A DNA stretch of 64,000 bases from Candidatus Neomarinimicrobiota bacterium (lineage in GTDB: Bacteria; Fidelibacterota; UBA2242; B5-G15), in contig JACDNV010000007.1 in NCBI GenBank assembly GCA_017656425.1, forward strand, positions 62,001-126,000. The letters run 5' to 3'. The stretch's first letter is position 1. Every line of letters begins with the position of its first letter. A model generated the notes under the pieces. The model had not been told where the DNA came from, ran no database searches, and saw only the letters and a list, made by a program, of their open reading frames with translations. The translations under genes and the position numbers were made by a program. Positions 1-64,000 of the stretch are shown one piece after another.

Positions 1-2
1 AT

Positions 3-947
3 TCGCCAAGGTTTCTCATCTGGAGTTTTATACTGGTTAGTATTTTGTTACCAGGGTGGAGACTTGCTGTAATAGTATTACAGCGAAGAAGATTGATTTC
101 TCTTAAATCTGTTTTATCTAAAGCGTTGCTTTCCCGTCGTGTTATAATTGTAGGTGCTGGTGAGGAGGGAAGAAGAATAGCAGATAGATTGCATAAGCAT
201 TTGGAACTTGGTTTTGAGATTATTGGATTTGTTGATAAGGAATTTTATCCTGAAAGAATAGGTAATTTCCCTTTCCTTGGTACAATAAATGATTTAAAGG
301 AAATAATAAAAATATATAAAGCTACGGAATTGATTTTTACTCTCGATAAATTTAATAATAATGAAATACTTGATATAATTGATTCTATTAAAGATGTTAA
401 AATAAACGCGAGGATAGCCCCCAGAAAACTTGATTATATTATTGGTAAGTCAAGCGTAGAGAAAATTGAGGATATCCCTCTAATTGATGTAGATTACAAC
501 ATTTATAGACCGATAAATAAGATTTCAAAAAGATTGTTTGATATAATTATATCTCTTCCAATGAGTATTATTGTTAGTTTAATGTTACCATTTTTCTACC
601 TATCAGGAAAGAGGCTTTCGAAGAAAAAGTTTATCGGGATGGATGGGCATTATTTTACTGGCTATATTATTGGTAGCAAAAACAGTAATAAAGCCACAAA
701 GCTGGAAAGACTGCCTCTATTTTTCTCTATATTAAAAGGTGATATGAGTGTTGTTGGTAATGAATTATTAATAGCTGATAATAATAATGTTTATCTGAGA
801 TGTAAGCCGGGATTAACTGGGCTGGCTCAGTTACAGAAAAATTTTTATAATAGCAAAAGTTTGAATAATTATGAATATTATTATATGTTAAATCACTCGC
901 TATTTTTAGATATTGAGATTATTATAAAAGCTTTATTAAAAGTCTGA
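3..947 (+). CDS. Polyprenyl-phosphate sugar-1-phosphate transferase-like protein, C-terminal part (5' end outside window)
   Basis: The frame is open from base 3, so the gene starts before the window. The TTG at 45 is only an internal codon. The first visible residues are hydrophobic, as in the N-terminal membrane bundle of WbaP/WcaJ-type proteins. A Rossmann-like CoA-binding domain follows (VIIVGAGEEGRRIADRL), then a bacterial sugar transferase domain (KRLFDIIISLP, LKGDMSVVG). Family members move a sugar phosphate onto undecaprenyl phosphate at the inner membrane to begin glycan synthesis. The catalytic half looks eroded: the usual DSPGPVF stretch is missing and the Asp-Glu dyad of LDELPQ reads LERLPL. 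It may be inactive or altered. It lies 6 bp upstream of accA. Confidence 0.75.
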   Translation, partial: SPRFLIWSFILVSILLPGWRLAVIVLQRRRLISLKSVLSKALLSRRVIIVGAGEEGRRIADRLHKHLELGFEIIGFVDKEFYPERIGNFPFLGTINDLKEIIKIYKATELIFTLDKFNNNEILDIIDSIKDVKINARIAPRKLDYIIGKSSVEKIEDIPLIDVDYNIYRPINKISKRLFDIIISLPMSIIVSLMLPFFYLSGKRLSKKKFIGMDGHYFTGYIIGSKNSNKATKLERLPLFFSILKGDMSVVGNELLIADNNNVYLRCKPGLTGLAQLQKNFYNSKSLNNYEYYYMLNHSLFLDIEIIIKALLKV

Positions 948-953
948 GGGAAT

Positions 954-1910
954 ATGTCTGATATTATTTTGGATTTTGAAAGACCAATATTAGAATTAGA
1001 AAAAAGAATTCAAGATATGAAAAATCTTGCTGAAGCGAATGGTCTCGATCTATCAGTTGAAATAAGGAGACTGGAAGATAAACTGCAAAAACTTATTAGA
1101 AAAACTTATGCAAATCTTAATAGATGGCAGAGAGTTCAGCTTGCCCGTCATCCAAATAGGCCATATACACTGGATTATATTTCGAGGATATGTTCTGATT
1201 TTATAGAGGTACATGGAGACAGATACTTTTCTGACGATAAGGCGATTGTTACAGGATTTGGAATTATAGATACCTATAAAGTTGTTATTATTGGACATCA
1301 AAAGGGTAGAAGCACAAAGGAAAATCTTTTTAGAAATTTTGGAATGCCACATCCAGAGGGTTATAGAAAAGCCCTTCGGGCAATGAAACTTGCAGAAAAA
1401 TTTAATAAACCTGTGGTTTCATTTATTGATACACCCGGAGCATATCCTGGTATAGGAGCAGAGGAGCGGGGACAAGCAGAAGCTATAGCGAAGAATCTTT
1501 TTGAGATGTCAAGGTTGAGAGTTCCAATTGTAATCGTGGTTATTGGCGAAGGAGCAAGTGGTGGAGCATTGGGCATTGGAGTAGGAGATAGGATATTGGT
1601 TATGGAGAACACATGGTATTCTGTTATATCACCTGAGGGGTGTGCATCGATTCTATTTAGAGATGCTTCAAAATCGCCTATAGCAGCCGAAGCTATGAAA
1701 GTAACAGCTCAGGATCTTAACGAACTTGGAATAGTCGATGAAATTATACCCGAACCAATCGGGGGAGCACACAGGGATTATGACCTGTCAGCTCAAAATG
1801 TCAAAAAAGCAATATTGAAACATTTGAGAGAACTTATAAAAATTCCAGTTGATAAGCTTATTAGTGATAGAATAGAAAAATACAGTAGAATGGGTTCATG
1901 GGATGAATAG
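954..1910 (+). CDS. accA: Acetyl-CoA carboxylase carboxyltransferase subunit alpha
   Basis: 318 residues, the usual AccA length. With AccD, AccA transfers the carboxyl group from carboxybiotin to acetyl-CoA, giving malonyl-CoA for fatty acid synthesis in the cytoplasm. The N-terminal helix ([15 protein letters not shown]) is followed by the carboxyltransferase core with [34 protein letters not shown] and [16 protein letters not shown], all typical of the alpha subunit. A GAGGG Shine-Dalgarno lies just before the ATG. The 3' end overlaps the next gene by 8 bp, so the two are probably translated together. The other ACC subunits are not in the window. Confidence 0.97.
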
Positions 1911-2310
1911 ATTCATTTATAACTATAGAGTAAGATATAAAGATATTGATAAAATGGGAGTAATGTATTATTCAAGATATTTTGAAATATTTGAAGAAGC
2001 CAGGACGGAACTTCTTAGGGAAATTGGATTAACTTATAAGGAGTTGGAAGAGAAAGGATATTATTTGCCGGTAGTTGAAGCATATTGTAACTATAAACGG
2101 TCAGCCTACTACGATGATTTATTGACCGTTGAATGTTTTGTAGCGGAATTTTCTATCGTAAAAATTAGAATAAACTATGAAGTTGTCAGAGATAAAGATT
2201 TAATTGGTAGTGGACATACAGTGCATGTTTTCATTGATAATAACGGGAAAATTAAGAGACCCGATAAAAATACTATATCAATCCTGAAGTTGATTGTAAA
2301 AAATAATTGA
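1903..2310 (+). CDS. YbgC/4HBT-family acyl-CoA thioesterase
   Basis: 135 residues with the hot-dog fold signature near the N-terminus: [25 protein letters not shown], where the Asp of the D-x-D-x-x-G-V segment is the family's catalytic residue. YbgC-type enzymes hydrolyse acyl-CoA thioesters and are often tied to envelope or lipid metabolism. The 8-bp overlap with accA fits a lipid role. Substrate cannot be read from sequence. (The quoted motif continues across residues 10-33.). Confidence 0.87.
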
Positions 2311-2359
2311 TTTTGTATAGTACAGTAGCTGTATGTGTGAATAAAAAAGGATGGATAAT

Positions 2360-3043
2360 ATGTCGAATGAGCTTGTATTTTTGATTATGACAATTTTTGT
2401 GCTTTCTTCCTCTTTATTGGCTTTCCGTCTTGGAAAGGTATGGCTATATTCTTTTATAGCGATAAACATAATTCTAGCGAATATATTTGTGACTAAGCAA
2501 TTTAACATTTTCGGAATAGCGGCAACTGGGGGAAATATAACTTATGGATCAATATTTTTGTCTACGGATTTATTATGTGAGCATTATTCTAAAAGAGAAG
2601 GTAGAAAGGCAGTATATATTGGCTTTTTTGCAGCCCTCTTTTATCTTGGGACAAGTCAGCTGATATTATTGTTTACACCTAATGAATATGACTTAGCACA
2701 TTCTTCACTGATAAGGATATTTTCCTTTGCACCAAGAATAATTTTTGCATCACTGATAGCATATATGGTAAGTCAGTTGAATGATATATGGTTGTTTCAT
2801 TTTATAAAAGAAAAAACATCGGGCAGATTTCTATGGCTCAGGAATAATGGCTCCACATGGGTAAGTCAATTAATCGATTCTATAACATTCAATGTAGTTG
2901 CTTTTTTAGGTACTTATCCATTTAAGATTGTATTGCAAATAATTTTGTCCACATACATTTTAAAATTAATTATAGCAGCCATTGATACCCCTTTCATTTA
3001 CCTTAGCTATATAGTGAAGAAAAAAGCAGAACCGATAGTTTAG
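2360..3043 (+). CDS. Queuosine precursor transporter, YhhQ/VUT (DUF165) family
   Basis: 227 residues, about six hydrophobic segments. The family signature region is present: NITYGSIFLSTDLLCEHY in the first half and WLRNNGSTWVSQLIDS, FNVVAFLGTYP in the second. Family members import queuine-pathway precursors (preQ0/preQ1) across the inner membrane for tRNA modification. The ATG at 2360 is preferred over 2351 because AAGGA sits 8 nt before it, whereas it abuts the earlier ATG. The 49 nt upstream show no preQ1-riboswitch-like element. No queuosine biosynthesis gene is nearby, so the assignment rests on family resemblance. Confidence 0.85.
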   Translation: MSNELVFLIMTIFVLSSSLLAFRLGKVWLYSFIAINIILANIFVTKQFNIFGIAATGGNITYGSIFLSTDLLCEHYSKREGRKAVYIGFFAALFYLGTSQLILLFTPNEYDLAHSSLIRIFSFAPRIIFASLIAYMVSQLNDIWLFHFIKEKTSGRFLWLRNNGSTWVSQLIDSITFNVVAFLGTYPFKIVLQIILSTYILKLIIAAIDTPFIYLSYIVKKKAEPIV

Positions 3044-3059
3044 TTATCGGAGTAATAGA

Positions 3060-3695
3060 ATGAAGTATCCAGGGTTATTTATCACGTTTGAGGGTATTGA
3101 CGGATCGGGCAAAACTACTCAAGTGAATTTTTTAGTTAACAGGCTTAATGAGCTATCTAAAAAATATAGATTATTTCGTGAGCCTGGTGGTACATACATT
3201 GGAGAAAAGATAAGGGACATTTTACTTGATAGAAATAATAGCGAATTGTTTCCTGTAACTGAGCTACTCCTTTATTCTGCAAGTAGATATCAGTTAACAA
3301 AAGAAAAAATTATTCCGTCTCTAATAGAGGGTTACATTGTTATTTGTGATCGTTTTTATGATTCTACGACAGCTTATCAGGGGTATGGCAGAGGATTGAA
3401 TTTGGAATTTATTGAAGAATTGAACAAATTTGCCAGTTGTAATATTGAGCCTGATATTACGTTTCTTATTGATGTATCAATTGAAGAAAGATATAAAAGG
3501 TTAAAGCGAAAGATGCTAGATAGATTGGAAATTGAGGATAGGGACTTTCACGAAAAAGTTAGAGAAGGATTTTTACAGCTTGCTCAAAAAAATAAGCATA
3601 GGGTTGTGGTTATAGATGGTAATAGACCTGCAGAAGAGGTGTTCGCTTCGATAGAAAAGAAATTAATAAATACTATAAAAAAAAGAGGTTTATGA
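3060..3695 (+). CDS. tmk: Thymidylate kinase
   Basis: 211 residues, normal for bacterial dTMP kinase, which phosphorylates dTMP to dTDP in the cytoplasm. P-loop FEGIDGSGKTT at residues 10-20, the REPGGT motif at 40-45, and CDRFYDSTTAYQG in the middle are all diagnostic. GGAG lies 7 nt before the ATG. The stop codon overlaps the next start (ATGATG at the junction), so it is probably coupled to the CtpA-type protease downstream. Confidence 0.97.
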   Translation: MKYPGLFITFEGIDGSGKTTQVNFLVNRLNELSKKYRLFREPGGTYIGEKIRDILLDRNNSELFPVTELLLYSASRYQLTKEKIIPSLIEGYIVICDRFYDSTTAYQGYGRGLNLEFIEELNKFASCNIEPDITFLIDVSIEERYKRLKRKMLDRLEIEDRDFHEKVREGFLQLAQKNKHRVVVIDGNRPAEEVFASIEKKLINTIKKRGL

Positions 3696-5356
3696 TGGAT
3701 AAGCAAAATAATTTTTCATTTAGAATATTATTGATAGCATTGATTGTTATTGCTATAGTATTTGCCTTCAGTAATAGGGATATATATAGGGAGACACAGG
3801 ATTCTATCAATTTGTACAACGAGGTATTTAAAAATATATTTAGCAAGTATGTAGAGCCAGTAAAACCAGAAAAATTTGTTGAGAAAAGCCTTGAGCTAAC
3901 TCTTGAACAGCTTGATCCCTACACTGAGCTTTTGAACAAGGAACAACAGGAATCGATTAAGCTGATGACAGAGGGTGAATATGGTGGAGTTGGGATGAGA
4001 ATAAGCGTTTACAACGATACGATTACTGTAATATCACCAATAGTAGGTAGCCCCTCTTTTAGAGCAGGAATACAACCAGGTGATCAGATTTTAATGATAG
4101 ATACTATAAATGCTGTTGGTTTAGGTCTCAGTGAAGCAGCAAGGAAAATCAGAGGAAAAGTTGGCACGCAGGTAAAACTTTTAATAAGAAGACCGGGCGT
4201 TTTTGATAAGATGGAATATGTTTTAAGAAGAGAAAAGATTAAAATTGAGAATATTAGCTATTCTGGATACATCGATGATGGTATCTATTACATAAAATTA
4301 ATTGATTTTTCCAGTGGTGCAGCAAGGCAGATAAGAGAAGACATTATTAAGAACGCTGGATTAGAAAAAATAAAAGGACTTGTTCTGGATTTGAGAGGAA
4401 ATCCAGGCGGATTGCTGAAAGAGGCAATAAGGGTTGCTGAAATATTTACAAATCCTGGTGACACTCTATTGATTACCCGAGGTAGAAATCCAGAGTCTAA
4501 TGGATATTATGTATCAAAGAGAGAACCTTTGATCGATAATAATGTTAAGTTAGCAGTATTAATAGATAGGGGTAGTGCTTCTGCAAGTGAGATTGTTGCT
4601 GGTGTTGTTCAGGATTTAGACAGAGGAGTAATACTTGGTAATAGTTCTTTTGGGAAAGGATTGGTGCAATCGGTAGTTTCAATTGATAGAAAACATATAT
4701 TGAAGATTACGACTGCAAAATATTATACTCCAAGTGGTAGACTGATCCAAAAGCCAAATTTCATAAAAGATCCGACTATTGTTGATTTTTCTGAAGAGTC
4801 TGATACTGTTTTTTATTCAAGACATGGAAGAAAGCTCCCAAGCCATGGGGGGATTCATCCTGATATAGAGGTGTCGAATGAAAGGACACTTCCTATAGTA
4901 CAGGGATTGTGGAGAGAAAATCTATTCTATGAATTTGCTCTACATTATAAGTCTAAACTGAATCAGATACCTGTAGATTTACAAGATTTACAACTGGATG
5001 ATAATATATTGATTGAATTTAGAAAATATGTAAAAGAAAGGGGATTTGATTATACCTTTGATGAAGAGAAGGAAATGAGAAAATTGGAGAAAAAGCTAAA
5101 AGAGAATAAAAATCTTGGTGTCTCTGTAGATTTTAGCCAGCTATATAAGAGGTTTGAAGAGCTCGAGAAGGAAGAGTGGGAAAAGAGTGAGGAGCAAATA
5201 AGATTGAGTCTAAAAGCAGAGCTTGGCATGCTGATTGGTGGATTATCTGGAAGAGTAGCAGCTACTTTGCAGGATGATAAGGTAGTTCAGAAAGCAATTG
5301 AAGTTCTTAAGAATTCGGGGGAATATGCTACCGTTCTTGGTTTTAAAAATGAGTAA
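3692..5356 (+). CDS. C-terminal processing serine peptidase (CtpA/S41) with PDZ domain
   Basis: 554 residues. An N-terminal membrane/signal segment (about residues 10-26) is followed by the S41 N-terminal helices, a PDZ domain (about 95-180) and the protease core. By alignment to CtpB-type enzymes, as I recall them, the catalytic set is Ser297 in GSASASE, Lys322 in SFGKG and Gln326. LRGNPGG at 234-240 is the usual oxyanion-loop motif. Family enzymes trim C-termini of periplasmic proteins. The long C-terminal tail (about 430-554) is charged and helical, and its role is unknown. It overlaps both tmk (4 bp) and the NlpC/P60 gene (8 bp). Confidence 0.92.
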   Translation: MMDKQNNFSFRILLIALIVIAIVFAFSNRDIYRETQDSINLYNEVFKNIFSKYVEPVKPEKFVEKSLELTLEQLDPYTELLNKEQQESIKLMTEGEYGGVGMRISVYNDTITVISPIVGSPSFRAGIQPGDQILMIDTINAVGLGLSEAARKIRGKVGTQVKLLIRRPGVFDKMEYVLRREKIKIENISYSGYIDDGIYYIKLIDFSSGAARQIREDIIKNAGLEKIKGLVLDLRGNPGGLLKEAIRVAEIFTNPGDTLLITRGRNPESNGYYVSKREPLIDNNVKLAVLIDRGSASASEIVAGVVQDLDRGVILGNSSFGKGLVQSVVSIDRKHILKITTAKYYTPSGRLIQKPNFIKDPTIVDFSEESDTVFYSRHGRKLPSHGGIHPDIEVSNERTLPIVQGLWRENLFYEFALHYKSKLNQIPVDLQDLQLDDNILIEFRKYVKERGFDYTFDEEKEMRKLEKKLKENKNLGVSVDFSQLYKRFEELEKEEWEKSEEQIRLSLKAELGMLIGGLSGRVAATLQDDKVVQKAIEVLKNSGEYATVLGFKNE

Positions 5357-6491
5357 GGTTAAACATGTTTTAAGCTTTCTCTTAATTATTTTATCGGTTT
5401 TAATTTTTACCAAATGCGCAAATGTTCCACAGATGGTTAATGAAATAAATGAATTAATTAAAGAATATGAAAAGAAATACAATCTCGATAGTCGTATTGC
5501 TATCTGGTGTATTGATTTAAAATTCATATCGAATAGTTTAATGTTAACAGGTGAAACTGATCACAAAGGTATATTGGATACTCTCGTGAAAACGATAGGC
5601 AAGAAGTATCCTAATCTTCAAATTGTCAATAAAGTAAATGTTTTGCCTGACAGTTCAATCGGTAAAAACTATTATGGACTTGTTAATGTGTCGGTAGCAT
5701 CTATTGTTAGTGATCCTAAACATCCGGCAGAGCTTAAGACTCAGATTATTCTTGGGCACAGAGTATTAATATTAAAGGAATCCGGGGATTTCTATTTAGT
5801 AAAGGGAGATGATAATTATATTGGATGGATATTAAAAGATTGTATTGTAAGAGGAGACAAAAAATTTATTGATAGATGGTTTCGCAACAAACTTTATGTT
5901 TTTTATGACCTTGAAGGTAGGATATATGAATCTGCTGATTATTCCTCGAATCCTATTTCTGATATTGTGATGGGAGGTATAGTCAAGTTTATAGGCAAAA
6001 AGGAGGATTGGATATTTATTGAGTTGCCTGACAGGAGAAGAGGTTTTATTCCACGATACCAATTGATCAGTTATAATAAATATAAGTCTTTGACACCTTC
6101 CTCAAGTCGAGTAGTTCGTCTTGCTAGGAGGATGCTTGGACGTCCATATCTATGGGGTGGGACTTCCACTAAATTCGTTGATTGTAGCGGATTAATACAA
6201 TTCATTTTTCGCAATCTTGGTATGCTTTTGCCAAGAGATGCTGATATGCAATCGAAGTTAGGAGAACCAGTAGATACCTCAGGAGGATTCTCTAATTTGA
6301 AGCCTGGCGATTTACTCTTTTTTGGTAATCAATCAGGTGAAATCAATCATGTTGCTTTATATATCGGTAATCTCGAGTATATTCATGCATCTGGTATGGT
6401 CAGAGTAAATAGTCTTGACGAGGAGTCTGAGAATTTTGATAGGAAAAGGAAAGAATCTTTAAAGTTTGTGAAAAGACTAACTATCGATTAG
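5349..6491 (+). CDS. NlpC/P60 family cell-wall peptidase, lipoprotein
   Basis: 380 residues from the ATG at 5349, chosen because it puts a lipoprotein signal at the start (LSFLLIILSVLIFTKC, lipid Cys at residue 23) and overlaps the ctpA stop by 8 bp. Two SH3-like regions (about 110-240) precede the C-terminal NlpC/P60 domain. That domain has catalytic Cys279 in DCSGL, His in HVALYIG and a third polar residue in IHASG. The layout matches YkfC-like gamma-D-glutamyl-diamino-acid endopeptidases, which cleave murein peptides. It probably sits in the periplasm, anchored to a membrane. Confidence 0.9.
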   Translation: MSKVKHVLSFLLIILSVLIFTKCANVPQMVNEINELIKEYEKKYNLDSRIAIWCIDLKFISNSLMLTGETDHKGILDTLVKTIGKKYPNLQIVNKVNVLPDSSIGKNYYGLVNVSVASIVSDPKHPAELKTQIILGHRVLILKESGDFYLVKGDDNYIGWILKDCIVRGDKKFIDRWFRNKLYVFYDLEGRIYESADYSSNPISDIVMGGIVKFIGKKEDWIFIELPDRRRGFIPRYQLISYNKYKSLTPSSSRVVRLARRMLGRPYLWGGTSTKFVDCSGLIQFIFRNLGMLLPRDADMQSKLGEPVDTSGGFSNLKPGDLLFFGNQSGEINHVALYIGNLEYIHASGMVRVNSLDEESENFDRKRKESLKFVKRLTID

Positions 6492-6516
6492 ATAACTGAC
6501 TCTGGCAAAATATTTA

Positions 6517-8706
6517 ATGACAACAAAAAATAATAAAAATATTTACTGGTTACTGTTCCCTATTTTTATCGGAGTAATTTCAATAATAACTCAGAATGTT
6601 TTTATCCGTGTCGGTTTAAGTACCTTTCAGGGTAATGAAATAGCTCTATGTATTATAATTGGACACTGGCTTTTGTTGACAGGTCTTGGTAGTAGATTAC
6701 GTCTGTATTTTAAAAGGAGTTTGAAAAGTGAAAAACTATTTATAAAAATTTCTATGATATTTATTTTTTCCACAGCCGCATCAATTTTATTCTACATGTT
6801 TTCAAAAAGATTAATTGGACTTCCTCAACAAGAAATTCTTGGAATAATACCTATTTTCGTTATCAGTTTTTCAGGGTTATTGCTACCATGTCTTGCTAAT
6901 GGCATGTTTTTCCCTCTATTAGTGGGTGTTTACGAAGAAGACCAGATAGATTTCCCTATAAATAGAGTCTACTCGATGGAGACATTGGGCTCTGCTATAG
7001 GAAGTTTACTTTTATGGATTTTTTTGATATCGGGCATGAATTCTATTATGATAATATTTTTTACTCTCTTATTTTTTTCAATTATTCTTTACCTGGTCTC
7101 ATGTGGGGAAAGAATAACATTCCTGTTTTTGCTAATTATAATCAGTTTACTTCTTGTAGCTTCAAATAAGATTAATTCTTTGATATGGAAGCCTCAAAGA
7201 TTAGTGGAATATAAGGAATCGGAGTATTCATCAATTGCGATTACAGATTACTATAATATGAAAACTCTTTATACTTCATCATCACCTGCCTGGATTTTTA
7301 ATAATTCACAGAGTAGAGAAGAGATTGTTCATTTTCCGTTGTTACTTTGTGATAGACCAGAAAATATTCTTGTGATAGGTGTTGGAAATTATGAAATGGC
7401 ATTTGAGATTGCAAAACATCCAACTATCAAGTATATTTTGATTCTGCAAAAGGATAAAATTCTGCAGGATAGACTTAATGAATACAGCTTTATGTACAGA
7501 GATAGTATCAGAAGAGATGTGAAAATTCAATTTTCGAGTCTTCGTGTTGATGATATTTTAAAGAACGATAGTTACCGTTTCGACGTTGTGATATTAAACC
7601 TTCCTTTACCATCGAGTGCTTATTTAAATAGTTTTTATACAAGTTGGTTTTTTGATAAGATAAAAGATATTATCACGCAAGATGGTATTTTGGCACTCCA
7701 TTTTCCAGGTGGTGAAAATTATTTAAGTGAGGAAAACATTGAATTTTTGAAAATAATAGAAAATACAGTGAAGAAAAGTTTTAAAAAGTTGGTATGGATT
7801 CCGGGGTCAACCATTCATCTTTTAGCTTCCGATAGCATTGTTAATATCTCCTATGATAAAATTATAGAAGAAATTAAAAATAGAAAATTAAACCTGAGAT
7901 ATATACGTGAATATTACCTTTTTGATAGATTAAATCCCCTGAGGTTTGATTTTCTGAATTCAAATTTAATGAGATGCGATGTAAGAATTACTAATTCACT
8001 CCACAAACCGATTGGTTATTATTTTACTACCATACTATGGGATAAAAGGACTGGTGGTATTTTAAAGGATTTTTATAAGTTTTTAAATAATATCGATGAA
8101 AAAATTATTTACACCCCCTTAATTTTTTTATTGTTACCGATTTTATTTAGGAAAAGACGGGAAGCGTTGTTGAAAGAATTTATCTTTTCCATTGGATTTA
8201 TTTCCATGTCAATGATTGGATTATACATAATCATATATCAGAGTATGATTGGAGATATTTATATTAAAATTTTATTTTTGAATTTATCGTTTATGGTAGG
8301 AGCATCAATAGGTTCCTGGTTTGCAAAAATATATAATTCTTTCTTTAATAGAATTTATCGATGGTTTTTTTTGTTACTGTTAATGTTGATCCTTGCAGGT
8401 TATATTTTTGTTGGTGTGGAATTACCAGATTTAATTTACACAGTTGTTATTCCTGCTTTAATTTTAATTACTGGAATTTCCTGTGGCATATTGTTTCCAG
8501 TGCTTACGCTAAAAATACGTTCAATTTCAGGAAGTGATGTCTCATCCAGTTCAGCAGTGGGTTATTCCCTTGATATATTTGGTGCATGTGCAGGTTTGTA
8601 TCTAATATCCGTAATTATTTTGCCAGTTTACGGTTTATATGTGTCGCTGAATATTTTATCGGTATATACGATTATTTTATCAATTTTATGTTTCTTTTGT
8701 AAGTAA
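6517..8706 (+). CDS. Polytopic membrane protein with embedded spermidine-synthase-like domain
   Basis: 729 residues. About seven membrane helices (residues 10-230), a soluble Rossmann-like region (about 235-520) and a second set of helices (about 535-727). The soluble part resembles SpeE-type aminopropyltransferase/methyltransferase folds (NILVIGVGNYEMAFEIAKHP, FDVVILNLPLPSS). The residues expected for polyamine binding, notably the acidic pair in the usual GGGDG and DLTDP motifs, are not recognisable. Similar 'fused spermidine synthase' membrane proteins are common in uncultured FCB bacteria and have no known function. It ends 2 bp from the convergent Memo-AMMECR1 gene. Confidence 0.75.
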   Translation: MTTKNNKNIYWLLFPIFIGVISIITQNVFIRVGLSTFQGNEIALCIIIGHWLLLTGLGSRLRLYFKRSLKSEKLFIKISMIFIFSTAASILFYMFSKRLIGLPQQEILGIIPIFVISFSGLLLPCLANGMFFPLLVGVYEEDQIDFPINRVYSMETLGSAIGSLLLWIFLISGMNSIMIIFFTLLFFSIILYLVSCGERITFLFLLIIISLLLVASNKINSLIWKPQRLVEYKESEYSSIAITDYYNMKTLYTSSSPAWIFNNSQSREEIVHFPLLLCDRPENILVIGVGNYEMAFEIAKHPTIKYILILQKDKILQDRLNEYSFMYRDSIRRDVKIQFSSLRVDDILKNDSYRFDVVILNLPLPSSAYLNSFYTSWFFDKIKDIITQDGILALHFPGGENYLSEENIEFLKIIENTVKKSFKKLVWIPGSTIHLLASDSIVNISYDKIIEEIKNRKLNLRYIREYYLFDRLNPLRFDFLNSNLMRCDVRITNSLHKPIGYYFTTILWDKRTGGILKDFYKFLNNIDEKIIYTPLIFLLLPILFRKRREALLKEFIFSIGFISMSMIGLYIIIYQSMIGDIYIKILFLNLSFMVGASIGSWFAKIYNSFFNRIYRWFFLLLLMLILAGYIFVGVELPDLIYTVVIPALILITGISCGILFPVLTLKIRSISGSDVSSSSAVGYSLDIFGACAGLYLISVIILPVYGLYVSLNILSVYTIILSILCFFCK

Positions 8707-8708
8707 GG

Positions 8709-9308
8709 TTAGTCTCTATTTAAAGTTTCTCTTGAAAATACCTGTGCAGAGAATATACTAATTTCAGTATCTGGGTCTTTCCATGCATTACGAGGTAAAC
8801 CAGCCTTTAGACATGTGTGTTCAAGAAAAGTTTCTCTATCCCAACCATATTCCACAGCAACCTGTGGAAGTAATAGTCCCTGATAAAATCCACGTTTTAT
8901 AATCAGTCCATGTTTACCAACCTCTATTTTTTCGGGGTCATCAATTTTTTCAGGAACTGTCAGTACCGATATTTCGACTTCAATATCATCTAATTCATCA
9001 GGTGATACTGGTTTGAATCTGGGGTCATGTAATGCAGCACCTGTAGCTGCTTCTATTACCGTTTTATATAGCGGGTAGACCGGTAGTACATAACCGATGC
9101 AACCTCTTAATTCTCCATGTTTATTTATTGTTACAAAGGCGCCTCTTTCTTCTTTTAACTTATCGGGTACATCATCAGGGTTTGGTTTTGGTTTACCATT
9201 TACAACTCTATTAATTGTTTCTTCTGCCAGTTCTATTAGATAGATCTGATCCTGTTTATTTAATTCCCCTTGTAAAAGAGTTTCTTTTTTATTTTTCTCC
9301 CGACTCAT
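8709..9308 (-). other. Possible internal translation start giving free AMMECR1 (199 residues)
   Basis: Within the fused gene, GGTGGAGG stands 4 nt before an in-frame ATG at 9308, exactly at the Memo/AMMECR1 boundary (protein begins MSREKNKKE). AMMECR1 is a separate gene in many genomes. The pattern suggests two genes joined by loss of the first stop codon, with the second ribosome site kept. Whether a separate cytoplasmic AMMECR1 product is made is inference. Confidence 0.4.
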
Positions 9309-10238
9309 TTTGCCTCCACCTTTTGATTTAAAAATAGCAGCGGCCAAATATCCAACCACTCTATCTTTTGAAGTCGCAGGAACATCACCGCTATTGGCAT
9401 GTTTTAAAATTTTAATAGAATTTATCCCAGCCTTTTTTGCTGCTATTAACGCAGCGGTGATTGCGGCACCACCACAAGCTTCATAATCCTTGGATATTAG
9501 TCCATAATAAAATTTTTCTGGGTCCATATTTTTCAATTGTCTGATCAATCTTCCATCTATTTTATTGCATTCTTCATATGAGTGATAATGAGACAGATCG
9601 CTTGATACGACAATTAGGATATTATCATTTTTCAAAGTTTCTCCCAGCTTATTTCCAAGTGCCTGTATGACCTTATAATTCATTGTGCCGATTATAATTG
9701 GTACAATTTTGATATCTGATTTTATCACCTGAATAAACGGCAATTCAACCTCAAGACAGTGTTCCCCTCTGTTAAATGCAGGACCTAAATGTCCCCTATT
9801 TGAAAGTTTGATGTATTTTTCGTTATTAGTTATTTCTTTCGAAAGATCTTTATTAATAGGTATTTTGCCAAGAGGTGTTTCGTAATAATCTCCATTGTAT
9901 ACTGATGCAAATTCGAAGTAATCAATATGAGAAGGACCGATAAGAATTATTGTCCCGTAGTCGAAAGGTCTTATTTCCTTAAATGAATAGGCAGCAACCT
10001 GTCCACTATAAATGTAGCCTGCGTGGGGACAGATTAGAATATTAGGTTTGGATTTTAGTATTGGTTCTCCAGCTTTTTCTAAGAAGTTATTAATCATTGC
10101 TTTAAGTTCATATTTATTAGAAGGATAGAAAGCACCCGCAGCTACCGGTTTACGCACCTGTGGATAGGTATTTACAATAAAAATACAGAAAATAGCGATA
10201 ATGATTAAAGCTACCTTTTTACATAAATTGTCAATCAT
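8709..10238 (-). CDS. AmmeMemoRadiSam proteins B and A fused (Memo-AMMECR1) with N-terminal signal/anchor
   Basis: 509 residues from the ATG at 10238, which overlaps the radical SAM stop as ATGA. A longer in-frame start at 10277 would precede the hydrophobic segment with 13 odd residues. Residues 5-25 are a signal peptide or anchor. The Memo domain follows, with CPHAGYIYSG, GPSHIDYF, SSDLSHYHS and EACGGAAITAAL, which supply the His/His/Cys set known to bind metal in human MEMO1. The C-terminal AMMECR1 domain has the hallmark LRGCIGY. The Gly-Gly-Gly-Lys linker is encoded by a Shine-Dalgarno-like GGTGGAGGC just before an internal ATG at 9308. The biochemical role of the system is unknown. Confidence 0.9.
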   Translation of the reverse strand: MIDNLCKKVALIIIAIFCIFIVNTYPQVRKPVAAGAFYPSNKYELKAMINNFLEKAGEPILKSKPNILICPHAGYIYSGQVAAYSFKEIRPFDYGTIILIGPSHIDYFEFASVYNGDYYETPLGKIPINKDLSKEITNNEKYIKLSNRGHLGPAFNRGEHCLEVELPFIQVIKSDIKIVPIIIGTMNYKVIQALGNKLGETLKNDNILIVVSSDLSHYHSYEECNKIDGRLIRQLKNMDPEKFYYGLISKDYEACGGAAITAALIAAKKAGINSIKILKHANSGDVPATSKDRVVGYLAAAIFKSKGGGKMSREKNKKETLLQGELNKQDQIYLIELAEETINRVVNGKPKPNPDDVPDKLKEERGAFVTINKHGELRGCIGYVLPVYPLYKTVIEAATGAALHDPRFKPVSPDELDDIEVEISVLTVPEKIDDPEKIEVGKHGLIIKRGFYQGLLLPQVAVEYGWDRETFLEHTCLKAGLPRNAWKDPDTEISIFSAQVFSRETLNRD

Positions 10239-11365
10239 TTCCAGACTCCGGGAATATCTTTGCCACAAAATTTGCACTTTCCATCAACTATGTTATTTTC
10301 TTTTATTGAAAAACCAAGTCTTTGAATAAGTAGCTTATTGCAATTAGGGCAGTATGTATTTTCTGCTTGATGACCTGGAACATTGCCTATATAGACGAAA
10401 TTTAGTCCAGCATCTTTTGCAGTATTATAAGCTATTTCAAGTGTTTTAACAGGAGTTGGAGGCAGATTGGTAAGTAAATACTCTGGATGAAATCTTGTGA
10501 AGTGAATCGGAACATCAGGACCTAGATTACTCAATATCCATTTGGACATATTTGCTATTTCTTCTTTTTTATCGTTAAGAGTTGGTATAACCAGGTATAC
10601 CATTTCAAACCATTTATTGCTTTCTTTAAGTGTGACGAGAGTATCAAGTACCGGTTTGAGTGTCCCCCTAACTATTTTTTTATAAAAATTATCATTAAAT
10701 GATTTTAAATCTATTTTCACAGCATCCAGTACACCACATAAATCCTGCATCGGCTTTTTATTTATATATCCATTGCTAATCATTACGCTGCGTACATTGT
10801 GGTTTTTCCCAAAAGAAGCACAGTCATAGACATATTCAGTGAAAACTACAGGTTCTGTATAAGTAAAAGCCATTGTTGGTGATTTGTATTTTACCGCAAG
10901 TGATACTAATTGATCAGGTGGGACAAATTTTGATGGTACCTCTTCAGGTAGCGCCTGAGCAATATTCCAGTTCTGACAAAATTTGCAATCCACATTACAG
11001 CCTGCTGTGGCAACCGATAGAGCATTTGTACCGGGTAGAAAGTGAAATAGAGGTTTTTTTTCTATAGGATCGATATGAATTGCTACAAGCCTACCGTACA
11101 CTAGTGTATAATATGTACCGTTTTGATTTTCCCTTACATCGCAATAACCTCGGTTTCCATCGGATACAAAACATTCTCTTGGGCAGAGCTGACATTGAAC
11201 TATATTTTCTTCAATCTTCTTGTAATATCTTGCTTCTTTTTTATAAGGTTCTTTTAGGTCTGCCAGTAATTTTTCCGGGAGCAGCTTGGTGTAACTAACA
11301 GTCAGTGCTATCCCGGCTCCTGTGTATTTCAAAAATTTTCTTCTATCCAATACTTTGTTTGCCAT
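10235..11365 (-). CDS. AmmeMemoRadiSam system radical SAM protein with twin-arginine-like N-terminus
   Basis: 376 residues. Residues 6-25 read DRRKFLKYTGAGIALTVS, a Tat-type twin-arginine signal. A Cys-rich segment follows (CQLCPREC, residues 58-65), then the radical SAM cluster motif C123-x3-C127-x2-C130. The C-terminus has a zinc-ribbon-like pair of CxxC motifs (CPNC, CKFC). Family members use SAM and a 4Fe-4S cluster for radical chemistry, and the target here is unknown. Export of a SAM-dependent enzyme would be unusual. The stop overlaps the Memo gene start by 4 bp. A promoter-like pair lies just upstream. Confidence 0.9.
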   Translation of the reverse strand: MANKVLDRRKFLKYTGAGIALTVSYTKLLPEKLLADLKEPYKKEARYYKKIEENIVQCQLCPRECFVSDGNRGYCDVRENQNGTYYTLVYGRLVAIHIDPIEKKPLFHFLPGTNALSVATAGCNVDCKFCQNWNIAQALPEEVPSKFVPPDQLVSLAVKYKSPTMAFTYTEPVVFTEYVYDCASFGKNHNVRSVMISNGYINKKPMQDLCGVLDAVKIDLKSFNDNFYKKIVRGTLKPVLDTLVTLKESNKWFEMVYLVIPTLNDKKEEIANMSKWILSNLGPDVPIHFTRFHPEYLLTNLPPTPVKTLEIAYNTAKDAGLNFVYIGNVPGHQAENTYCPNCNKLLIQRLGFSIKENNIVDGKCKFCGKDIPGVWK

Positions 11366-11381
11366 AATAAACTAAGATCAA

Positions 11382-11408
11382 TTTATATAAACATAGTGTT
11401 TTTGTCAA
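11382..11408 (-). promoter_or_regulatory. Possible sigma70-type promoter before the radical SAM gene
   Basis: On the minus strand, TTGACA (11403-11408) and TATAAA (11382-11387) lie upstream of the ATG at 11365. The 15-bp spacer is shorter than ideal. It may be a second promoter inside the cluster. Confidence 0.35.
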
Positions 11409-11451
11409 TTATGATGAAAAAGTTCCTATTAAAATGAAAAAATTTTTACAA

Positions 11452-12984
11452 TTATGTGGAGTAGCGTCTTTCACCTTCTCTAATCACTATGATCCCTGGC
11501 TCTCCATCGATGGGACATTTATATTCGCAAATACCACAACCTATGCATAATTCCGGGATAACGTATGGGTAGTATACTTCCATGTATCGGTTGTATTGCT
11601 TATTAAAGACTGTTTTCCTTTCTAATTTTATAGCTTTTTCTGGTACAGGGCAGTGTTCTTCACAAACTATACAATTATCATCAAGTCTATAGGGTATGCA
11701 TCTATCTTTCTGAATAACGGCGGTTCCCATTTTTACTTCTTTTTTTTCATCGATACTAAGAGGTCTTATTGCTCCAGTTGGACACACATTCCCGCATAAG
11801 TTACATTCATATTCACAGTAACCAACATTATAATTATTTCTCGGTGTCATAAATCCCGTAACCCCAGTTGTTAATATGCTAAATTGGAGACATCCTCCAG
11901 AGGTTGAGCATGCTCTTATACATCCACCACATCTGATGCATAAATCACGGAACTGATCTTCTTTCACTGCTCCGGGAGGTCTTATTAATCTATCATTGCT
12001 AGTTCTATCCGAGCTTACTTTTAAAATTCCTGCTCCGATTACTGAGAAAATACCAAATTTTAAAACGGCACGCCTAGTTGTACTTGGACCTTTCGCATAG
12101 ATGAACGGAGAAGTAAACTTAAATGATATGCTATCCTTTGGACAGTCCTCTGTACAATTCAAACATAAAATACATTCTGATTTATCAGTTGATATATAGT
12201 CAGCATTTATGGCATCCATTTTACAATTTTTCTTGCATAAACTGCAATTAGTACATGTTTCATCAACTTTCCTTTTTAATATACTAAATCGTGAGATGAA
12301 ACCCAGCAGCGCACCGAGCGGACATAGATTTCGACACCAGAACCTTTTTGAGATAAAATTTAATAATAATATTGTGATAAATATTAAAAATGGAACCATT
12401 AAGTTTGTAAAGGAAGGTGCATTTATTGGGAAAAATAATGTTGATATTTTGTCAAATATACTATAGAAAAATTCGGGGAGTAAGTTAATCGAGATGAAAA
12501 ATTCCGGAATACTTCCTATTATTGAATAAAATACTGGGAGAATAAGAATGGCATAAGATCGCCATACTATTGGTATTGGATCAAAGTACCATGATAGTTG
12601 ATATCCAAATAAGGCAATGGAGATAAAAAATATTAAAGCGAGGTATTTTACCTTCCTTGTTTTTATTGAACTGGTAGTTCTTTCTCTTTTTATTATATTA
12701 TCAACAATGTCAATGGTAGTTCCAAGTGGGCAAATCCATCCACAAAAAGCTCTTCCAAAGATTATAGGGGATAATAGAATTATAATTGAAAGAAGTAATA
12801 TAGGATTGAAATATCTCGATGCAAAGAGGGGACCGACAAGATTGAGCGGGTCGAAGATTACAAATATTTTCGATAAAAAAAATAATTTAAATGGATAGAC
12901 TGAAACTGCGATGGATATTATTAAAAGCCCTAAAAAGGCTAATTGTACGAGTTTTCGAATAAGTATTAGTTTTTTATAGTTCAT
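11452..12984 (-). CDS. Membrane polyferredoxin, NapH-like with NapG-like C-terminal part
   Basis: 510 residues. About five membrane helices lie in residues 8-230, with the NapH-type motifs GRAFCGWICPLG and RFWCRNLCPLGALLG. Ferredoxin motifs follow: CTNCSLCKKNC (244-254), CILCLNCTEDC (271-281), CIRCGGCIRAC, CEYECNLCGNVC, CIVCEEHC and CIGCGICEYKC. Between the two ferredoxin blocks, residues 302-325 (TTRRAVLKFGIFSVIGAG) look like an internal twin-arginine signal, as at the start of NapG/MauM proteins. This looks like a NapH-NapG fusion. It probably passes electrons across or along the membrane. Such proteins accompany AmmeMemoRadiSam genes in other genomes. Thirteen bp separate it from the DUF362 gene. 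Confidence 0.88.
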   Translation of the reverse strand: MNYKKLILIRKLVQLAFLGLLIISIAVSVYPFKLFFLSKIFVIFDPLNLVGPLFASRYFNPILLLSIIILLSPIIFGRAFCGWICPLGTTIDIVDNIIKRERTTSSIKTRKVKYLALIFFISIALFGYQLSWYFDPIPIVWRSYAILILPVFYSIIGSIPEFFISINLLPEFFYSIFDKISTLFFPINAPSFTNLMVPFLIFITILLLNFISKRFWCRNLCPLGALLGFISRFSILKRKVDETCTNCSLCKKNCKMDAINADYISTDKSECILCLNCTEDCPKDSISFKFTSPFIYAKGPSTTRRAVLKFGIFSVIGAGILKVSSDRTSNDRLIRPPGAVKEDQFRDLCIRCGGCIRACSTSGGCLQFSILTTGVTGFMTPRNNYNVGYCEYECNLCGNVCPTGAIRPLSIDEKKEVKMGTAVIQKDRCIPYRLDDNCIVCEEHCPVPEKAIKLERKTVFNKQYNRYMEVYYPYVIPELCIGCGICEYKCPIDGEPGIIVIREGERRYST

Positions 12985-12997
12985 TCTATTTCTCTGT

Positions 12998-13894
12998 TTA
13001 CGAAAAACTATAGACAGCAGGTTTGTATTTATTTATATCCATTCTACCAAGACCCTGCTCATAAGCATTTTTTATGAAACCTAAATTGGCTGGATTTATT
13101 CCAAATATTTGAGCTGACCAGGCTTCGATGAGTACCCTATCTGTTCCAGCAAGGATTATATTTGCATTTTCTACATCTTCTAATCTACCTCCCTGGGGTC
13201 CATGAGCCTTTAATATTCGGGTGGCATCAACGATAGTTAAAGTTGGCTTGATCACTTTATTTATATCAACGATTTTCTGATCAAAATTTCTATGGATTAT
13301 TCCTCTATTACCACCTATTATACCCATTGTATTTTTAAGCCCTACTGTGATTCCTGGTAACCCATGATGTTTTAAAATCGGTAGGTTTATGTATTTATCT
13401 GCTTCCAGAGCTGGCTTGAAAAATTCCCACTCTTTTAAATCTATACCATCAGGTATCCTTACAGTTGTAAAGTGATAGTCTCTTACATACATCACATCTG
13501 CACCAGCTTTACTGGCAGCTTCCTGAATGCCACTATTTATGTAGCATCTTTTTGTTTCCTGGCAGGTTCTATCTGCAACAATTACCTTTTTTGCGCCAGC
13601 ATTTAAGCATTCTTCAACGACAGTTCTGACTACTTCAGGGTGAGTATTTGCAGCATATTCTGGTGACCTATCCCAGCTTATATTCGGTTTTATAAATACC
13701 ACATCTCCTCTATTTATGAATTTTCTCATACTACCGAGCATTTCTAATGCTTTTTTTACCATTTGCTCTGGTGCCCCATTTTTTACCATTACAAGTTCTT
13801 CTGTAAGGGCTGAACCAGATAATAATTTATTAATTCTAACAAGAGAGGTTGCTATTAGCAAAATAGAACTTTTTAAAAATTTTCTCCTGTCCAT
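12998..13894 (-). CDS. DUF362 domain protein with twin-arginine signal
   Basis: 298 residues from the ATG at 13894. GAGG 6 nt upstream fixes this start, and the longer TTG start at 13906 would place the Shine-Dalgarno inside the gene. The N-terminus MDRRKFLKSSILLIATSL is Tat-like. The DUF362 core shows FIKPNISW, VVRTVVEECLNAGAKKVIVAD, LPILKHHGLPGITVGLKNTMG and HGPQGG. DUF362 proteins often carry or serve ferredoxins, and their activity is unknown. It is first in the four-gene minus-strand cluster, behind a good promoter. Confidence 0.87.
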   Translation of the reverse strand: MDRRKFLKSSILLIATSLVRINKLLSGSALTEELVMVKNGAPEQMVKKALEMLGSMRKFINRGDVVFIKPNISWDRSPEYAANTHPEVVRTVVEECLNAGAKKVIVADRTCQETKRCYINSGIQEAASKAGADVMYVRDYHFTTVRIPDGIDLKEWEFFKPALEADKYINLPILKHHGLPGITVGLKNTMGIIGGNRGIIHRNFDQKIVDINKVIKPTLTIVDATRILKAHGPQGGRLEDVENANIILAGTDRVLIEAWSAQIFGINPANLGFIKNAYEQGLGRMDINKYKPAVYSFS

Positions 13895-13929
13895 AATTAT
13901 CCTCAATTTTTAAATAAAACCTCTCCATT

Positions 13930-13958
13930 ATTATATTAAAGTGGATATTTATATGCAA
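13930..13958 (-). promoter_or_regulatory. Sigma70-type promoter of the AmmeMemoRadiSam cluster
   Basis: Minus strand: -35 TTGCAT (13953-13958), 17-bp spacer, -10 TATAAT (13930-13935). It lies 36 bp before the DUF362 start codon. The same -35 and spacing recur before the methyltransferase gene at 14783-14811. Confidence 0.65.
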
Positions 13959-13968
13959 GCTATATCTA

Positions 13969-14748
13969 TTAAATTTTTATTAGGAGAACTATTGGATCCT
14001 GTTTCTCCTGAATTATAGAAAATAGTTTAGACTTGTAGTTTTTATGTATTTCATATAATGAGTCATTATTTACATCGTCTGCTATTAGTATGCCATTATT
14101 TTTCAAAAGTTTAAATCCTATTTCGCATTCCCTTTTCATGTAAAGGTAATTGTGATTTGAATCGTGTATGAAAATATCTATACCTTTAAATTTTTCCATT
14201 TGGTTTTTAATTATTCTTAGGCTTGGACCTCTAAGGAATATCCAGCTCTTTTTTAAGCATTCAGGAATATATAAACCTACCTCTTCTTCGTAGTTTTTGA
14301 TCAGAGCTGGTAAATCTATGCTGTAAAGTTTACCCAAGCCATTTAACCTTAGTGCATTAAGTATATAATATGTACTTAATCCTCTTCCAACCCCTGTTTC
14401 CAGAATCTTTTCAGGTTTTTTAACTCGAACTATGAGATAAATTAAAAGGGCAAATTCCCAGCTGGCATCCGAATAGTTTGGGATTGATGATGTTACTTTT
14501 GTATCAGGGTAGGGTAATTCCTCAAACTCTTTAATTAGTTTTAATTCGTCAATTGGATTTATTGATACCTCAAACAATATCTTGTTTATATCGGCTTCAT
14601 TTTTAATATAATAATCCAGGTATTTTGAATGCTTTTTAAGGCTATTAGATGGATTATAGCTTGAATACCAGGTATAATAAGCCAGCCATAGTGGATTTTT
14701 AAAAGATGTTTTTAAAAGCTCTTTTAATTCGGATACTTTTTCATTCAT
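13969..14748 (-). CDS. Class I SAM-dependent methyltransferase (CmcI/Methyltransf_24-like)
   Basis: 259 residues. A SAM-binding core is visible: PEKILETGVGRGLSTYYIL (motif I), LYSIDLP (motif II), and GIDIFIHDSNHNYLYMKRE with GILIADDV (motifs IV and V). The D-S-N-H-x-Y pattern is typical of the class that includes CmcI and macrocin-O-methyltransferases. The substrate is unknown; small-molecule or glycan methylation is possible. It is a single gene with its own promoter-like sequence. Confidence 0.8.
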   Translation of the reverse strand: MNEKVSELKELLKTSFKNPLWLAYYTWYSSYNPSNSLKKHSKYLDYYIKNEADINKILFEVSINPIDELKLIKEFEELPYPDTKVTSSIPNYSDASWEFALLIYLIVRVKKPEKILETGVGRGLSTYYILNALRLNGLGKLYSIDLPALIKNYEEEVGLYIPECLKKSWIFLRGPSLRIIKNQMEKFKGIDIFIHDSNHNYLYMKRECEIGFKLLKNNGILIADDVNNDSLYEIHKNYKSKLFSIIQEKQDPIVLLIKI

Positions 14749-14782
14749 TTAAATCTTAAAATGACTTAAAAAATCAAATATA

Positions 14783-14811
14783 AATATACATTTGAGATGA
14801 TAATTATGCAA
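14783..14811 (-). promoter_or_regulatory. Sigma70-type promoter of the methyltransferase gene
   Basis: Minus strand: -35 TTGCAT (14806-14811), 17-bp spacer, -10 TATATT (14783-14788), 35 bp before the start codon at 14748. The remainder of this 132-bp divergent gap holds only AT-rich sequence. Confidence 0.5.
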
Positions 14812-14880
14812 AATTGTGGTTTTTAAAATTTTTAAAAAATAATTAGTTTAATCAGTTGAAATGAGGAGCAATTTATAAAA

Positions 14881-15441
14881 GTGAAAGAGAAGGCAGTTTT
14901 CCTTGATCGGGATGGTACTTTAAATAGGGACAGTTTAGATTATATTAAAAATTTAGCTGAGTTCGAACTCTTTGACTATACACCGGAAGCTTTGAAAATT
15001 TTAAAGGAACTCGGATTTAAACTTATTATAATAACGAATCAATCTGTTATTGCAAGGGGGATGGCATCTACCGAAGAAGTAGAAGAGATTCATGATTATC
15101 TTAAAAAATATTTGTATAAAGAAGGAATAAAGATAGATGGGATATATTACTGTCCTCATCACCCTGAAGAAAATTGCGATTGTAGGAAACCAAATATAGG
15201 AAATATAGACAGAGCGATAAAAGATTTTAATATTGATCCCTTAAAATCGTATTTTGTTGGGGATTCAAAAAGGGATATCGAAGCAGGTAAGAGAGCGGGA
15301 TGCAAGACTATAATGCTTTTAAGCGGAGAGAGGATTAAAGAGCCTGAAGAAATAAAGAGTTGGAACATAAAGCCAGATTATATTGAAGAAAATCTATTAA
15401 CTGCAGCCATGCTTATAAGAAGATTGGAGAGCTCAGGATGA
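14881..15441 (+). CDS. gmhB: D-glycero-D-manno-heptose 1,7-bisphosphate 7-phosphatase-like HAD phosphatase
   Basis: 186 residues, GTG start with GAGGAG upstream. HAD motif I is FLDRDGTLNRD (residues 7-17), motif II IITNQS, and motifs III/IV KSYFVGDSKRDIEAG. The zinc-binding loop CPHHPEENCDCRKP is the GmhB signature. GmhB dephosphorylates heptose bisphosphate in ADP-heptose synthesis for LPS core or related glycans. Other ADP-heptose genes are not in the window, so another sugar bisphosphate is possible. Its stop overlaps the ddl start as ATGA. Confidence 0.9.
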   Translation: MKEKAVFLDRDGTLNRDSLDYIKNLAEFELFDYTPEALKILKELGFKLIIITNQSVIARGMASTEEVEEIHDYLKKYLYKEGIKIDGIYYCPHHPEENCDCRKPNIGNIDRAIKDFNIDPLKSYFVGDSKRDIEAGKRAGCKTIMLLSGERIKEPEEIKSWNIKPDYIEENLLTAAMLIRRLESSG

Positions 15442-16421
15442 AGATTGTTGTTCTGATGGGAGGGTCATCCCCGGAAAGAGACGTATCAATTGAGTCAGGG
15501 AGAAATGTTGCTGAGAGTTTAAAGAGTGCTGGGCATGAGGTACTAACTCTTGATACGGTATTACCGATAGAACAAATATATAAAAAAATTGAAATCGATT
15601 GTGATATAACTGGTAAGGATGAAGAAAATTTAATTAAGTTATTGATAACAGATGAAGTGAAAAGTGCTGATTTCATATTTAACGCTTTACATGGTGGATC
15701 AGGAGAGAATGGTGTTGTGCAGGCTATATTGGATGCGTTAGGATATAAATATAATGGTTCAGGAGTAGAGGGTTGTGCTATAACAATGGATAAGATTGCT
15801 ACTAAGCACATATTGAATAATCTTGGTATACCAACTCCACGTAGCTTTTATTATAACTATAAAGAATACAAAAATATACCTATTGATAAAATTATTAATG
15901 GATTTTCCTTACCTCTAGTAATTAAACCGGCAAATCAGGGTTCTACTGTTGGAGTATCTGTTGTTTATAATAAGGAAGAATTTAATAGAGGAATTGAGAA
16001 GGCATTCAGGTATGATACTGACATTATAATTGAAGAGTTTATTGAAGGAAGAGAGATGACTGTAGGGATAATAGGTGATAGAGCAATGCCGGTATTGGAG
16101 ATTATTCCCAAGCATGGTATTTATGATTATGAATGTAAATATACCGATGGTATGAGCGAGTATATTGTACCGGCTAAAGTTCGTGAAAATGTAGCTAGAC
16201 AGATGCAAGAGATGTCACTTATGGCCTTTAAGGCTTTGAGATGTTATGGCTATGGTAGATTTGATATTCGACTTTCGAAAGATAATATACCATATTTTCT
16301 TGAATTTAATGCTCTTCCAGGAATGACAAGCCATAGCCTCGTACCAAAGGCAGCTGAAGCTATGGGAATGAGCTTCATTGAGTTGTTGGAAGAAATAATT
16401 AGATTAGGACTGGAAAGATAA
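15438..16421 (+). CDS. ddl: D-alanine--D-alanine ligase
   Basis: 327 residues, full length. An ATP-grasp enzyme that makes D-Ala-D-Ala for peptidoglycan. The N-terminal VLMGGSSPERDVSIESG, the HGGSGENGVVQAILD loop, PLVIKPANQGSTVGVS and the C-terminal LEFNALPGMTSHSLVPKAA are diagnostic. It is translationally coupled to gmhB by a 4-bp overlap and followed 18 bp later by the NusG paralogue, so this looks like an envelope-related transcription unit. Confidence 0.97.
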   Translation: MKIVVLMGGSSPERDVSIESGRNVAESLKSAGHEVLTLDTVLPIEQIYKKIEIDCDITGKDEENLIKLLITDEVKSADFIFNALHGGSGENGVVQAILDALGYKYNGSGVEGCAITMDKIATKHILNNLGIPTPRSFYYNYKEYKNIPIDKIINGFSLPLVIKPANQGSTVGVSVVYNKEEFNRGIEKAFRYDTDIIIEEFIEGREMTVGIIGDRAMPVLEIIPKHGIYDYECKYTDGMSEYIVPAKVRENVARQMQEMSLMAFKALRCYGYGRFDIRLSKDNIPYFLEFNALPGMTSHSLVPKAAEAMGMSFIELLEEIIRLGLER

Positions 16422-16439
16422 AAGAGGGGCGAAGAACAG

Positions 16440-17018
16440 ATGAAAGAGAGAAATAATGCTGCTGAGGTACGATGGTATGCCGTTTACACAAAATCAAGGC
16501 ATGAGAAAAAAGTTTATGAAATGCTTGTTAAGAAAAATATTGAAGCATTTCTTCCGTTAAAAAGAGAGTATCATCAATGGTCTGATAGAAAAAAGATGGT
16601 TGAAGAGCCTTTAATTAGAAGCTATGTTTTTGTTCATATACCACTTCAGAGATCTCTTGATGTTTTGGAAACTCAGGGGGCTGTAAAGTTTGTCATGTTC
16701 AAAGGCAATTACGCTCCAATACCAGATTTCCAAATAGAAGCTCTAAAAAGAACTCTTCAGAATGGGGTTGTTCTTGAACCAGTATGTTACTTGAAAATTG
16801 GTCAGCTTGTGGAAGTTATAGACGGTCCATTAAAAGGTATAATTGGTCGAATACAGAGAATAAAAAGTCAGGATAGATTCGTAATTTCCCTTGATGCAAT
16901 TCAGTACTCATTTCTTGTAGATATAAATCCCATATTGTTAAAGCCTATTAGCGAGGAAAGGAAGGAGAAAATCTTTACATTGCCATTGGGGATTGGAGAT
17001 GCCGACAATATTTTATAA
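16440..17018 (+). CDS. NusG/RfaH-like transcription antiterminator (UpxY type)
   Basis: 192 residues. The NGN domain begins WYAVYTKSRHEKKVYEMLVKK, includes LIRSYVFVHI, and a C-terminal KOW segment follows (VEVIDGPLKGIIGRIQRIK). The form matches the UpxY/LoaP group of NusG paralogues that act at particular polysaccharide or long operons, not housekeeping NusG, which usually lies with secE and rplK. It sits between ddl and cysS and overlaps cysS by 20 bp. Its target is not evident from the window. Confidence 0.82.
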   Translation: MKERNNAAEVRWYAVYTKSRHEKKVYEMLVKKNIEAFLPLKREYHQWSDRKKMVEEPLIRSYVFVHIPLQRSLDVLETQGAVKFVMFKGNYAPIPDFQIEALKRTLQNGVVLEPVCYLKIGQLVEVIDGPLKGIIGRIQRIKSQDRFVISLDAIQYSFLVDINPILLKPISEERKEKIFTLPLGIGDADNIL

Positions 17019-18420
17019 TACACTAACTAGAAAGAAAGAGATATTTAAACCAATAACCCCTGGTATTGTAAAAATGTATACCTGTGGTCCCACTGTCTAT
17101 AATTATGCTCATATTGGAAATTTCAGAGCATATATTTTTGAGGACCTATTACGTCGATATCTAAAGTTCAAAGGCTATAAGGTTGTTCAAGTGATGAATA
17201 TTACTGATGTTGACGATAAGATAATCCGTAATGCAAGTCAGAAGGGGCTTTCCATTGAAGAATTCACAGAGCCGTATAAAAAAGCATTTTTTGAGGACCT
17301 CGATATCCTCGGTATTGAACGAGCAGAATATTATCCTGAAGCAACAAAGCATATAGATGATATGGTTGGATTGATAAAAAAATTGATTGAGAATGGCTAT
17401 GCCTATCAAGCTCCTGATGGCTCGTATTATTTCAAGGTCTCGAAGTTTGAAAAATATGGTATGCTTGCTAATTTAAATGTAAAAGAGATGAGAGTAGGGG
17501 AGAGGGTTATAAGTGATGAATATGAAAAGGAGGAAATAAGGGATTTTGCTTTATGGAAGGCATGGAAAATGGAAGATGGAGATGTATACTGGGAAACAGA
17601 GATTGGGAAAGGAAGACCTGGTTGGCATATTGAATGTTCTGCAATGAGTATGAAATATCTTGGCAATCATTTTGATATACACACTGGTGGCGTTGATAAT
17701 ATATTCCCACATCATGAGAATGAAATAGCTCAGAGTGAATGTGCAACAGGAGAAAAATTTGTAAACTACTGGTTGCACTGTGAGCATCTATTGATAAATG
17801 ACGAAAAAATGAGCAAATCTCTTGGGAATGTCATTTTTCCGAGGGATTTAATAAAAAAAGGTGTTGACCCAGTCGTCATTAGATATGCTCTGATATCGAC
17901 TCACTATAGGCAAAAGTTAAATTTTAATGTGGAAAAGATTTATTCGTCCGCTTCAGCAGTTGATAGATTACTCGATTTTTATAATTCATTATCGGAATTT
18001 TCTGATTCTCAAATCAGTAATCTTGATAGTCTGGTCAGAGACACAGATAAATCTTTTGAAGAAGCTTTTGATGATGATTTGAATATATCTGAAGCTCTTG
18101 CTAGTGTATTTGAATTAATAAAGGAGGTCAATAAATTCAGAATGAGGAATTTATTAACCAGAAAAGATGCTGAAAATATAAGAAATTTGCTGGATAGATT
18201 TGACAATATATTAAATATATTTAGTCTGGGTAGTGTTAATGTAACTGATGAGATTAAAAATTTAGTGGAAAAAAGGTCACTGGCGAGATCAAAGAAAAAC
18301 TGGCAGGAAGCGGATAGAATAAGAGATTTTTTAATGGAAAATGGTATAATTCTTGAGGATACCCCATCAGGTACGCGAGTAAAGAAACTTCTAATAAGTG
18401 ATAGCTTTAGATTACTATAA
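16999..18420 (+). CDS. cysS: Cysteinyl-tRNA synthetase
   Basis: 473 residues from the ATG at 16999; a TTG two codons earlier is less likely. Class I signatures are CGPTVYNYAHIGN (HIGH region, with the zinc-ligand Cys) and KMSKSLGN. The zinc site continues in WHIECSAMS and HHENEIAQSE. It charges tRNA-Cys with cysteine, and a tRNA-Cys gene lies at 57440. Its last 6 bp overlap the convergent epimerase gene. No T-box leader is present, as it starts inside the preceding gene. Confidence 0.97.
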   Translation: MPTIFYNTLTRKKEIFKPITPGIVKMYTCGPTVYNYAHIGNFRAYIFEDLLRRYLKFKGYKVVQVMNITDVDDKIIRNASQKGLSIEEFTEPYKKAFFEDLDILGIERAEYYPEATKHIDDMVGLIKKLIENGYAYQAPDGSYYFKVSKFEKYGMLANLNVKEMRVGERVISDEYEKEEIRDFALWKAWKMEDGDVYWETEIGKGRPGWHIECSAMSMKYLGNHFDIHTGGVDNIFPHHENEIAQSECATGEKFVNYWLHCEHLLINDEKMSKSLGNVIFPRDLIKKGVDPVVIRYALISTHYRQKLNFNVEKIYSSASAVDRLLDFYNSLSEFSDSQISNLDSLVRDTDKSFEEAFDDDLNISEALASVFELIKEVNKFRMRNLLTRKDAENIRNLLDRFDNILNIFSLGSVNVTDEIKNLVEKRSLARSKKNWQEADRIRDFLMENGIILEDTPSGTRVKKLLISDSFRLL

Positions 18421-19374
18421 ATTTATTTTATAATAATCTATATACCAATCAATGAATTTTTTAACACCTATGGCTATATCCACTTCTGGTTCGTATCCGA
18501 GAAGATCTCTGGCATGCTGAATATCTGCATAGGTCTCTGGAACATCGCCCGGCTGGATTGGTAAGAAGTTAATTTCTGCCTTCTTGCCGAGATATTTCTC
18601 TATGAAATATATAAAGTCCATTAGTTTTTCACTTTTACTCCTACCGAGATTAAAAATTTCATATTTAAATGGTTTGAATAAACATGAAATTACCCCTGAA
18701 ACTATGTCATCAATGTATGTGAAATCCCTTTTCATCTTACCGAAATTGTATACGTCTATTGGTTTATCTTCAATAATGTTCTTTGTGAATTTAAATAATG
18801 CCATATCGGGTCTTCCATAAGGACCGTATACTGTGAAGAATCTTATTCCTGTACATGGTAAATTAAATAGATGTGAATATGTGTAGGCAATGAGCTCATT
18901 TGATTTTTTCGTAGCAGCATACAGAGAGATGGGATTATCTACACGATCTTTTTCAGAAAAGGGTAATTTTTTATTGTTCCCATATACACTGGAACTTGAG
19001 GCATATACAAAATTTTTTACCCTATTGTTTTTAGCCAGTTCGATGATGTTTAAAAAACCTTCCAAATTGGATTTCTGATAACTGAAGGGATTTGTAAGAG
19101 AATATCTTACACCTGCTTGAGCAGCCAAGTGGCATATGCACTCTATTTTGTGGTTTCGGAAAACTTTATCCATCTCTTCGTATTCACACAAATCAATTTT
19201 ATAGAATGTATAATTATTGTGATTTTTTAATATATTATTTCTTGCTTCTTTAAGGGTCGGATCATAATAATTATTCAGGTTGTCAATGCCGATTACATTG
19301 TGTCCCCTTTCTAGGAGTGATTTCGAAACATGAAAACCAATAAATCCTGCGGATCCAGTGACCAATATGTTCAT
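18415..19374 (-). CDS. NAD-dependent nucleotide-sugar epimerase (UDP-glucuronate 4-epimerase-like)
   Basis: 319 residues from the ATG at 19374, preceded by TAGGAGGT 8 nt upstream; the ORF runs farther but without a ribosome site. Extended SDR fold: NAD loop TGSAGFIGFHVS (residues 6-17), catalytic YAATKKSNE (Y-x-x-x-K), YVYASSSSVYGN region, and RFFTVYGPYGRPDMALFKF typical of UDP-glucuronate/UDP-glucose epimerases. It would supply a sugar nucleotide for surface glycans. It converges on cysS with a 6-bp overlap. Confidence 0.88.
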   Translation of the reverse strand: MNILVTGSAGFIGFHVSKSLLERGHNVIGIDNLNNYYDPTLKEARNNILKNHNNYTFYKIDLCEYEEMDKVFRNHKIECICHLAAQAGVRYSLTNPFSYQKSNLEGFLNIIELAKNNRVKNFVYASSSSVYGNNKKLPFSEKDRVDNPISLYAATKKSNELIAYTYSHLFNLPCTGIRFFTVYGPYGRPDMALFKFTKNIIEDKPIDVYNFGKMKRDFTYIDDIVSGVISCLFKPFKYEIFNLGRSKSEKLMDFIYFIEKYLGKKAEINFLPIQPGDVPETYADIQHARDLLGYEPEVDIAIGVKKFIDWYIDYYKINL

Positions 19375-19504
19375 AGAAATATACCTCCTAATAAAAACTA
19401 ATACTTCGTCATTCATAATTTACTATTAAGCATATTTTTTACCAATTTTTGCTATATTTAATTAATGGTTGTAATTGTTAATAATGAGTTACAGGAGAAA
19501 AATT

Positions 19505-19954
19505 ATGAAAGTTAAGGTTAGAACTTTAATATTATTATCAATCATTGCACTAATTGCATTTAGTTGTGTGGATAGGAAACAAGAAGTGCGGTGGTATTCA
19601 GACATTGACTCAGTAGTTGCAATTGCGAAAGCCACGGGCAAACCTATCCTTGTTGAATTTTATGCCACATGGTGTCCATATTGTAAGGCACTTGAGGATT
19701 CTACTTTTACTGATAATATGGTAAAGGAATATTTTAAAAAATTTGTAAACGTAAGAATTGATGTGGATAAGAAACCTGAAGTTGCAAATCAAATGAATGC
19801 TAATGCAAGAAAATACGGTGGTGTGGGAATCCCCAATATCTTATTTCTTGATCCGGATAAAAATAAAATAAGGCATATAATCGGATATTATCTTCCTGAT
19901 AAACTATGTGCAGTTATGGATACTGTTTTAATGGGTTTTTATAAAAATAGATAA
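19505..19954 (+). CDS. Thioredoxin-fold lipoprotein
   Basis: 149 residues from the ATG at 19505, preceded by CAGGAG. Lipoprotein signal with LIAFSC at about residue 21. The thioredoxin-like domain has FYATWCPYCKALEDSTF, i.e. a WCPYC redox motif, and the cis-Pro region GVGIPNILF. Proteins of this kind (Thioredoxin_7/DsbD-C-terminal-like) exchange disulfides in the periplasm. It is a single gene, abutting the convergent DUF6485 gene. Confidence 0.85.
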   Translation: MKVKVRTLILLSIIALIAFSCVDRKQEVRWYSDIDSVVAIAKATGKPILVEFYATWCPYCKALEDSTFTDNMVKEYFKKFVNVRIDVDKKPEVANQMNANARKYGGVGIPNILFLDPDKNKIRHIIGYYLPDKLCAVMDTVLMGFYKNR

Positions 19955-20158
19955 CTATATTCTACCTAACATAACAAGTTCTGCGAATTTTTCAAATGAT
20001 CTATTATAGGTTTTTTCAACATCATCGGGAAAGCAACAAGCTGGTAGTTGTCTCATTTTCAAATGATATTGAAGACAATCACAACAGGTACCTTTTCTTG
20101 AACACGGTTCATAAGAACAATTGCAGAAATTCATATTTCTGTTGACCTTACACTCCAT
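19955..20158 (-). CDS. DUF6485-type small cysteine-rich protein
   Basis: 67 residues from the ATG at 20158, with GAGGGAGG upstream. Seven Cys are clustered: [20 protein letters not shown] and CCDCLQYH, with a later ACCF. The pattern suggests a metal (zinc or iron) site. It resembles the DUF6485 family, which has no known function. It is separated from the upstream large gene by a strong terminator hairpin. Confidence 0.75.
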
Positions 20159-20209
20159 ATCAACCTCCCTCAATTTTTAGTCGTGAAATTTAATAAATCG
20201 CAATATAAA

Positions 20210-20243
20210 ATGAAAAGCCCCACCGTTAGGTGGAGCTTTTCAT
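20210..20243 (-). terminator. Rho-independent terminator of the large surface-protein gene
   Basis: Arms 20210-20224 and 20229-20243 pair over 15 positions with one C/A mismatch, loop GTTA. On the minus strand the stem is followed by a T-rich run. It lies 24 bp beyond the stop of the gene at 20267 and before the DUF6485 gene. Confidence 0.85.
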
Positions 20244-20266
20244 GGAAATTTCGCAGGATAGTAATA

Positions 20267-23200
20267 TTATTTCATCAACAGCATTTTTCCGCTGCTGGTA
20301 AACTTACCGCGTACATTTGTTCTGTAAATATAAATACCAGATGGTACTTTTAGTCCATTCGAATCGGTAGCATCCCAGATAACTTTATAGGTTCCTGGAT
20401 TATAATTGGATGATGCGATATTCTTGATTAGTCTACCGTTGATATCGTATATGGACAGTTGTACAAATCCTGCCTCAGGAAGGTCAAATTTAATATTAGT
20501 CGTTGGGTTGAATGGATTCGGAAAGTTCTGATAGAGTGCGAATTTCTCTGGTATTTTCCCTTCTTCAGCAATTGCTGTGTATGTTAGGCTTACTTCGGCG
20601 CTTGGAGCACTCTTATTACCATTGGCGTCTACGGCAACTACAGTATAATAATAGGTATTTCCAACCTCAATGTCACTATCAATCACATTCGTCTCAATAG
20701 TTTTAAAAGCCGGTTCTGATGTATAGCTACCCTGGGTTGTACTCTTATAAACTTCATAATATCCAAAATCTTCATCTGGAATAGCTTCCCAGCTTACTGA
20801 AATACCTTCAACGGAAGTTGAAGCAGTAACATTCCCAGGAACAGAAGGAACAATATTATCAACAGAATAACCAGCTTCCGGTCGTGAATCATAGAAATCC
20901 CACATTCCATATTGTGTATGACCTGATACAACAAAAGTTGACCAGTATTCGCCAGTGTCATCGGTGTAAGCATTTGAATCTATTAATGTATGTGCATCAA
21001 GACGATATACAGTATCACCATGGAATGGTATATAGGTAACAAAATCCCATTTATAGGCATATGGATCACCAAGTTGATCAATGGGTTTAAAGGTTTGAAT
21101 TCTCCATACGCTCCATCCTTCAAATGGCATTTCATCCCAATCCAAACCACCCCAAAATACTATTCTTACCCATCTGCCCTGATCGTGTGGTATGTCACGA
21201 ACGGCTAAAATTTTAGGTAGTCTTAACGCTGCTTCCAATCCGATATTAATTTCTACAGTGTTATCCGATATTGTAAAATCGATAGGCTCACTTGGTATAA
21301 ATCCATAAGCACCAGCTGTGATTTCAAAGTTACCATTCGGTAAGGGTATATAGTATCTACCTGAGTCATCGGTTCCTCCATAAAACCATTCATCAGTATC
21401 TACATTATAGACATCAACCCATGCCCATTTTATAGGTCTGTTTGTGTAGCTGTCAAAAACTATTCCCTGCACAGCTCCGGCGGGTTCTCTTAATAATATA
21501 TCAAGCCAGATTGAATCACCTTGAACATCGATCGTATCTATATGTACTGGTAGATATTGAAAGTCAGACCATATATCTAAAACATATGTGCCGTTTGGTA
21601 CATGAAAGTTAAATTCTCCATTATCATCTGTTTCCTTATGGTAATAGAATTCAGCAGGAGATGTTCTAAATATATTAACCATAATACTGGATACTGGATT
21701 ATCTGATTCATCTTTTACCTGTCCCGCTATAATACTGAATTGTGTTAAAGGTGTTAGAGAAGCATCTTTTATGAGACCCATTTCAGGAACCCAGACGTCA
21801 TATTCAATATATGGATAGTGTTTTTCGGCAAAAACTTTGAAAACGTAACTGCCAGGTTCAGTCCACAGGTTATATTCACCATTTTCATCTGTCATTGTTT
21901 CTTGATGCCATGGACCGTCGAAAACTACCAGTGCATCTGGTATGGGATTACCTGCTGTATCGGTAATTACGCCCTGGACTAATGGCAGTGTTTTTGGCTC
22001 GAGAAAAATGTCGTGTTGTATCATTTCCCCTGATATCGTAATCGATGAATCTGTATAATCATCATAGCCGGGAGCTCCAGCATGGAGGATATAGTTACCA
22101 TCAGGTAAATACATCATATATTGTCTTGTTTCCCAATCTATACCTGAATAAAACCATTTTCCATCATCCATTCTCTCAGCTGATATCCATACATCCATTA
22201 GTGTATCAGAGGTTTCAGAGTCAATTACATATCCAAATAATCCTCCATTTACAGTGTAGGCATGGAAATCAATACCTTCAGAACCAGCTGGAATATTATC
22301 ATATTGTTCTTCTACATAGAAGTTTTCAAAATCAAGTTCAAGATGTAAATGATATCCTTCAGGTCCTGATTTAACATTTAAGGTATAATTTCCGTTTTCA
22401 TCTGTTTCATCTGCAGTTATTCCATAGGTATCATGCCAGCAGAAGACTCTCGCACCCTCTATAGGATTATCATCTAAATATACTGTTCCAGAAATTGTTT
22501 CATCCGTCGGATATAAAATTAATTCTAAGTCTACAGTTTCACCTTCACTAATGTAGATCTCTTGACCCGGTGGGACTAGATACCCTTCAAGTGATAATGG
22601 ATCAACTCCTATCCAGTATGCACCTTCCATAAGATTTATTGAAAAGTTACCCTGATCATCGGTAATTAGGTCGATGTGTATTGGTCCGTCTTTGCTGGAT
22701 ACATATATTTCCGCACCTGGTATTGGATTCCCATTGTCATCTTGTACTACTCCGGAGAGAGTACAATTTCCTTGGACCATTGTGAAGTCAAAACCTACCT
22801 CGTCCCCCATGACTGACTGATTTTCATATAGAAACGGATCGGGATATAACCCTGGATATATCCCGAGATGATCAAAAGCCATTATATTGTAATACCCTTC
22901 ATCTGGAACGTTTACACGATATGTTCCATCACTTTCTGTTAAAGTAATCCAAGAGACACCAGGGGCTGGAGGACCTTCAGTTCCACCAGTTGCTTCCGCA
23001 TCTTCTACTATTATGACGATATAGGGTAAGGGATTACTGGACTCATCGGTGACTGTGCCCGAAACTGAGTAGATTGTTGAAAGATTCTGGAATGAGATGG
23101 ATACCATTTCTTCCTCAGTACCTGATGAAACGGCTACAATGAAATCCCATATAATATTAATAAATGATGCATCTTTCTCACCAATAGCACTCATATCCAG

Positions 23201-23791
23201 TTGATAGAAACCAGCAGTTGGATCGGAGTCATAAATATCGTTATCTTCTAGGTCCACAGAAAAAATAGTAGTATCAATACCACTATCGAAAATTCCATTT
23301 TTGTTAAAATCAACTATTACTTCCAAAGTTGCCTGTGTCTCTCCTGTGGGGAATGTCCATGTTAAAATTGGCGCGGCTCCTACCTCAACAGTATCTGCAG
23401 TCACTCCATCAGCAAGTAAATTTAGTGTCTCTTGTGTGACTTTAAATAACGGGGAGAGTTTAGATCTTTCCCTTCTGGATTTCTGGACATTCATGAAGTG
23501 TCCTTCTTCTGAGATACTTTGAATAGCGGAATTCATTTTAACATGAAATTGTGATTGATGTTTTAACTGGCTGAGATTCTGCTGAGATTTTTCCTTTAAC
23601 TGAAACTGATTTACTTTCAACATTTGATTTCTTACCTGTAGCTTCTGTCTGGCAGCCTTTAATTGATTGATTAGTTCCTGATTGTCAGTATCTTTTGCAA
23701 AAACATCTGGCAAGGAGAACAGTAAGGCTACAAGAAGAAATGCTACAGAAAGCATTTTGAACGTTTTTGAGAATGCTTCTTTTCCTTCCAT
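20267..23791 (-). CDS. Large secreted surface protein: repeated carboxypeptidase-regulatory-like domains, FN3 and C-terminal sorting tail
   Basis: 1174 residues from the ATG at 23791, preceded by GGAGGG; an ATG four codons earlier overlaps that site. A signal peptide (hydrophobic core VAFLLVALLFSLP) is followed by a Gln/Lys-rich segment. About seven CarboxypepD_reg-like beta-sandwich repeats follow, each with a pattern such as GxVxDxxxNPIPGA and TDDxGxF/YxxxxxxGxY. Next come a unique domain, an FN3 domain (SVSWEAIPDEDFGYYEVYKS) and an 80-residue tail beginning YQNFPNPFNPTTNIKFDLP. The tail is the type A sorting signal for type IX-like secretion (family knowledge). It probably forms a long cell-surface or released fibre; the ligand is unknown. 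Confidence 0.88.
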   Translation of the reverse strand: MEGKEAFSKTFKMLSVAFLLVALLFSLPDVFAKDTDNQELINQLKAARQKLQVRNQMLKVNQFQLKEKSQQNLSQLKHQSQFHVKMNSAIQSISEEGHFMNVQKSRRERSKLSPLFKVTQETLNLLADGVTADTVEVGAAPILTWTFPTGETQATLEVIVDFNKNGIFDSGIDTTIFSVDLEDNDIYDSDPTAGFYQLDMSAIGEKDASFINIIWDFIVAVSSGTEEEMVSISFQNLSTIYSVSGTVTDESSNPLPYIVIIVEDAEATGGTEGPPAPGVSWITLTESDGTYRVNVPDEGYYNIMAFDHLGIYPGLYPDPFLYENQSVMGDEVGFDFTMVQGNCTLSGVVQDDNGNPIPGAEIYVSSKDGPIHIDLITDDQGNFSINLMEGAYWIGVDPLSLEGYLVPPGQEIYISEGETVDLELILYPTDETISGTVYLDDNPIEGARVFCWHDTYGITADETDENGNYTLNVKSGPEGYHLHLELDFENFYVEEQYDNIPAGSEGIDFHAYTVNGGLFGYVIDSETSDTLMDVWISAERMDDGKWFYSGIDWETRQYMMYLPDGNYILHAGAPGYDDYTDSSITISGEMIQHDIFLEPKTLPLVQGVITDTAGNPIPDALVVFDGPWHQETMTDENGEYNLWTEPGSYVFKVFAEKHYPYIEYDVWVPEMGLIKDASLTPLTQFSIIAGQVKDESDNPVSSIMVNIFRTSPAEFYYHKETDDNGEFNFHVPNGTYVLDIWSDFQYLPVHIDTIDVQGDSIWLDILLREPAGAVQGIVFDSYTNRPIKWAWVDVYNVDTDEWFYGGTDDSGRYYIPLPNGNFEITAGAYGFIPSEPIDFTISDNTVEINIGLEAALRLPKILAVRDIPHDQGRWVRIVFWGGLDWDEMPFEGWSVWRIQTFKPIDQLGDPYAYKWDFVTYIPFHGDTVYRLDAHTLIDSNAYTDDTGEYWSTFVVSGHTQYGMWDFYDSRPEAGYSVDNIVPSVPGNVTASTSVEGISVSWEAIPDEDFGYYEVYKSTTQGSYTSEPAFKTIETNVIDSDIEVGNTYYYTVVAVDANGNKSAPSAEVSLTYTAIAEEGKIPEKFALYQNFPNPFNPTTNIKFDLPEAGFVQLSIYDINGRLIKNIASSNYNPGTYKVIWDATDSNGLKVPSGIYIYRTNVRGKFTSSGKMLLMK

Positions 23792-23845
23792 TTTTCCCTC
23801 CATATAAAACTCATTTATATTATAAGTTAATATATTTAAATAATT

Positions 23846-23861
23846 TGTGATTTCAAACACA
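23846..23861. promoter_or_regulatory. CRP/FNR-like inverted repeat
   Basis: TGTGA-N6-ACACA (23846-23861) differs at one position from the TGTGA-N6-TCACA consensus of CRP/FNR-family regulators. It lies 55 bp upstream of the surface-protein start and in the divergent gap with ferritin. No cognate regulator is in the window. Confidence 0.25.
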
Positions 23862-23905
23862 ATTTGATGTATTTTTATAAGTTTTTAAATGTAACTATAT
23901 CATTA

Positions 23906-23942
23906 TTTTTTAATCAAAGTGAATGATATTTTGATTAAAAAA
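23906..23942. repeat. Perfect 13-bp AT-only-rich inverted repeat upstream of ferritin
   Basis: Arms TTTTTTAATCAAA (23906-23918) and TTTGATTAAAAAA (23930-23942) are perfectly complementary, spaced by 11 nt. It lies 30 bp before the ferritin ORF in a divergent gap. It could be an operator for a dimeric regulator or a weak bidirectional terminator; it does not match the Fur or PerR box. Confidence 0.5.
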
Positions 23943-23972
23943 ATTCCTTTATATTTTTAAATTAATTATAGT

Positions 23973-24353
23973 TTGAATTTGGATCAAAATCTTAAAAGAA
24001 AGAGAGAAAAAGCCATTGATCAAAATTTAAAGAAAGTATTTAATGAGCAGATAAAGCTTGAATTTGAATCTGCGTATATTTATTTGTCGATGGCGACATA
24101 TTTCCATAATGTTGGATTGGATGGTATGGCAAAATGGCTGCGTATGCAGGCTAAGGAAGAAGTAGAGCATGCCATGAAATTTTTTGATCATTTAATTGAT
24201 AGGGATGAAAAAGTAGATTTAATGCGGGTAAATATCGAAAAAGTAAACTGGGCAAGCCCTCTTGAAGCATTTAAGGATGCCTATGAACATGAGAGGTTTG
24301 TTACAGGGAAGTTAATCGCAATGTCCAAATGCAGAATGCAGAATGCAAATTGA
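23973..24353 (+). CDS. Ferritin, N-terminal half (gene interrupted by S23 element)
   Basis: Encodes ferritin helices A, B and the start of C, then runs into the inserted element. Native sequence continues through VTGK (to base 24311); the last 13 residues (LIAMSKCRMQNAN) come from the element, which also supplies the TGA. Iron ligands are visible: Glu in LEFESAYIYLSMATYF, E-x-x-H in EEVEHAMKFF, and the Glu of YEHERFVT. No ATG precedes the conserved part; TTG at 23973 or 23979 or a non-standard codon must be used, with no clear ribosome site. Ferritins oxidise and store iron. Whether this half is functional alone is unknown. Confidence 0.85.
   Translation: MNLDQNLKRKREKAIDQNLKKVFNEQIKLEFESAYIYLSMATYFHNVGLDGMAKWLRMQAKEEVEHAMKFFDHLIDRDEKVDLMRVNIEKVNWASPLEAFKDAYEHERFVTGKLIAMSKCRMQNAN
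24319..24352 (+). repeat. Left inverted repeat of the S23 element
   Basis: Begins CAATGTCCAAATGCAG and contains the tandem ATGCAGA/ATGCAGA unit. Its reverse complement matches 24723-24756 at 27 of 34 positions without gaps. Confidence 0.8.
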
Positions 24354-24717
24354 AAAATGTCAAAATAGAAGCGATTTATCAGAAAGGCTATTAGAGTTCG
24401 CAGCAAGTAGCACTAAATTGACAGTTAGACTTAAAAGAACTGCTGTAGTACAGTACATAGCAAATCAGCTAATGCGAGCTGCTTCGTCTTCTGGGGCAAA
24501 TTATGAAGAGGCATGTGGAGCAGAAAGTAGAGCCGATTTTATAGATAAGATGCAACTCGTCTTGAAGGAATTACGAGAGTCTTTATATTGGCTGAAACTG
24601 GTGGAGAGAAGCGACTTAATTTCTGGCAATGAGCTACAACCATTATTGGCTGAATCAAACGAATTGATCAAAATTGTTGCAAAATCGGTAATCACTGCGA
24701 AAGGAAGGGGAGAATGA
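24343..24717 (+). CDS. Four-helix-bundle protein, 23S rRNA intervening-sequence (S23/IVP) family
   Basis: 124 residues. Family features are DLSERLLEFA at the N-terminus, then ANQLMRAASSSGANYEEACGAES, RADFIDKMQLVLKELRESLYWLKL and a C-terminal helix ending SNELIKIVAKSVI. Family members are small basic-surfaced helical bundles found inside 23S rRNA insertions and as free genes, and they are related to the Avd accessory protein of diversity-generating retroelements. Their activity is unknown. The start has no Shine-Dalgarno and overlaps the ferritin N-half by 11 bp, so translation probably depends on re-initiation. The stop overlaps the next start as ATGA. Confidence 0.88.
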   Translation: MQIEKCQNRSDLSERLLEFAASSTKLTVRLKRTAVVQYIANQLMRAASSSGANYEEACGAESRADFIDKMQLVLKELRESLYWLKLVERSDLISGNELQPLLAESNELIKIVAKSVITAKGRGE

Positions 24718-25007
24718 CTTTGCAATTTGCATATTGCAATCTTCATTTTGCAATTGCCGTAAGGCTATCTTGCCCTTCGGGAAATCGCCTTCGGCGACTT
24801 CGTGAATACAAGACGATAAATGACCTGATGAAGCTTGCAATACAAGTTGAGGATTATCCTGCCAGGGTATTACTATACTGGTTTGTAACTGAGCAAGTTG
24901 AAGAAGAAGATCAGACTTCAAAGATTGTTGGGTTATTAGGAAGAATAGGGGGTTCACAGCAAATATCGATTATGCTGGATACTCAACTTGTAAAAAGAGA
25001 AGATTGA
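24714..25007 (+). CDS. Ferritin, C-terminal half with element-derived leader
   Basis: 97 residues. The first 34 (to about base 24815) are translated from the element's right inverted repeat and hairpins without a stop. The rest is ferritin helices C and D: INDLMKLAIQVEDYPARVLL, YWFVTEQVEEED (with the conserved Glu-Gln and Glu ligands) and the C-terminal LDTQLVKRED. The ATG overlaps the S23 stop and has AAGGAAGGGGAG just upstream, a better ribosome site than either preceding ORF. It could be made as a separate chain that pairs with the N-half, or be a relic. Confidence 0.8.
   Translation: MTLQFAYCNLHFAIAVRLSCPSGNRLRRLREYKTINDLMKLAIQVEDYPARVLLYWFVTEQVEEEDQTSKIVGLLGRIGGSQQISIMLDTQLVKRED
24723..24756 (+). 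repeat. Right inverted repeat of the S23 element
   Basis: Starts CAATTTGCATATTGCA and is rich in TTGCAAT-like units. It pairs with 24319-24352 and would close a long stem around the S23 ORF in RNA. Confidence 0.8.
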
Positions 25008-25032
25008 TTGAAGTTATAGAAAGGAATAAAAA

Positions 25033-25503
25033 ATGGAAAGAATAAGTCTTGAAGAGGTATTTAAAATTGCGATTGAAATAGAAAGAAATGGTCAGAGATT
25101 TTATCGTAATTATGCGGAAAAAAATGATGATGAAAAAATAAAAGAAGTTTTTAATAATCTTGCTGATATGGAAAGTGATCATGAAAGAGCTTTTATTGAG
25201 ATGAAAAATAGACTTGTTACAGATTATGATAGAATTGAAGCAGATACAGAGGGATTATTGAATGCCTATATAAAAGCCTTTGCCGGTGGTTATATTTTCA
25301 CTTCAGATGATAAAATAGTTGAGGCTGGAAGCCCTGATGATATTCTAAAATATGCAATAGGTAAGGAGAAAGATTCCATATCATATTATCTTGCTGTAAA
25401 GGAGTTTGTTGTTGGGGAAGATAATAAAGATAAGGTTGATAGAATTATAAAAGAGGAAATGAAACATATCATAATTTTATCTGACCTGATCGCTTCATAT
25501 TAG
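25033..25503 (+). CDS. Rubrerythrin-type ferritin-like di-iron protein
   Basis: 156 residues without a rubredoxin domain. The two helical hairpins carry the di-iron ligands: EIERNGQRFY and MESDHERAF (E-x-x-H) in the first, GKEKDSISYY and EEMKHI (E-x-x-H) in the second. Such proteins reduce peroxide in anaerobes using rubredoxin as electron donor. The adjacent rubredoxin-containing flavoprotein is a natural partner. It lies 25 bp after the ferritin C-half. Confidence 0.88.
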   Translation: MERISLEEVFKIAIEIERNGQRFYRNYAEKNDDEKIKEVFNNLADMESDHERAFIEMKNRLVTDYDRIEADTEGLLNAYIKAFAGGYIFTSDDKIVEAGSPDDILKYAIGKEKDSISYYLAVKEFVVGEDNKDKVDRIIKEEMKHIIILSDLIASY

Positions 25504-25519
25504 GAATGTGGAGAAAATT

Positions 25520-26221
25520 GTGGATTATATAGAATTTCAAAAAATTTTGGACTACTTTAGTTATGGATTATACGCAGTTTGTTCCAATAAAAATGGAAAA
25601 TTGAATGGGCAAATATCAAATGCTGTAATGCAGGTCACTGCATTACCTCCCAGAGTAGTAGTTTGTATTAATAAGGTTGAGTTAACCTGGGAATATATAA
25701 AAGAGTCCGGTACATTCACAATAAATATACTATCTGAAGATGCTCCAATGAAATATATAGGGATACTTGGATATCGGTCTGGTCGAGATTCAGATAAGTT
25801 CAGCAAGTTAAAATACAAGTTAAGTCCGAATGGTAACCCTATTCTTACTGAATATTGTATAGGAGTGATTGAAGCAAATGTTATTGGGGAGATGGATGTT
25901 AATAGTCATACATTATTTTTGGGTGAGGTGATTTATGGTGAAAAATTGGATGAAGGAGTTCCTCTTACATATGACTATTTCAAAAAAATAAAAGGAGGGA
26001 AAGCGCCGAAGAATGCTCCAACGTATAGATTCAGTGAGAAAGAATTGAGCAAAAAGACGTCCATTCTTTATGAATGTGCAAAGTGCCGATACATATATAA
26101 TTCTGAAAAAGGTGATCCTGATAATAATGTTGAGCCAGGGACTCTTTTCGAAAATTTGCCAGATTTCTGGACTTGCCCCTTATGTGGTAATGGGAAAAGG
26201 AATTTTAGAAAATTGGGTTAA
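25520..26221 (+). CDS. Flavin reductase-like/rubredoxin fusion (high-molecular-weight rubredoxin type)
   Basis: About 233 residues. The GTG at 25520 is preferred because TGGAG lies 7 nt upstream; the GTG at 25508 is possible. The N-terminal FMN-binding split-barrel domain (LDYFSYGLYAVCS, QISNAVMQVTA, SHTLFLGEV) resembles flavin reductases. The C-terminal rubredoxin has YECAKCRYIYN and FWTCPLCG, i.e. two C-x2-C pairs, with the usual D-P and G-T-x-F elements between. In anaerobes such fusions pass electrons from NAD(P)H to peroxide- or oxygen-reducing proteins. The neighbours support this role. Confidence 0.9.
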   Translation: MDYIEFQKILDYFSYGLYAVCSNKNGKLNGQISNAVMQVTALPPRVVVCINKVELTWEYIKESGTFTINILSEDAPMKYIGILGYRSGRDSDKFSKLKYKLSPNGNPILTEYCIGVIEANVIGEMDVNSHTLFLGEVIYGEKLDEGVPLTYDYFKKIKGGKAPKNAPTYRFSEKELSKKTSILYECAKCRYIYNSEKGDPDNNVEPGTLFENLPDFWTCPLCGNGKRNFRKLG

Positions 26222-26223
26222 AA

Positions 26224-26991
26224 ATGTTATCTATTGAGAATCTAACCGTTTCTATTGATGGAAAGAAAATTTTAAGTAATATTAACCTTCAGATAGAAGA
26301 TGGAAGAGCAGTTGTCCTTTTTGGTCCTAATGGTTCCGGGAAGACCACCCTATTGATGACTATAATAGGAATCGGCGATTACAAAATAGAATCAGGGAAA
26401 ATTTATTTTAAAGGTGTAGATATTACAAATCTGCCACCTTATGAAAGAGTAAGAATGGGAATAGGTGTAATGTTTCAAAGACCTCCAACTGTCAGAGGCA
26501 TTACGATCAGGGATATTATTAAACTTTTTAAAAATTTTACTGAAGAAGAATTTGAAAAATATATTAAAGAATTGAAGGCAGAGCATTTAATTGATCGTTC
26601 AATAAATGATGGATTTTCAGGGGGTGAAATAAAAAGATCGGAATTATTACAACTTTTAATTCAGAAACCTGGACTATCTCTGATTGATGAGCCAGAGTCT
26701 GGGGTTGATGTTGAAAATATCGAAATTGTAGGTAAGGCAATAAAAAAATTATTGGATAAAGAATTTTTGGATTTGAAAGACAGTGAAACCATGAAAAATC
26801 ACAAAAAGGGTAGAAAGAGTTCTGGTTTAATAATTACTCATACTGGAATTATTCTGGATTATGTTCCAGCTGATGAGGGACTGGTATTGGTCAATGGAAG
26901 AATTGTATGTAAGGGGAACCCTTATGAAATATTTGATCTTATAAAAAATAAAGGGTTTGATGAATGTCTAAGGTGCGCGATAAAGGATTAG
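26224..26991 (+). CDS. sufC: Fe-S cluster assembly ATPase, SufC/SmsC type
   Basis: 255 residues. Walker A GPNGSGKTT (34-42), Q-loop in MFQRPP, signature FSGGEIKR, Walker B LSLIDEPESGVD. The sequence resembles archaeal and deep-branching bacterial SufC, with a Lys-rich insertion near residues 175-200. SufC drives cluster assembly on SufB/D. It overlaps the SufB-like gene by 28 bp, and no sufS, sufE, sufU or separate sufD lies nearby. This arrangement fits the minimal SMS (SmsCB) system. Confidence 0.9.
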   Translation: MLSIENLTVSIDGKKILSNINLQIEDGRAVVLFGPNGSGKTTLLMTIIGIGDYKIESGKIYFKGVDITNLPPYERVRMGIGVMFQRPPTVRGITIRDIIKLFKNFTEEEFEKYIKELKAEHLIDRSINDGFSGGEIKRSELLQLLIQKPGLSLIDEPESGVDVENIEIVGKAIKKLLDKEFLDLKDSETMKNHKKGRKSSGLIITHTGIILDYVPADEGLVLVNGRIVCKGNPYEIFDLIKNKGFDECLRCAIKD

Positions 26992-28169
26992 ATATAAAGT
27001 TTCCACATGAGGTTAACCTTAAAGAATATAAGATAGAAAATTTAAATGAACACCCTGCAATAGACAATCTGGAACAGATCTCAGAACAGGACAAGGAAAT
27101 AATGATTCATGCTGGTATAGACACCGGTGATGAAAAGGGTGGTACTTTTTTAATGAAAGATCAGTCTGTGATACATACGAGGGTTAAACAACCTGGTATT
27201 GAATTACTATCTATTCATGATGCAAAAGAAAAGTATCCGGAATTTTTCCAGAAATATTATTGGAAATTAATAGCTCCTGATACTGATAAGTATACTAAAT
27301 TTGTTCATGATAATATTGAGTCAGGATATTTTATTTATATAAAAAAAGGTGTAAAAGGATTTTTCCCCATACAGTCATGTTTATTTCTTGAACATCCAGG
27401 GATTGTGCAAAATGTTCACAACCTGATTGTACTTGAGGAAAACTCATCTCTGGAAATTATAACTGGATGCACGTCGAAAGATTTACTTTCAGAAGGTGGA
27501 GCTCACCTTGGTATTACAGAGATATATGTTGGTAAGGGAGCACAGCTTACTTATTCGATGATTCATAACTGGCATGAGATTGTACGAGTTAGACCCAGGA
27601 CCTCTATATACGTTGAGGAAGGCGGAACTTTCGTTTCAAATTATGTACTCTTAAAAAAGGTGAAAGATGTACAGATGAATCCGATAGCTTATCTCGCCGG
27701 GAGGGGTGCCAAAGTAAGATTTAACAGTATAATAGTATCCTATGAGGACTCATATCTCGATATAGGTGCAAGAGTTGTACTTGATGCACCAGAAACATCT
27801 ACAGAGATTATATCCCGTGTTGTCAATAGGGGAGGAAAAGTAATAGCTAGGGGATTAATTTCCGGTAATGTGCCAGGTGTCAGGGGTCATCTCGAATGCC
27901 AGGGACTAATTTTAAATGAAGGGGGAGAAATTTACACGATTCCACAGCTAAATGGATTATCCCCAGATATAATGCTCTCCCATGAAGCAGCTGTAGGCAA
28001 GATAGCACGTGAAGAAGTGGAGTATCTAATGGCGAGAGGAATTGAAGAAGACGATGCAGTTGGTCTTATTATAAGAGGATTTTTATACGAGGGTCTTGAA
28101 AATTTTCCCAGTGTATTGAAACTAGAAATCGATAGAGTAATTGAGGAAACAAAAAGAAAAGGTTACTGA
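26964..28169 (+). CDS. sufB: SufB/SufD-family Fe-S scaffold protein (SmsB-like)
   Basis: 401 residues, shorter than classical SufB (about 470-490). The beta-helix core is visible (HNLIVLEENSSLEIITGC, RVRPRTSIYVEEGGTF, GLISGNVPGVRGHLECQGL). The C-terminal SPDIMLSHEAAVGKI and the GFLYEGLE region match the family. Paired with SufC it would build Fe-S clusters in the cytoplasm. As the only SufB/D gene it probably acts as a homodimer. It follows ferritin, rubrerythrin and rubredoxin genes, an iron and oxygen-defence setting. Confidence 0.9.
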   Translation: MSKVRDKGLDIKFPHEVNLKEYKIENLNEHPAIDNLEQISEQDKEIMIHAGIDTGDEKGGTFLMKDQSVIHTRVKQPGIELLSIHDAKEKYPEFFQKYYWKLIAPDTDKYTKFVHDNIESGYFIYIKKGVKGFFPIQSCLFLEHPGIVQNVHNLIVLEENSSLEIITGCTSKDLLSEGGAHLGITEIYVGKGAQLTYSMIHNWHEIVRVRPRTSIYVEEGGTFVSNYVLLKKVKDVQMNPIAYLAGRGAKVRFNSIIVSYEDSYLDIGARVVLDAPETSTEIISRVVNRGGKVIARGLISGNVPGVRGHLECQGLILNEGGEIYTIPQLNGLSPDIMLSHEAAVGKIAREEVEYLMARGIEEDDAVGLIIRGFLYEGLENFPSVLKLEIDRVIEETKRKGY

Positions 28170-28254
28170 ACCATCGTTGAAGTATTCTGTTATCAGATGA
28201 AAATAAAATAACCTGGATAAACATTAGAAATAATTGATTTTATTTTTAATTTAG

Positions 28255-30334
<2,080 letters not shown>

Positions 30335-30338
30335 TAAA

Positions 30339-31991
30339 ATGACAAAAAGAAAATTTTTAACAATAAGTTTGTCGTTAATTTTTATGAATATTTTAGTATT
30401 AGGACAAAATCCTAATAGAATATATGATATTGATGATTGGATTACATATAAAAACTGTAATTATGTAACAAGTTTATGTGAAACTCCAGAATATGTCTAT
30501 TTTGGTACGAGTGGAGGTATAATCCCTTATCATAAATTTAAAAGATGCTTTGAAGACCCTATTACGAGGAGCAATGGTCTAAGCGGTGATATCATTAAGA
30601 GTATTTGCTATGATTGGACTACAGGATATTTATGGGTTGTACACGAAAATGGGATAAGTTACAGGAATCCATCAGATAGGAGGTGGAATAATCTTCCATT
30701 TACATCAATTGGTATAACTCAACCGAGTAATCTTCTAAGGATTGGTTCTGATGGTGCCTATATATGGGTCCAGATAAATGGTAATGAATACATAAAACTT
30801 GACAAATTTGTGGGTTACAGGTTGGGTAAAGAAATTCCACATGATTCTGTCCACTGGAGTATATCATCAGCTGATTATTTCCGTGATTATAGTGCATATA
30901 CCGTTGATGGTAATTATCAATGTTATTCAGATGGTATGGTTGTAGATCCATTATTCAGGAAATATTCAATATCAGTTTTTTATGTAGCAAGTGATGGGAA
31001 AATATATGGAGGACTCACTGGAGGTGGAATCATAATTGGTGATGAAAATACGAAGTTTTTATCGATTAAACAGCTTGGTCCATTAAACAATAATGTAACG
31101 ACCGTCGCTGTAGGTAGAGACAGAATATTTCTTGGTAGCAGTGAGTCAACGGGATATCTTTTTTCTCAGAGAACTGGAGTTTCTTCTTTTGATTTAAATG
31201 GATATGTATGGGAATATTTTGAGAGTGGTTATATATTTGAATTAGCAGATAAAATTGTTAATAAGATTTGTTTTAATGGTGAAAGTCTTGTAATAGGTAC
31301 TTCGCAGGGAGTAGTTGTGTATGAAATTTCCAGGGGATTGTGGGATATTGAATTTTTAGATAAGTATTTGCCCGATCAAAAGGTGATATCGCTTGCTTTT
31401 AATGATTCTTTGGTATTTGCCGGGACTGAGTATGGGTTATTAGCTTTTAGTTTACCATACTTGAAGCTGGAAGAAAGAATATCGACAATTCCTGTATATA
31501 CGAATGTCTTAGATATGGTTATTAATCAAAATGATTTATGGATTGCAACATCCAATGGAATATATTTGATTAACACCTCGACGGGTGAGATGTCTCATTA
31601 TGATATGTATTTTAAAAGAATTGATAATGATGACATAGTGGCTTTTAGTGTTGATGCTATTGAATATTCCAATGGAAGAGTATTTTATAATCGAAGACAG
31701 GATTTATATCTGTATAATATCGAAAATAATAAGGTTGTTGATTTGCCGACTATTTCAAGTAATAAAAATCTTATAATCTTGGATATGAAGGTGTATGATA
31801 ACTATTTATGTGTTGCAACTAATGATGGAATATTTATGATTAATCTTGAAGATAATTATTATGAGCATCTAACAATTGATGACGGAATCGGCGGAGAGCT
31901 GGTTTATGAGGTATGTTTTTATAATGATTATTTGTGGCTTGCGACTAATAATGGTTTGACTAAATTTAATTGGAGGAAATATTATGATTAA
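30339..31991 (+). CDS. Secreted beta-propeller protein (two-component-propeller/PorZ-like)
   Basis: 550 residues with a signal peptide (LTISLSLIFMNILVLGQ). Repeated short blades show patterns such as EYVYFGTSGGIIPY, YLWVVHENGIS, SLVIGTSQGVVVYE, DSLVFAGTEYGLLAF, NDLWIATSNGIYLI, NYLCVATNDGIFMI and DYLWLATNNGLTKF. This is the ligand-binding propeller type seen in hybrid sensor N-termini and in PorZ of type IX secretion. No C-terminal sorting domain is seen. It is coupled by an 8-bp overlap to a GWxTD protein, which suggests a joint envelope role (inference). Confidence 0.75.
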   Translation: MTKRKFLTISLSLIFMNILVLGQNPNRIYDIDDWITYKNCNYVTSLCETPEYVYFGTSGGIIPYHKFKRCFEDPITRSNGLSGDIIKSICYDWTTGYLWVVHENGISYRNPSDRRWNNLPFTSIGITQPSNLLRIGSDGAYIWVQINGNEYIKLDKFVGYRLGKEIPHDSVHWSISSADYFRDYSAYTVDGNYQCYSDGMVVDPLFRKYSISVFYVASDGKIYGGLTGGGIIIGDENTKFLSIKQLGPLNNNVTTVAVGRDRIFLGSSESTGYLFSQRTGVSSFDLNGYVWEYFESGYIFELADKIVNKICFNGESLVIGTSQGVVVYEISRGLWDIEFLDKYLPDQKVISLAFNDSLVFAGTEYGLLAFSLPYLKLEERISTIPVYTNVLDMVINQNDLWIATSNGIYLINTSTGEMSHYDMYFKRIDNDDIVAFSVDAIEYSNGRVFYNRRQDLYLYNIENNKVVDLPTISSNKNLIILDMKVYDNYLCVATNDGIFMINLEDNYYEHLTIDDGIGGELVYEVCFYNDYLWLATNNGLTKFNWRKYYD

Positions 31992-33261
31992 AAAAACAAT
32001 AAAGATTGTCATTACTATAATTTTTATTTTTGTTCTTTGTAATGGACAGAGTGGATTGAGGGAAAATTTTCAATATAGTCAGGAGACTGAATCTCCATTT
32101 TTCTATTATGATGTTATATATTATCCACTTGTGACGCGTGATTCTGTAGATATTGAGATTATAATTAAGGTGCCTTTCGATGCTGTGGTATTTGTTAAAG
32201 ATGGAGATTATTTTGTGGGAAAGTATGAGATAAATATACTACTTTTGGATGAGCAGGAAGCTCAAGTGGCTTCAAAAATATGGACACAGGAAATAAGGAC
32301 GAAGAATTATGATGAGACAAATTCAACCGAGCATTATGATGTTAGTAAAATTGTTTTCCGTGAAGGACCATCAAATTATTTTCTGACGATTGGCATTATG
32401 GATTTGGAAACAAAAAAAAGTAGCTTTAGAAAGAAGAAATTAAATTTAAAAGATTTTTATAGTAGAACCCTTACAATCAGTAAAATCTTTATTGTAGACC
32501 AGGTCATAACTCATGAGGACGGTACTATAGAGTTAATACCGTCTATTAATAATAGTGTAAAAAATGAAAATGATTACTTTTATATAGGATTTGTATTGTT
32601 ATCAGATAGTGGGTATGCAAATTTTAATTATACCATTTCGGATATGGATAATAATATAATTCTTCAAGGTGAATACAATAAGTATTTGAAAAAAGGGCGA
32701 ACACAGGAACTTGTTAAAATAAAAAGGCAAAAATTAGGCTATAATAGGTACAAATTCCATCTTAGAATAAATATCAATAATGAAACGGTAGAACAGAACC
32801 TTGTCTTCAATGTAAGATGGTATGGAATGTCGAATTATATAAATAATCTTGATGAAGCTATTCAACAATTGAGGTATATTGCCTCAGCCAAGACGATAAG
32901 GGATATGCTCAAAAGTTCAGAAGAGGAGAAAAAGGAGAAGTTTAAAAAGTTTTGGGCTGACCTTGATCCAAGTCCTGGTACAGAGAAAAATGAATTAATG
33001 GAAGAGTATTATAGAAGAGTAGCCTATGCTAATGAACATTTTTCTAACTTTCTTCCCGGCTGGAAAACAGATAGAGGTATGATTTTTATACTTTTTGGTC
33101 CGCCAAGTGAAGTTGAAAGACATCCTTTTGAAATGAATACAAGGCCATATGAGATCTGGTACTATTATGAGATAAACAGAACATTCGTATTTGTTGATGA
33201 GACTGGGTTTGGCGATTATAGACTAGTTTCACCCATTTATGATGTTCCAGGGATTTATTAA
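31984..33261 (+). CDS. GWxTD domain-containing exported protein
   Basis: 425 residues. A signal peptide (IVITIIFIFVLCNGQ) is followed by two beta-rich domains (about 30-270). The C-terminal GWxTD domain has FKKFWADLDPSPGTEKNE, NEHFSNFLPGWKTDRGMIFI, LFGPPSEVERHPF and YEIWYYYE. The family is common in Bacteroidetes-related and acidobacterial lineages and has no known function. A second, incomplete member starts at 62946. Translation is coupled to the propeller gene. Confidence 0.88.
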   Translation: MIKKTIKIVITIIFIFVLCNGQSGLRENFQYSQETESPFFYYDVIYYPLVTRDSVDIEIIIKVPFDAVVFVKDGDYFVGKYEINILLLDEQEAQVASKIWTQEIRTKNYDETNSTEHYDVSKIVFREGPSNYFLTIGIMDLETKKSSFRKKKLNLKDFYSRTLTISKIFIVDQVITHEDGTIELIPSINNSVKNENDYFYIGFVLLSDSGYANFNYTISDMDNNIILQGEYNKYLKKGRTQELVKIKRQKLGYNRYKFHLRININNETVEQNLVFNVRWYGMSNYINNLDEAIQQLRYIASAKTIRDMLKSSEEEKKEKFKKFWADLDPSPGTEKNELMEEYYRRVAYANEHFSNFLPGWKTDRGMIFILFGPPSEVERHPFEMNTRPYEIWYYYEINRTFVFVDETGFGDYRLVSPIYDVPGIY

Positions 33262-33284
33262 TTTCATGATCAAAAAAAAGAAGA

Positions 33285-34244
33285 TTAATTTTCCAGATAC
33301 GTTATCTTTTGTATTAATATTTTCCCTGAATTAAATAAACTATATACAATCCATTTACCATCAGGAGACCATGAGGGAGATAGCTCAATTTTGTCAGGAG
33401 TATTTGTAATCTGAAAGAGGTTTTTACCATCCCATGTAGAAATATATATATCCGATGATATAAAGTTATGTCCGTCATCGGTTGACTTACAAAAAACCAG
33501 ATGTTTGCTGTCTGGCGACCAGGATACGCTGTTAGCATCAGGAAGTTTATATGTAATGTTCTCCCGAAGTGATAGTATATAAACCAGTGATGCAGTTGTT
33601 TCAATAGCGATTTTATTATGATCTGGAGATATTGCTGTGTCGATTATTCTAAAATTTGAAAGCTCAATTTTTAATTGATCTAAGATGTTGATTTCAGTGT
33701 CTTTTTGTGGATTATAGAGGTATAACTTATTGTCTTTTACATAGATAAGATTCTCATATCCATTTTGTTCTTGCTTATTAAAAACAGGGAACATCTTGAG
33801 TTGATCATAAAAATTTAAATATATGCTTTTCCCATCTTTCGTCCATAATGGGAATCCGCTGTCGTCTTTATTGTATTCCTTTATTATTATAAATTTCCCG
33901 GAAGGTATTTCAAAAATTTTTATTGCAGAATAAATCTTATCAAATTGTTTTTTATTTACTTTAGCCGCTATGAATTTACCATCGGGGCTCCATTGGTATT
34001 TGTATCCAGCGCTTAGCTCATCAGTAATTTGATGGATTTTTTTATCTTTCAAAGATATAACATAAATACCATTGTATTTTGGTTCGGTTACGCTTATATA
34101 TTTTAAATTTGGTGACCATTTCGGTGATATAAAATATTTATCTTTTGGCGAGACTATTATTGGGACGCCAACAATTTTTATTGGCTGTGCTGTTAAAAAA
34201 TTGATTATTGATAGAATTAGTATAATTGCGTTATTTATTTTCAT
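33285..34244 (-). CDS. TolB-like/PD40 beta-propeller exported protein
   Basis: 319 residues from the ATG at 34244, which gives a proper signal peptide (AIILILSIINFLTAQ) and overlaps the upstream gene by 14 bp. PD40 blades are seen as FISPKWSPNLKYISV, YKYQWSPDGKFIAAK, ANSVSWSPDSKHLVF and LSPSWSPDGKWIVYS. Such propellers bind proteins or glycans in the periplasm. The ligand is unknown. It is in tandem with the GHL10 lipoprotein gene. Confidence 0.8.
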   Translation of the reverse strand: MKINNAIILILSIINFLTAQPIKIVGVPIIVSPKDKYFISPKWSPNLKYISVTEPKYNGIYVISLKDKKIHQITDELSAGYKYQWSPDGKFIAAKVNKKQFDKIYSAIKIFEIPSGKFIIIKEYNKDDSGFPLWTKDGKSIYLNFYDQLKMFPVFNKQEQNGYENLIYVKDNKLYLYNPQKDTEINILDQLKIELSNFRIIDTAISPDHNKIAIETTASLVYILSLRENITYKLPDANSVSWSPDSKHLVFCKSTDDGHNFISSDIYISTWDGKNLFQITNTPDKIELSPSWSPDGKWIVYSLFNSGKILIQKITYLEN

Positions 34245-35709
34245 ACTTGAATTTAATTGGATCAGACATTTGTGAGATATTACCAAATCTGTCAATCGTA
34301 GCTATTGAGAAAAATTTTCGATTATATGTGCTTTTGTAATTTGTTAAAAATGAGTCTGTTTTTCCTGAAACTATGGCAAAGATAAGTTCAGGTTTTATTT
34401 TTTCTATTTTTTTCTTTTTAGAGTATATAATAATATAATTTTTAATCATATGGTTTTTGTTACTCTTTGTATGATTCCAGGTAAAAAGAATTGTATCCCC
34501 TTTTTGAATTATTTGAAAGTTTTCCGGTGGCTGTGAAAAAGTATCTTCGTTTGGAATTTTAGGTGTTAGCGCCGGATATTGGAAACAATTCTTTTTATAT
34601 ATCTGCCATAATCCCTTCATATAGGAAGAGGCAAAGATTGAAATACCATGTAGTCTATTTTTTCTAGCTATCTTGATTTGTTTTATCCCATCTATAGGGT
34701 TTATTCTATACAGTCCAATACCTGCAATTATTGGAGTGGTTACAGGTACAATTTCTTTATATTCCATAATAGCTTCTTTAAATCTAGAAGTATTAAAATA
34801 CATCATAGGAATGATGAAGTCTATTTTACCAATTCTTGCCCATCTAGCAGGATCCTGGTAAACACTATGATATGCATTCCAGTTTGTATTCTTATAATTT
34901 CCAATTACAGCAGCCGAAACTTTTATCCATGGTTTTTTGCTTTTTATCAGATTATAGGCGCGAGAAATAAAAATTGTAATCTGTTCTCGTTGCCAGTCAT
35001 CCCATTTAAGCCCCAGAGGATTGTTCTGTTCCGATTGATACCTTTTTACGCTAATAGGATCATGTGAATACCCAGTTTTATCTGCTCCGTCTGGATACCT
35101 GATATAATCAAAATGAATTCCATCTACATCATAATTTGTTATAATGTCGTCAATAACTTTTAATATATGATCATGGACATACGGAATACCTGGGCTGAAA
35201 GAAATATACCCATTATTTTTTCTCATTGGCTTACCTGATCTATCGCAAACTAACCATTGAGGATGTTTCTGCAATGGATGAGGTGGATTGGTTTTCTGAA
35301 TTTTTCCTCGTCCTCTCCATGCAGGAAATACATTAATCCATGCATGCAACTCTAACCCAAGCTTTTTAGTTTCATCTATTGCGTATTGAAGGGGGTCCCA
35401 CCCGGGTTCCTTCCCAAGTTTGCCTGTTAAAAGTTCACTCCATGGTTCATATTTTGACTTATAAAAAGCATCGGCATTACCTCTGACCTGAAAAAATATA
35501 GTGTTGAAATTCGAAATTTTAGCATTTTGGAATATGCTGGAGATAAATCTTTTTATACTGTCTGGATCATGTACTTTCCCTGAAGCTGTATATTCAAACC
35601 GGCTTACCCATATCCCTCTTAGTTCATACAGTGGGTTTTCCTCAGAGCAGGATTTAATAATAGAGGAAACTGAAAGAATAAAAATTATTGCAAATTTTAG
35701 TTTAGTCAT
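34231..35709 (-). CDS. GHL10-family (DUF187) glycoside hydrolase-like lipoprotein
   Basis: 492 residues. Lipoprotein signal (FILSVSSIIKSC, lipid Cys at about residue 21). A TIM-barrel GHL10 domain spans about residues 30-350: LRGIWVSRFEYT, FNTIFFQVRGNADAFY, LGLELHAWINVFPAW, VDGIHFDYIRYPD and the IDFIIPMMYF strand. A C-terminal FN3-like region follows (TILFTWNHTKSN). Relatives include YngK and proteins acting on cell-wall or surface glycans. It is probably anchored in the outer or inner membrane. Confidence 0.87.
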   Translation of the reverse strand: MTKLKFAIIFILSVSSIIKSCSEENPLYELRGIWVSRFEYTASGKVHDPDSIKRFISSIFQNAKISNFNTIFFQVRGNADAFYKSKYEPWSELLTGKLGKEPGWDPLQYAIDETKKLGLELHAWINVFPAWRGRGKIQKTNPPHPLQKHPQWLVCDRSGKPMRKNNGYISFSPGIPYVHDHILKVIDDIITNYDVDGIHFDYIRYPDGADKTGYSHDPISVKRYQSEQNNPLGLKWDDWQREQITIFISRAYNLIKSKKPWIKVSAAVIGNYKNTNWNAYHSVYQDPARWARIGKIDFIIPMMYFNTSRFKEAIMEYKEIVPVTTPIIAGIGLYRINPIDGIKQIKIARKNRLHGISIFASSYMKGLWQIYKKNCFQYPALTPKIPNEDTFSQPPENFQIIQKGDTILFTWNHTKSNKNHMIKNYIIIYSKKKKIEKIKPELIFAIVSGKTDSFLTNYKSTYNRKFFSIATIDRFGNISQMSDPIKFKYENK

Positions 35710-35853
35710 TTTAAAACCCTATAATATCATTAAAATATAATGTTTTTGGTCAACAATTTCGCATCTTTTATGGTAATTATTTAAATTCTGTTTGAAAAAA
35801 TTTATGGAAATTTTTGTCGGAGATTGAAATCGAAGTTTTGAAAGGTAATAAAA

Positions 35854-36597
35854 ATGAATAGTAATTTAGTTTGCAATTCAGATTACGATCCAGTGTATAT
35901 TTGTAAAAATTGTCAAAGTTTTTTATTCAGGTTTCAAGATCTGGAAGAGATAAAATCGAGCAAATTAGAATTTTATGATAGGGAAATTAATATTTTTTCA
36001 GATGGAGATTTGATACAATGTGATAAATGTGGTACAGAAGTAGGAGTAAAATCTGGTGGTATTGAGCTGTATGTTAACAAAATTACAGAAGTAGATAATA
36101 AAATATTCAGTGAATATTTTCAGGAGGCGATTTTCGCTGCTGGATGCTTCTGGGGTGTGGAATATCATTATAAAAGATTAAAAGGAGTGATTTATACTAC
36201 CGTAGGATATACCGGGGGTGAAAAGTCATATCCCACCTATGAAGAAGTAAAAAAGGGGAATACAGGTCATAAGGAAGCTGTTCATATCTTGTTTGATCCA
36301 GAGATTATTACCTATGAAGAACTTATAAAGGTCTTTTTTGAAATCCACGATTTTACCCAAATGGATGGGCAGGGAACCGATATAGGCAGTCAATATCTAT
36401 CATATATTTTTTACATTGATCAAATACAAAGGAAAACAGCGGAACTTTATATAAAAATTCTCAGGGAAATGGGATATAAAGTGGCTACAAGACTTGAAAA
36501 AGCGACAAGATTCTGGAAAGCAGAAGATTATCATCAGGATTATTATGACATAAGAAATGAAAAACCTTACTGCCATATAAGAAGGAAAATTTTTTAG
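35854..36597 (+). CDS. msrA: Peptide methionine-S-sulfoxide reductase MsrA with N-terminal MsrB-like zinc domain
   Basis: 247 residues. Residues about 92-247 are MsrA: catalytic Cys98 in AAGCFWGVEYHY, then VGYTGG, NTGHKEAV and DIGSQYLSYIF. Residues 12-80 resemble the zinc-ribbon part of MsrB (YICKNC, C17/C20, and QCDKCGTEVG, C56/C59). The MsrB catalytic stretch (RYC-x-N) is absent. The domain order B-like then A differs from the usual MsrA-MsrB fusion. MsrA repairs S-form methionine sulfoxide. No signal peptide, so it is cytoplasmic. Confidence 0.9.
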   Translation: MNSNLVCNSDYDPVYICKNCQSFLFRFQDLEEIKSSKLEFYDREINIFSDGDLIQCDKCGTEVGVKSGGIELYVNKITEVDNKIFSEYFQEAIFAAGCFWGVEYHYKRLKGVIYTTVGYTGGEKSYPTYEEVKKGNTGHKEAVHILFDPEIITYEELIKVFFEIHDFTQMDGQGTDIGSQYLSYIFYIDQIQRKTAELYIKILREMGYKVATRLEKATRFWKAEDYHQDYYDIRNEKPYCHIRRKIF

Positions 36598-36633
36598 ATA
36601 AATAGTCCCCGAAAGAACCAGAGGGAGTTGATT

Positions 36634-39600
36634 TTATCTTTCTGGATAAGGTGGCGGAGGTGGTATGGTTTTCTCTTTTGTCTTTAATTCTTCCATAATT
36701 ACTTCAATAGCTTTATTCAACTGTTGGTCTATTCCTTCGTATTCGAGGGCTGGATCATTGTCAACGTATATATCTGGTTCTACACCATAACCTTCGATAA
36801 TCCATCTTTTACCCTCTATATCATACCTTGAAAATTCTGGTTTGTAGAGGTAACCACCATCGAGTAGAGGCAAGCTCGATCTTATACCTACAACGCCTCC
36901 CCAGGTTCTTTTACCCACAACTTTCCCAAGTTTATATTTTTTAAACCTGTATGTAAATATATCTCCATCTGATGCGGAGAATTCGTCGCAAAGACATACC
37001 ATGGGTCCCCAAACAGTACCGTCGGGATTGACAGAGGGTTTTGTATTTCGTGCGATAGTAATCATTGCCACTTCCCTTCTTAGTCTTTCAATTATCATTG
37101 GAGATACATTACCACCTCCATTCCCTCTTACATCAATAATCAATCCTTTTTTAGTTATTTGCGGATAATAGTATTTTACAAACTCATTAAGTCCTTCTGA
37201 TCCCATGTCAGGGATATGTATGTATCCCACTTTACCACCGGTTGCTTTATTGACTTTTTCTATATTATTTTGAACCCAATTGTAGTAGTATAATTTAGAT
37301 TCGTCATGTATCGGTATTACTATTGTCTCTCGTGCATTTGAAGTCGAAGGTATATCATTGAGTTTAATTTTTATCTGTTTGCCAGCTTTACCTACAAGCA
37401 ATTTATAAATATTGTTTACAGTATCTGTTCGTATCCCATCGATTTGGATTATAAAGTCGCCTTCTTTTGCCTTGACACCTGGTTCCATAAGCGGAGATTT
37501 TAACTCCTTATTCCAGTTGGCTCCTTTGAGTATTTTTACTATCCTGAAATATCCACTTTTTTTATCCTTTACTATTTTTGCTCCAAGGAGTCCCGTTTTG
37601 ATTCTTTCTGGTTTTGGATAATCGCCTCCACCAACATAAGTATGGCCTACGTTTAATTCGCCTATCATCTCTCCAATGATGTATGTGAGTTCGGCTCTAT
37701 GAATGACATAGTCAACAAGGGGTAAGTATCTTTTTCTTATTGAATTCCAATCTACACCGTGCATATTTGGGGCGTAGAAAAATTCTCTCATCTGGCGCCA
37801 ACATTCATTGTATATCTGTAACCATTCTTTTCTCCGCTCGAGTTTTACTGTCATATCGTTAAGATTTAATGGTTTATCTATGGATATAGAGGATTTAGGT
37901 AAGTCGATAATAGCATAAGTATTATTTTTTCTTATTAGCATTTTTTTATTGTCAAAAGAAATTATGTAATTATTTATTTCACCAAGCTCCTTTTCTTCTT
38001 TTTTCTCAAGGTCAAACATAAATAGTTTGTTTTTATCGTCAGTTGTTCCTTTGCGGATATAGTAGATTTTATTGTTGGCAAAAGATAGATTTCTATAGCG
38101 TGATGCTTTTATGGGAAGGGAAACAATTCGGTCCTTTATCCCATCTGTATCTATTGTTACAGATATTTCGTCTTTTTTTCTTTTTTCTTTCTTTTCCTTT
38201 TTCTTACCGCTTTCATCAATAGTAACTTCATCATTTTCAGGCTTGAATGGATTTTCAGTATCATTGGCTAAAAGCACGAGGTATATTTTGGCCATATCGA
38301 AATAAGCATGATTCCATTCTGTCCAACTATATACGGGATGGAAATCTCTATCAGAAATAAAAGCTATGTATTTTCCATCATCACTGAAAACCGGGGAATA
38401 AGAATTATACCAGTTGTCAGTCAATTCATATTTTTTACCATTTTCAATGGAGAATAGATATATTTTATTCATATCATTTTCTTCTAATTTTGAATAAACA
38501 ATCCATTTACTATCCGGTGACCATGAGTAATCCCTTATTTCCCAATATTCCGATTGATCCACATCGATAATTTTTCCTGTTGTTATATTTACATATCTGA
38601 GTCTTTGCATTCTATCACTCCAGAGGAGTTTTTTTGAATCAGGTGACCATAGAATTTTATATCTGTATGTTTCTGCTTTTTTTGTAATCTGTTTTGGTGG
38701 TAAGCTGCCGTCTTGAGCTATTATATATATTTCATCTTCACCAGTTCTATCTGAAATAAATGCTATCCATTTCCCATCTGGGGACCAAACAGGGTTTCTA
38801 TCGTGAACTCCAGGTGTTCTTGTAACATTTCTTATAATCCCCTCATTTGCCGGTAGGGTAAATATATCACCCCTTGCACACAGCACAGCCCTTTTCCCAT
38901 CAGGCGAAATATCACCACCTGTAATATAGTCTTTTACGTTAATTATTTTATCACGACCGATAAACATATCGTCTTTTACCACTATGTTTATTTTTTTATA
39001 AGTATTATTGTTTATGTCATATTTATATATATATCCACCATATTCAAAGACTATTGCTTTTTTACCTATCGATGGAAATTTGATATCGTAATCTTTAAAA
39101 AAGGTTAGTTGTTTTGTCTCTTTAGTATTTAAATCATATACATAAAGATTCATCCTTTTATTTTCATCCCTATCGGATAAAAAGAATATTTTAGATTCAT
39201 ACCACATAGGGATGATGTCCTGTGCTTCGTTATTTGTTATATTGATTGTTTTTTTGGTTTCAAAATCATAAACCCATATATCATCAGCCATACCTCCACG
39301 ATATCTTTTCCATGTTCTGAATTCTCTGAATACCCTATTATAGGCTAGTTTTTTGTCATCAGGCGAAAAAGAACAGAACCCTCCACGTGGTAGAGGTAAT
39401 TCCTCTGGCATGTCACCGTTAATATTCACAAGATATAGTTTTCCGAGAAATGGATTCCATGAATGCATCCTTGATCTAAATACAATTTTATTATCTGTGT
39501 TTGTCCATCCCATCACGATATTATTTGGTCCCATTCTATCGGAGACATCATCTCTGGAAAGGGTAGCAGTATAGGTGAGTCTTATAGGATAACCCCCTTC

Positions 39601-39885
39601 GGAGGGCATTAAATAAACTTCGGTATTGCCATCGTATTGTGCTGTAAATGCTACCCATTTGCCATCCGGCGAAAATCTTGGGAACATTTCGTATCCTTCA
39701 TGGGAGGTTAATTTTCTAGCGATGCCGCCCTCGGATGATACAAGATACAAATCACCCCCATAAGAAAATACTACCTTGTCCTCGTGAATTGCGGGAAATC
39801 TAAATAATCTGTCAATATTTTGAGGAAAGAGAATATCAAAAAGTAGTATTAGGTATATAACTATCAAAACAATTTTGGATTTCAT
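36634..39885 (-). CDS. Tricorn-type protease: PD40 propellers, PDZ and S41 peptidase
   Basis: 1083 residues. A signal peptide (VLIVIYLILLFDILFPQ) is followed by two blocks of PD40 blades (PRFSPDGKWVAFTAQYDG, PVWSPDGKWIAFISDRTG). A charged Lys-rich linker near 570 precedes the tricorn core, a PDZ domain (EGDFIIQIDGI) and the S41 catalytic region, with the nucleophile Ser in CDEFSASDGD and KRTWGGVVGI downstream. The archaeal tricorn is cytoplasmic; these bacterial forms are exported and degrade peptides. The C-terminus ends in a Pro-rich stretch (PPPPPYPER). Confidence 0.92.
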   Translation of the reverse strand: MKSKIVLIVIYLILLFDILFPQNIDRLFRFPAIHEDKVVFSYGGDLYLVSSEGGIARKLTSHEGYEMFPRFSPDGKWVAFTAQYDGNTEVYLMPSEGGYPIRLTYTATLSRDDVSDRMGPNNIVMGWTNTDNKIVFRSRMHSWNPFLGKLYLVNINGDMPEELPLPRGGFCSFSPDDKKLAYNRVFREFRTWKRYRGGMADDIWVYDFETKKTINITNNEAQDIIPMWYESKIFFLSDRDENKRMNLYVYDLNTKETKQLTFFKDYDIKFPSIGKKAIVFEYGGYIYKYDINNNTYKKINIVVKDDMFIGRDKIINVKDYITGGDISPDGKRAVLCARGDIFTLPANEGIIRNVTRTPGVHDRNPVWSPDGKWIAFISDRTGEDEIYIIAQDGSLPPKQITKKAETYRYKILWSPDSKKLLWSDRMQRLRYVNITTGKIIDVDQSEYWEIRDYSWSPDSKWIVYSKLEENDMNKIYLFSIENGKKYELTDNWYNSYSPVFSDDGKYIAFISDRDFHPVYSWTEWNHAYFDMAKIYLVLLANDTENPFKPENDEVTIDESGKKKEKKEKRKKDEISVTIDTDGIKDRIVSLPIKASRYRNLSFANNKIYYIRKGTTDDKNKLFMFDLEKKEEKELGEINNYIISFDNKKMLIRKNNTYAIIDLPKSSISIDKPLNLNDMTVKLERRKEWLQIYNECWRQMREFFYAPNMHGVDWNSIRKRYLPLVDYVIHRAELTYIIGEMIGELNVGHTYVGGGDYPKPERIKTGLLGAKIVKDKKSGYFRIVKILKGANWNKELKSPLMEPGVKAKEGDFIIQIDGIRTDTVNNIYKLLVGKAGKQIKIKLNDIPSTSNARETIVIPIHDESKLYYYNWVQNNIEKVNKATGGKVGYIHIPDMGSEGLNEFVKYYYPQITKKGLIIDVRGNGGGNVSPMIIERLRREVAMITIARNTKPSVNPDGTVWGPMVCLCDEFSASDGDIFTYRFKKYKLGKVVGKRTWGGVVGIRSSLPLLDGGYLYKPEFSRYDIEGKRWIIEGYGVEPDIYVDNDPALEYEGIDQQLNKAIEVIMEELKTKEKTIPPPPPYPER

Positions 39886-40019
39886 TTTTTAACCCCTGAT
39901 TAATTTTGTCGATTTGCTTTTTCTGTTTTAACATAAACAGCAGAAAATTGAACATAAAAAATTTTATTGTAAAGTAAATTTTCTTAAAAATTTTTATCAT
40001 TATTCGGTGCATAAAAAAC

Positions 40020-40049
40020 TTGATTTTGTGGTAATTTTTGGGATAAAAT
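40020..40049 (+). promoter_or_regulatory. Probable promoter of tRNA-Arg
   Basis: TTGATT (40020-40025), 18-bp spacer, TAAAAT (40044-40049), ending 18 bp before the tRNA. The rest of the 182-bp gap from 39886 is AT-rich with nothing else recognised. Confidence 0.5.
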
Positions 40050-40067
40050 TCTTAGCTTTTTAAAAAT

Positions 40068-40140
40068 GCCCTCGTAGTTCAACAGGATAGAACGGAGGAT
40101 TCCTAATCCTCTGATCTGGGTTCGAGTCCCGGCGAGGGTA
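40068..40140 (+). tRNA. tRNA-Arg (anticodon CCT)
   Basis: 73 nt. A 7-bp acceptor stem (GCCCTCG with CGAGGGT), D-arm GTTC/GAAC, anticodon stem GAGGA/TCCTC with loop TTCCTAA (anticodon CCT), and T-arm CTGGG-TTCGAGT-CCCGG. Discriminator A. CCA is not encoded. It reads AGG codons. Confidence 0.95.
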
Positions 40141-40171
40141 CGAGATTGTTAATTTTCTATGTGGAGACTCT

Positions 40172-40852
40172 ATGTTAAGACCAAAAAAGAAGCTAACAAA
40201 GAAAGAGATTAAGAAGGACCCTGTGCTTGAAGTTATCGCAAAGGCTGAGGTGTTTCTCAGATCTAAGGGTAAATGTGTTACATATGCTTTGGTTGGAATT
40301 TTCATTGTGATTATGGTTATATTCCTTGTGATAAGATCAAAGCATCAGGCAAATTACGAAGCAAAGGGTGAGCTAGGGCTTGCAGAGTTATCAATAGTAC
40401 GTGAGGATTACGATGATGCTATTGTGAAATTAAATAAGTTAATTGACAATTACGATGGTACTAAAGCTGGTGGGATTGCTACTTTATTGCTTGCTCAATG
40501 TTATTTTTATAAATCTGATTTTGATAATGCGTATTTATTTTACAAAAAATTTATAGATAAATATAAATTTGATAAATTTTTAACTGCCTGTGCGTACAAT
40601 GGAATGGGAATTGTCGAGGAGAGCAGAGGAAACTATGAATTAGCAGCCAGTTATTATAAGAAGGCAACTGATATATCACCTTATGAATTTCAGAGACACG
40701 AATATTTACTAAACTATGCAGATATTCTGATTAAATTGAAACAATATGATGAAGCTGAAAAAATATTATCGAAATTACTTGAAGAAAATCTTGAAAAGAA
40801 TAACAAAGATAGGGCAGAAGTCTTACTTGGTAAAATCAAATCTGCCGTCTAA
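40172..40852 (+). CDS. Membrane-anchored tetratricopeptide repeat protein
   Basis: 226 residues. A Lys-rich cytoplasmic N-terminus, one membrane helix (about residues 41-60, LVGIFIVIMVIFLVIRS), then TPR-like helical pairs: GELGLAELSIVREDYDDAIVKL, LLAQCYFYKSDFDNAYLFYKKF, NGMGIVEESRGNYELAASYYKKA and YADILIKLKQYDEAEKIL. The topology resembles YfgM, an ancillary protein of the Sec translocon or outer-membrane assembly. It lies between tRNA-Arg and the rimP operon. Confidence 0.78.
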   Translation: MLRPKKKLTKKEIKKDPVLEVIAKAEVFLRSKGKCVTYALVGIFIVIMVIFLVIRSKHQANYEAKGELGLAELSIVREDYDDAIVKLNKLIDNYDGTKAGGIATLLLAQCYFYKSDFDNAYLFYKKFIDKYKFDKFLTACAYNGMGIVEESRGNYELAASYYKKATDISPYEFQRHEYLLNYADILIKLKQYDEAEKILSKLLEENLEKNNKDRAEVLLGKIKSAV

Positions 40853-40902
40853 CTTTAAATTGAGATTGATTATTAAACATAATATAAATAAATTACGGAC
40901 CG

Positions 40903-40925
40903 AAGTGGGTAAATCCCACTTTTTT
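40903..40925 (+). terminator. Hairpin with T-run in the rimP-nusA leader (attenuator-like)
   Basis: AAGTGGG (40903-40909) and CCCACTT (40915-40921) form a 7-bp stem with loop TAAAT, followed by T's to 40925. It lies only 24 bp before rimP. Similar leader hairpins precede rimP-nusA in other phyla, where NusA is thought to act on its own operon. It may terminate the TPR transcript, attenuate the operon, or both. Confidence 0.65.
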
Positions 40926-40948
40926 AGTTTGAGCAAGGTGGATTTTAG

Positions 40949-41404
40949 ATGATATATGATGAATTGGAAGTAAAGAGAATTGTAAATAATGTGGTCGAGA
41001 AAAATAATTGTTATTTACTCGATGTTATTATAAATCAGAGAGGTAGTAAATTATTTATTAAGGTAGTAGCAGACAATATGAAAGGTATTGATTTAAATAC
41101 ATTAACTTCAATAACGAATGAATTGAGAGATAGTCATGAATTTAATGAAGTAGTTCATCTGGATTATGAACTTGAGGTTACCTCACCGGGTGTGGATTGG
41201 CCATTAAGAGAGTATCGTGATTTTTACAAGCATATTGGCAGGGAAATTGAAATTTTTCATAATTTGCCTGATTGTAAATCTCCAGAATTGGGTAAGTTAG
41301 TTGATGTGGATATCGATGGTATTATTGTTGAGACAAAGGGTGGTGAAAACAAAAAATATTTATATAGTGAAATAGATCATGGTAGAGTTAAATTAAGGTG
41401 GTAA
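40949..41404 (+). CDS. rimP: Ribosome maturation factor RimP
   Basis: 151 residues. Alpha/beta N-terminal domain (LLDVIINQRGSKLFIKVVAD) and the family motif YELEVTSPGVDWPLREYRDF, then an Sm-like C-terminal domain. It assists 30S subunit assembly. It is first gene of the classical translation/transcription operon and lies 15 bp before nusA. Confidence 0.95.
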   Translation: MIYDELEVKRIVNNVVEKNNCYLLDVIINQRGSKLFIKVVADNMKGIDLNTLTSITNELRDSHEFNEVVHLDYELEVTSPGVDWPLREYRDFYKHIGREIEIFHNLPDCKSPELGKLVDVDIDGIIVETKGGENKKYLYSEIDHGRVKLRW

Positions 41405-41419
41405 AAAAGGGGGATAAAA

Positions 41420-42814
41420 TTGATAGATAAAGAAGTTATTGAACAGTTAATTAGGGAAAAAAATATAGATAAGAATTTACTATCTGAGATAATCCAGAAG
41501 ATTTTTATAAATTTGATAGAACGGAAATATGGTGATGCTTCAAACTTTGATGTTATTGTTAACATGGATAAAGGCGAGATTGAAATATATCATCAAAAAT
41601 CTATTGTGGATAAGGTTACTGATGAGGTAAATGAGATTGATATAAAGGAGGCCAAAAAAGTTGAGCCGGATCTGGATATAGGAGATACATATATTGAAAT
41701 AGTTAATCCAGAAAGCTTTGGCAGGAGGCTTATAAATTTAGCAAAGCAGAGATTAATACAGGAAATAGTCAAAGTAGAAAAACATACTATTTTTGAAGAG
41801 TATAAGAAAAAGATAGGTCAAATCGTTTCCGGTGATATAAGGCAGATAAAGAGAGATGCGGTATATATCTATATTGGGAAAGCGGAGCTAAAGCTACCAC
41901 GAGAGGAGCAAATACCTGGTGAGAGGTATAGACGAGGTCGTGAGATAAGGGTTTTAATTAAAGACGCAGTAATGGGGAAAGCAGGACCAGAAATAATAGC
42001 GTCAAGATCCGATCCACAGTTTTTAATAAAATTGTTTGAAAATGAAGTTCCTGAAATAGCCGATGGGACAGTGGAGATTGTTGCTGTAGCAAGGCATCCA
42101 GGTGATAGAAGTAAAGTTGTAGTAAAGTCAAATAATAAAAGAGTTGATGCTGTCGGAGCCTGCGTAGGTATAAAGGGTAGTCGAATTCAGGCTATAGTGC
42201 GAGAATTAAACAACGAAAAAATTGATATAATAAATTATAGTACCGAGCCGGAGGTTCTGATAACAAGAGCTTTATCCCCTGCGAGACCTTATGTATTGGA
42301 GATTGATGAGGAAAAGAAAACAGCCCTGGCAGTTTTTGAGGACGAAGAGATACCTGTTGCAATCGGTAAGAATGGTCAGAATATAAAACTGGCATCGGAA
42401 GTTACTGGATATAATATTGATGCGATTAAAAGGAGTGAATATGAGCTAACAACAAGTGAGATAATATATCTTGAAGATATTGAAAATCTGAGTGAACATG
42501 CATGGAAGCTTCTTTATAGTGTGGGTATTGAAACTGCGGATGAGTTTTTAGATACACCACGGGAAGAATTATTGAAAATAAATGGTATAGGCGAAAAAAC
42601 GCTTGAAAAAATAACTGCTATTATTCAGGAAGCAGTTGAGAAAAGAAAGAAAGAATTAGAGGAAGCAAGAAAGAAAGCTGAAGAGGGTGTTGTTTCATCA
42701 GAAGAAGCCACCGCCATGGAGGAAGAGGCAGAAAAAGAAAAAGAATTCGAATTCAGTGAAGAAGAGATTAAGAAATATCTTGATGACTATCAGAAAGATA
42801 GTGATAATAAGTGA
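41420..42814 (+). CDS. nusA: Transcription termination/antitermination factor NusA
   Basis: 464 residues, TTG start after AAGGGGGATAAAA. N-terminal RNA polymerase-binding domain, S1 domain (about 130-195, GQIVSGDIRQIKRDAVYIYI), KH1 with IVAVARHPGDRSKVVV and VGACVGIKGSRIQAI, KH2 with IPVAIGKNGQNIKLA, and a C-terminal helix-hairpin-helix region (LLKINGIGEKTLEKI) ending in an acidic tail. It modulates pausing, termination and antitermination. Confidence 0.97.
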   Translation: MIDKEVIEQLIREKNIDKNLLSEIIQKIFINLIERKYGDASNFDVIVNMDKGEIEIYHQKSIVDKVTDEVNEIDIKEAKKVEPDLDIGDTYIEIVNPESFGRRLINLAKQRLIQEIVKVEKHTIFEEYKKKIGQIVSGDIRQIKRDAVYIYIGKAELKLPREEQIPGERYRRGREIRVLIKDAVMGKAGPEIIASRSDPQFLIKLFENEVPEIADGTVEIVAVARHPGDRSKVVVKSNNKRVDAVGACVGIKGSRIQAIVRELNNEKIDIINYSTEPEVLITRALSPARPYVLEIDEEKKTALAVFEDEEIPVAIGKNGQNIKLASEVTGYNIDAIKRSEYELTTSEIIYLEDIENLSEHAWKLLYSVGIETADEFLDTPREELLKINGIGEKTLEKITAIIQEAVEKRKKELEEARKKAEEGVVSSEEATAMEEEAEKEKEFEFSEEEIKKYLDDYQKDSDNK

Positions 42815-42837
42815 TTAAATAAGGAAAGTTAAGGATA

Positions 42838-45408
42838 ATGGCAAAAAAGAGAAGAGTATACGAGGTAGCAAAGGAATTAAACATATCTCATAAAGAGATA
42901 ATGGATTATCTTGAGTCTATAGGGGTAGAATGCCAGTCTCATATGTCTCCCATAGATGATGATACGTATTTTAAAATTTTGAAGAGGTTTGCTAAGGAGA
43001 AGTCACTGGTTGAGGAGTTAGAAAAAGAACGGGAACGTAAAGAGGCAGAAATAAAACGAAAAATTGAGGAGGAGCTCAGGAAACAGGCTGAGAGGGAGAG
43101 AGAACAGATTGAAAAAGAAGTTTTTGAGATGGCATTACCAATATTTAACAATGCTATAATTGATGTTTATGCAGTAGGAGAAAACGTAACAAAAGCTCTT
43201 GTATCCGAGGTAATAGAGGAACAGGAACGTTTTGAAGTTATCCCAGAGAAAGAGAAGGGAGAAATTGAGGAAGAATTTAAGGAGATTTTGAAATCAAAAT
43301 TTAAGAGGGTGAAAGAAAGAGAGGAACTTGAACAAGAAGGAAGTGAAATTATAAATATAGATTTAGATAAAGAAAAGATCAGATTAAGGAAAGAAAAACA
43401 AAAGAAGAAAGAAAAAAAGACAATCAGAAGGATAATTACGCGCGAAGAGTTAGAAGAAAAGCTGGGGCTTCACGGGAAGGATTTTGAAGAGGAAACACGA
43501 ATAAAGGGTGGTCGAAAAAGAAAACGTGAAGAGATAGATGAAAAGAAGGTTGAGGATCTGATCCGACGTACAAAAGCTAAAATGGTTTCAAAGAGTACAA
43601 AGAAGAAATACAGGAAGCAGACAGAAGAGGGTGAAATAGTAGAAGAGAAAGAGAAAATTAAAGTAATGGAGTTTACTACTGTGGAGAATCTTGCGAATCT
43701 TATGGATGTTGAGCCCAGTGATGTCATTCAGAAATGTATAGAAATGGGATTATTTGTAACTATTAATCAACGACTTGATTTTGAAACTATATCCCTAATA
43801 GCGGATGAATTTGGATATGAAGTTGAACAGGCTACAGAATACGACGAGGAAATTTTTAAAATTGAGGATACTGAAGAAGATAAGAAGAAAGCAACTCCAA
43901 GACCACCTGTAGTTGTTGTAATGGGTCATGTTGATCATGGTAAAACCTCATTACTTGATTACATTAGGCGTTCAAATGTTGTAGCTGGAGAAGCGGGTGG
44001 TATTACACAACACATAGGTGCATACGAGGTAGAAATTGATAATAACAAAAAAATAACTTTCATAGATACGCCGGGTCATGAGGCATTTACAGAAATGAGG
44101 GCAAGAGGGGCCCAGGTAACTGATATAGTTGTCCTTGTGGTTGCCGCCGATGATGGAGTAATGCCTCAGACAATTGAAGCTATAAACCATGCTAAGGCAG
44201 CAAATGTACCGATAGTTGTTGCTATAAATAAGATTGATAAGCCTAATGCCGATCCAGAGAGAGTAAAGAGGGAATTGTCAGAGCACGGGGTACTTGTTGA
44301 GGATTGGGGTGGTAATGTGCAGTGTGCTGAAATTTCGGCAAAAACGGGTAAGGGAATAGATGAACTACTTGAAAAAATACTACTTGAAGCTGAATTATTG
44401 GATTTGAAAGCAAATGCGAATACTTTAGCAAGAGGGACAGTAATTGAAGCAAAACTTGATAGAAGACATGGTCCAGTAGCAACTATACTTATTCGTAAAG
44501 GTACTTTGCGAATAGGTGAGCCTTTTGTATGTGGTGCAACTTCAGGTAAGGTGAGACTCTTACTCGATGAGAGGGGAAATAGAAAAACAGATGCAAAACC
44601 ATCAGATCCCGTTCAGGTAGTCGGATTTGATAGCCTGCCTCAGGCTGCGGACATTTTCGCTGTTGTAAATGATGAAAAAGAAGCAAGAAGAATAGCTTTT
44701 GAAAGACAGAGAGTTCTCAGAGAGCAGCAGCTGCGTAAGGCAACTGAATTAACCCTTGATAAACTTTCGCAGAAGATAGCTGAAGGAGAAGTAAAGCAAT
44801 TGCCAGTTATAGTAAAGGCAGATGTGGATGGATCTCTTGAAGCTGTATGTCAGTCTCTACAGGATCTTGGCAATGAGGAGGTTAGTGTGAATATTATTCA
44901 TAGAGCTGTAGGTCAAGTTTCAGATAATGATATCCTTCTGGCAAAGGCATCCCAGGCTATTATAATCACATTTAATTTAAGTCCAACAGCAAGAATAAGG
45001 GACCTCGCGAAACGTGAAAATGTTGAAATCCGCTCTTATAATGTTATATATGAAATGATAGATGATGTAAAAGCTGCCCTTGGAGGAATGCTGAAGCCAG
45101 AGAAAGTGGAAGAGTCCCTTGGCGTAGTGGAAGTGAGACAGATATTTAAAGTACCAAAAGTAGGTTTGGTGGCTGGATGCTATGTAACCAGTGGGAAAGT
45201 CGTTAGAAATGCTCATGCCAGAATTAAGAGAAACGGGGAAGTAATATTTGACGGTTTTATTGAATCTTTGAAACGATTCAAAGATGATGTAAGAGAAGTT
45301 CATGAAGGGTTTGAATGCGGTATATCTCTCGCTGGATTTGACGACTATAAAGAAGGTGATGAAATTGAAGTTTATGATGTTAAATCGGTGAAAAGAACTT
45401 TAGAATAG
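42838..45408 (+). CDS. infB: Translation initiation factor IF-2
   Basis: 856 residues. The N-terminal IF2_N segment (VYEVAKELNISHKEIMDYLE) leads into a long charged Lys/Glu-rich region (about 55-270). Then come a second IF2_N-like segment, the G domain (MGHVDHGKTSLLD, DTPGHEAF, NKIDKP), domain II, IF2 domain III and the C-terminal beta-barrel that binds fMet-tRNA. It brings initiator tRNA to the 30S subunit. Followed 3 bp later by the DUF503 gene. Confidence 0.98.
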   Translation: MAKKRRVYEVAKELNISHKEIMDYLESIGVECQSHMSPIDDDTYFKILKRFAKEKSLVEELEKERERKEAEIKRKIEEELRKQAEREREQIEKEVFEMALPIFNNAIIDVYAVGENVTKALVSEVIEEQERFEVIPEKEKGEIEEEFKEILKSKFKRVKEREELEQEGSEIINIDLDKEKIRLRKEKQKKKEKKTIRRIITREELEEKLGLHGKDFEEETRIKGGRKRKREEIDEKKVEDLIRRTKAKMVSKSTKKKYRKQTEEGEIVEEKEKIKVMEFTTVENLANLMDVEPSDVIQKCIEMGLFVTINQRLDFETISLIADEFGYEVEQATEYDEEIFKIEDTEEDKKKATPRPPVVVVMGHVDHGKTSLLDYIRRSNVVAGEAGGITQHIGAYEVEIDNNKKITFIDTPGHEAFTEMRARGAQVTDIVVLVVAADDGVMPQTIEAINHAKAANVPIVVAINKIDKPNADPERVKRELSEHGVLVEDWGGNVQCAEISAKTGKGIDELLEKILLEAELLDLKANANTLARGTVIEAKLDRRHGPVATILIRKGTLRIGEPFVCGATSGKVRLLLDERGNRKTDAKPSDPVQVVGFDSLPQAADIFAVVNDEKEARRIAFERQRVLREQQLRKATELTLDKLSQKIAEGEVKQLPVIVKADVDGSLEAVCQSLQDLGNEEVSVNIIHRAVGQVSDNDILLAKASQAIIITFNLSPTARIRDLAKRENVEIRSYNVIYEMIDDVKAALGGMLKPEKVEESLGVVEVRQIFKVPKVGLVAGCYVTSGKVVRNAHARIKRNGEVIFDGFIESLKRFKDDVREVHEGFECGISLAGFDDYKEGDEIEVYDVKSVKRTLE

Positions 45409-45411
45409 GAT

Positions 45412-45693
45412 ATGACGATTGGATATTTGCAGCTTGATCTATATTTACCGGGAGTAAATTCTATAAAGCATAAGAGATCTGTAGTGAGTAGTATAAAAAA
45501 TAGGTTGAGGAACAAATATAATATTGCCATAGCAGAAATGAATGCAAACAGTCACTGGAGTAGAGTAAGCCTTGGAATCACCACGCTAAGTGATAGTTAT
45601 AATATTGTCAATAATATATTAAATGATGTTGAACGTTATATAGAAGCAAATTTTGAAGTTTCTATTATTAACAGAAACATAGAGTTTTTATAA
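45412..45693 (+). CDS. YlxP-like DUF503 protein
   Basis: 93 residues. Family signature YLPGVNSIKHKRSVVSSIKNR and VAEMN-like AIAEMNANSHWSRVSLGI. It usually lies between infB and rbfA, as here. The function is poorly known; a link to ribosome assembly is suggested by context. It is separated by 1 bp from rbfA. Confidence 0.92.
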   Translation: MTIGYLQLDLYLPGVNSIKHKRSVVSSIKNRLRNKYNIAIAEMNANSHWSRVSLGITTLSDSYNIVNNILNDVERYIEANFEVSIINRNIEFL

Positions 45694-45694
45694 T

Positions 45695-46063
45695 ATGTCA
45701 TTTTCGAGGGTAAAAAGAGTTTCTGACGAATTACAGAAGATATTAAGTGAGATTATTGTTGTTGATGATCCATTTGATTTGGGTACGATGGTAACAATAT
45801 CAAAGGTTGAACTATCCAAAGATTTTAAACAGGCAAAGGTGTATATCAGCATATATGACGAGAATTCTGCTAAAAGGGACGAAGTTATTAACAAGTTACG
45901 TGAAAAAGCAGGTAAGATAAGGTATGAACTCGGTAGAAAAGTGAGATTAAAATATATACCTAGGTTAATATTTTATGAAGATGAAACATTGCAATATGTT
46001 GAGCGGATTGAGAATATAATTAAGGAGCTAAAATATTCGGACAATGAAGATGGAAATGAATAA
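45695..46063 (+). CDS. rbfA: Ribosome-binding factor A
   Basis: 122 residues, KH-like fold. RVKRVSDELQKILSEII, VTISKVELSKDFKQAKVYIS and LKYIPRLIFYEDE are typical. It matures the 5' end of 16S rRNA in 30S assembly. The 3' end overlaps truB. Confidence 0.95.
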   Translation: MSFSRVKRVSDELQKILSEIIVVDDPFDLGTMVTISKVELSKDFKQAKVYISIYDENSAKRDEVINKLREKAGKIRYELGRKVRLKYIPRLIFYEDETLQYVERIENIIKELKYSDNEDGNE

Positions 46064-46727
46064 CACAATATTGAATATATATAAACCAGTTGGTATCACA
46101 TCTTTCGATGTTGTTAGAATTATACGCAGAGCTACTGGCATAAAGAAGGTAGGACATGGTGGTACGCTGGATCCCTTTGCCGAGGGTGTTCTCTTGATAA
46201 TGACCGGAAATAAGACAAAGAAAATGCAGGAAATTCTAATGTATAATAAAGTTTATGAAGCTATTTTAAAATTAGGTCAATCCACCGAAACAGGTGATCC
46301 AACGGGAAGAATAATTGGTAGATGTGATATTCCAGAAATTGAGGTTAATTTGTTGGAGGAAGTACAGAAAAAATTTACTGGTAAGATTTTGCAAGAACCC
46401 CCAATTTATTCTGCAAAAAAAATTAATGGTATTCCAGCCTATAAATATGCTAGAAGGGGAGAAAAGATAAAGCTCGAAACTAAGGAAGTAAACATTTTAG
46501 ATTTATCCCTACGGAAGATTAGTCATGATAAAATTAGTATATACGTTGAATGTGGATCTGGAACCTATATAAGAAAACTTGGTGAGGATATTGCTAGGGA
46601 GCTTGGTACATGTGGTTATCTCGTCAATCTAAAAAGGTTACGAGTGGGACCTTATAAAATAGAAGATTCAATAAAAATAGATAGATTTTTAAAATTAATA
46701 GAGGTTGATACTAAAAAGAGAGTTTAA
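46056..46727 (+). CDS. truB: tRNA pseudouridine-55 synthase
   Basis: About 223 residues. Three in-frame ATGs (46044, 46050, 46056) are possible; 46056 gives the common 8-bp overlap ATGAATAA with rbfA and a purine-rich site upstream. Catalytic Asp in GGTLDPFAEGVL, plus YKPVGITSFDVV, PPIYSAKKINGIPAY and SGTYIRKLGEDIARELG. It converts U55 of tRNAs. The C-terminal PUA-like domain is short or absent, making it smaller than the E. coli enzyme. Confidence 0.93.
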   Translation: MNNTILNIYKPVGITSFDVVRIIRRATGIKKVGHGGTLDPFAEGVLLIMTGNKTKKMQEILMYNKVYEAILKLGQSTETGDPTGRIIGRCDIPEIEVNLLEEVQKKFTGKILQEPPIYSAKKINGIPAYKYARRGEKIKLETKEVNILDLSLRKISHDKISIYVECGSGTYIRKLGEDIARELGTCGYLVNLKRLRVGPYKIEDSIKIDRFLKLIEVDTKKRV

Positions 46728-46728
46728 A

Positions 46729-47703
46729 ATGCAGGTATTCTTTGGACTGAACACATTTCCAAAACATTATGCAAGCTCTGTTGCTACAATTGGTGTGTTT
46801 GATGGTCTGCATAGAGCACATATGGAAATTATAAGAAATGTAGTTCAAAGAGCGAAAGAGTTAAATACTCATCCGATATTGATTAACTTTGAGCCTCATC
46901 CCAAAGTTATAAAAGGGGAAATGGAATCTATAGGCGGAATATTGACTTCACCTAAGGAAAAAATGAAAATTCTGAAAAATTCTGGATTGGAGGCTATACT
47001 GTTTTTAAATACCGACAGAGAATTACTCGACATTGCCCCTGAGGACTTTGTAAAAACCATACTAGTGGGGCACATAAGAGTTAAGGAATTAATAGTTGGT
47101 TTTGATTACAGGTTTGGGAAAGATAGAAGCGGCGATATCTATGATTTAAAGAAATTCGGGAAAAAATTTGGGTTTAATGTTAATATAATTAATCCTATAA
47201 AGGATAGCAATTTTATGATTAAGTCTTCCAGAATAAGAGAACATTTACTTAAAGGAAATATAAAAGAGGCGAACAGATTACTCGGAAGGTATTACGGGAT
47301 AACTGGTTTTGTGGTAAGAGGTGAAGGTAGGGGAAGAGAGTTAGGATATCCAACTGCCAATCTGCGGCTAACATATAAACATAAACTTGTTCCTAAATCA
47401 GGTACGTACCTGACTTTATCTCACTTTAAGGGATTTTATAGGTATGGTTTATGCAATATAGGTTATAGACCTACTTTTGAAGGGACAGAGCTTTCTATAG
47501 AGGTGTATATTTTCGAGCCCATAGAAGGTGAATTGTACGGAACAGAGATGGAGGTATTTTTCATTGAAAGAATGAGGGATGAGAAAAAATTCAGCTCTGT
47601 TGAGGAATTGAAAAAACAAATAGAAAAAGATAGGATGGAGGGTCTAAAATTAATTGAATCCATAAAGGAAGAAAGGGAGGTGGAGTTAGATGTCATTAAC
47701 TAA
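46729..47703 (+). CDS. ribF: Bifunctional riboflavin kinase/FAD synthetase
   Basis: 324 residues from the ATG at 46729, just after the truB stop; the ORF extends into truB. The N-terminal adenylyltransferase domain has ATIGVFDGLHRAHMEII (HxGH-like, with His-Arg-Ala-His) and SSRIREHLLKG. The C-terminal kinase domain has GRGRELGYPTANL, with the nucleotide-binding Thr-Ala-Asn. It makes FMN and FAD. It overlaps rpsO by 14 bp. Confidence 0.95.
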   Translation: MQVFFGLNTFPKHYASSVATIGVFDGLHRAHMEIIRNVVQRAKELNTHPILINFEPHPKVIKGEMESIGGILTSPKEKMKILKNSGLEAILFLNTDRELLDIAPEDFVKTILVGHIRVKELIVGFDYRFGKDRSGDIYDLKKFGKKFGFNVNIINPIKDSNFMIKSSRIREHLLKGNIKEANRLLGRYYGITGFVVRGEGRGRELGYPTANLRLTYKHKLVPKSGTYLTLSHFKGFYRYGLCNIGYRPTFEGTELSIEVYIFEPIEGELYGTEMEVFFIERMRDEKKFSSVEELKKQIEKDRMEGLKLIESIKEEREVELDVIN

Positions 47704-47959
47704 GGAAGTGAAAAGAGAATTAGTTGAGAAATTTGGTAGTAATCCCTCGGATACAGGAAGAACGGAAGTACAGATTGCAATTCTAACGAAGCGAATACAG
47801 AGACTAACGGAGCATTTTAAAAAGAATAAGAAAGATTTTGGTTCTATTAGGGGGTTGTATAAGCTGGTTGGTAGAAGAAAAAGGCTATTGGAATATCTTA
47901 AGAGGAAGGATATTAAAAGATATGAAAATATAGTAAATGAATTAAATCTTAGGAAATAA
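47690..47959 (+). CDS. rpsO: 30S ribosomal protein S15
   Basis: 89 residues, exact family length. SDTGRTEVQIAILTKRIQRL, DFGSIRGLYKLVGRRKRLLEYL are conserved. AGGGAGGTGG lies upstream, inside ribF. It binds 16S rRNA early in 30S assembly and in many bacteria represses its own messenger. It precedes pnp by 9 bp, the usual order. Confidence 0.98.
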   Translation: MSLTKEVKRELVEKFGSNPSDTGRTEVQIAILTKRIQRLTEHFKKNKKDFGSIRGLYKLVGRRKRLLEYLKRKDIKRYENIVNELNLRK

Positions 47960-47971
47960 GGAGGAATCTTG

Positions 47972-50146
47972 TTGATTCAAAAGAAAACAATATTTTCTGG
48001 GAGGGAGTTGATTTTAGAGTCTGGCAGAATGGCAAAACAGGCAAACGGGTCTGTTGTTGTAAGATATGGAGACACGATGGTTCTTATTACCGCCACATCA
48101 AATTTTTTTAGCAGTCCGAATCAGGATTTTTTCCCATTACAAGTTGATTATATTGATAAAGCCTATGCTGCTGGTCGCATACCCGGTGGTTTTTTTAAAA
48201 GGGAAGGTAAACCTTCAGAAAAGGAGATATTAAGTGCCAGGTTGATAGATAGATCAATTAGACCGTTATTCCCCGATGGTTTTTTATCTGAAACTCAAAT
48301 AATTGTTAATGTAATATCAAGTGATCAAAAAAACCCTGGAGATATACTTGGGATTCTTGGAGCCTCTGCTGCATTATCAATATCTAACATTCCTTTTAAT
48401 GGTCCAATAGCCGGTGTAAGAGTTGGACGCATAGACAATCGATTTGTTTTGAATCCTACACTTCAGGAGCTGGAGCAGAGTCAGATGGATATTGTTGTAG
48501 CAGGGAGTGAAAATTCAGTCATAATGGTAGAAGGCGAAGCAAAGGAAATTCCTGAGGATATATTCATATCTGCTATTGAATTTGCCCAAGAAGGAATAAG
48601 GGAATTAATTAGATTTCAAAATGAATTTAGTAATTCCTTTAACGTTGATAAATATTCTTTTGAACCCAGAGTACCATCAGAAGAGTTTGTAAATCTGGTA
48701 ACTGAGAAGGTGTTACCTCATTTAAATGAATGGAGAGAGAAAGCAAAAATATCTAAAAAATTAAGATCGGATAGTATAAATCAATTTATAGCTAAACTTA
48801 CAGATGAACTCGCTGATCAGTTCCCTGAGGATGTAGTATTTGTTCAAACTATTGTTGAAGATATTGTGAAAAAAGATATGCGAAAACTGATTTCTGAGAA
48901 GACGATTAGACTTGACGGAAGGGGACTAAGTGACATTCGACCGATTACATGTGAGGTAGGTGTTTTACCAAGAGCTCACGGATCAAGCCTTTTTACCAGA
49001 GGAGAGACTCAAAGTCTATGTAGTGTGACTCTTGGGACGAAATTTGATGAGCAAATAATTGATGATATAGATAAAGAAATTGCTACAAAAAGGTATATGC
49101 TACATTACAATTTTCCTCCTTTCTGTGTTGGTGAAGTCAGACCCTTAAGAGGTCCTGCAAGAAGGGAAATAGGACATGGGAATCTTGCTGAAAGGGCATT
49201 GAAATTCCAGATACCTTCTGAGGAAGAGTTTCCATACACAATCAGAGTTGTATCTGACATACTGGAATCCAATGGAAGCTCATCTATGGCTACGGTGTGT
49301 GCTGGTTCTATGGCATTAATGGATGCGGGTGTACCCATTAAGAAGACAGTGGCTGGTATCGCAATGGGGCTTGTGAAAGAAAATGATGAATATTTCATTC
49401 TTTCTGATATAATAGGTGCTGAGGATCATTATGGTGATATGGATTTTAAGGTTGCTGGCACAAGGGAAGGAATTACTGCTATACAGATGGACTTAAAAAT
49501 TGAAGGAATATCTCATGATATTATGAAAAAAATTCTTCATCAGGCCAAGATAGGAAGATTGAGTATAATTGATATAATGGAGCAGACAATAAGTGCTCCA
49601 AGAAGTTCAATTTCTCCTTATGCACCGAAAATTACTACTCTAAAAATAGATACAACATTAATTGGAGAGGCAATTGGACCTGGTGGTAAAAACGTTAAAC
49701 ATATTTTTTCGACTACGGGAGCAACAATTGAAATTGCCGATGATGGGACTGCGTTTATAAGTGGACCGACAATGGAAGCTATTGAACAAGCAAAGAAAAT
49801 GTTATCCGAATCTGTAGTAAAACCTGTAGAAGGAGAAAAATATAAGGGAGTGGTGAAAAGAATAGAAAAATATGGCGCTTTTGTAGAGTTTTTGCCAGGC
49901 AAAGAAGGGTTATTACACATTTCTGAAATTGACCATAAGAGGATACCTGATATAAGTAAAATTTTAAAAGTAGGTGACGTAATTGAGGTTAAGTTAAAGA
50001 AGATAAATGGTCTGGGTAGATATGAATTGACAAGGAAGGAACTTATACCAGCGCCGGATAACCACCATCCTATGGGAAAGAGATTTCCTCATTCAGAGAA
50101 TAGAAGAAAATTTAATTCCGACAAAAAAAGATTTCATAGAGAATAG
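47972..50146 (+). CDS. pnp: Polyribonucleotide nucleotidyltransferase (PNPase)
   Basis: About 724 residues. TTG at 47972 has AAGGAGG 7 nt upstream; the TTG just before it (47969) is also possible. Two RNase PH domains (VRYGDTMVLITATSN, GGFFKREGKPSEKE; RAHGSSLFTRGETQ, SDILESNGSSSMA), then KH (IGEAIGPGGKNVKHI) and S1 (GVVKRIEKYGAFVEFLPG). It degrades RNA 3' to 5' with phosphate. The C-terminus ends in a basic His/Arg/Lys tail. Confidence 0.98.
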   Translation: MIQKKTIFSGRELILESGRMAKQANGSVVVRYGDTMVLITATSNFFSSPNQDFFPLQVDYIDKAYAAGRIPGGFFKREGKPSEKEILSARLIDRSIRPLFPDGFLSETQIIVNVISSDQKNPGDILGILGASAALSISNIPFNGPIAGVRVGRIDNRFVLNPTLQELEQSQMDIVVAGSENSVIMVEGEAKEIPEDIFISAIEFAQEGIRELIRFQNEFSNSFNVDKYSFEPRVPSEEFVNLVTEKVLPHLNEWREKAKISKKLRSDSINQFIAKLTDELADQFPEDVVFVQTIVEDIVKKDMRKLISEKTIRLDGRGLSDIRPITCEVGVLPRAHGSSLFTRGETQSLCSVTLGTKFDEQIIDDIDKEIATKRYMLHYNFPPFCVGEVRPLRGPARREIGHGNLAERALKFQIPSEEEFPYTIRVVSDILESNGSSSMATVCAGSMALMDAGVPIKKTVAGIAMGLVKENDEYFILSDIIGAEDHYGDMDFKVAGTREGITAIQMDLKIEGISHDIMKKILHQAKIGRLSIIDIMEQTISAPRSSISPYAPKITTLKIDTTLIGEAIGPGGKNVKHIFSTTGATIEIADDGTAFISGPTMEAIEQAKKMLSESVVKPVEGEKYKGVVKRIEKYGAFVEFLPGKEGLLHISEIDHKRIPDISKILKVGDVIEVKLKKINGLGRYELTRKELIPAPDNHHPMGKRFPHSENRRKFNSDKKRFHRE

Positions 50147-50154
50147 TAAAATAG

Positions 50155-51390
50155 ATGGTTTTCCCGGAAAATATTAAGCTAACGACCCTTGATAATGGTC
50201 TAAGGATTGTAACAGAAAAAGTAGATTATGTAAAGTCAGTATCCCTTGGAATATGGGTAAAAGCTGGATCGATATATGAGAATAAGGAAAATAATGGAAT
50301 TTCCCACCTTATAGAACATTTATTATTTAAAGGTACAAAAAAGCGTTCTTCATTTCAAATTGCCTACGATGTAGAATCACTTGGTGGTGCTATTAATGCA
50401 TTTACAACAAAGGATATAACCTGTTATTATGTAAGAACAATTGATGAACATTTATCAAACATATTTGATGTTATAACTGACATTGTTAGAAATTATGACT
50501 TAAATGATGGAAAGCTTAATTTTGAGAAAAAAGTTGTATATGAGGAGATAAAAGAATCAGAGGATGATCCATTTGAGTATCTTAATGATTGTTTTGGACT
50601 TTGTTTGTATCCTGATCATCCTTACGGTTTCCCAATACAGGGTACAATTGAAAGTGTTAAAAGAATCAGTCTGGAAGATGTGCAGGATTTCATAAGTAGA
50701 TTTTATAGACCCGAAAACATAGTTGTTTCTGCAGCTGGAAACTTGGATCATGATGAAGTATTAAAATTGTCTGAAAAATTAATATTTACTACTAAAAATA
50801 TAAAAGATGAGTTTAAAATACCATCATTAACTTATCCAAAGGAAAAGACTTATATTTTTAACAAAGACATAAAGCAGGCACACGTAATCCTAGGACGCAG
50901 GACATTTCCGATCTGGGATGATCGAAGGTACGTGTTGAACCTATTTAATATCATGTTAAGTGGTGGGATGAGTTCAAGATTATTTCAAAATATAAGAGAA
51001 AAATACGGTTATGTCTATTCAATCAACTCTTTTATTGATTTTTTTGATAATCAGGGTGTTTTTGGCCTTTATGCTGGAGTTAATAGTAAAAAAATAGAGA
51101 GAGTTATAGACCTTATGTATAATGAGATGGAGAAATTCATAAAGGGTGATTTGAAACACGATGAAATAAAGAAAGCAAAGGAGCAATTAAAGAGTTCGAT
51201 AATTTTCTCCTTTGAGAGTATGTCATCGAGGATGAATCGTTTGGCAAAAATGTTAATATACGAGAATAAAATATACTCTATTGATGATATAATTTCTAAA
51301 GTAGAGATAATAGATATCGATGATATAGTAGAACTTTCCCGATTCCTGTATAATAAAAACGAAATGATTGAAGTAATTTTAAAAAGGTGA
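50155..51390 (+). CDS. M16 family zinc peptidase (PMPCB/YmxG-like)
   Basis: 411 residues. The inverted zinc motif HLIEHLLFKGT (H-x-x-E-H) near residue 48, the third ligand Glu in VYEEIKESEDDP, and the C-terminal non-catalytic half with MLSGGMSSRLFQNIREKYGYVYSI. Homologues commonly follow pnp. They are cytoplasmic processing or quality-control peptidases; the substrate is unknown. No signal peptide. Confidence 0.92.
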   Translation: MVFPENIKLTTLDNGLRIVTEKVDYVKSVSLGIWVKAGSIYENKENNGISHLIEHLLFKGTKKRSSFQIAYDVESLGGAINAFTTKDITCYYVRTIDEHLSNIFDVITDIVRNYDLNDGKLNFEKKVVYEEIKESEDDPFEYLNDCFGLCLYPDHPYGFPIQGTIESVKRISLEDVQDFISRFYRPENIVVSAAGNLDHDEVLKLSEKLIFTTKNIKDEFKIPSLTYPKEKTYIFNKDIKQAHVILGRRTFPIWDDRRYVLNLFNIMLSGGMSSRLFQNIREKYGYVYSINSFIDFFDNQGVFGLYAGVNSKKIERVIDLMYNEMEKFIKGDLKHDEIKKAKEQLKSSIIFSFESMSSRMNRLAKMLIYENKIYSIDDIISKVEIIDIDDIVELSRFLYNKNEMIEVILKR

Positions 51391-51524
51391 AATAATACTA
51401 AATTTCTCTCTATTTAACCATCCATTTCTAATTCATTTCTCTCAAACTTAATTAAATTAATTTTTGTATTGGTGAAATATAAAAATATTATAAATTGTAA
51501 TTATGATAGTGTGAGGGTGAAGAA

Positions 51525-52676
51525 ATGTTAATAGGTGTACCAAAGGAGATTAAAAAGAGTGAAAATCGTGTTTCTTTAACACCAATGGGTGTGGAGGTTT
51601 TAGTCCAGGAAGGTCATAAGGTATTGGTTGAAAAAAATGCTGGATTAGGAAGTGGGTTTGCGGATAGAGAATATGAGAAAAACGGTGCCATAATTGTAGA
51701 GACTGCAAGAGAAATATTTGAAAAAGCGGAGATGATAGTAAAGGTAAAAGAACCGCAGAAAGAAGAACTAGAGATGATAAAACCAGGGCAGATTGTCTTT
51801 ACATATTTTCATTTTGCAGCCTCTGAAGAGTTGACTGTGGGTTTTTTAAAAACGGGCTCAATTGCAGTAGCTTATGAGACACTGGAGCTAGAAGATGGTA
51901 CTCTGCCTCTTTTAGTTCCGATGAGCGAGGTGGCAGGAAGGATGGCGGTACAGGAGGGTGCGAAATATCTTGAAAAGGCTCAGGGTGGTAAAGGTATTCT
52001 TCTTGGCGGTGTACCTGGTGTGAAGCCAGCGGTCGTTACTATTATTGGGGGAGGTGTAGTTGGTACAAATGCAGCAAAGATGGCTGCGGGGCTTGGAGCA
52101 AATGTTTTTATACTCGACATTAATCTTGATAGGTTAAGATATCTTGATGATGTCATGCCCAAAAATGTAACCACACTTTATTCTAATCCATATAATATAA
52201 GGAGCCTTTTGTCGGATACAGATCTTTTAATAGGTGCTGTTTTAATAGTTGGGGGTAAAGCACCGAAACTTGTAACTAGGGATATGTTAAAATTAATGAG
52301 AAAGGGGTCTGTAATTGTAGACGTTGCAGTAGACCAGGGAGGATGCATAGAAACAACCAGACCAACTACTCATGATGATCCAGTATATGTTGTTGACGGT
52401 ATACTACACTATTGTGTTGCTAATATGCCAGGTGCTGTTCCCTATACTTCGACGATTGCTTTAACTAATGCAACATTTCCCTACATTAAATTGCTGGCAA
52501 ATAAAGGCATTATCAATGCTCTTAAAGAATCGCGTGAGCTACGTACGGCTTTAAATATTTATAGAAGTAAAATAACCCATCCTAATGTTGCAAAATCTTT
52601 TTATCTTGATTATATTGAACCCGAGAAAGCAATTTTGGAGGATAACAATAGTAAATCGAGTATTAGTTTATCATAA
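51525..52676 (+). CDS. ald: Alanine dehydrogenase
   Basis: 383 residues. N-terminal IGVPKEIKKSENRVSLTP, substrate-binding Lys/His residues in VKVKEPQKEE and YFHFAAS, NAD-binding VTIIGGGVVGTNAAKMAAGLGA and the C-terminal NMPGAVPYTSTIALTNAT are diagnostic. It interconverts alanine with pyruvate and ammonia using NAD. GAGGGTGAAG precedes the ATG. The 134-bp gap before it holds AT-rich sequence with no convincing promoter. Confidence 0.96.
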   Translation: MLIGVPKEIKKSENRVSLTPMGVEVLVQEGHKVLVEKNAGLGSGFADREYEKNGAIIVETAREIFEKAEMIVKVKEPQKEELEMIKPGQIVFTYFHFAASEELTVGFLKTGSIAVAYETLELEDGTLPLLVPMSEVAGRMAVQEGAKYLEKAQGGKGILLGGVPGVKPAVVTIIGGGVVGTNAAKMAAGLGANVFILDINLDRLRYLDDVMPKNVTTLYSNPYNIRSLLSDTDLLIGAVLIVGGKAPKLVTRDMLKLMRKGSVIVDVAVDQGGCIETTRPTTHDDPVYVVDGILHYCVANMPGAVPYTSTIALTNATFPYIKLLANKGIINALKESRELRTALNIYRSKITHPNVAKSFYLDYIEPEKAILEDNNSKSSISLS

Positions 52677-53403
52677 AATAGATTATATAAGAGAAATCGG
52701 TTTTAACAACATAAAGCCAGAGCAATTTCGTTTCCAGATAAAAATGTTAAAAGAGAGGGGATATATATTTAAAAATATCTCTCAACTGAATGATGACGGT
52801 GAAATATCTATTAACTTTGACGATTCATACCAGTGTATTTATAGAAATGCTTTCCCTATATTACAGGAAATGAATATCCCAGCTACTTTTTTTGTTATTA
52901 CTGATTATATAGGTAGAAAAAATATGTGGGATGTAAAATTATCAAAAGACAGAGCAAAACATTTAGACGATTTGCAAATAAAGGAATTAATAAGATACGG
53001 ATGGGAATTAGGTTCACATACAAGAAGCCATCGTTGTTTGACATTACTCGCACGAGATGAACTGATTAAAGAAATAAAATTGTCTAAGGAGGAATTGGAG
53101 AATCGATTTGGTGTTAAAGTAAGGTCTTTATCTGTACCTTTTGGTAGATTAAACCAGAGGGTTATAGAACTTGCTCTGGAGTTTGGTTATGAGAAAATTT
53201 GCGGATTTTTCCCTTTTAAATACTATTTCAACGGAGTTAATAAATTCATTGTTCCAAGGATAGCAGTATATTCAGTAGATAATATAGGAAATATTGTAAA
53301 TAAAATCTCCAGTGATCGGAAGAGATTGTTTTTTGAAGTTTTAAAGCAGAATGTTATAAATTTCTGTGCAAATGGAACTATTTTAACGAAATCAATTAGC
53401 TAA
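52648..53403 (+). CDS. Polysaccharide deacetylase family protein (non-standard start likely)
   Basis: About 251 residues. NodB homology region: VLVYHKID, EISINFDDSYQCIY (metal Asp of the D-D motif), IPATFFV, GWELGSHTRSHRCLTLL (metal-binding H-x3-H) and LSVPFGR. Such enzymes remove acetyl groups from GlcNAc polymers. The start is unclear: the only ATG in frame (52585) lies 92 bp inside ald. GGAGG at 52637-52641 sits 6 nt before ATA at 52648, which gives the usual short N-terminus. An ATA or GTA start, or a sequencing error, is possible. Confidence 0.78.
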   Translation: MVNRVLVYHKIDYIREIGFNNIKPEQFRFQIKMLKERGYIFKNISQLNDDGEISINFDDSYQCIYRNAFPILQEMNIPATFFVITDYIGRKNMWDVKLSKDRAKHLDDLQIKELIRYGWELGSHTRSHRCLTLLARDELIKEIKLSKEELENRFGVKVRSLSVPFGRLNQRVIELALEFGYEKICGFFPFKYYFNGVNKFIVPRIAVYSVDNIGNIVNKISSDRKRLFFEVLKQNVINFCANGTILTKSIS

Positions 53404-53412
53404 TGAAAATAC

Positions 53413-53441
53413 TTGACAGAACGGTTAATTATGGCTATAAT
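53413..53441 (+). promoter_or_regulatory. Consensus sigma70 promoter
   Basis: TTGACA (53413-53418), 17-bp spacer, TATAAT (53436-53441): all 12 positions match consensus. It lies 43 bp before the MerR-type gene and could also feed tRNA-Pro downstream. Confidence 0.8.
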
Positions 53442-53483
53442 ATTAAAGTTTTAGTTTAAGTGCTATTGAAATTCGTTTGAGGT

Positions 53484-53861
53484 ATGGTTAGAACGATTAA
53501 GAAACTTTATTATTCAATTGGTGAGGTAAGCAAGATTACTGGATTGAAGCCACACGTTCTAAGGTATTGGGAGTCGGAATTTTCTCAATTATCTCCAGCA
53601 AAAAATAGAGCCGGTAATCGTATATATAGAGAAAAGGATATAGAATTAATCCATCTAATCAAAAACCTATTATATGAAAAAAAATTTACAATAGAAGGAG
53701 CAAAAAAATATTTAAAGGAAATGAAGAGAAATGTTTCAATATCATCGGTTGATGTTAGTAAAGAAGAGTCTCTATCAAAAAAAAGAATTTTGGAAGTATT
53801 ACAAAAAATTAAATTAGAGTTGATAGAAATAGCAAATTTGTTAGATAAAATTGATATATAA
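53484..53861 (+). CDS. MerR-family transcriptional regulator
   Basis: 125 residues. The N-terminal winged helix shows YYSIGEVSKITGLKPHVLRYWE, FSQLSPAKNRAGNRIYREKDIELIHLIKNLL, followed by a short coiled dimerisation helix. Similar short MerR proteins are widespread in Bacteroidetes-like genomes beside tRNA and housekeeping genes. No Cys-rich effector site is visible, so the signal is unknown. It has a consensus promoter. Confidence 0.9.
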   Translation: MVRTIKKLYYSIGEVSKITGLKPHVLRYWESEFSQLSPAKNRAGNRIYREKDIELIHLIKNLLYEKKFTIEGAKKYLKEMKRNVSISSVDVSKEESLSKKRILEVLQKIKLELIEIANLLDKIDI

Positions 53862-53897
53862 TTTTTAAATTTGCTATAGCTTTTTGTTATATGAATA

Positions 53898-53972
53898 CGG
53901 AGCGTGGCGCAGTCAGGATAGCGCACCTGAATGGGGTTCAGGAGGTCGTCGGTTCGAATCCGACCGCTCCGA
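53898..53972 (+). tRNA. tRNA-Pro (anticodon GGG)
   Basis: 75 nt. A 7-bp acceptor stem (CGGAGCG with CGCTCCG), D-arm GCGC/GCGC, anticodon stem CCTGA/TCAGG with loop ATGGGGT (anticodon GGG), T-arm GTCGG-TTCGAAT-CCGAC, discriminator A. CCA is not encoded. Confidence 0.95.
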
Positions 53973-54000
53973 CTAGTATTTCTTTCTATGGTATCAAAAG

Positions 54001-54861
54001 TTGGAATTTTATCATATTTGCAAGGATATAAATAAAGTAATCAGTGGTAAAGAAGGGGATAATTATTTAATCGTAGAGTTTACAAATGAGATAGATTACG
54101 AAACAATTGAAAAGAGGATTTCCAGTATCAAAGAGATTTATAAAGAATCAAAAATAGGACTCTATTTTAATTGTTTTGAAAATGAGTCCTTATATCAGAA
54201 AAGTTCATTTTATTCACCCGTTAATTATAGAGGTATTAATTATATACCTAAAAATAGTTATCATCCAGTTTGTCCAAACTATCCTGAGGTGAGAGAAAAT
54301 TTTTATTCTTTTTTAGAAAAAGCTCAAATTATCAGACCTGATGTAATTTATTTTGACAATCTTGGATATCCTTTTGACTGGATAAATGACCCATTGGATG
54401 TTAAGGACCCGATGCCAAGGTATTGTTATTGTCCCTATTGTCTTGTCGGATTTTCCAGTGTTGTTGGAAAAATTATCTCAAATGAAGAACAAATGATGGA
54501 TTATATGGAGGAATGGTTGGAATGGAGAATAACTACAATATCCAATCTGGTTAGTGATATAAGAGAGTATTATGGAGGCAAGGCAATTATATCACTGCTT
54601 CCTCTATTTTTGATCGATATACCCTTTGTTACAGGACAGGAAATTTTTGGGTTTCTGGGGAAAAATTTTTATTTGTCAACAAAGTTTTTTATCTGGGATA
54701 GGAAAAGGATTATTGGATGGTATAAAAATATTTTGGAGCAGATTAATATTGAAATCCCAAAGGAAAAATTTCTGTTTAGTGTAAGAATAACAGATATTGA
54801 AAAGTTGTGGAGAATGGTTCCTAATATCGAAAATTATCATGGTGTTGTAGTATTTGATTGA
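54001..54861 (+). CDS. Protein of unknown function, possibly TIM-barrel glycosidase-like
   Basis: 286 residues; not recognised with confidence. ESKIGLYFNCF, IRPDVIYFDNLGYPFDW, and the paired Cys of YCYCPYC are reminiscent of family 10/GHL-type barrels, in which an Asp in a YFDN strand matters. The start is weak: TTG at 54001 without a ribosome site. An out-of-frame ATG at 53988 opens a 15-codon frame that ends at 54035, so a frameshift near the start is possible. No signal peptide. It lies between tRNA-Pro and a separate promoter at 54911. Confidence 0.55.
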   Translation: MEFYHICKDINKVISGKEGDNYLIVEFTNEIDYETIEKRISSIKEIYKESKIGLYFNCFENESLYQKSSFYSPVNYRGINYIPKNSYHPVCPNYPEVRENFYSFLEKAQIIRPDVIYFDNLGYPFDWINDPLDVKDPMPRYCYCPYCLVGFSSVVGKIISNEEQMMDYMEEWLEWRITTISNLVSDIREYYGGKAIISLLPLFLIDIPFVTGQEIFGFLGKNFYLSTKFFIWDRKRIIGWYKNILEQINIEIPKEKFLFSVRITDIEKLWRMVPNIENYHGVVVFD

Positions 54862-54910
54862 TTATAAGTATTATAAATAATTCTTTTCACTAACACGATT
54901 AAACAATTTC

Positions 54911-54940
54911 TTGACAATGTAGTTTATTAAATTCTATGTT
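54911..54940 (+). promoter_or_regulatory. Probable sigma70 promoter before the EEP-like gene
   Basis: TTGACA (54911-54916), 18-bp spacer, TATGTT (54935-54940), 43 bp before the start at 54984. The -35 is perfect; the -10 matches four of six bases. Confidence 0.5.
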
Positions 54941-54983
54941 ATGAATGTTTATTTAAATTAATATATGATCAGGTTCGTTAAGT

Positions 54984-55826
54984 ATGCCCAAGAGACGAGG
55001 TCTTATATATAAATTTTTTATAATATTAATTCTTTTTATAGCTGTTGCTGCTGGATATTATGTTTTTAAAAAGAGACCAGAAAAAAACATAAGGAAAATA
55101 CTTTATCGAGATTATATAAATATTATAAGCTATAACATTAATCATGCAATTGGAACTGATGGTAATTATAGTATTTCAAGAATTATAAGAGCTCTAAGAC
55201 GTAAGCCTTCTGATTTAATATTTTTATTTGATGTTGATTATAAACTGGGTAGAACTTTTTATGATGATCAAGCTAGAATAATAGCTGCAAACCTAGGAAT
55301 GGAGTTTACATTTGGAAAGCTTATAGAACATGATGGTGGATGGAACGGTTTTGCTATTCTTACCAGATATCCAATAGAGTTTTCGGAATTACAGGTAAAT
55401 AAGGAAGGTAACAACATCACCTACGGCATACTTCATGCGACTACAAAAATAGGATATAAAAAAATTCATTCTTATGGCATCTATTTCTTAGGTGATTCGT
55501 CCTCTTTTCATGACGATTTTAAGAAAATAATTGATTTGATTATGAAAAGAGGAATTAATAATTATATCGTTGCTTCAACATGTTTTAAGAATCCTCCAGA
55601 TGATAAAATAATGAGTGACATGTCTTATTATCTATACGAAATGAGTTCAGCCAGAATTGATGCTGAAAGTGTTGACTATGTAAATGATTTAGTGAATATA
55701 ATGAACTTTATTTATATAAATGATTATTTTGAGCCCGTGGAGTTTTTGATTATGAATGAAGATATAGCTCAGGAGGCGAGTGATTATTCCCCAATCTGGG
55801 CAAAAGTAAAAATAAAAATAGAATAA
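54984..55826 (+). CDS. Membrane-anchored endonuclease/exonuclease/phosphatase-like protein, probably inactive
   Basis: 280 residues. One N-terminal membrane helix (about residues 9-28), then an EEP-like fold: INIISYNINHAIGTDGNYS, FLFDVDYKLGRTFYDDQARIIA, GWNGFAILTRYPI. The usual catalytic Glu (QEVD) reads FDVD, and the final SDHxPV reads SDYSPI, so the catalytic His is replaced by Tyr. It may bind a phospho-ligand without cleaving it. It is followed 4 bp later by a DUF362-ferredoxin gene. Confidence 0.65.
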   Translation: MPKRRGLIYKFFIILILFIAVAAGYYVFKKRPEKNIRKILYRDYINIISYNINHAIGTDGNYSISRIIRALRRKPSDLIFLFDVDYKLGRTFYDDQARIIAANLGMEFTFGKLIEHDGGWNGFAILTRYPIEFSELQVNKEGNNITYGILHATTKIGYKKIHSYGIYFLGDSSSFHDDFKKIIDLIMKRGINNYIVASTCFKNPPDDKIMSDMSYYLYEMSSARIDAESVDYVNDLVNIMNFIYINDYFEPVEFLIMNEDIAQEASDYSPIWAKVKIKIE

Positions 55827-55830
55827 AAAT

Positions 55831-56988
55831 ATGGGAAAAATGAGATCCAGGGTTGTCATTATTGGATGTGAAGGATATAATTTTAATAAGCTTGTTTCCA
55901 AGATTCATTACGGTATTGAGCTTGCAGGTGGGGTTGAGAGGTTTTTTAAAAAAGGAGAGAAGATTTTACTAAAGCCAAATCTATTAAAAGCATCTTTACC
56001 TGAAAAATGTGTTACTACCTATCCATTGTTTTTTAAAGCAGTGGCAAAAGTACTGAGGGATTTTGGTGTTCAGTTGGTGTATGGTGACTCTCCTGGATTT
56101 GGAAAACCAGAAAAAGTTGCTCAGAGAGCGGGACTTAAAGAAGTTGCTGATGAGATGGGAATTCCTTTTGTTGACTTTGAAAATGGTAAAGAGGTTTTTG
56201 CTTCTAATACTTATAGGAGTAAGAGATTATTTATTGCCAATGGTGTACTTGAAGCAGATGGTATCGTAAGCTTACCTAAATTTAAAACTCACCAGTTGAC
56301 AGGGATTACCTGTGCTGTAAAGAATCAGCTTGGTTGTATTCCAGGCTTGAAAAAAGCTGAGCTTCATGTCATTTTCTCCAATCCTGAGAGTTTTTCTCAA
56401 ATGCTTATAGATTTAAACCTAATAATAAAGCCTCGATTATATATCGTTGATGCTATTGATGCAATGGAAGGTAATGGTCCTGGAGCTGGTAAAAGATACA
56501 ATCTTGGGCTAATAGTAATTTCTGACGATCCGGTTGCTATTGATTCCGTGTTATCTTATATTGTTAACATTGATCCGCAAGAAATTCCGACCAATAAATG
56601 GGGAGAGATTCTTGGTCTTGGTGTATCAAGGTTAGAAGACATTGAAGTAATAGGAGATTCTATAGAAAACTTTAGAACATTAAGCTTTAATACAAGCAGT
56701 GTTTCTAGAATTGGAATGGGTAATTTAGCAAGTATTCCGTTTCTAAGGAGATTATTAATAAGGAAACCTGTGGTTGATCACAATAGATGTAAAAAGTGTG
56801 GGATTTGTATTAACCAGTGTTCGGTAGACCCAAAAGCAATTAATTGGGTGTCCAAGAACGGGGAAAAATTTTTGAGATTTGATTATAATTTGTGTATTGG
56901 GTGTTTTTGCTGTCAGGAAGCTTGTCCCTTTGACGCAATATACGTTAAAACCCCGATATTGAACAGGATTCTAGATTGGATTGGTTGA
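55831..56988 (+). CDS. DUF362 protein with C-terminal 2[4Fe-4S] ferredoxin
   Basis: 385 residues. The DUF362 core is visible (ILLKPNLLKASLPEKCVTTYP, VYGDSPGFGKPEKVAQRAG, SLPKFKTHQLTGITCAVKNQLG, AMEGNGPGAGKR). The C-terminal ferredoxin has CKKCGICINQC and CIGCFCCQEAC, each followed by a fourth Cys partner (Cys-Pro). No Tat signal, unlike the DUF362 protein at 13 kb. The activity is unknown; electron transfer to an unidentified substrate is likely. Confidence 0.88.
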   Translation: MGKMRSRVVIIGCEGYNFNKLVSKIHYGIELAGGVERFFKKGEKILLKPNLLKASLPEKCVTTYPLFFKAVAKVLRDFGVQLVYGDSPGFGKPEKVAQRAGLKEVADEMGIPFVDFENGKEVFASNTYRSKRLFIANGVLEADGIVSLPKFKTHQLTGITCAVKNQLGCIPGLKKAELHVIFSNPESFSQMLIDLNLIIKPRLYIVDAIDAMEGNGPGAGKRYNLGLIVISDDPVAIDSVLSYIVNIDPQEIPTNKWGEILGLGVSRLEDIEVIGDSIENFRTLSFNTSSVSRIGMGNLASIPFLRRLLIRKPVVDHNRCKKCGICINQCSVDPKAINWVSKNGEKFLRFDYNLCIGCFCCQEACPFDAIYVKTPILNRILDWIG

Positions 56989-57001
56989 ATAGGAAGTATT
57001 T

Positions 57002-57370
57002 ATGGTCTTGTATTATGTTATTATTGGGTTAATATTTTTAACTATTTTTATAGTTTCATTACTATTTCCTGAATTTGTGAAAAATCTAATGAAATACATT
57101 ATAAAAAGGGAATTTTTTATACCAATTGGAATTGCTGAAATAATATTGGGACTTGGGATATTATATTTTAGACACCGGACTAAACTAAAGATATTTATCC
57201 TCATTATAGGTTTATTTTTGTTTATAGATGGTGTAATGTATTTGATTTCTGGTGAAAGAGTAAGGAAGTCCTATAGTAGATTCCTTGAAGAGGGTGACAG
57301 AATATTTAGATTCTACTTTTTATTCATTGGAATAATAGGATTGGGATTAATTTTAGCTGGATTTTATTGA
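57002..57370 (+). CDS. Small membrane protein of unknown function
   Basis: 122 residues with four predicted membrane helices (about 3-22, 40-57, 62-80, 102-121) joined by short Lys/Arg-rich loops. No family recognised. It lies 13 bp after the DUF362-ferredoxin gene and could be co-transcribed with it. Confidence 0.65.
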   Translation: MVLYYVIIGLIFLTIFIVSLLFPEFVKNLMKYIIKREFFIPIGIAEIILGLGILYFRHRTKLKIFILIIGLFLFIDGVMYLISGERVRKSYSRFLEEGDRIFRFYFLFIGIIGLGLILAGFY

Positions 57371-57439
57371 TATTTTTAAAGATTATATGAATTGTAAAAG
57401 GGTATGAATTTTTATAAATTAAGTAATTGTTTTTTGAAT

Positions 57440-57512
57440 GGCGACGTACCCAAGTGGCTAAGGGAGCGGTCTGCAAAACCGCGATTCGCCGGTTCGAATC
57501 CGGCCGTCGCCT
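57440..57512 (+). tRNA. tRNA-Cys (anticodon GCA)
   Basis: 73 nt. Acceptor GGCGACG/CGTCGCC, anticodon stem GCGGT/ACCGC with loop CTGCAAA (anticodon GCA), T-arm GCCGG-TTCGAAT-CCGGC. Discriminator T, as required for tRNA-Cys. CCA is not encoded. cysS lies in the same window. Confidence 0.95.
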
Positions 57513-57527
57513 CTTGGGTTGACATTT

Positions 57528-57613
57528 GCCGAGGTGGCGGAATTGGTAGACGCAAGGGACTTAAAATCCCTCGGGGTTTTTACTCCGTGCGAGTTCGAGT
57601 CTCGCCCTCGGCA
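57528..57613 (+). tRNA. tRNA-Leu (anticodon TAA)
   Basis: 86 nt, class II with a long variable arm. Acceptor GCCGAGG/CCTCGGC, anticodon loop CTTAAAA (anticodon TAA) closed by AGGGA/TCCCT, variable arm CGGGGTTTTTACTCCG, T-arm GCGAG-TTCGAGT-CTCGC, discriminator A. It is 15 nt after tRNA-Cys and probably cotranscribed. Confidence 0.95.
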
Positions 57614-57729
57614 CTAAAACCTTGGAAAAACTTAGTCATTCATGTAATTTTATTAATACCAAAGAAAATTAGGATTTAATTTTTACTTATATAAATGTAA
57701 ATTAGTATTGTATATGATTTTGGTGAATT

Positions 57730-58335
57730 ATGAAGAGATGGATAATAATTGGTTTGCTATTATTTGAATGTGTTTACATAGCTAAGGCAGATGAAAAATT
57801 TGAATTGAAGACGAGGAGAAATGTTTTTGGTGTAAATGCTGGTATATATCAATATGGAACAGGTATAGGTTTATTCTATGATTATGTTTTAAAGAAAGGG
57901 TGGGTACTTGAACCATTTCTTTCATTTATAATAGTTAGGGATGAGATCGATATCCCTTATTATGATTATTATTATATGACATATGTTCAGAGGGGAGATG
58001 CGAAGAGACTAAACTTCTTACCTGTGATGGTGGGTATTAAAAAATATCTATTTATAAATAAATTAGAAGGCAATTTTAAACCACATGCTTGCTTTGCTGG
58101 CGGTGCAGTAGTTTATTTTGACCCTCCGAACATTTATGATTTTGTTGAAAGAATAAAAAAGATGAGAACTGGTATCTCGCAAGGGATTGAGTCGTATATT
58201 GGTGTTGAGTTTTTGAGCATGTTCGGTGGAGTAATATCGATAGATCTTGGATACCAGGCTTATTTTTTTAACAAAAAATTAGAGGGTAGTAGGGTATATA
58301 GTGGAATGTTTGTTAAATTCCAATTCGGTAGATAG
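57730..58335 (+). CDS. Exported outer-membrane beta-barrel-like protein
   Basis: 201 residues. Signal peptide (IIIGLLLFECVYIAKA), then alternating amphipathic strands (NVFGVNAGIYQYGTGIGLFY, GWVLEPFLSFIIV, VISIDLGYQAYFF) ending in a Phe-rich terminal strand (GMFVKFQFGR). This is the pattern of small outer-membrane barrels; no specific family recognised. It lies 5 bp before rsmE and may be co-transcribed. Confidence 0.65.
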   Translation: MKRWIIIGLLLFECVYIAKADEKFELKTRRNVFGVNAGIYQYGTGIGLFYDYVLKKGWVLEPFLSFIIVRDEIDIPYYDYYYMTYVQRGDAKRLNFLPVMVGIKKYLFINKLEGNFKPHACFAGGAVVYFDPPNIYDFVERIKKMRTGISQGIESYIGVEFLSMFGGVISIDLGYQAYFFNKKLEGSRVYSGMFVKFQFGR

Positions 58336-58340
58336 TCTAA

Positions 58341-59054
58341 ATGCATGACTTTCTATTTTACTCTGATGATATTGACCTTAAGAATAAAAGGTTAATTTTG
58401 AAAGGTGATGAATTCAAACATGCCTTTAAAATTTTAAGAAAAAAGGTAGGAGACACTTTAACTATATTTGATGGTTTGGGTGTGAAATACAAGGTGTTAG
58501 TGAATAAGATCGAAAAAAATAGAGCGATTTGTAGTGTTACCGATATTTTTACTTGTAATGAGGTGTATCCTGAATTACAAGTTGGAGTTGGATTGCTAAA
58601 ATCTAAGGCTATGGTAGAGGTTATAAAGGATTGTAGCGCACTTGGTATTTCGGAAATATTGTTATTTAGATCTAAAAATTCGGTAGTGAAGGAGGTAAAC
58701 TTAGAAAGATTAAAGAAAATCTCTATTGAATCTGTAAAACAATCAAATGGGTTTAGAATTCCAGCTATAAAGTATATGGACAGATTTGACGCATGTTTAA
58801 AAGAAATGTCAGAAGATGGATTAAAGCTTATAGCGGATATGGATGGGGAAGTTGCAATTAGTAGTATCTTTGACAAGGACGGTCTCCCGGAAAAAGTGTG
58901 TATATTGTTTGGTCCTGAAGGGGGATTTACAAAAGAAGAGATAGAAAAAGCAAAAGACTTTGGTTTTGAGACAGTGAAATTAATTGATAGGAGATTGAGA
59001 ACTGAGTTAGCAATAATCACTGCAGTTTCATATATTTTATACAGTTATTATTAG
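58341..59054 (+). CDS. rsmE: 16S rRNA m3U1498 methyltransferase RsmE
   Basis: 237 residues. The N-terminal PUA-like domain (KGDEFKHAFKILRKKVGD) is followed by the SPOUT knot: GLLKSKAMVEVIKDCSALGI, ILLFRSKNS, LFGPEGGFTKEEIEKA and a C-terminal LIDRRLRTELAIITAVSYI. The usual LRTETA reads LRTELA. It methylates U1498 of 16S rRNA with SAM. The next gene follows 10 bp later. Confidence 0.92.
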   Translation: MHDFLFYSDDIDLKNKRLILKGDEFKHAFKILRKKVGDTLTIFDGLGVKYKVLVNKIEKNRAICSVTDIFTCNEVYPELQVGVGLLKSKAMVEVIKDCSALGISEILLFRSKNSVVKEVNLERLKKISIESVKQSNGFRIPAIKYMDRFDACLKEMSEDGLKLIADMDGEVAISSIFDKDGLPEKVCILFGPEGGFTKEEIEKAKDFGFETVKLIDRRLRTELAIITAVSYILYSYY

Positions 59055-59064
59055 GAGGCAAAAA

Positions 59065-59412
59065 TTGGATAAAGAATGTATCTTTTGTAAAATAGTGGAT
59101 AAAGAGATCAAAGCGGGTATAGTTTACGAAGATGATGAAATTATTGCGTTCAAAGATATTAATCCAAAGGCACCTGTACATATTTTAATAATTCCCAAGT
59201 CTCATATCCCTTCTATTAATGATATTAACGAAACCGATTATCTTGTACTGGGGAAGATGTTTGGTGTTGCCAAAAAAGTAGCTGTTGATAATGGTATATC
59301 AGAATCCGGTTACCGATTGGTTGTAAATTGTAAGAGGAATGCAGGACAAGAGGTTTTTCATATTCATATGCACCTTTTAGGTGGGCGTAAAATGAGATGG
59401 CCTCCTGGTTAG
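59065..59412 (+). CDS. HIT-family nucleotide hydrolase (HINT-like)
   Basis: 115 residues, TTG start with TTAGGAGG upstream. CIFCKIVDKEIKAGIVYEDD, DINPKAPVHILIIPKSHI and the histidine triad HIHMHLLGGRKMRWPPG are diagnostic. HINT enzymes hydrolyse nucleoside phosphoramidates and aminoacyl-adenylates. It lies 4 bp before smc. Confidence 0.94.
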   Translation: MDKECIFCKIVDKEIKAGIVYEDDEIIAFKDINPKAPVHILIIPKSHIPSINDINETDYLVLGKMFGVAKKVAVDNGISESGYRLVVNCKRNAGQEVFHIHMHLLGGRKMRWPPG

Positions 59413-59416
59413 GGAT

Positions 59417-62400
59417 ATGTATATTTCAAAGTTAAATATATTTGGATTCAAATCTTTTTATAAAAAATCGGAAATCGATTTCGATAGAGGGATCACCGCA
59501 ATTGTTGGTCCAAATGGATGTGGAAAATCGAATATAGTCGATGCGATTAGATGGGTGATAGGAGAGCAAAAACCGACGGTTCTTCGTGTAGATAAAGGTA
59601 CGGATGTAATTTTTAACGGTACGGAAAAGGTCAAGCCTTTAAACCTTGCTGAAGTATCATTGGTAATTCATAACGAAAGTGGTAAAATTCCGATAGCTCT
59701 TTCTGATATAGTAATTACGCGAAGAATGTATCGAAGTGGTGATAGTGAATATTTAATTAATAACCATGTTTGCCGTCTTAAGGATATAAATGATCTTTTT
59801 ATTGATACTGGAATGGGGGCAAATGCCTATTCCATCATGGAATTGAAGATGGTTGAGGAGATTTTAAGTGAAAATCCCGAAGAGAGAAAACAGTTATTTG
59901 AAGAAGCAGCAGGAGTTAATAAATACCGAATACAAAGGAAATCTGCTCTGAGGAAACTGGAGGCTACTGAAAATGATCTATTGCGTTTAAGTGATATTAT
60001 CCAGGAAGTAGAATCTAAGGTTAGAAAGCTTCGTTCACAACTAAAAAAATATGAAAAGTATCGTGATTATACAAAGAAGTTAATTGAATCAGAAATTTTA
60101 TTAACCTCAAGGAAGATAATAGCTATTCGTTCATCAATTGATCCTCTTAAGGAGAGGCTGAATTCACTAATTGGAGATAGAGATAAGCTTGAGGTGGAAA
60201 TAAGCCAGAATGAGGAAAAACTGAAAGAGAAGGAGGCTCTATTAAATAGCCTTGAAAATGAACACTTGCAATATATTGAGGACCGAAATTCCATAATGGA
60301 GAATAAATCTGAATTGGAAAAAGAACTTGTGTTGTTAAGAGAGAAATTGAAAAATATTGAGTTGAATATTGATAGGGAAAATAATGAGATGAATTCTCTA
60401 AGGTCCGAAATATTGAAAAGAAAACAGGAAAACGAAGTTTTAAGCAAAAAGATACAGGATGTAAGGAAAAGTATTGCCAATAACCAGAGTAGACATTCGA
60501 TTAAGGAAAAGGATCTTGAAAAGCTTAGTAACATATATGAAAACCTTAGAGAGAAGCTTACGGAATTGAAAGATAAGAAATTTTCGCTAATGAGAGAAAG
60601 AAGTGAAATCCAGGAAAGGATAAAGAATCTTCGAGAAAATATCACTACCCGAGAAAATGAAAATAAAGGAATTGAAGAAAGAATCATTAGAGACGAGGAG
60701 AAGTTAAAGAATATTTCTTCTGATGTTAAGAGGCTTTCTGAAAAAGTTGCAAAGTTGCAAAATGCTCTTGGAAATTATATATCTGCACAAAATCAGGAGA
60801 GAAATAGACTTGATAAGCTAATAAAAAAAGAGGAAATCCTGACTAAAAAGTTGAATCAGACAAAAGTGGAGATAGAGAGTATAGGAGAAAAAATAGAGTT
60901 TTATGATAAATTAATTGAAAATATAGGCTCTGATAATGAGTTGCTGAATGTACTGCTGAAAAATCAAAAAGGGACATCGGGTTTTAAGGGAGCATTATTT
61001 GATTTAATTGATGTTGATCAGGGATATCGTCATCTGATAGAAATAGTACTTGGTGATATTGAGAACATTATCGTTGTGAAGGATTTGAAAAATATTTTAG
61101 ATAAAATAAATAACATAGAAGATTCGCTTAAGGGTAAGGTTACCATACTAACTGAAGAATTAGTGCGAAAAGATAAAAGTAAAAAGGTTAGTGACGAATT
61201 TGTACCGATTTTAAATTTTATTAAATCAACTCCGGATGCAAGTAAAGTTGTATCGTATATTTTTGGAAATATTTATATAGTTAATGATGATGTATTCGAT
61301 AAAATAGCATCAAAAGCAGAATATCATGGTGTTGGCCTCTTATCGAAATCTGGGAAGTACAAGAGGCCGGATGATTCAATAATAGTAACTAAGGGTTATA
61401 AAAAAGAGAACGTTCTAATTGGAAGAAAAATGGTTTTGAATAGATTAAGGGAGAAGCTGGATATACTCAAAACGAGATACGATGCTCAGCAATCAGATTT
61501 GGAAGAAGTTGTTGAAAATAAGAAAAATTCCCAGCTTGTATTAAAACAGATTGATTCTAAAATAAAAGAAATAGATATAAAGCTAAAAGAAAGTAGAGAA
61601 AGGTTGAATAAATTACATATAGAAAACGGGAAACTTACATCATCAATTGATGCATTAAATGACAGTCTAATGGCTAACAAGGTTGCTATAGATTCTTTTA
61701 AGAGTAGATTGAAAAAAGAGTTGGAAATAATTGAGGAATTCGATAAAAAAATAAAAGCGCTGGAGGATGAAATAATTGAAAAAGAACAAAGCTTTTCAGA
61801 AGTGAGTAATGAATATGAAAATATTTCCAACGAAATCTCTGAGCTAAAAATAAGTCTTGTTAATCTGAAAAATGATCTTGAAAATCTTGAACGGAGATTT
61901 GAGGTAAATAAACGTTTTCTAAGTAGTTCTGATGACCGATTAAAAGAAATTATAGATAGAATAGAAATATTAAATGCTGATAAAGAGTCAATTGGTAAGA
62001 ATATTGAAGAAAGGTCAGCTTTGGTCGAGGATGTTGATGGTAACTTCTCAAAGGTGCAGCGAGATATAAAAGATATTGAGAATAAAATTAGAAATATAAA
62101 GGAAGAAACCAGTAGCATTAATATGAGGCTTTATAAATTTAGACATCAAAGAGATAGATTAATCGAAGAAATAAAGAAAACTGAATTGGAAATAAGAGAA
62201 CTTGAAAGTAAGGAAAATGAGCTCCGAACTGTAATAAGGGAGAAATACAAAAGAGAGATTGATATAGATAATATTAATGAGGATATTTCAGTAGAACAGA
62301 TAGAAAGGAACATAGAGCGGTATAAAAGAGAGCTGGAGATACTTGGTTCAATAAATCTTAGTGTGGAAGAAGAATACAAGTCTGAGAGTGAAAGATTAAA

Positions 62401-62935
62401 ATTTTTGAAAGAACAAATGAATGATTTAATCAAGTCTGGGGAAAGTTTGAAGAATATTATTGCTGAGATAGATAAAGTGGCTAGGGAACAATATTTATCA
62501 GTATTCAGGAAAATTCAGGTGAATTTTGAAGAAACATTTAAAGCATTTTTTGGTGGTGGAACCGCTGAGCTAAGACTTGAAGGTGGCGATGATCCATTAG
62601 AATCGAAGGTAGAAATTTACGCCTGTCCTAGAGGCAAAAAGCTTCAGTCTCTAAAAATGTTATCTGCAGGTGAAAAAGCTTTAACGGCTATTTCTCTACT
62701 ATTCGCTATATATCAGGTGAAACCAAGTCCTTTTTGTGTACTGGATGAGGTAGATGCTCCGCTTGATGATGAAAATATTAAAAGGTTTGCTAATGTGATA
62801 AAAACATTTTCCAAAAACACACAATTCATTATAGTAACACATAACAAATTAACAATGAACATGGCGGATGTTCTATATGGGGTCACTATGCCCCAACATG
62901 GTATTAGTCAGATTGTATCTGTTAAAATGAAGTAA
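59417..62935 (+). CDS. smc: Chromosome segregation protein SMC
   Basis: 1172 residues, full length. N-terminal ATPase lobe with GPNGCGKSNIVDAIRWVIGE (residues 32-51), then coiled coil to about 500. Hinge domain about 510-640 (GTSGFKGALFDLIDVDQGYRH), second coiled coil, and C-terminal lobe with LSAGEKALTAISLLFAIY (signature) and FCVLDEVDAPLDDENIKRF (Walker B). It condenses and segregates the chromosome with ScpA and ScpB, which are not in the window. The sequence is unusually Glu/Lys/Ile-rich in keeping with low GC. Confidence 0.98.
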   Translation: MYISKLNIFGFKSFYKKSEIDFDRGITAIVGPNGCGKSNIVDAIRWVIGEQKPTVLRVDKGTDVIFNGTEKVKPLNLAEVSLVIHNESGKIPIALSDIVITRRMYRSGDSEYLINNHVCRLKDINDLFIDTGMGANAYSIMELKMVEEILSENPEERKQLFEEAAGVNKYRIQRKSALRKLEATENDLLRLSDIIQEVESKVRKLRSQLKKYEKYRDYTKKLIESEILLTSRKIIAIRSSIDPLKERLNSLIGDRDKLEVEISQNEEKLKEKEALLNSLENEHLQYIEDRNSIMENKSELEKELVLLREKLKNIELNIDRENNEMNSLRSEILKRKQENEVLSKKIQDVRKSIANNQSRHSIKEKDLEKLSNIYENLREKLTELKDKKFSLMRERSEIQERIKNLRENITTRENENKGIEERIIRDEEKLKNISSDVKRLSEKVAKLQNALGNYISAQNQERNRLDKLIKKEEILTKKLNQTKVEIESIGEKIEFYDKLIENIGSDNELLNVLLKNQKGTSGFKGALFDLIDVDQGYRHLIEIVLGDIENIIVVKDLKNILDKINNIEDSLKGKVTILTEELVRKDKSKKVSDEFVPILNFIKSTPDASKVVSYIFGNIYIVNDDVFDKIASKAEYHGVGLLSKSGKYKRPDDSIIVTKGYKKENVLIGRKMVLNRLREKLDILKTRYDAQQSDLEEVVENKKNSQLVLKQIDSKIKEIDIKLKESRERLNKLHIENGKLTSSIDALNDSLMANKVAIDSFKSRLKKELEIIEEFDKKIKALEDEIIEKEQSFSEVSNEYENISNEISELKISLVNLKNDLENLERRFEVNKRFLSSSDDRLKEIIDRIEILNADKESIGKNIEERSALVEDVDGNFSKVQRDIKDIENKIRNIKEETSSINMRLYKFRHQRDRLIEEIKKTELEIRELESKENELRTVIREKYKREIDIDNINEDISVEQIERNIERYKRELEILGSINLSVEEEYKSESERLKFLKEQMNDLIKSGESLKNIIAEIDKVAREQYLSVFRKIQVNFEETFKAFFGGGTAELRLEGGDDPLESKVEIYACPRGKKLQSLKMLSAGEKALTAISLLFAIYQVKPSPFCVLDEVDAPLDDENIKRFANVIKTFSKNTQFIIVTHNKLTMNMADVLYGVTMPQHGISQIVSVKMK

Positions 62936-62945
62936 AAGGTCAATA

Positions 62946-64000
62946 ATGAGAAAGTTAATAATATACATTCTATTAATATTTTCCAATCTTCTTTCCCAAG
63001 TTTTTGATATGGATTGTGCAGTCTTTAAAGGAGATGAAAACGTATCAGTGATTGAAGTGATCTTACTTATCCCACGGAATATTTTTAAGTTTGTTCGTTC
63101 TGATGATGGTTTTTATAGGGCTGACGTAGAGATACGAGTTGCTCTCAGTAAAGATGATACAGTTAAAGCGTGGGATATGTGGCGTATTGTTGATAAAACA
63201 GATGATACTACAAAGATTAAAGCTTCTCAAAAAATCCCTGAAATGACAACATTAACAATAGAGCCAGGTGAATATGAGTTGTATGGCGTAATAATAGATA
63301 TGAACAAGAATATAAAATATGTGAGAAAGGAAAAAGTTAATATCCGGTCATTTGCATCGAGAGAACCAATTATTAGCGATATTGAGCTTTGTTCGTCAAT
63401 AAGTAAGACGGAGAGTAAAAATAAATTTTCTAGATATTTTGGATATGATCTTGTTCCAAATGCAAGTTCTGTATTTGGGCTTCATGCGCCAATATTGTAT
63501 CCCTATTGCGAAATTTATAATATAAAATTTGGTGAAAATTATAGAGACCAATATTCCATTAATTACCAGATTTTAGATATAAATGACAATATTATTCAAG
63601 ATTATGGGATAGTTAAAAAGAATAAACCTGGTAATTCTGTAGTAGAAATTGGTAGTGTTAATGTGAGCAGTTTAAGAAGTGGAATATATAAATTAAAAAT
63701 AAGTTTTATCGATGAAGGTGATACAATATTCGCGGTGAAAAAATTTTACGTTGTAAATGAAACAGAAGAGAAAAATGTGGAACAGCTACTTGTGGATTTT
63801 ATGTATTCAGGTATGAGTGAAGAAGAACTTGACAGGATATTTGGGCCTCTTAAATATATTGCAACTGATAACGAAATAAAGAGGTATAAGAAGGCTAATA
63901 TAGAGGGGAAAAGGCAGATTCTTATTCATTTTTGGGATAGCCGAGATCCTGATCCAACAACTGAGGTTAATGAGGCAAAATTGGAATTTATGAAGAGGCT
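62946..64000 (+). CDS. GWxTD domain-containing exported protein (C-terminus beyond window)
   Basis: At least 351 residues, open to the window end. Signal peptide (LIIYILLIFSNLLSQ), then beta-rich domains like those of the protein at 31984 (VIEVILLIPRNIFKFV, YRADVEIRVALSKDD). The start of the GWxTD domain is visible (KRQILIHFWDSRDPDPTTEV, EAKLEFMKR). The GWxTD motif itself would lie beyond 64000. It follows smc by 10 bp with AAAAGGT before the ATG. Confidence 0.85.
   Translation, partial: MRKLIIYILLIFSNLLSQVFDMDCAVFKGDENVSVIEVILLIPRNIFKFVRSDDGFYRADVEIRVALSKDDTVKAWDMWRIVDKTDDTTKIKASQKIPEMTTLTIEPGEYELYGVIIDMNKNIKYVRKEKVNIRSFASREPIISDIELCSSISKTESKNKFSRYFGYDLVPNASSVFGLHAPILYPYCEIYNIKFGENYRDQYSINYQILDINDNIIQDYGIVKKNKPGNSVVEIGSVNVSSLRSGIYKLKISFIDEGDTIFAVKKFYVVNETEEKNVEQLLVDFMYSGMSEEELDRIFGPLKYIATDNEIKRYKKANIEGKRQILIHFWDSRDPDPTTEVNEAKLEFMKR

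Follow-up and report, generated by a model that had tools for sequence, protein, structure and literature searches.

The locus studied here raises a simple question: what is an open reading frame (ORF) of the S23/IVP family doing in the middle of a ferritin gene? Proteins of this family have been known for some 30 years from insertions in 23S rRNA, and we know of no established function for them, nor of any established means by which they move. The gene lies in a window of 64,000 nucleotides (bases 62001-126000 of contig C7), the whole stretch of DNA that was analyzed, from a draft genome of 2.8 Mb in 50 contigs that is 99.66% complete. Our analysis indicates that a cassette-like mobile element bearing S23 did insert here, and cleanly; it is neither an intron nor an rRNA element.

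A clean insertion in the ferritin gene

A profile search of the 2.8-Mb genome with PF00210 matched the N half and the C half of this ferritin only. It found no second intact ferritin, which an earlier note on this DNA had named as part of what would refute its reading. The N half has 113 codons up to the residues VTGK (23973..24311, plus strand), and the ORF that contains it (23973-24353), which continues into the insert up to a stop at 24351-24353, covers positions 4-99 of the profile. The C half, from INDLMKLA to the stop codon (24816..25007, plus strand), covers positions 97-141. The insert between them is exactly 24312-24815, i.e., 504 bp, and the bounds given in the earlier note were correct to the base. 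We joined the flanks by script (...EHERFVTGK/INDLMKLAIQ..., where a slash marks the joint, here and below in our own sites; in DNA, ...ACAGGGAAG/ATAAATGAC...). The resulting protein aligned without gaps to the intact ferritins of 24 related genomes, with 55-59% identity to the nearest ones (e.g., HEEFITGKINDLMKLA in locus L135), and was also ungapped at the junction when compared with solved ferritins. Hence, no bases were lost or duplicated at the insertion, and removal of the insert does restore a ferritin, as had been proposed.

The insertion point follows codon 113, and the break falls within helix C of the fold. Both halves are otherwise open and lie in the same frame, which is literally true (504 = 3x168) but uninformative, because a length that is a multiple of three is expected by chance one time in three. 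The frame meets the stop at 24351-24353 inside the insert, and other insertions of the family measure 683 and 1250 bp. We rejected translation straight through the insert on these grounds, i.e., in-frame stops and insertion lengths that are not divisible by three. The N half lacks an in-frame ATG at the position used by its relatives, and its listed, putative start is a TTG at 23973. No ATG occurs in the start region (23973-24040), which carries a near repeat (GATCAAAATCTTAAAAGAAAG / GATCAAAATTTAAAGAAAG). Directly downstream of the broken gene, at 25033-25503, the window encodes a rubrerythrin-like protein (PF02915). Most likely, the gene is disrupted and intact ferritin is no longer made; at most, the locus would yield a truncated N piece, the S23 protein, and a C piece initiated at an ATG of the element itself.

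Structure and coding content of the insert

The inserted cassette (24312..24815, plus strand) starts with TTAATCGC, where the consensus of the family is TTAAGCGC, and ends with GTGAATACAAGACG. Its left end and left arm (TTAATCGCAATGTCCAAATGCAGAATGC..., 24312..24365, plus strand) are around 83-94% identical to the leftmost 54 bp of the units of 201 bp described below. An ORF of 124 amino acids (24343..24717, plus strand) encodes the four-helix-bundle protein, whose assignment to the S23/IVP family in the earlier note holds well above the cut-offs of both TIGR02436 (77.1 bits, cut-off 24, E=1.1e-21) and PF05635 (55.1 bits, cut-off 33.8, E=9.9e-15). Its nearest solved structure chain is 2rld. The right arm of a long imperfect inverted repeat (TTTGCAATTTGCATATTGCAATCTTCATTTTGCAATT, 24719..24757, plus strand) leads into the right end (24756..24815, plus strand), made of the hairpins GCCGTAAGGC, CCCTTCGGG, and TCGCCTTCGGCGA, then GTGAATAC (24802-24809), a spacer, and a terminal G. 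In homologous elements, the counterpart of this right end is the L'/R' half of their attC-like site (see below). We found no transposase or intron core within the insert, in agreement with the earlier note, and none of the copies of the element carries a transposase.

The reading frames overlap at both ends of the S23 gene. S23 starts (24343) before the ferritin N ORF has reached its stop, and its own stop codon overlaps, as ATGA, the ATG of a 97-aa ORF (24714..25007, plus strand) that lies behind a strong Shine-Dalgarno-like stretch (AAAGGAAGGGGAGA). The frame from this ATG is open through the right end and exits into the ferritin C half (...LREYKT/INDL). These overlaps are common to all copies of the element and are not an adaptation to ferritin. 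With its own ATG and an open exit frame, the element can therefore provide the start codon when it enters a gene near the 5' end; in ferritin, this start would yield the C fragment only. Judging from the sequence, the ferritin copy looks like a 683-bp element of the L007 type that would have lost the 179 bp between two ATTGCAATCTTCATTTTGCAAT repeats.

A dispersed family of repeats

The insert is no lone intron-like element; it is one of dozens of copies dispersed in the genome. Matches to PF05635 occur at nine places in the genome. Four S23 copies align with 427-444 bp of the ferritin insert at 97-99% identity and have exact left ends (G/TTAAGCGCAATG). The ferritin copy has base changes of its own. 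The right end of the element occurs about 36 times, mostly in units of 201 bp without an ORF. These units join head to tail exactly at ...AAGACG/TTAAGC..., in tandem arrays that reach about six units. Each retains ~54 bp from the left and ~105 bp from the right of the S23 element, has ~50 bp in place of the ORF, and therefore looks like a deletion derivative of this element; the units would thus be ORF-less derivatives that were amplified in tandem. Folded as RNA, a single 201-nt unit has a minimum free energy (MFE) of -54.0 kcal/mol.

Several contigs of the assembly terminate inside such arrays. Two of these array ends, at the end of contig C7 (L013, ...NEHLRKEGYNID/) and the start of contig C25 (L012, /LFSPERAGEILL), may represent opposite sides of another interrupted gene; the left piece (L013) has no Pfam match.

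The same ends, which the earlier note proposed to look for in other genes of related genomes, occur in further protein genes of this genome. In pepF (L022/L160), three sense 201-bp units form a clean insertion (...NYTGQYND/VSTLAHEPSH...), with Peptidase_M3 matches on both sides, both halves open around the units, and a junction that is ungapped relative to 2qr4; a second M3 gene is present elsewhere in the genome. Together with ferritin, this case bears out the proposal that a DNA-level insertion can enter conserved protein genes without target duplication. Another clean sense insertion follows codon 2 of the ATP sulfurylase gene (MS/IPKPHGG). The ATP sulfurylase/APS kinase encoded there (L161:192-2198, on contig C11 of this genome, G000) has a new N terminus, its 668-aa ORF running from the ATG that overlaps the S23 stop (MTLQFAHCNLHFAM...REYKT-IPKPHGG). 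An N-acetyltransferase gene is likewise interrupted cleanly, by a sense copy that follows its codon 3 and whose exit frame leads into a fusion, and a further sense copy is found upstream of murQ (named from its sequence). The copy in the gene of tRNA-dihydrouridine synthase (Dus) is antisense (AEEFIKAI/TIHGRTAKDP), and this gene has a frameshift and stops apart from the insertion. The remaining copies are intergenic or at contig ends. Copies are scattered through the genome and not gathered in one integrase-linked array.

No Rfam rRNA match was found within 1.5 kb of the scanned S23 loci (nine in the genome) or in the window. The proposed link to 23S rRNA insertions thus holds for the protein family and fails for the location, and we rejected an insertion in 23S rRNA as an explanation. 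The ends of the element were also sought in 60 related genomes and were absent from all of them, while several of these genomes have S23-like DNA at 71-77%. As far as sequence comparison goes, the missing ends would fit a lateral gain.

Ends, target sites, and attC-like structure

Copies of the element start with TTAAGC, rarely TTAGGC, and end in G, without target duplication; the ferritin copy starts with TTAATC, one base off TTRRRY. The element therefore has the boundaries of an integron cassette (G/TTRRRY on the left, ...G/ on the right) and inserts cleanly like one. The integron core site has the consensus 5'-RYYYAAC/GTTRRRY (PMC12901181), and relaxed integrase sites are of the type 5'-GNT, with the motif GNT/GTTRRRY (PMC10127599). 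In our genome, a G precedes the element at 10 of 13 sites (p about 3e-6), and WT follows it at 10 of 14 (p about 2e-4). The resulting target consensus, G/WT, fits insertion at secondary GNT or GWT sites. Secondary sites of integrons, termed attG, were reportedly described by Loot et al. in 2024 (cited in PMC12901181). The pattern is stricter in a Bacteroidales genome, where nine elements have both flanks (left G in 9/9, right WT in 9/9).

The homologous S23 element L098, from Bacteroidales, reads ...GCCTAAC-AAA-GTATTCAC...GTGAATAC-AAGTT-G/ at its right end and /TTAGGC at its left end, and its genome has 20 matches to the right end of our element. Four Bacteroidales elements have full R''/L'' boxes, in which R'' (GCCTAAC) pairs with R' (GTTAGGC or GTTAAGC) and the L boxes pair with each other. 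Their MFE folds are attC-like and share one two-box layout: R''/R' of 8-10 bp, an uneven internal loop, and L''/L' of 8-9 bp or more. The copies of our genome keep L'/R', and their R''/L'' half is missing or degenerate. L008 is the only one with a remnant of R''/L'' (CTCCTAAC-AAA-GTATTCAC), and it has no canonical fold. The right-end hairpins of our copies fold slightly below shuffled sequences (z-scores of -1.1 to -2.1). We tried and rejected two other candidate structures. A long attC over most of the 201-bp unit, with R'' at CAGATTTGGC, received no support from folding. A compact attC-like hairpin (TCTTG...CAAGA) in the units lacking R'' folds in most units of our genome with weak z-scores and fails in several Bacteroidales copies.

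Origin of the insertion

We give a probability of roughly 0.6 to the reading that the insert is an S23-bearing, attC-type cassette, one of a dispersed mobile family, which site-specific recombination placed in the ferritin gene, disrupting it. The attC-like site would be carried by a form that is circular or folded and single-stranded, and a reaction of the tyrosine-recombinase type would join this site to a short, attG-like secondary site (G/WT), such that the element enters cleanly after codon 113 and splits the gene. Its exact ends, its multi-copy family, the clean insertion, the target consensus, and the attC-like fold of the homologues are direct observations.

Several results count against this reading. 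No integron integrase scores over the cut-off in any of three genomes, ours included; in ours, the best match to TIGR02249 is split and reaches 85.7 bits, for a cut-off of 265, and the only complete recombinases are two that resemble XerC and XerD. The copies are scattered, the right-end hairpins of our copies stand out modestly from shuffled sequences, and the strongest evidence for an attC comes from another lineage (Bacteroidales). Since the R''/L'' half is missing or degenerate in our copies, this reading does not account for the spread of the 201-bp units. The halves of ferritin and pepF, which are otherwise open and give no evidence of decay, count against disruption.

The same dispersed copies, ORF-less derivatives, right-end hairpins, and tandem arrays, all without target duplication, would also fit a MITE-like transposon repeat whose own gene is S23 and which an unrelated enzyme would move in trans (e.g., an HUH/rolling-circle or an IS200/IS605-type transposase), its likeness to attC being convergent or borrowed. 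S23 loci in many phyla have a long inverted repeat around the ORF without an attC-like right end, in line with a transposon, and the genome has one Y1_Tnp (RAYT-like) domain. HUH elements depend on a fixed sequence of four or five nucleotides at one flank, whereas the target of our element is integrase-like, with G to its left and WT to its right, only the -1 G being conserved on the left. Moreover, the sole Y1_Tnp domain is an in-frame read-through in an ORF resembling a DNA methylase, and this explanation does not predict the R''/R' and L''/L' pairing of the four homologues. We therefore regard a transposon of this kind as rather unlikely, although a serious candidate. The ORF with the Y1_Tnp domain (L125, G000:C5:24938-28171, minus strand; 709-817 aa, restriction/DNA-methylase-like) has flanks of the domain (TGIPAC.../TGISAC...TQTRMSVLR) that look like translated REP-type repeats.

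Could the gene instead remain usable, as the earlier note suggested? Removal of the element from the mRNA and joining of the halves would agree with the clean insertion, the open ferritin halves in one frame, the open pepF halves around three sense units, and the strong fold of the unit. The main argument against splicing is the antisense copy in Dus, which is strong but not absolute, because this gene may already have been dead when the element entered it. In addition, Rfam intron families have no match, whether at the gathering score or with E values allowed up to 10, no ribozyme family matches either, no reverse transcriptase was found, and the arrays, with as many as about six units, also speak against an intron. 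The S23 intervening sequence (IVS) in the 23S rRNA of Coxiella is excised by RNase III and leaves fragments (PMC4990558), a process that would therefore not mend an mRNA. We rejected the RNA intron, mainly for the Dus copy and the lack of intron core and reverse transcriptase, and consider it highly improbable. The N half of ferritin, lacking its ATG, also argues against a usable gene. Coupled translation of the three overlapping ORFs, with reassembly of the ferritin pieces, would make use of the Shine-Dalgarno-like stretch and of the exit frame that feeds the ATP sulfurylase ORF and the N-acetyltransferase fusion. It is improbable too, given a break inside helix C, overlaps that belong to the element in all its copies, and an N half without a normal start codon. 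An assembly artefact that joined ferritin halves to a repeat is suggested by the contigs ending in the same arrays. We find it extremely improbable, as the two unique halves of a single-copy gene flank the insert exactly, on one 165-kb contig, and the copy has bases of its own.

Relation to known systems

Integron cassettes inserted at secondary sites (attG, GNT or GWT) resemble the element in their TTRRRY start, terminal G, head-to-tail G/TTRRRY joints, G/WT target, and lack of target duplication, as well as in the two-box attC-like hairpin of its homologues. They differ in that here no integrase was found, the copies are scattered and lack a full R''/L'' in our genome, and the cargo is S23 or nothing. 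The S23 insertions in the 23S rRNA of Leptospira and Coxiella (PF05635, TIGR02436) share the ORF within a long imperfect inverted repeat and the clean insertion in a host gene, whereas our element occupies protein genes and intergenic DNA, has an added hairpin or attC-like right end, is multi-copy, and has ORF-less derivatives. MITEs and other non-autonomous repeats also form many short ORF-less units by internal deletion of a longer coding element; unlike them, the element has asymmetric ends, head-to-tail arrays, and no target duplication. Group I and group II introns insert cleanly in coding genes as well, but the element has no intron core, has the wrong end nucleotides, and occurs antisense in a gene.

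Literature searches for a connection of S23 or "four helix bundle protein" with integrons or with mobile elements yielded nothing usable. An S23 ORF within a multi-copy element with exact ends offers a concrete and testable route by which S23 elements spread. It also suggests that selfish DNA can become scattered through a genome lacking a recognisable integron when it inserts at secondary sites in the manner of a cassette.

Since the inverted repeat occurs in other phyla without an attC-like right end, the attC-like branch is a subset of S23 elements. One might tentatively speculate that S23 is the resident gene of widespread selfish elements, of which one branch, in our bacterium and in a Bacteroidales lineage, would be an attC-type cassette that scatters at G/WT without an integron integrase, perhaps with XerC/XerD or S23 itself as a helper, breaking and re-starting host genes. 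In a Chloroflexi element (L043), we saw by eye G/TT at both joints. In the Bacteroidales genome G061, loci L181-L194 have the same right end, with other inner repeats (of the TTCTAACTTCTAACTTC type) in place of S23.
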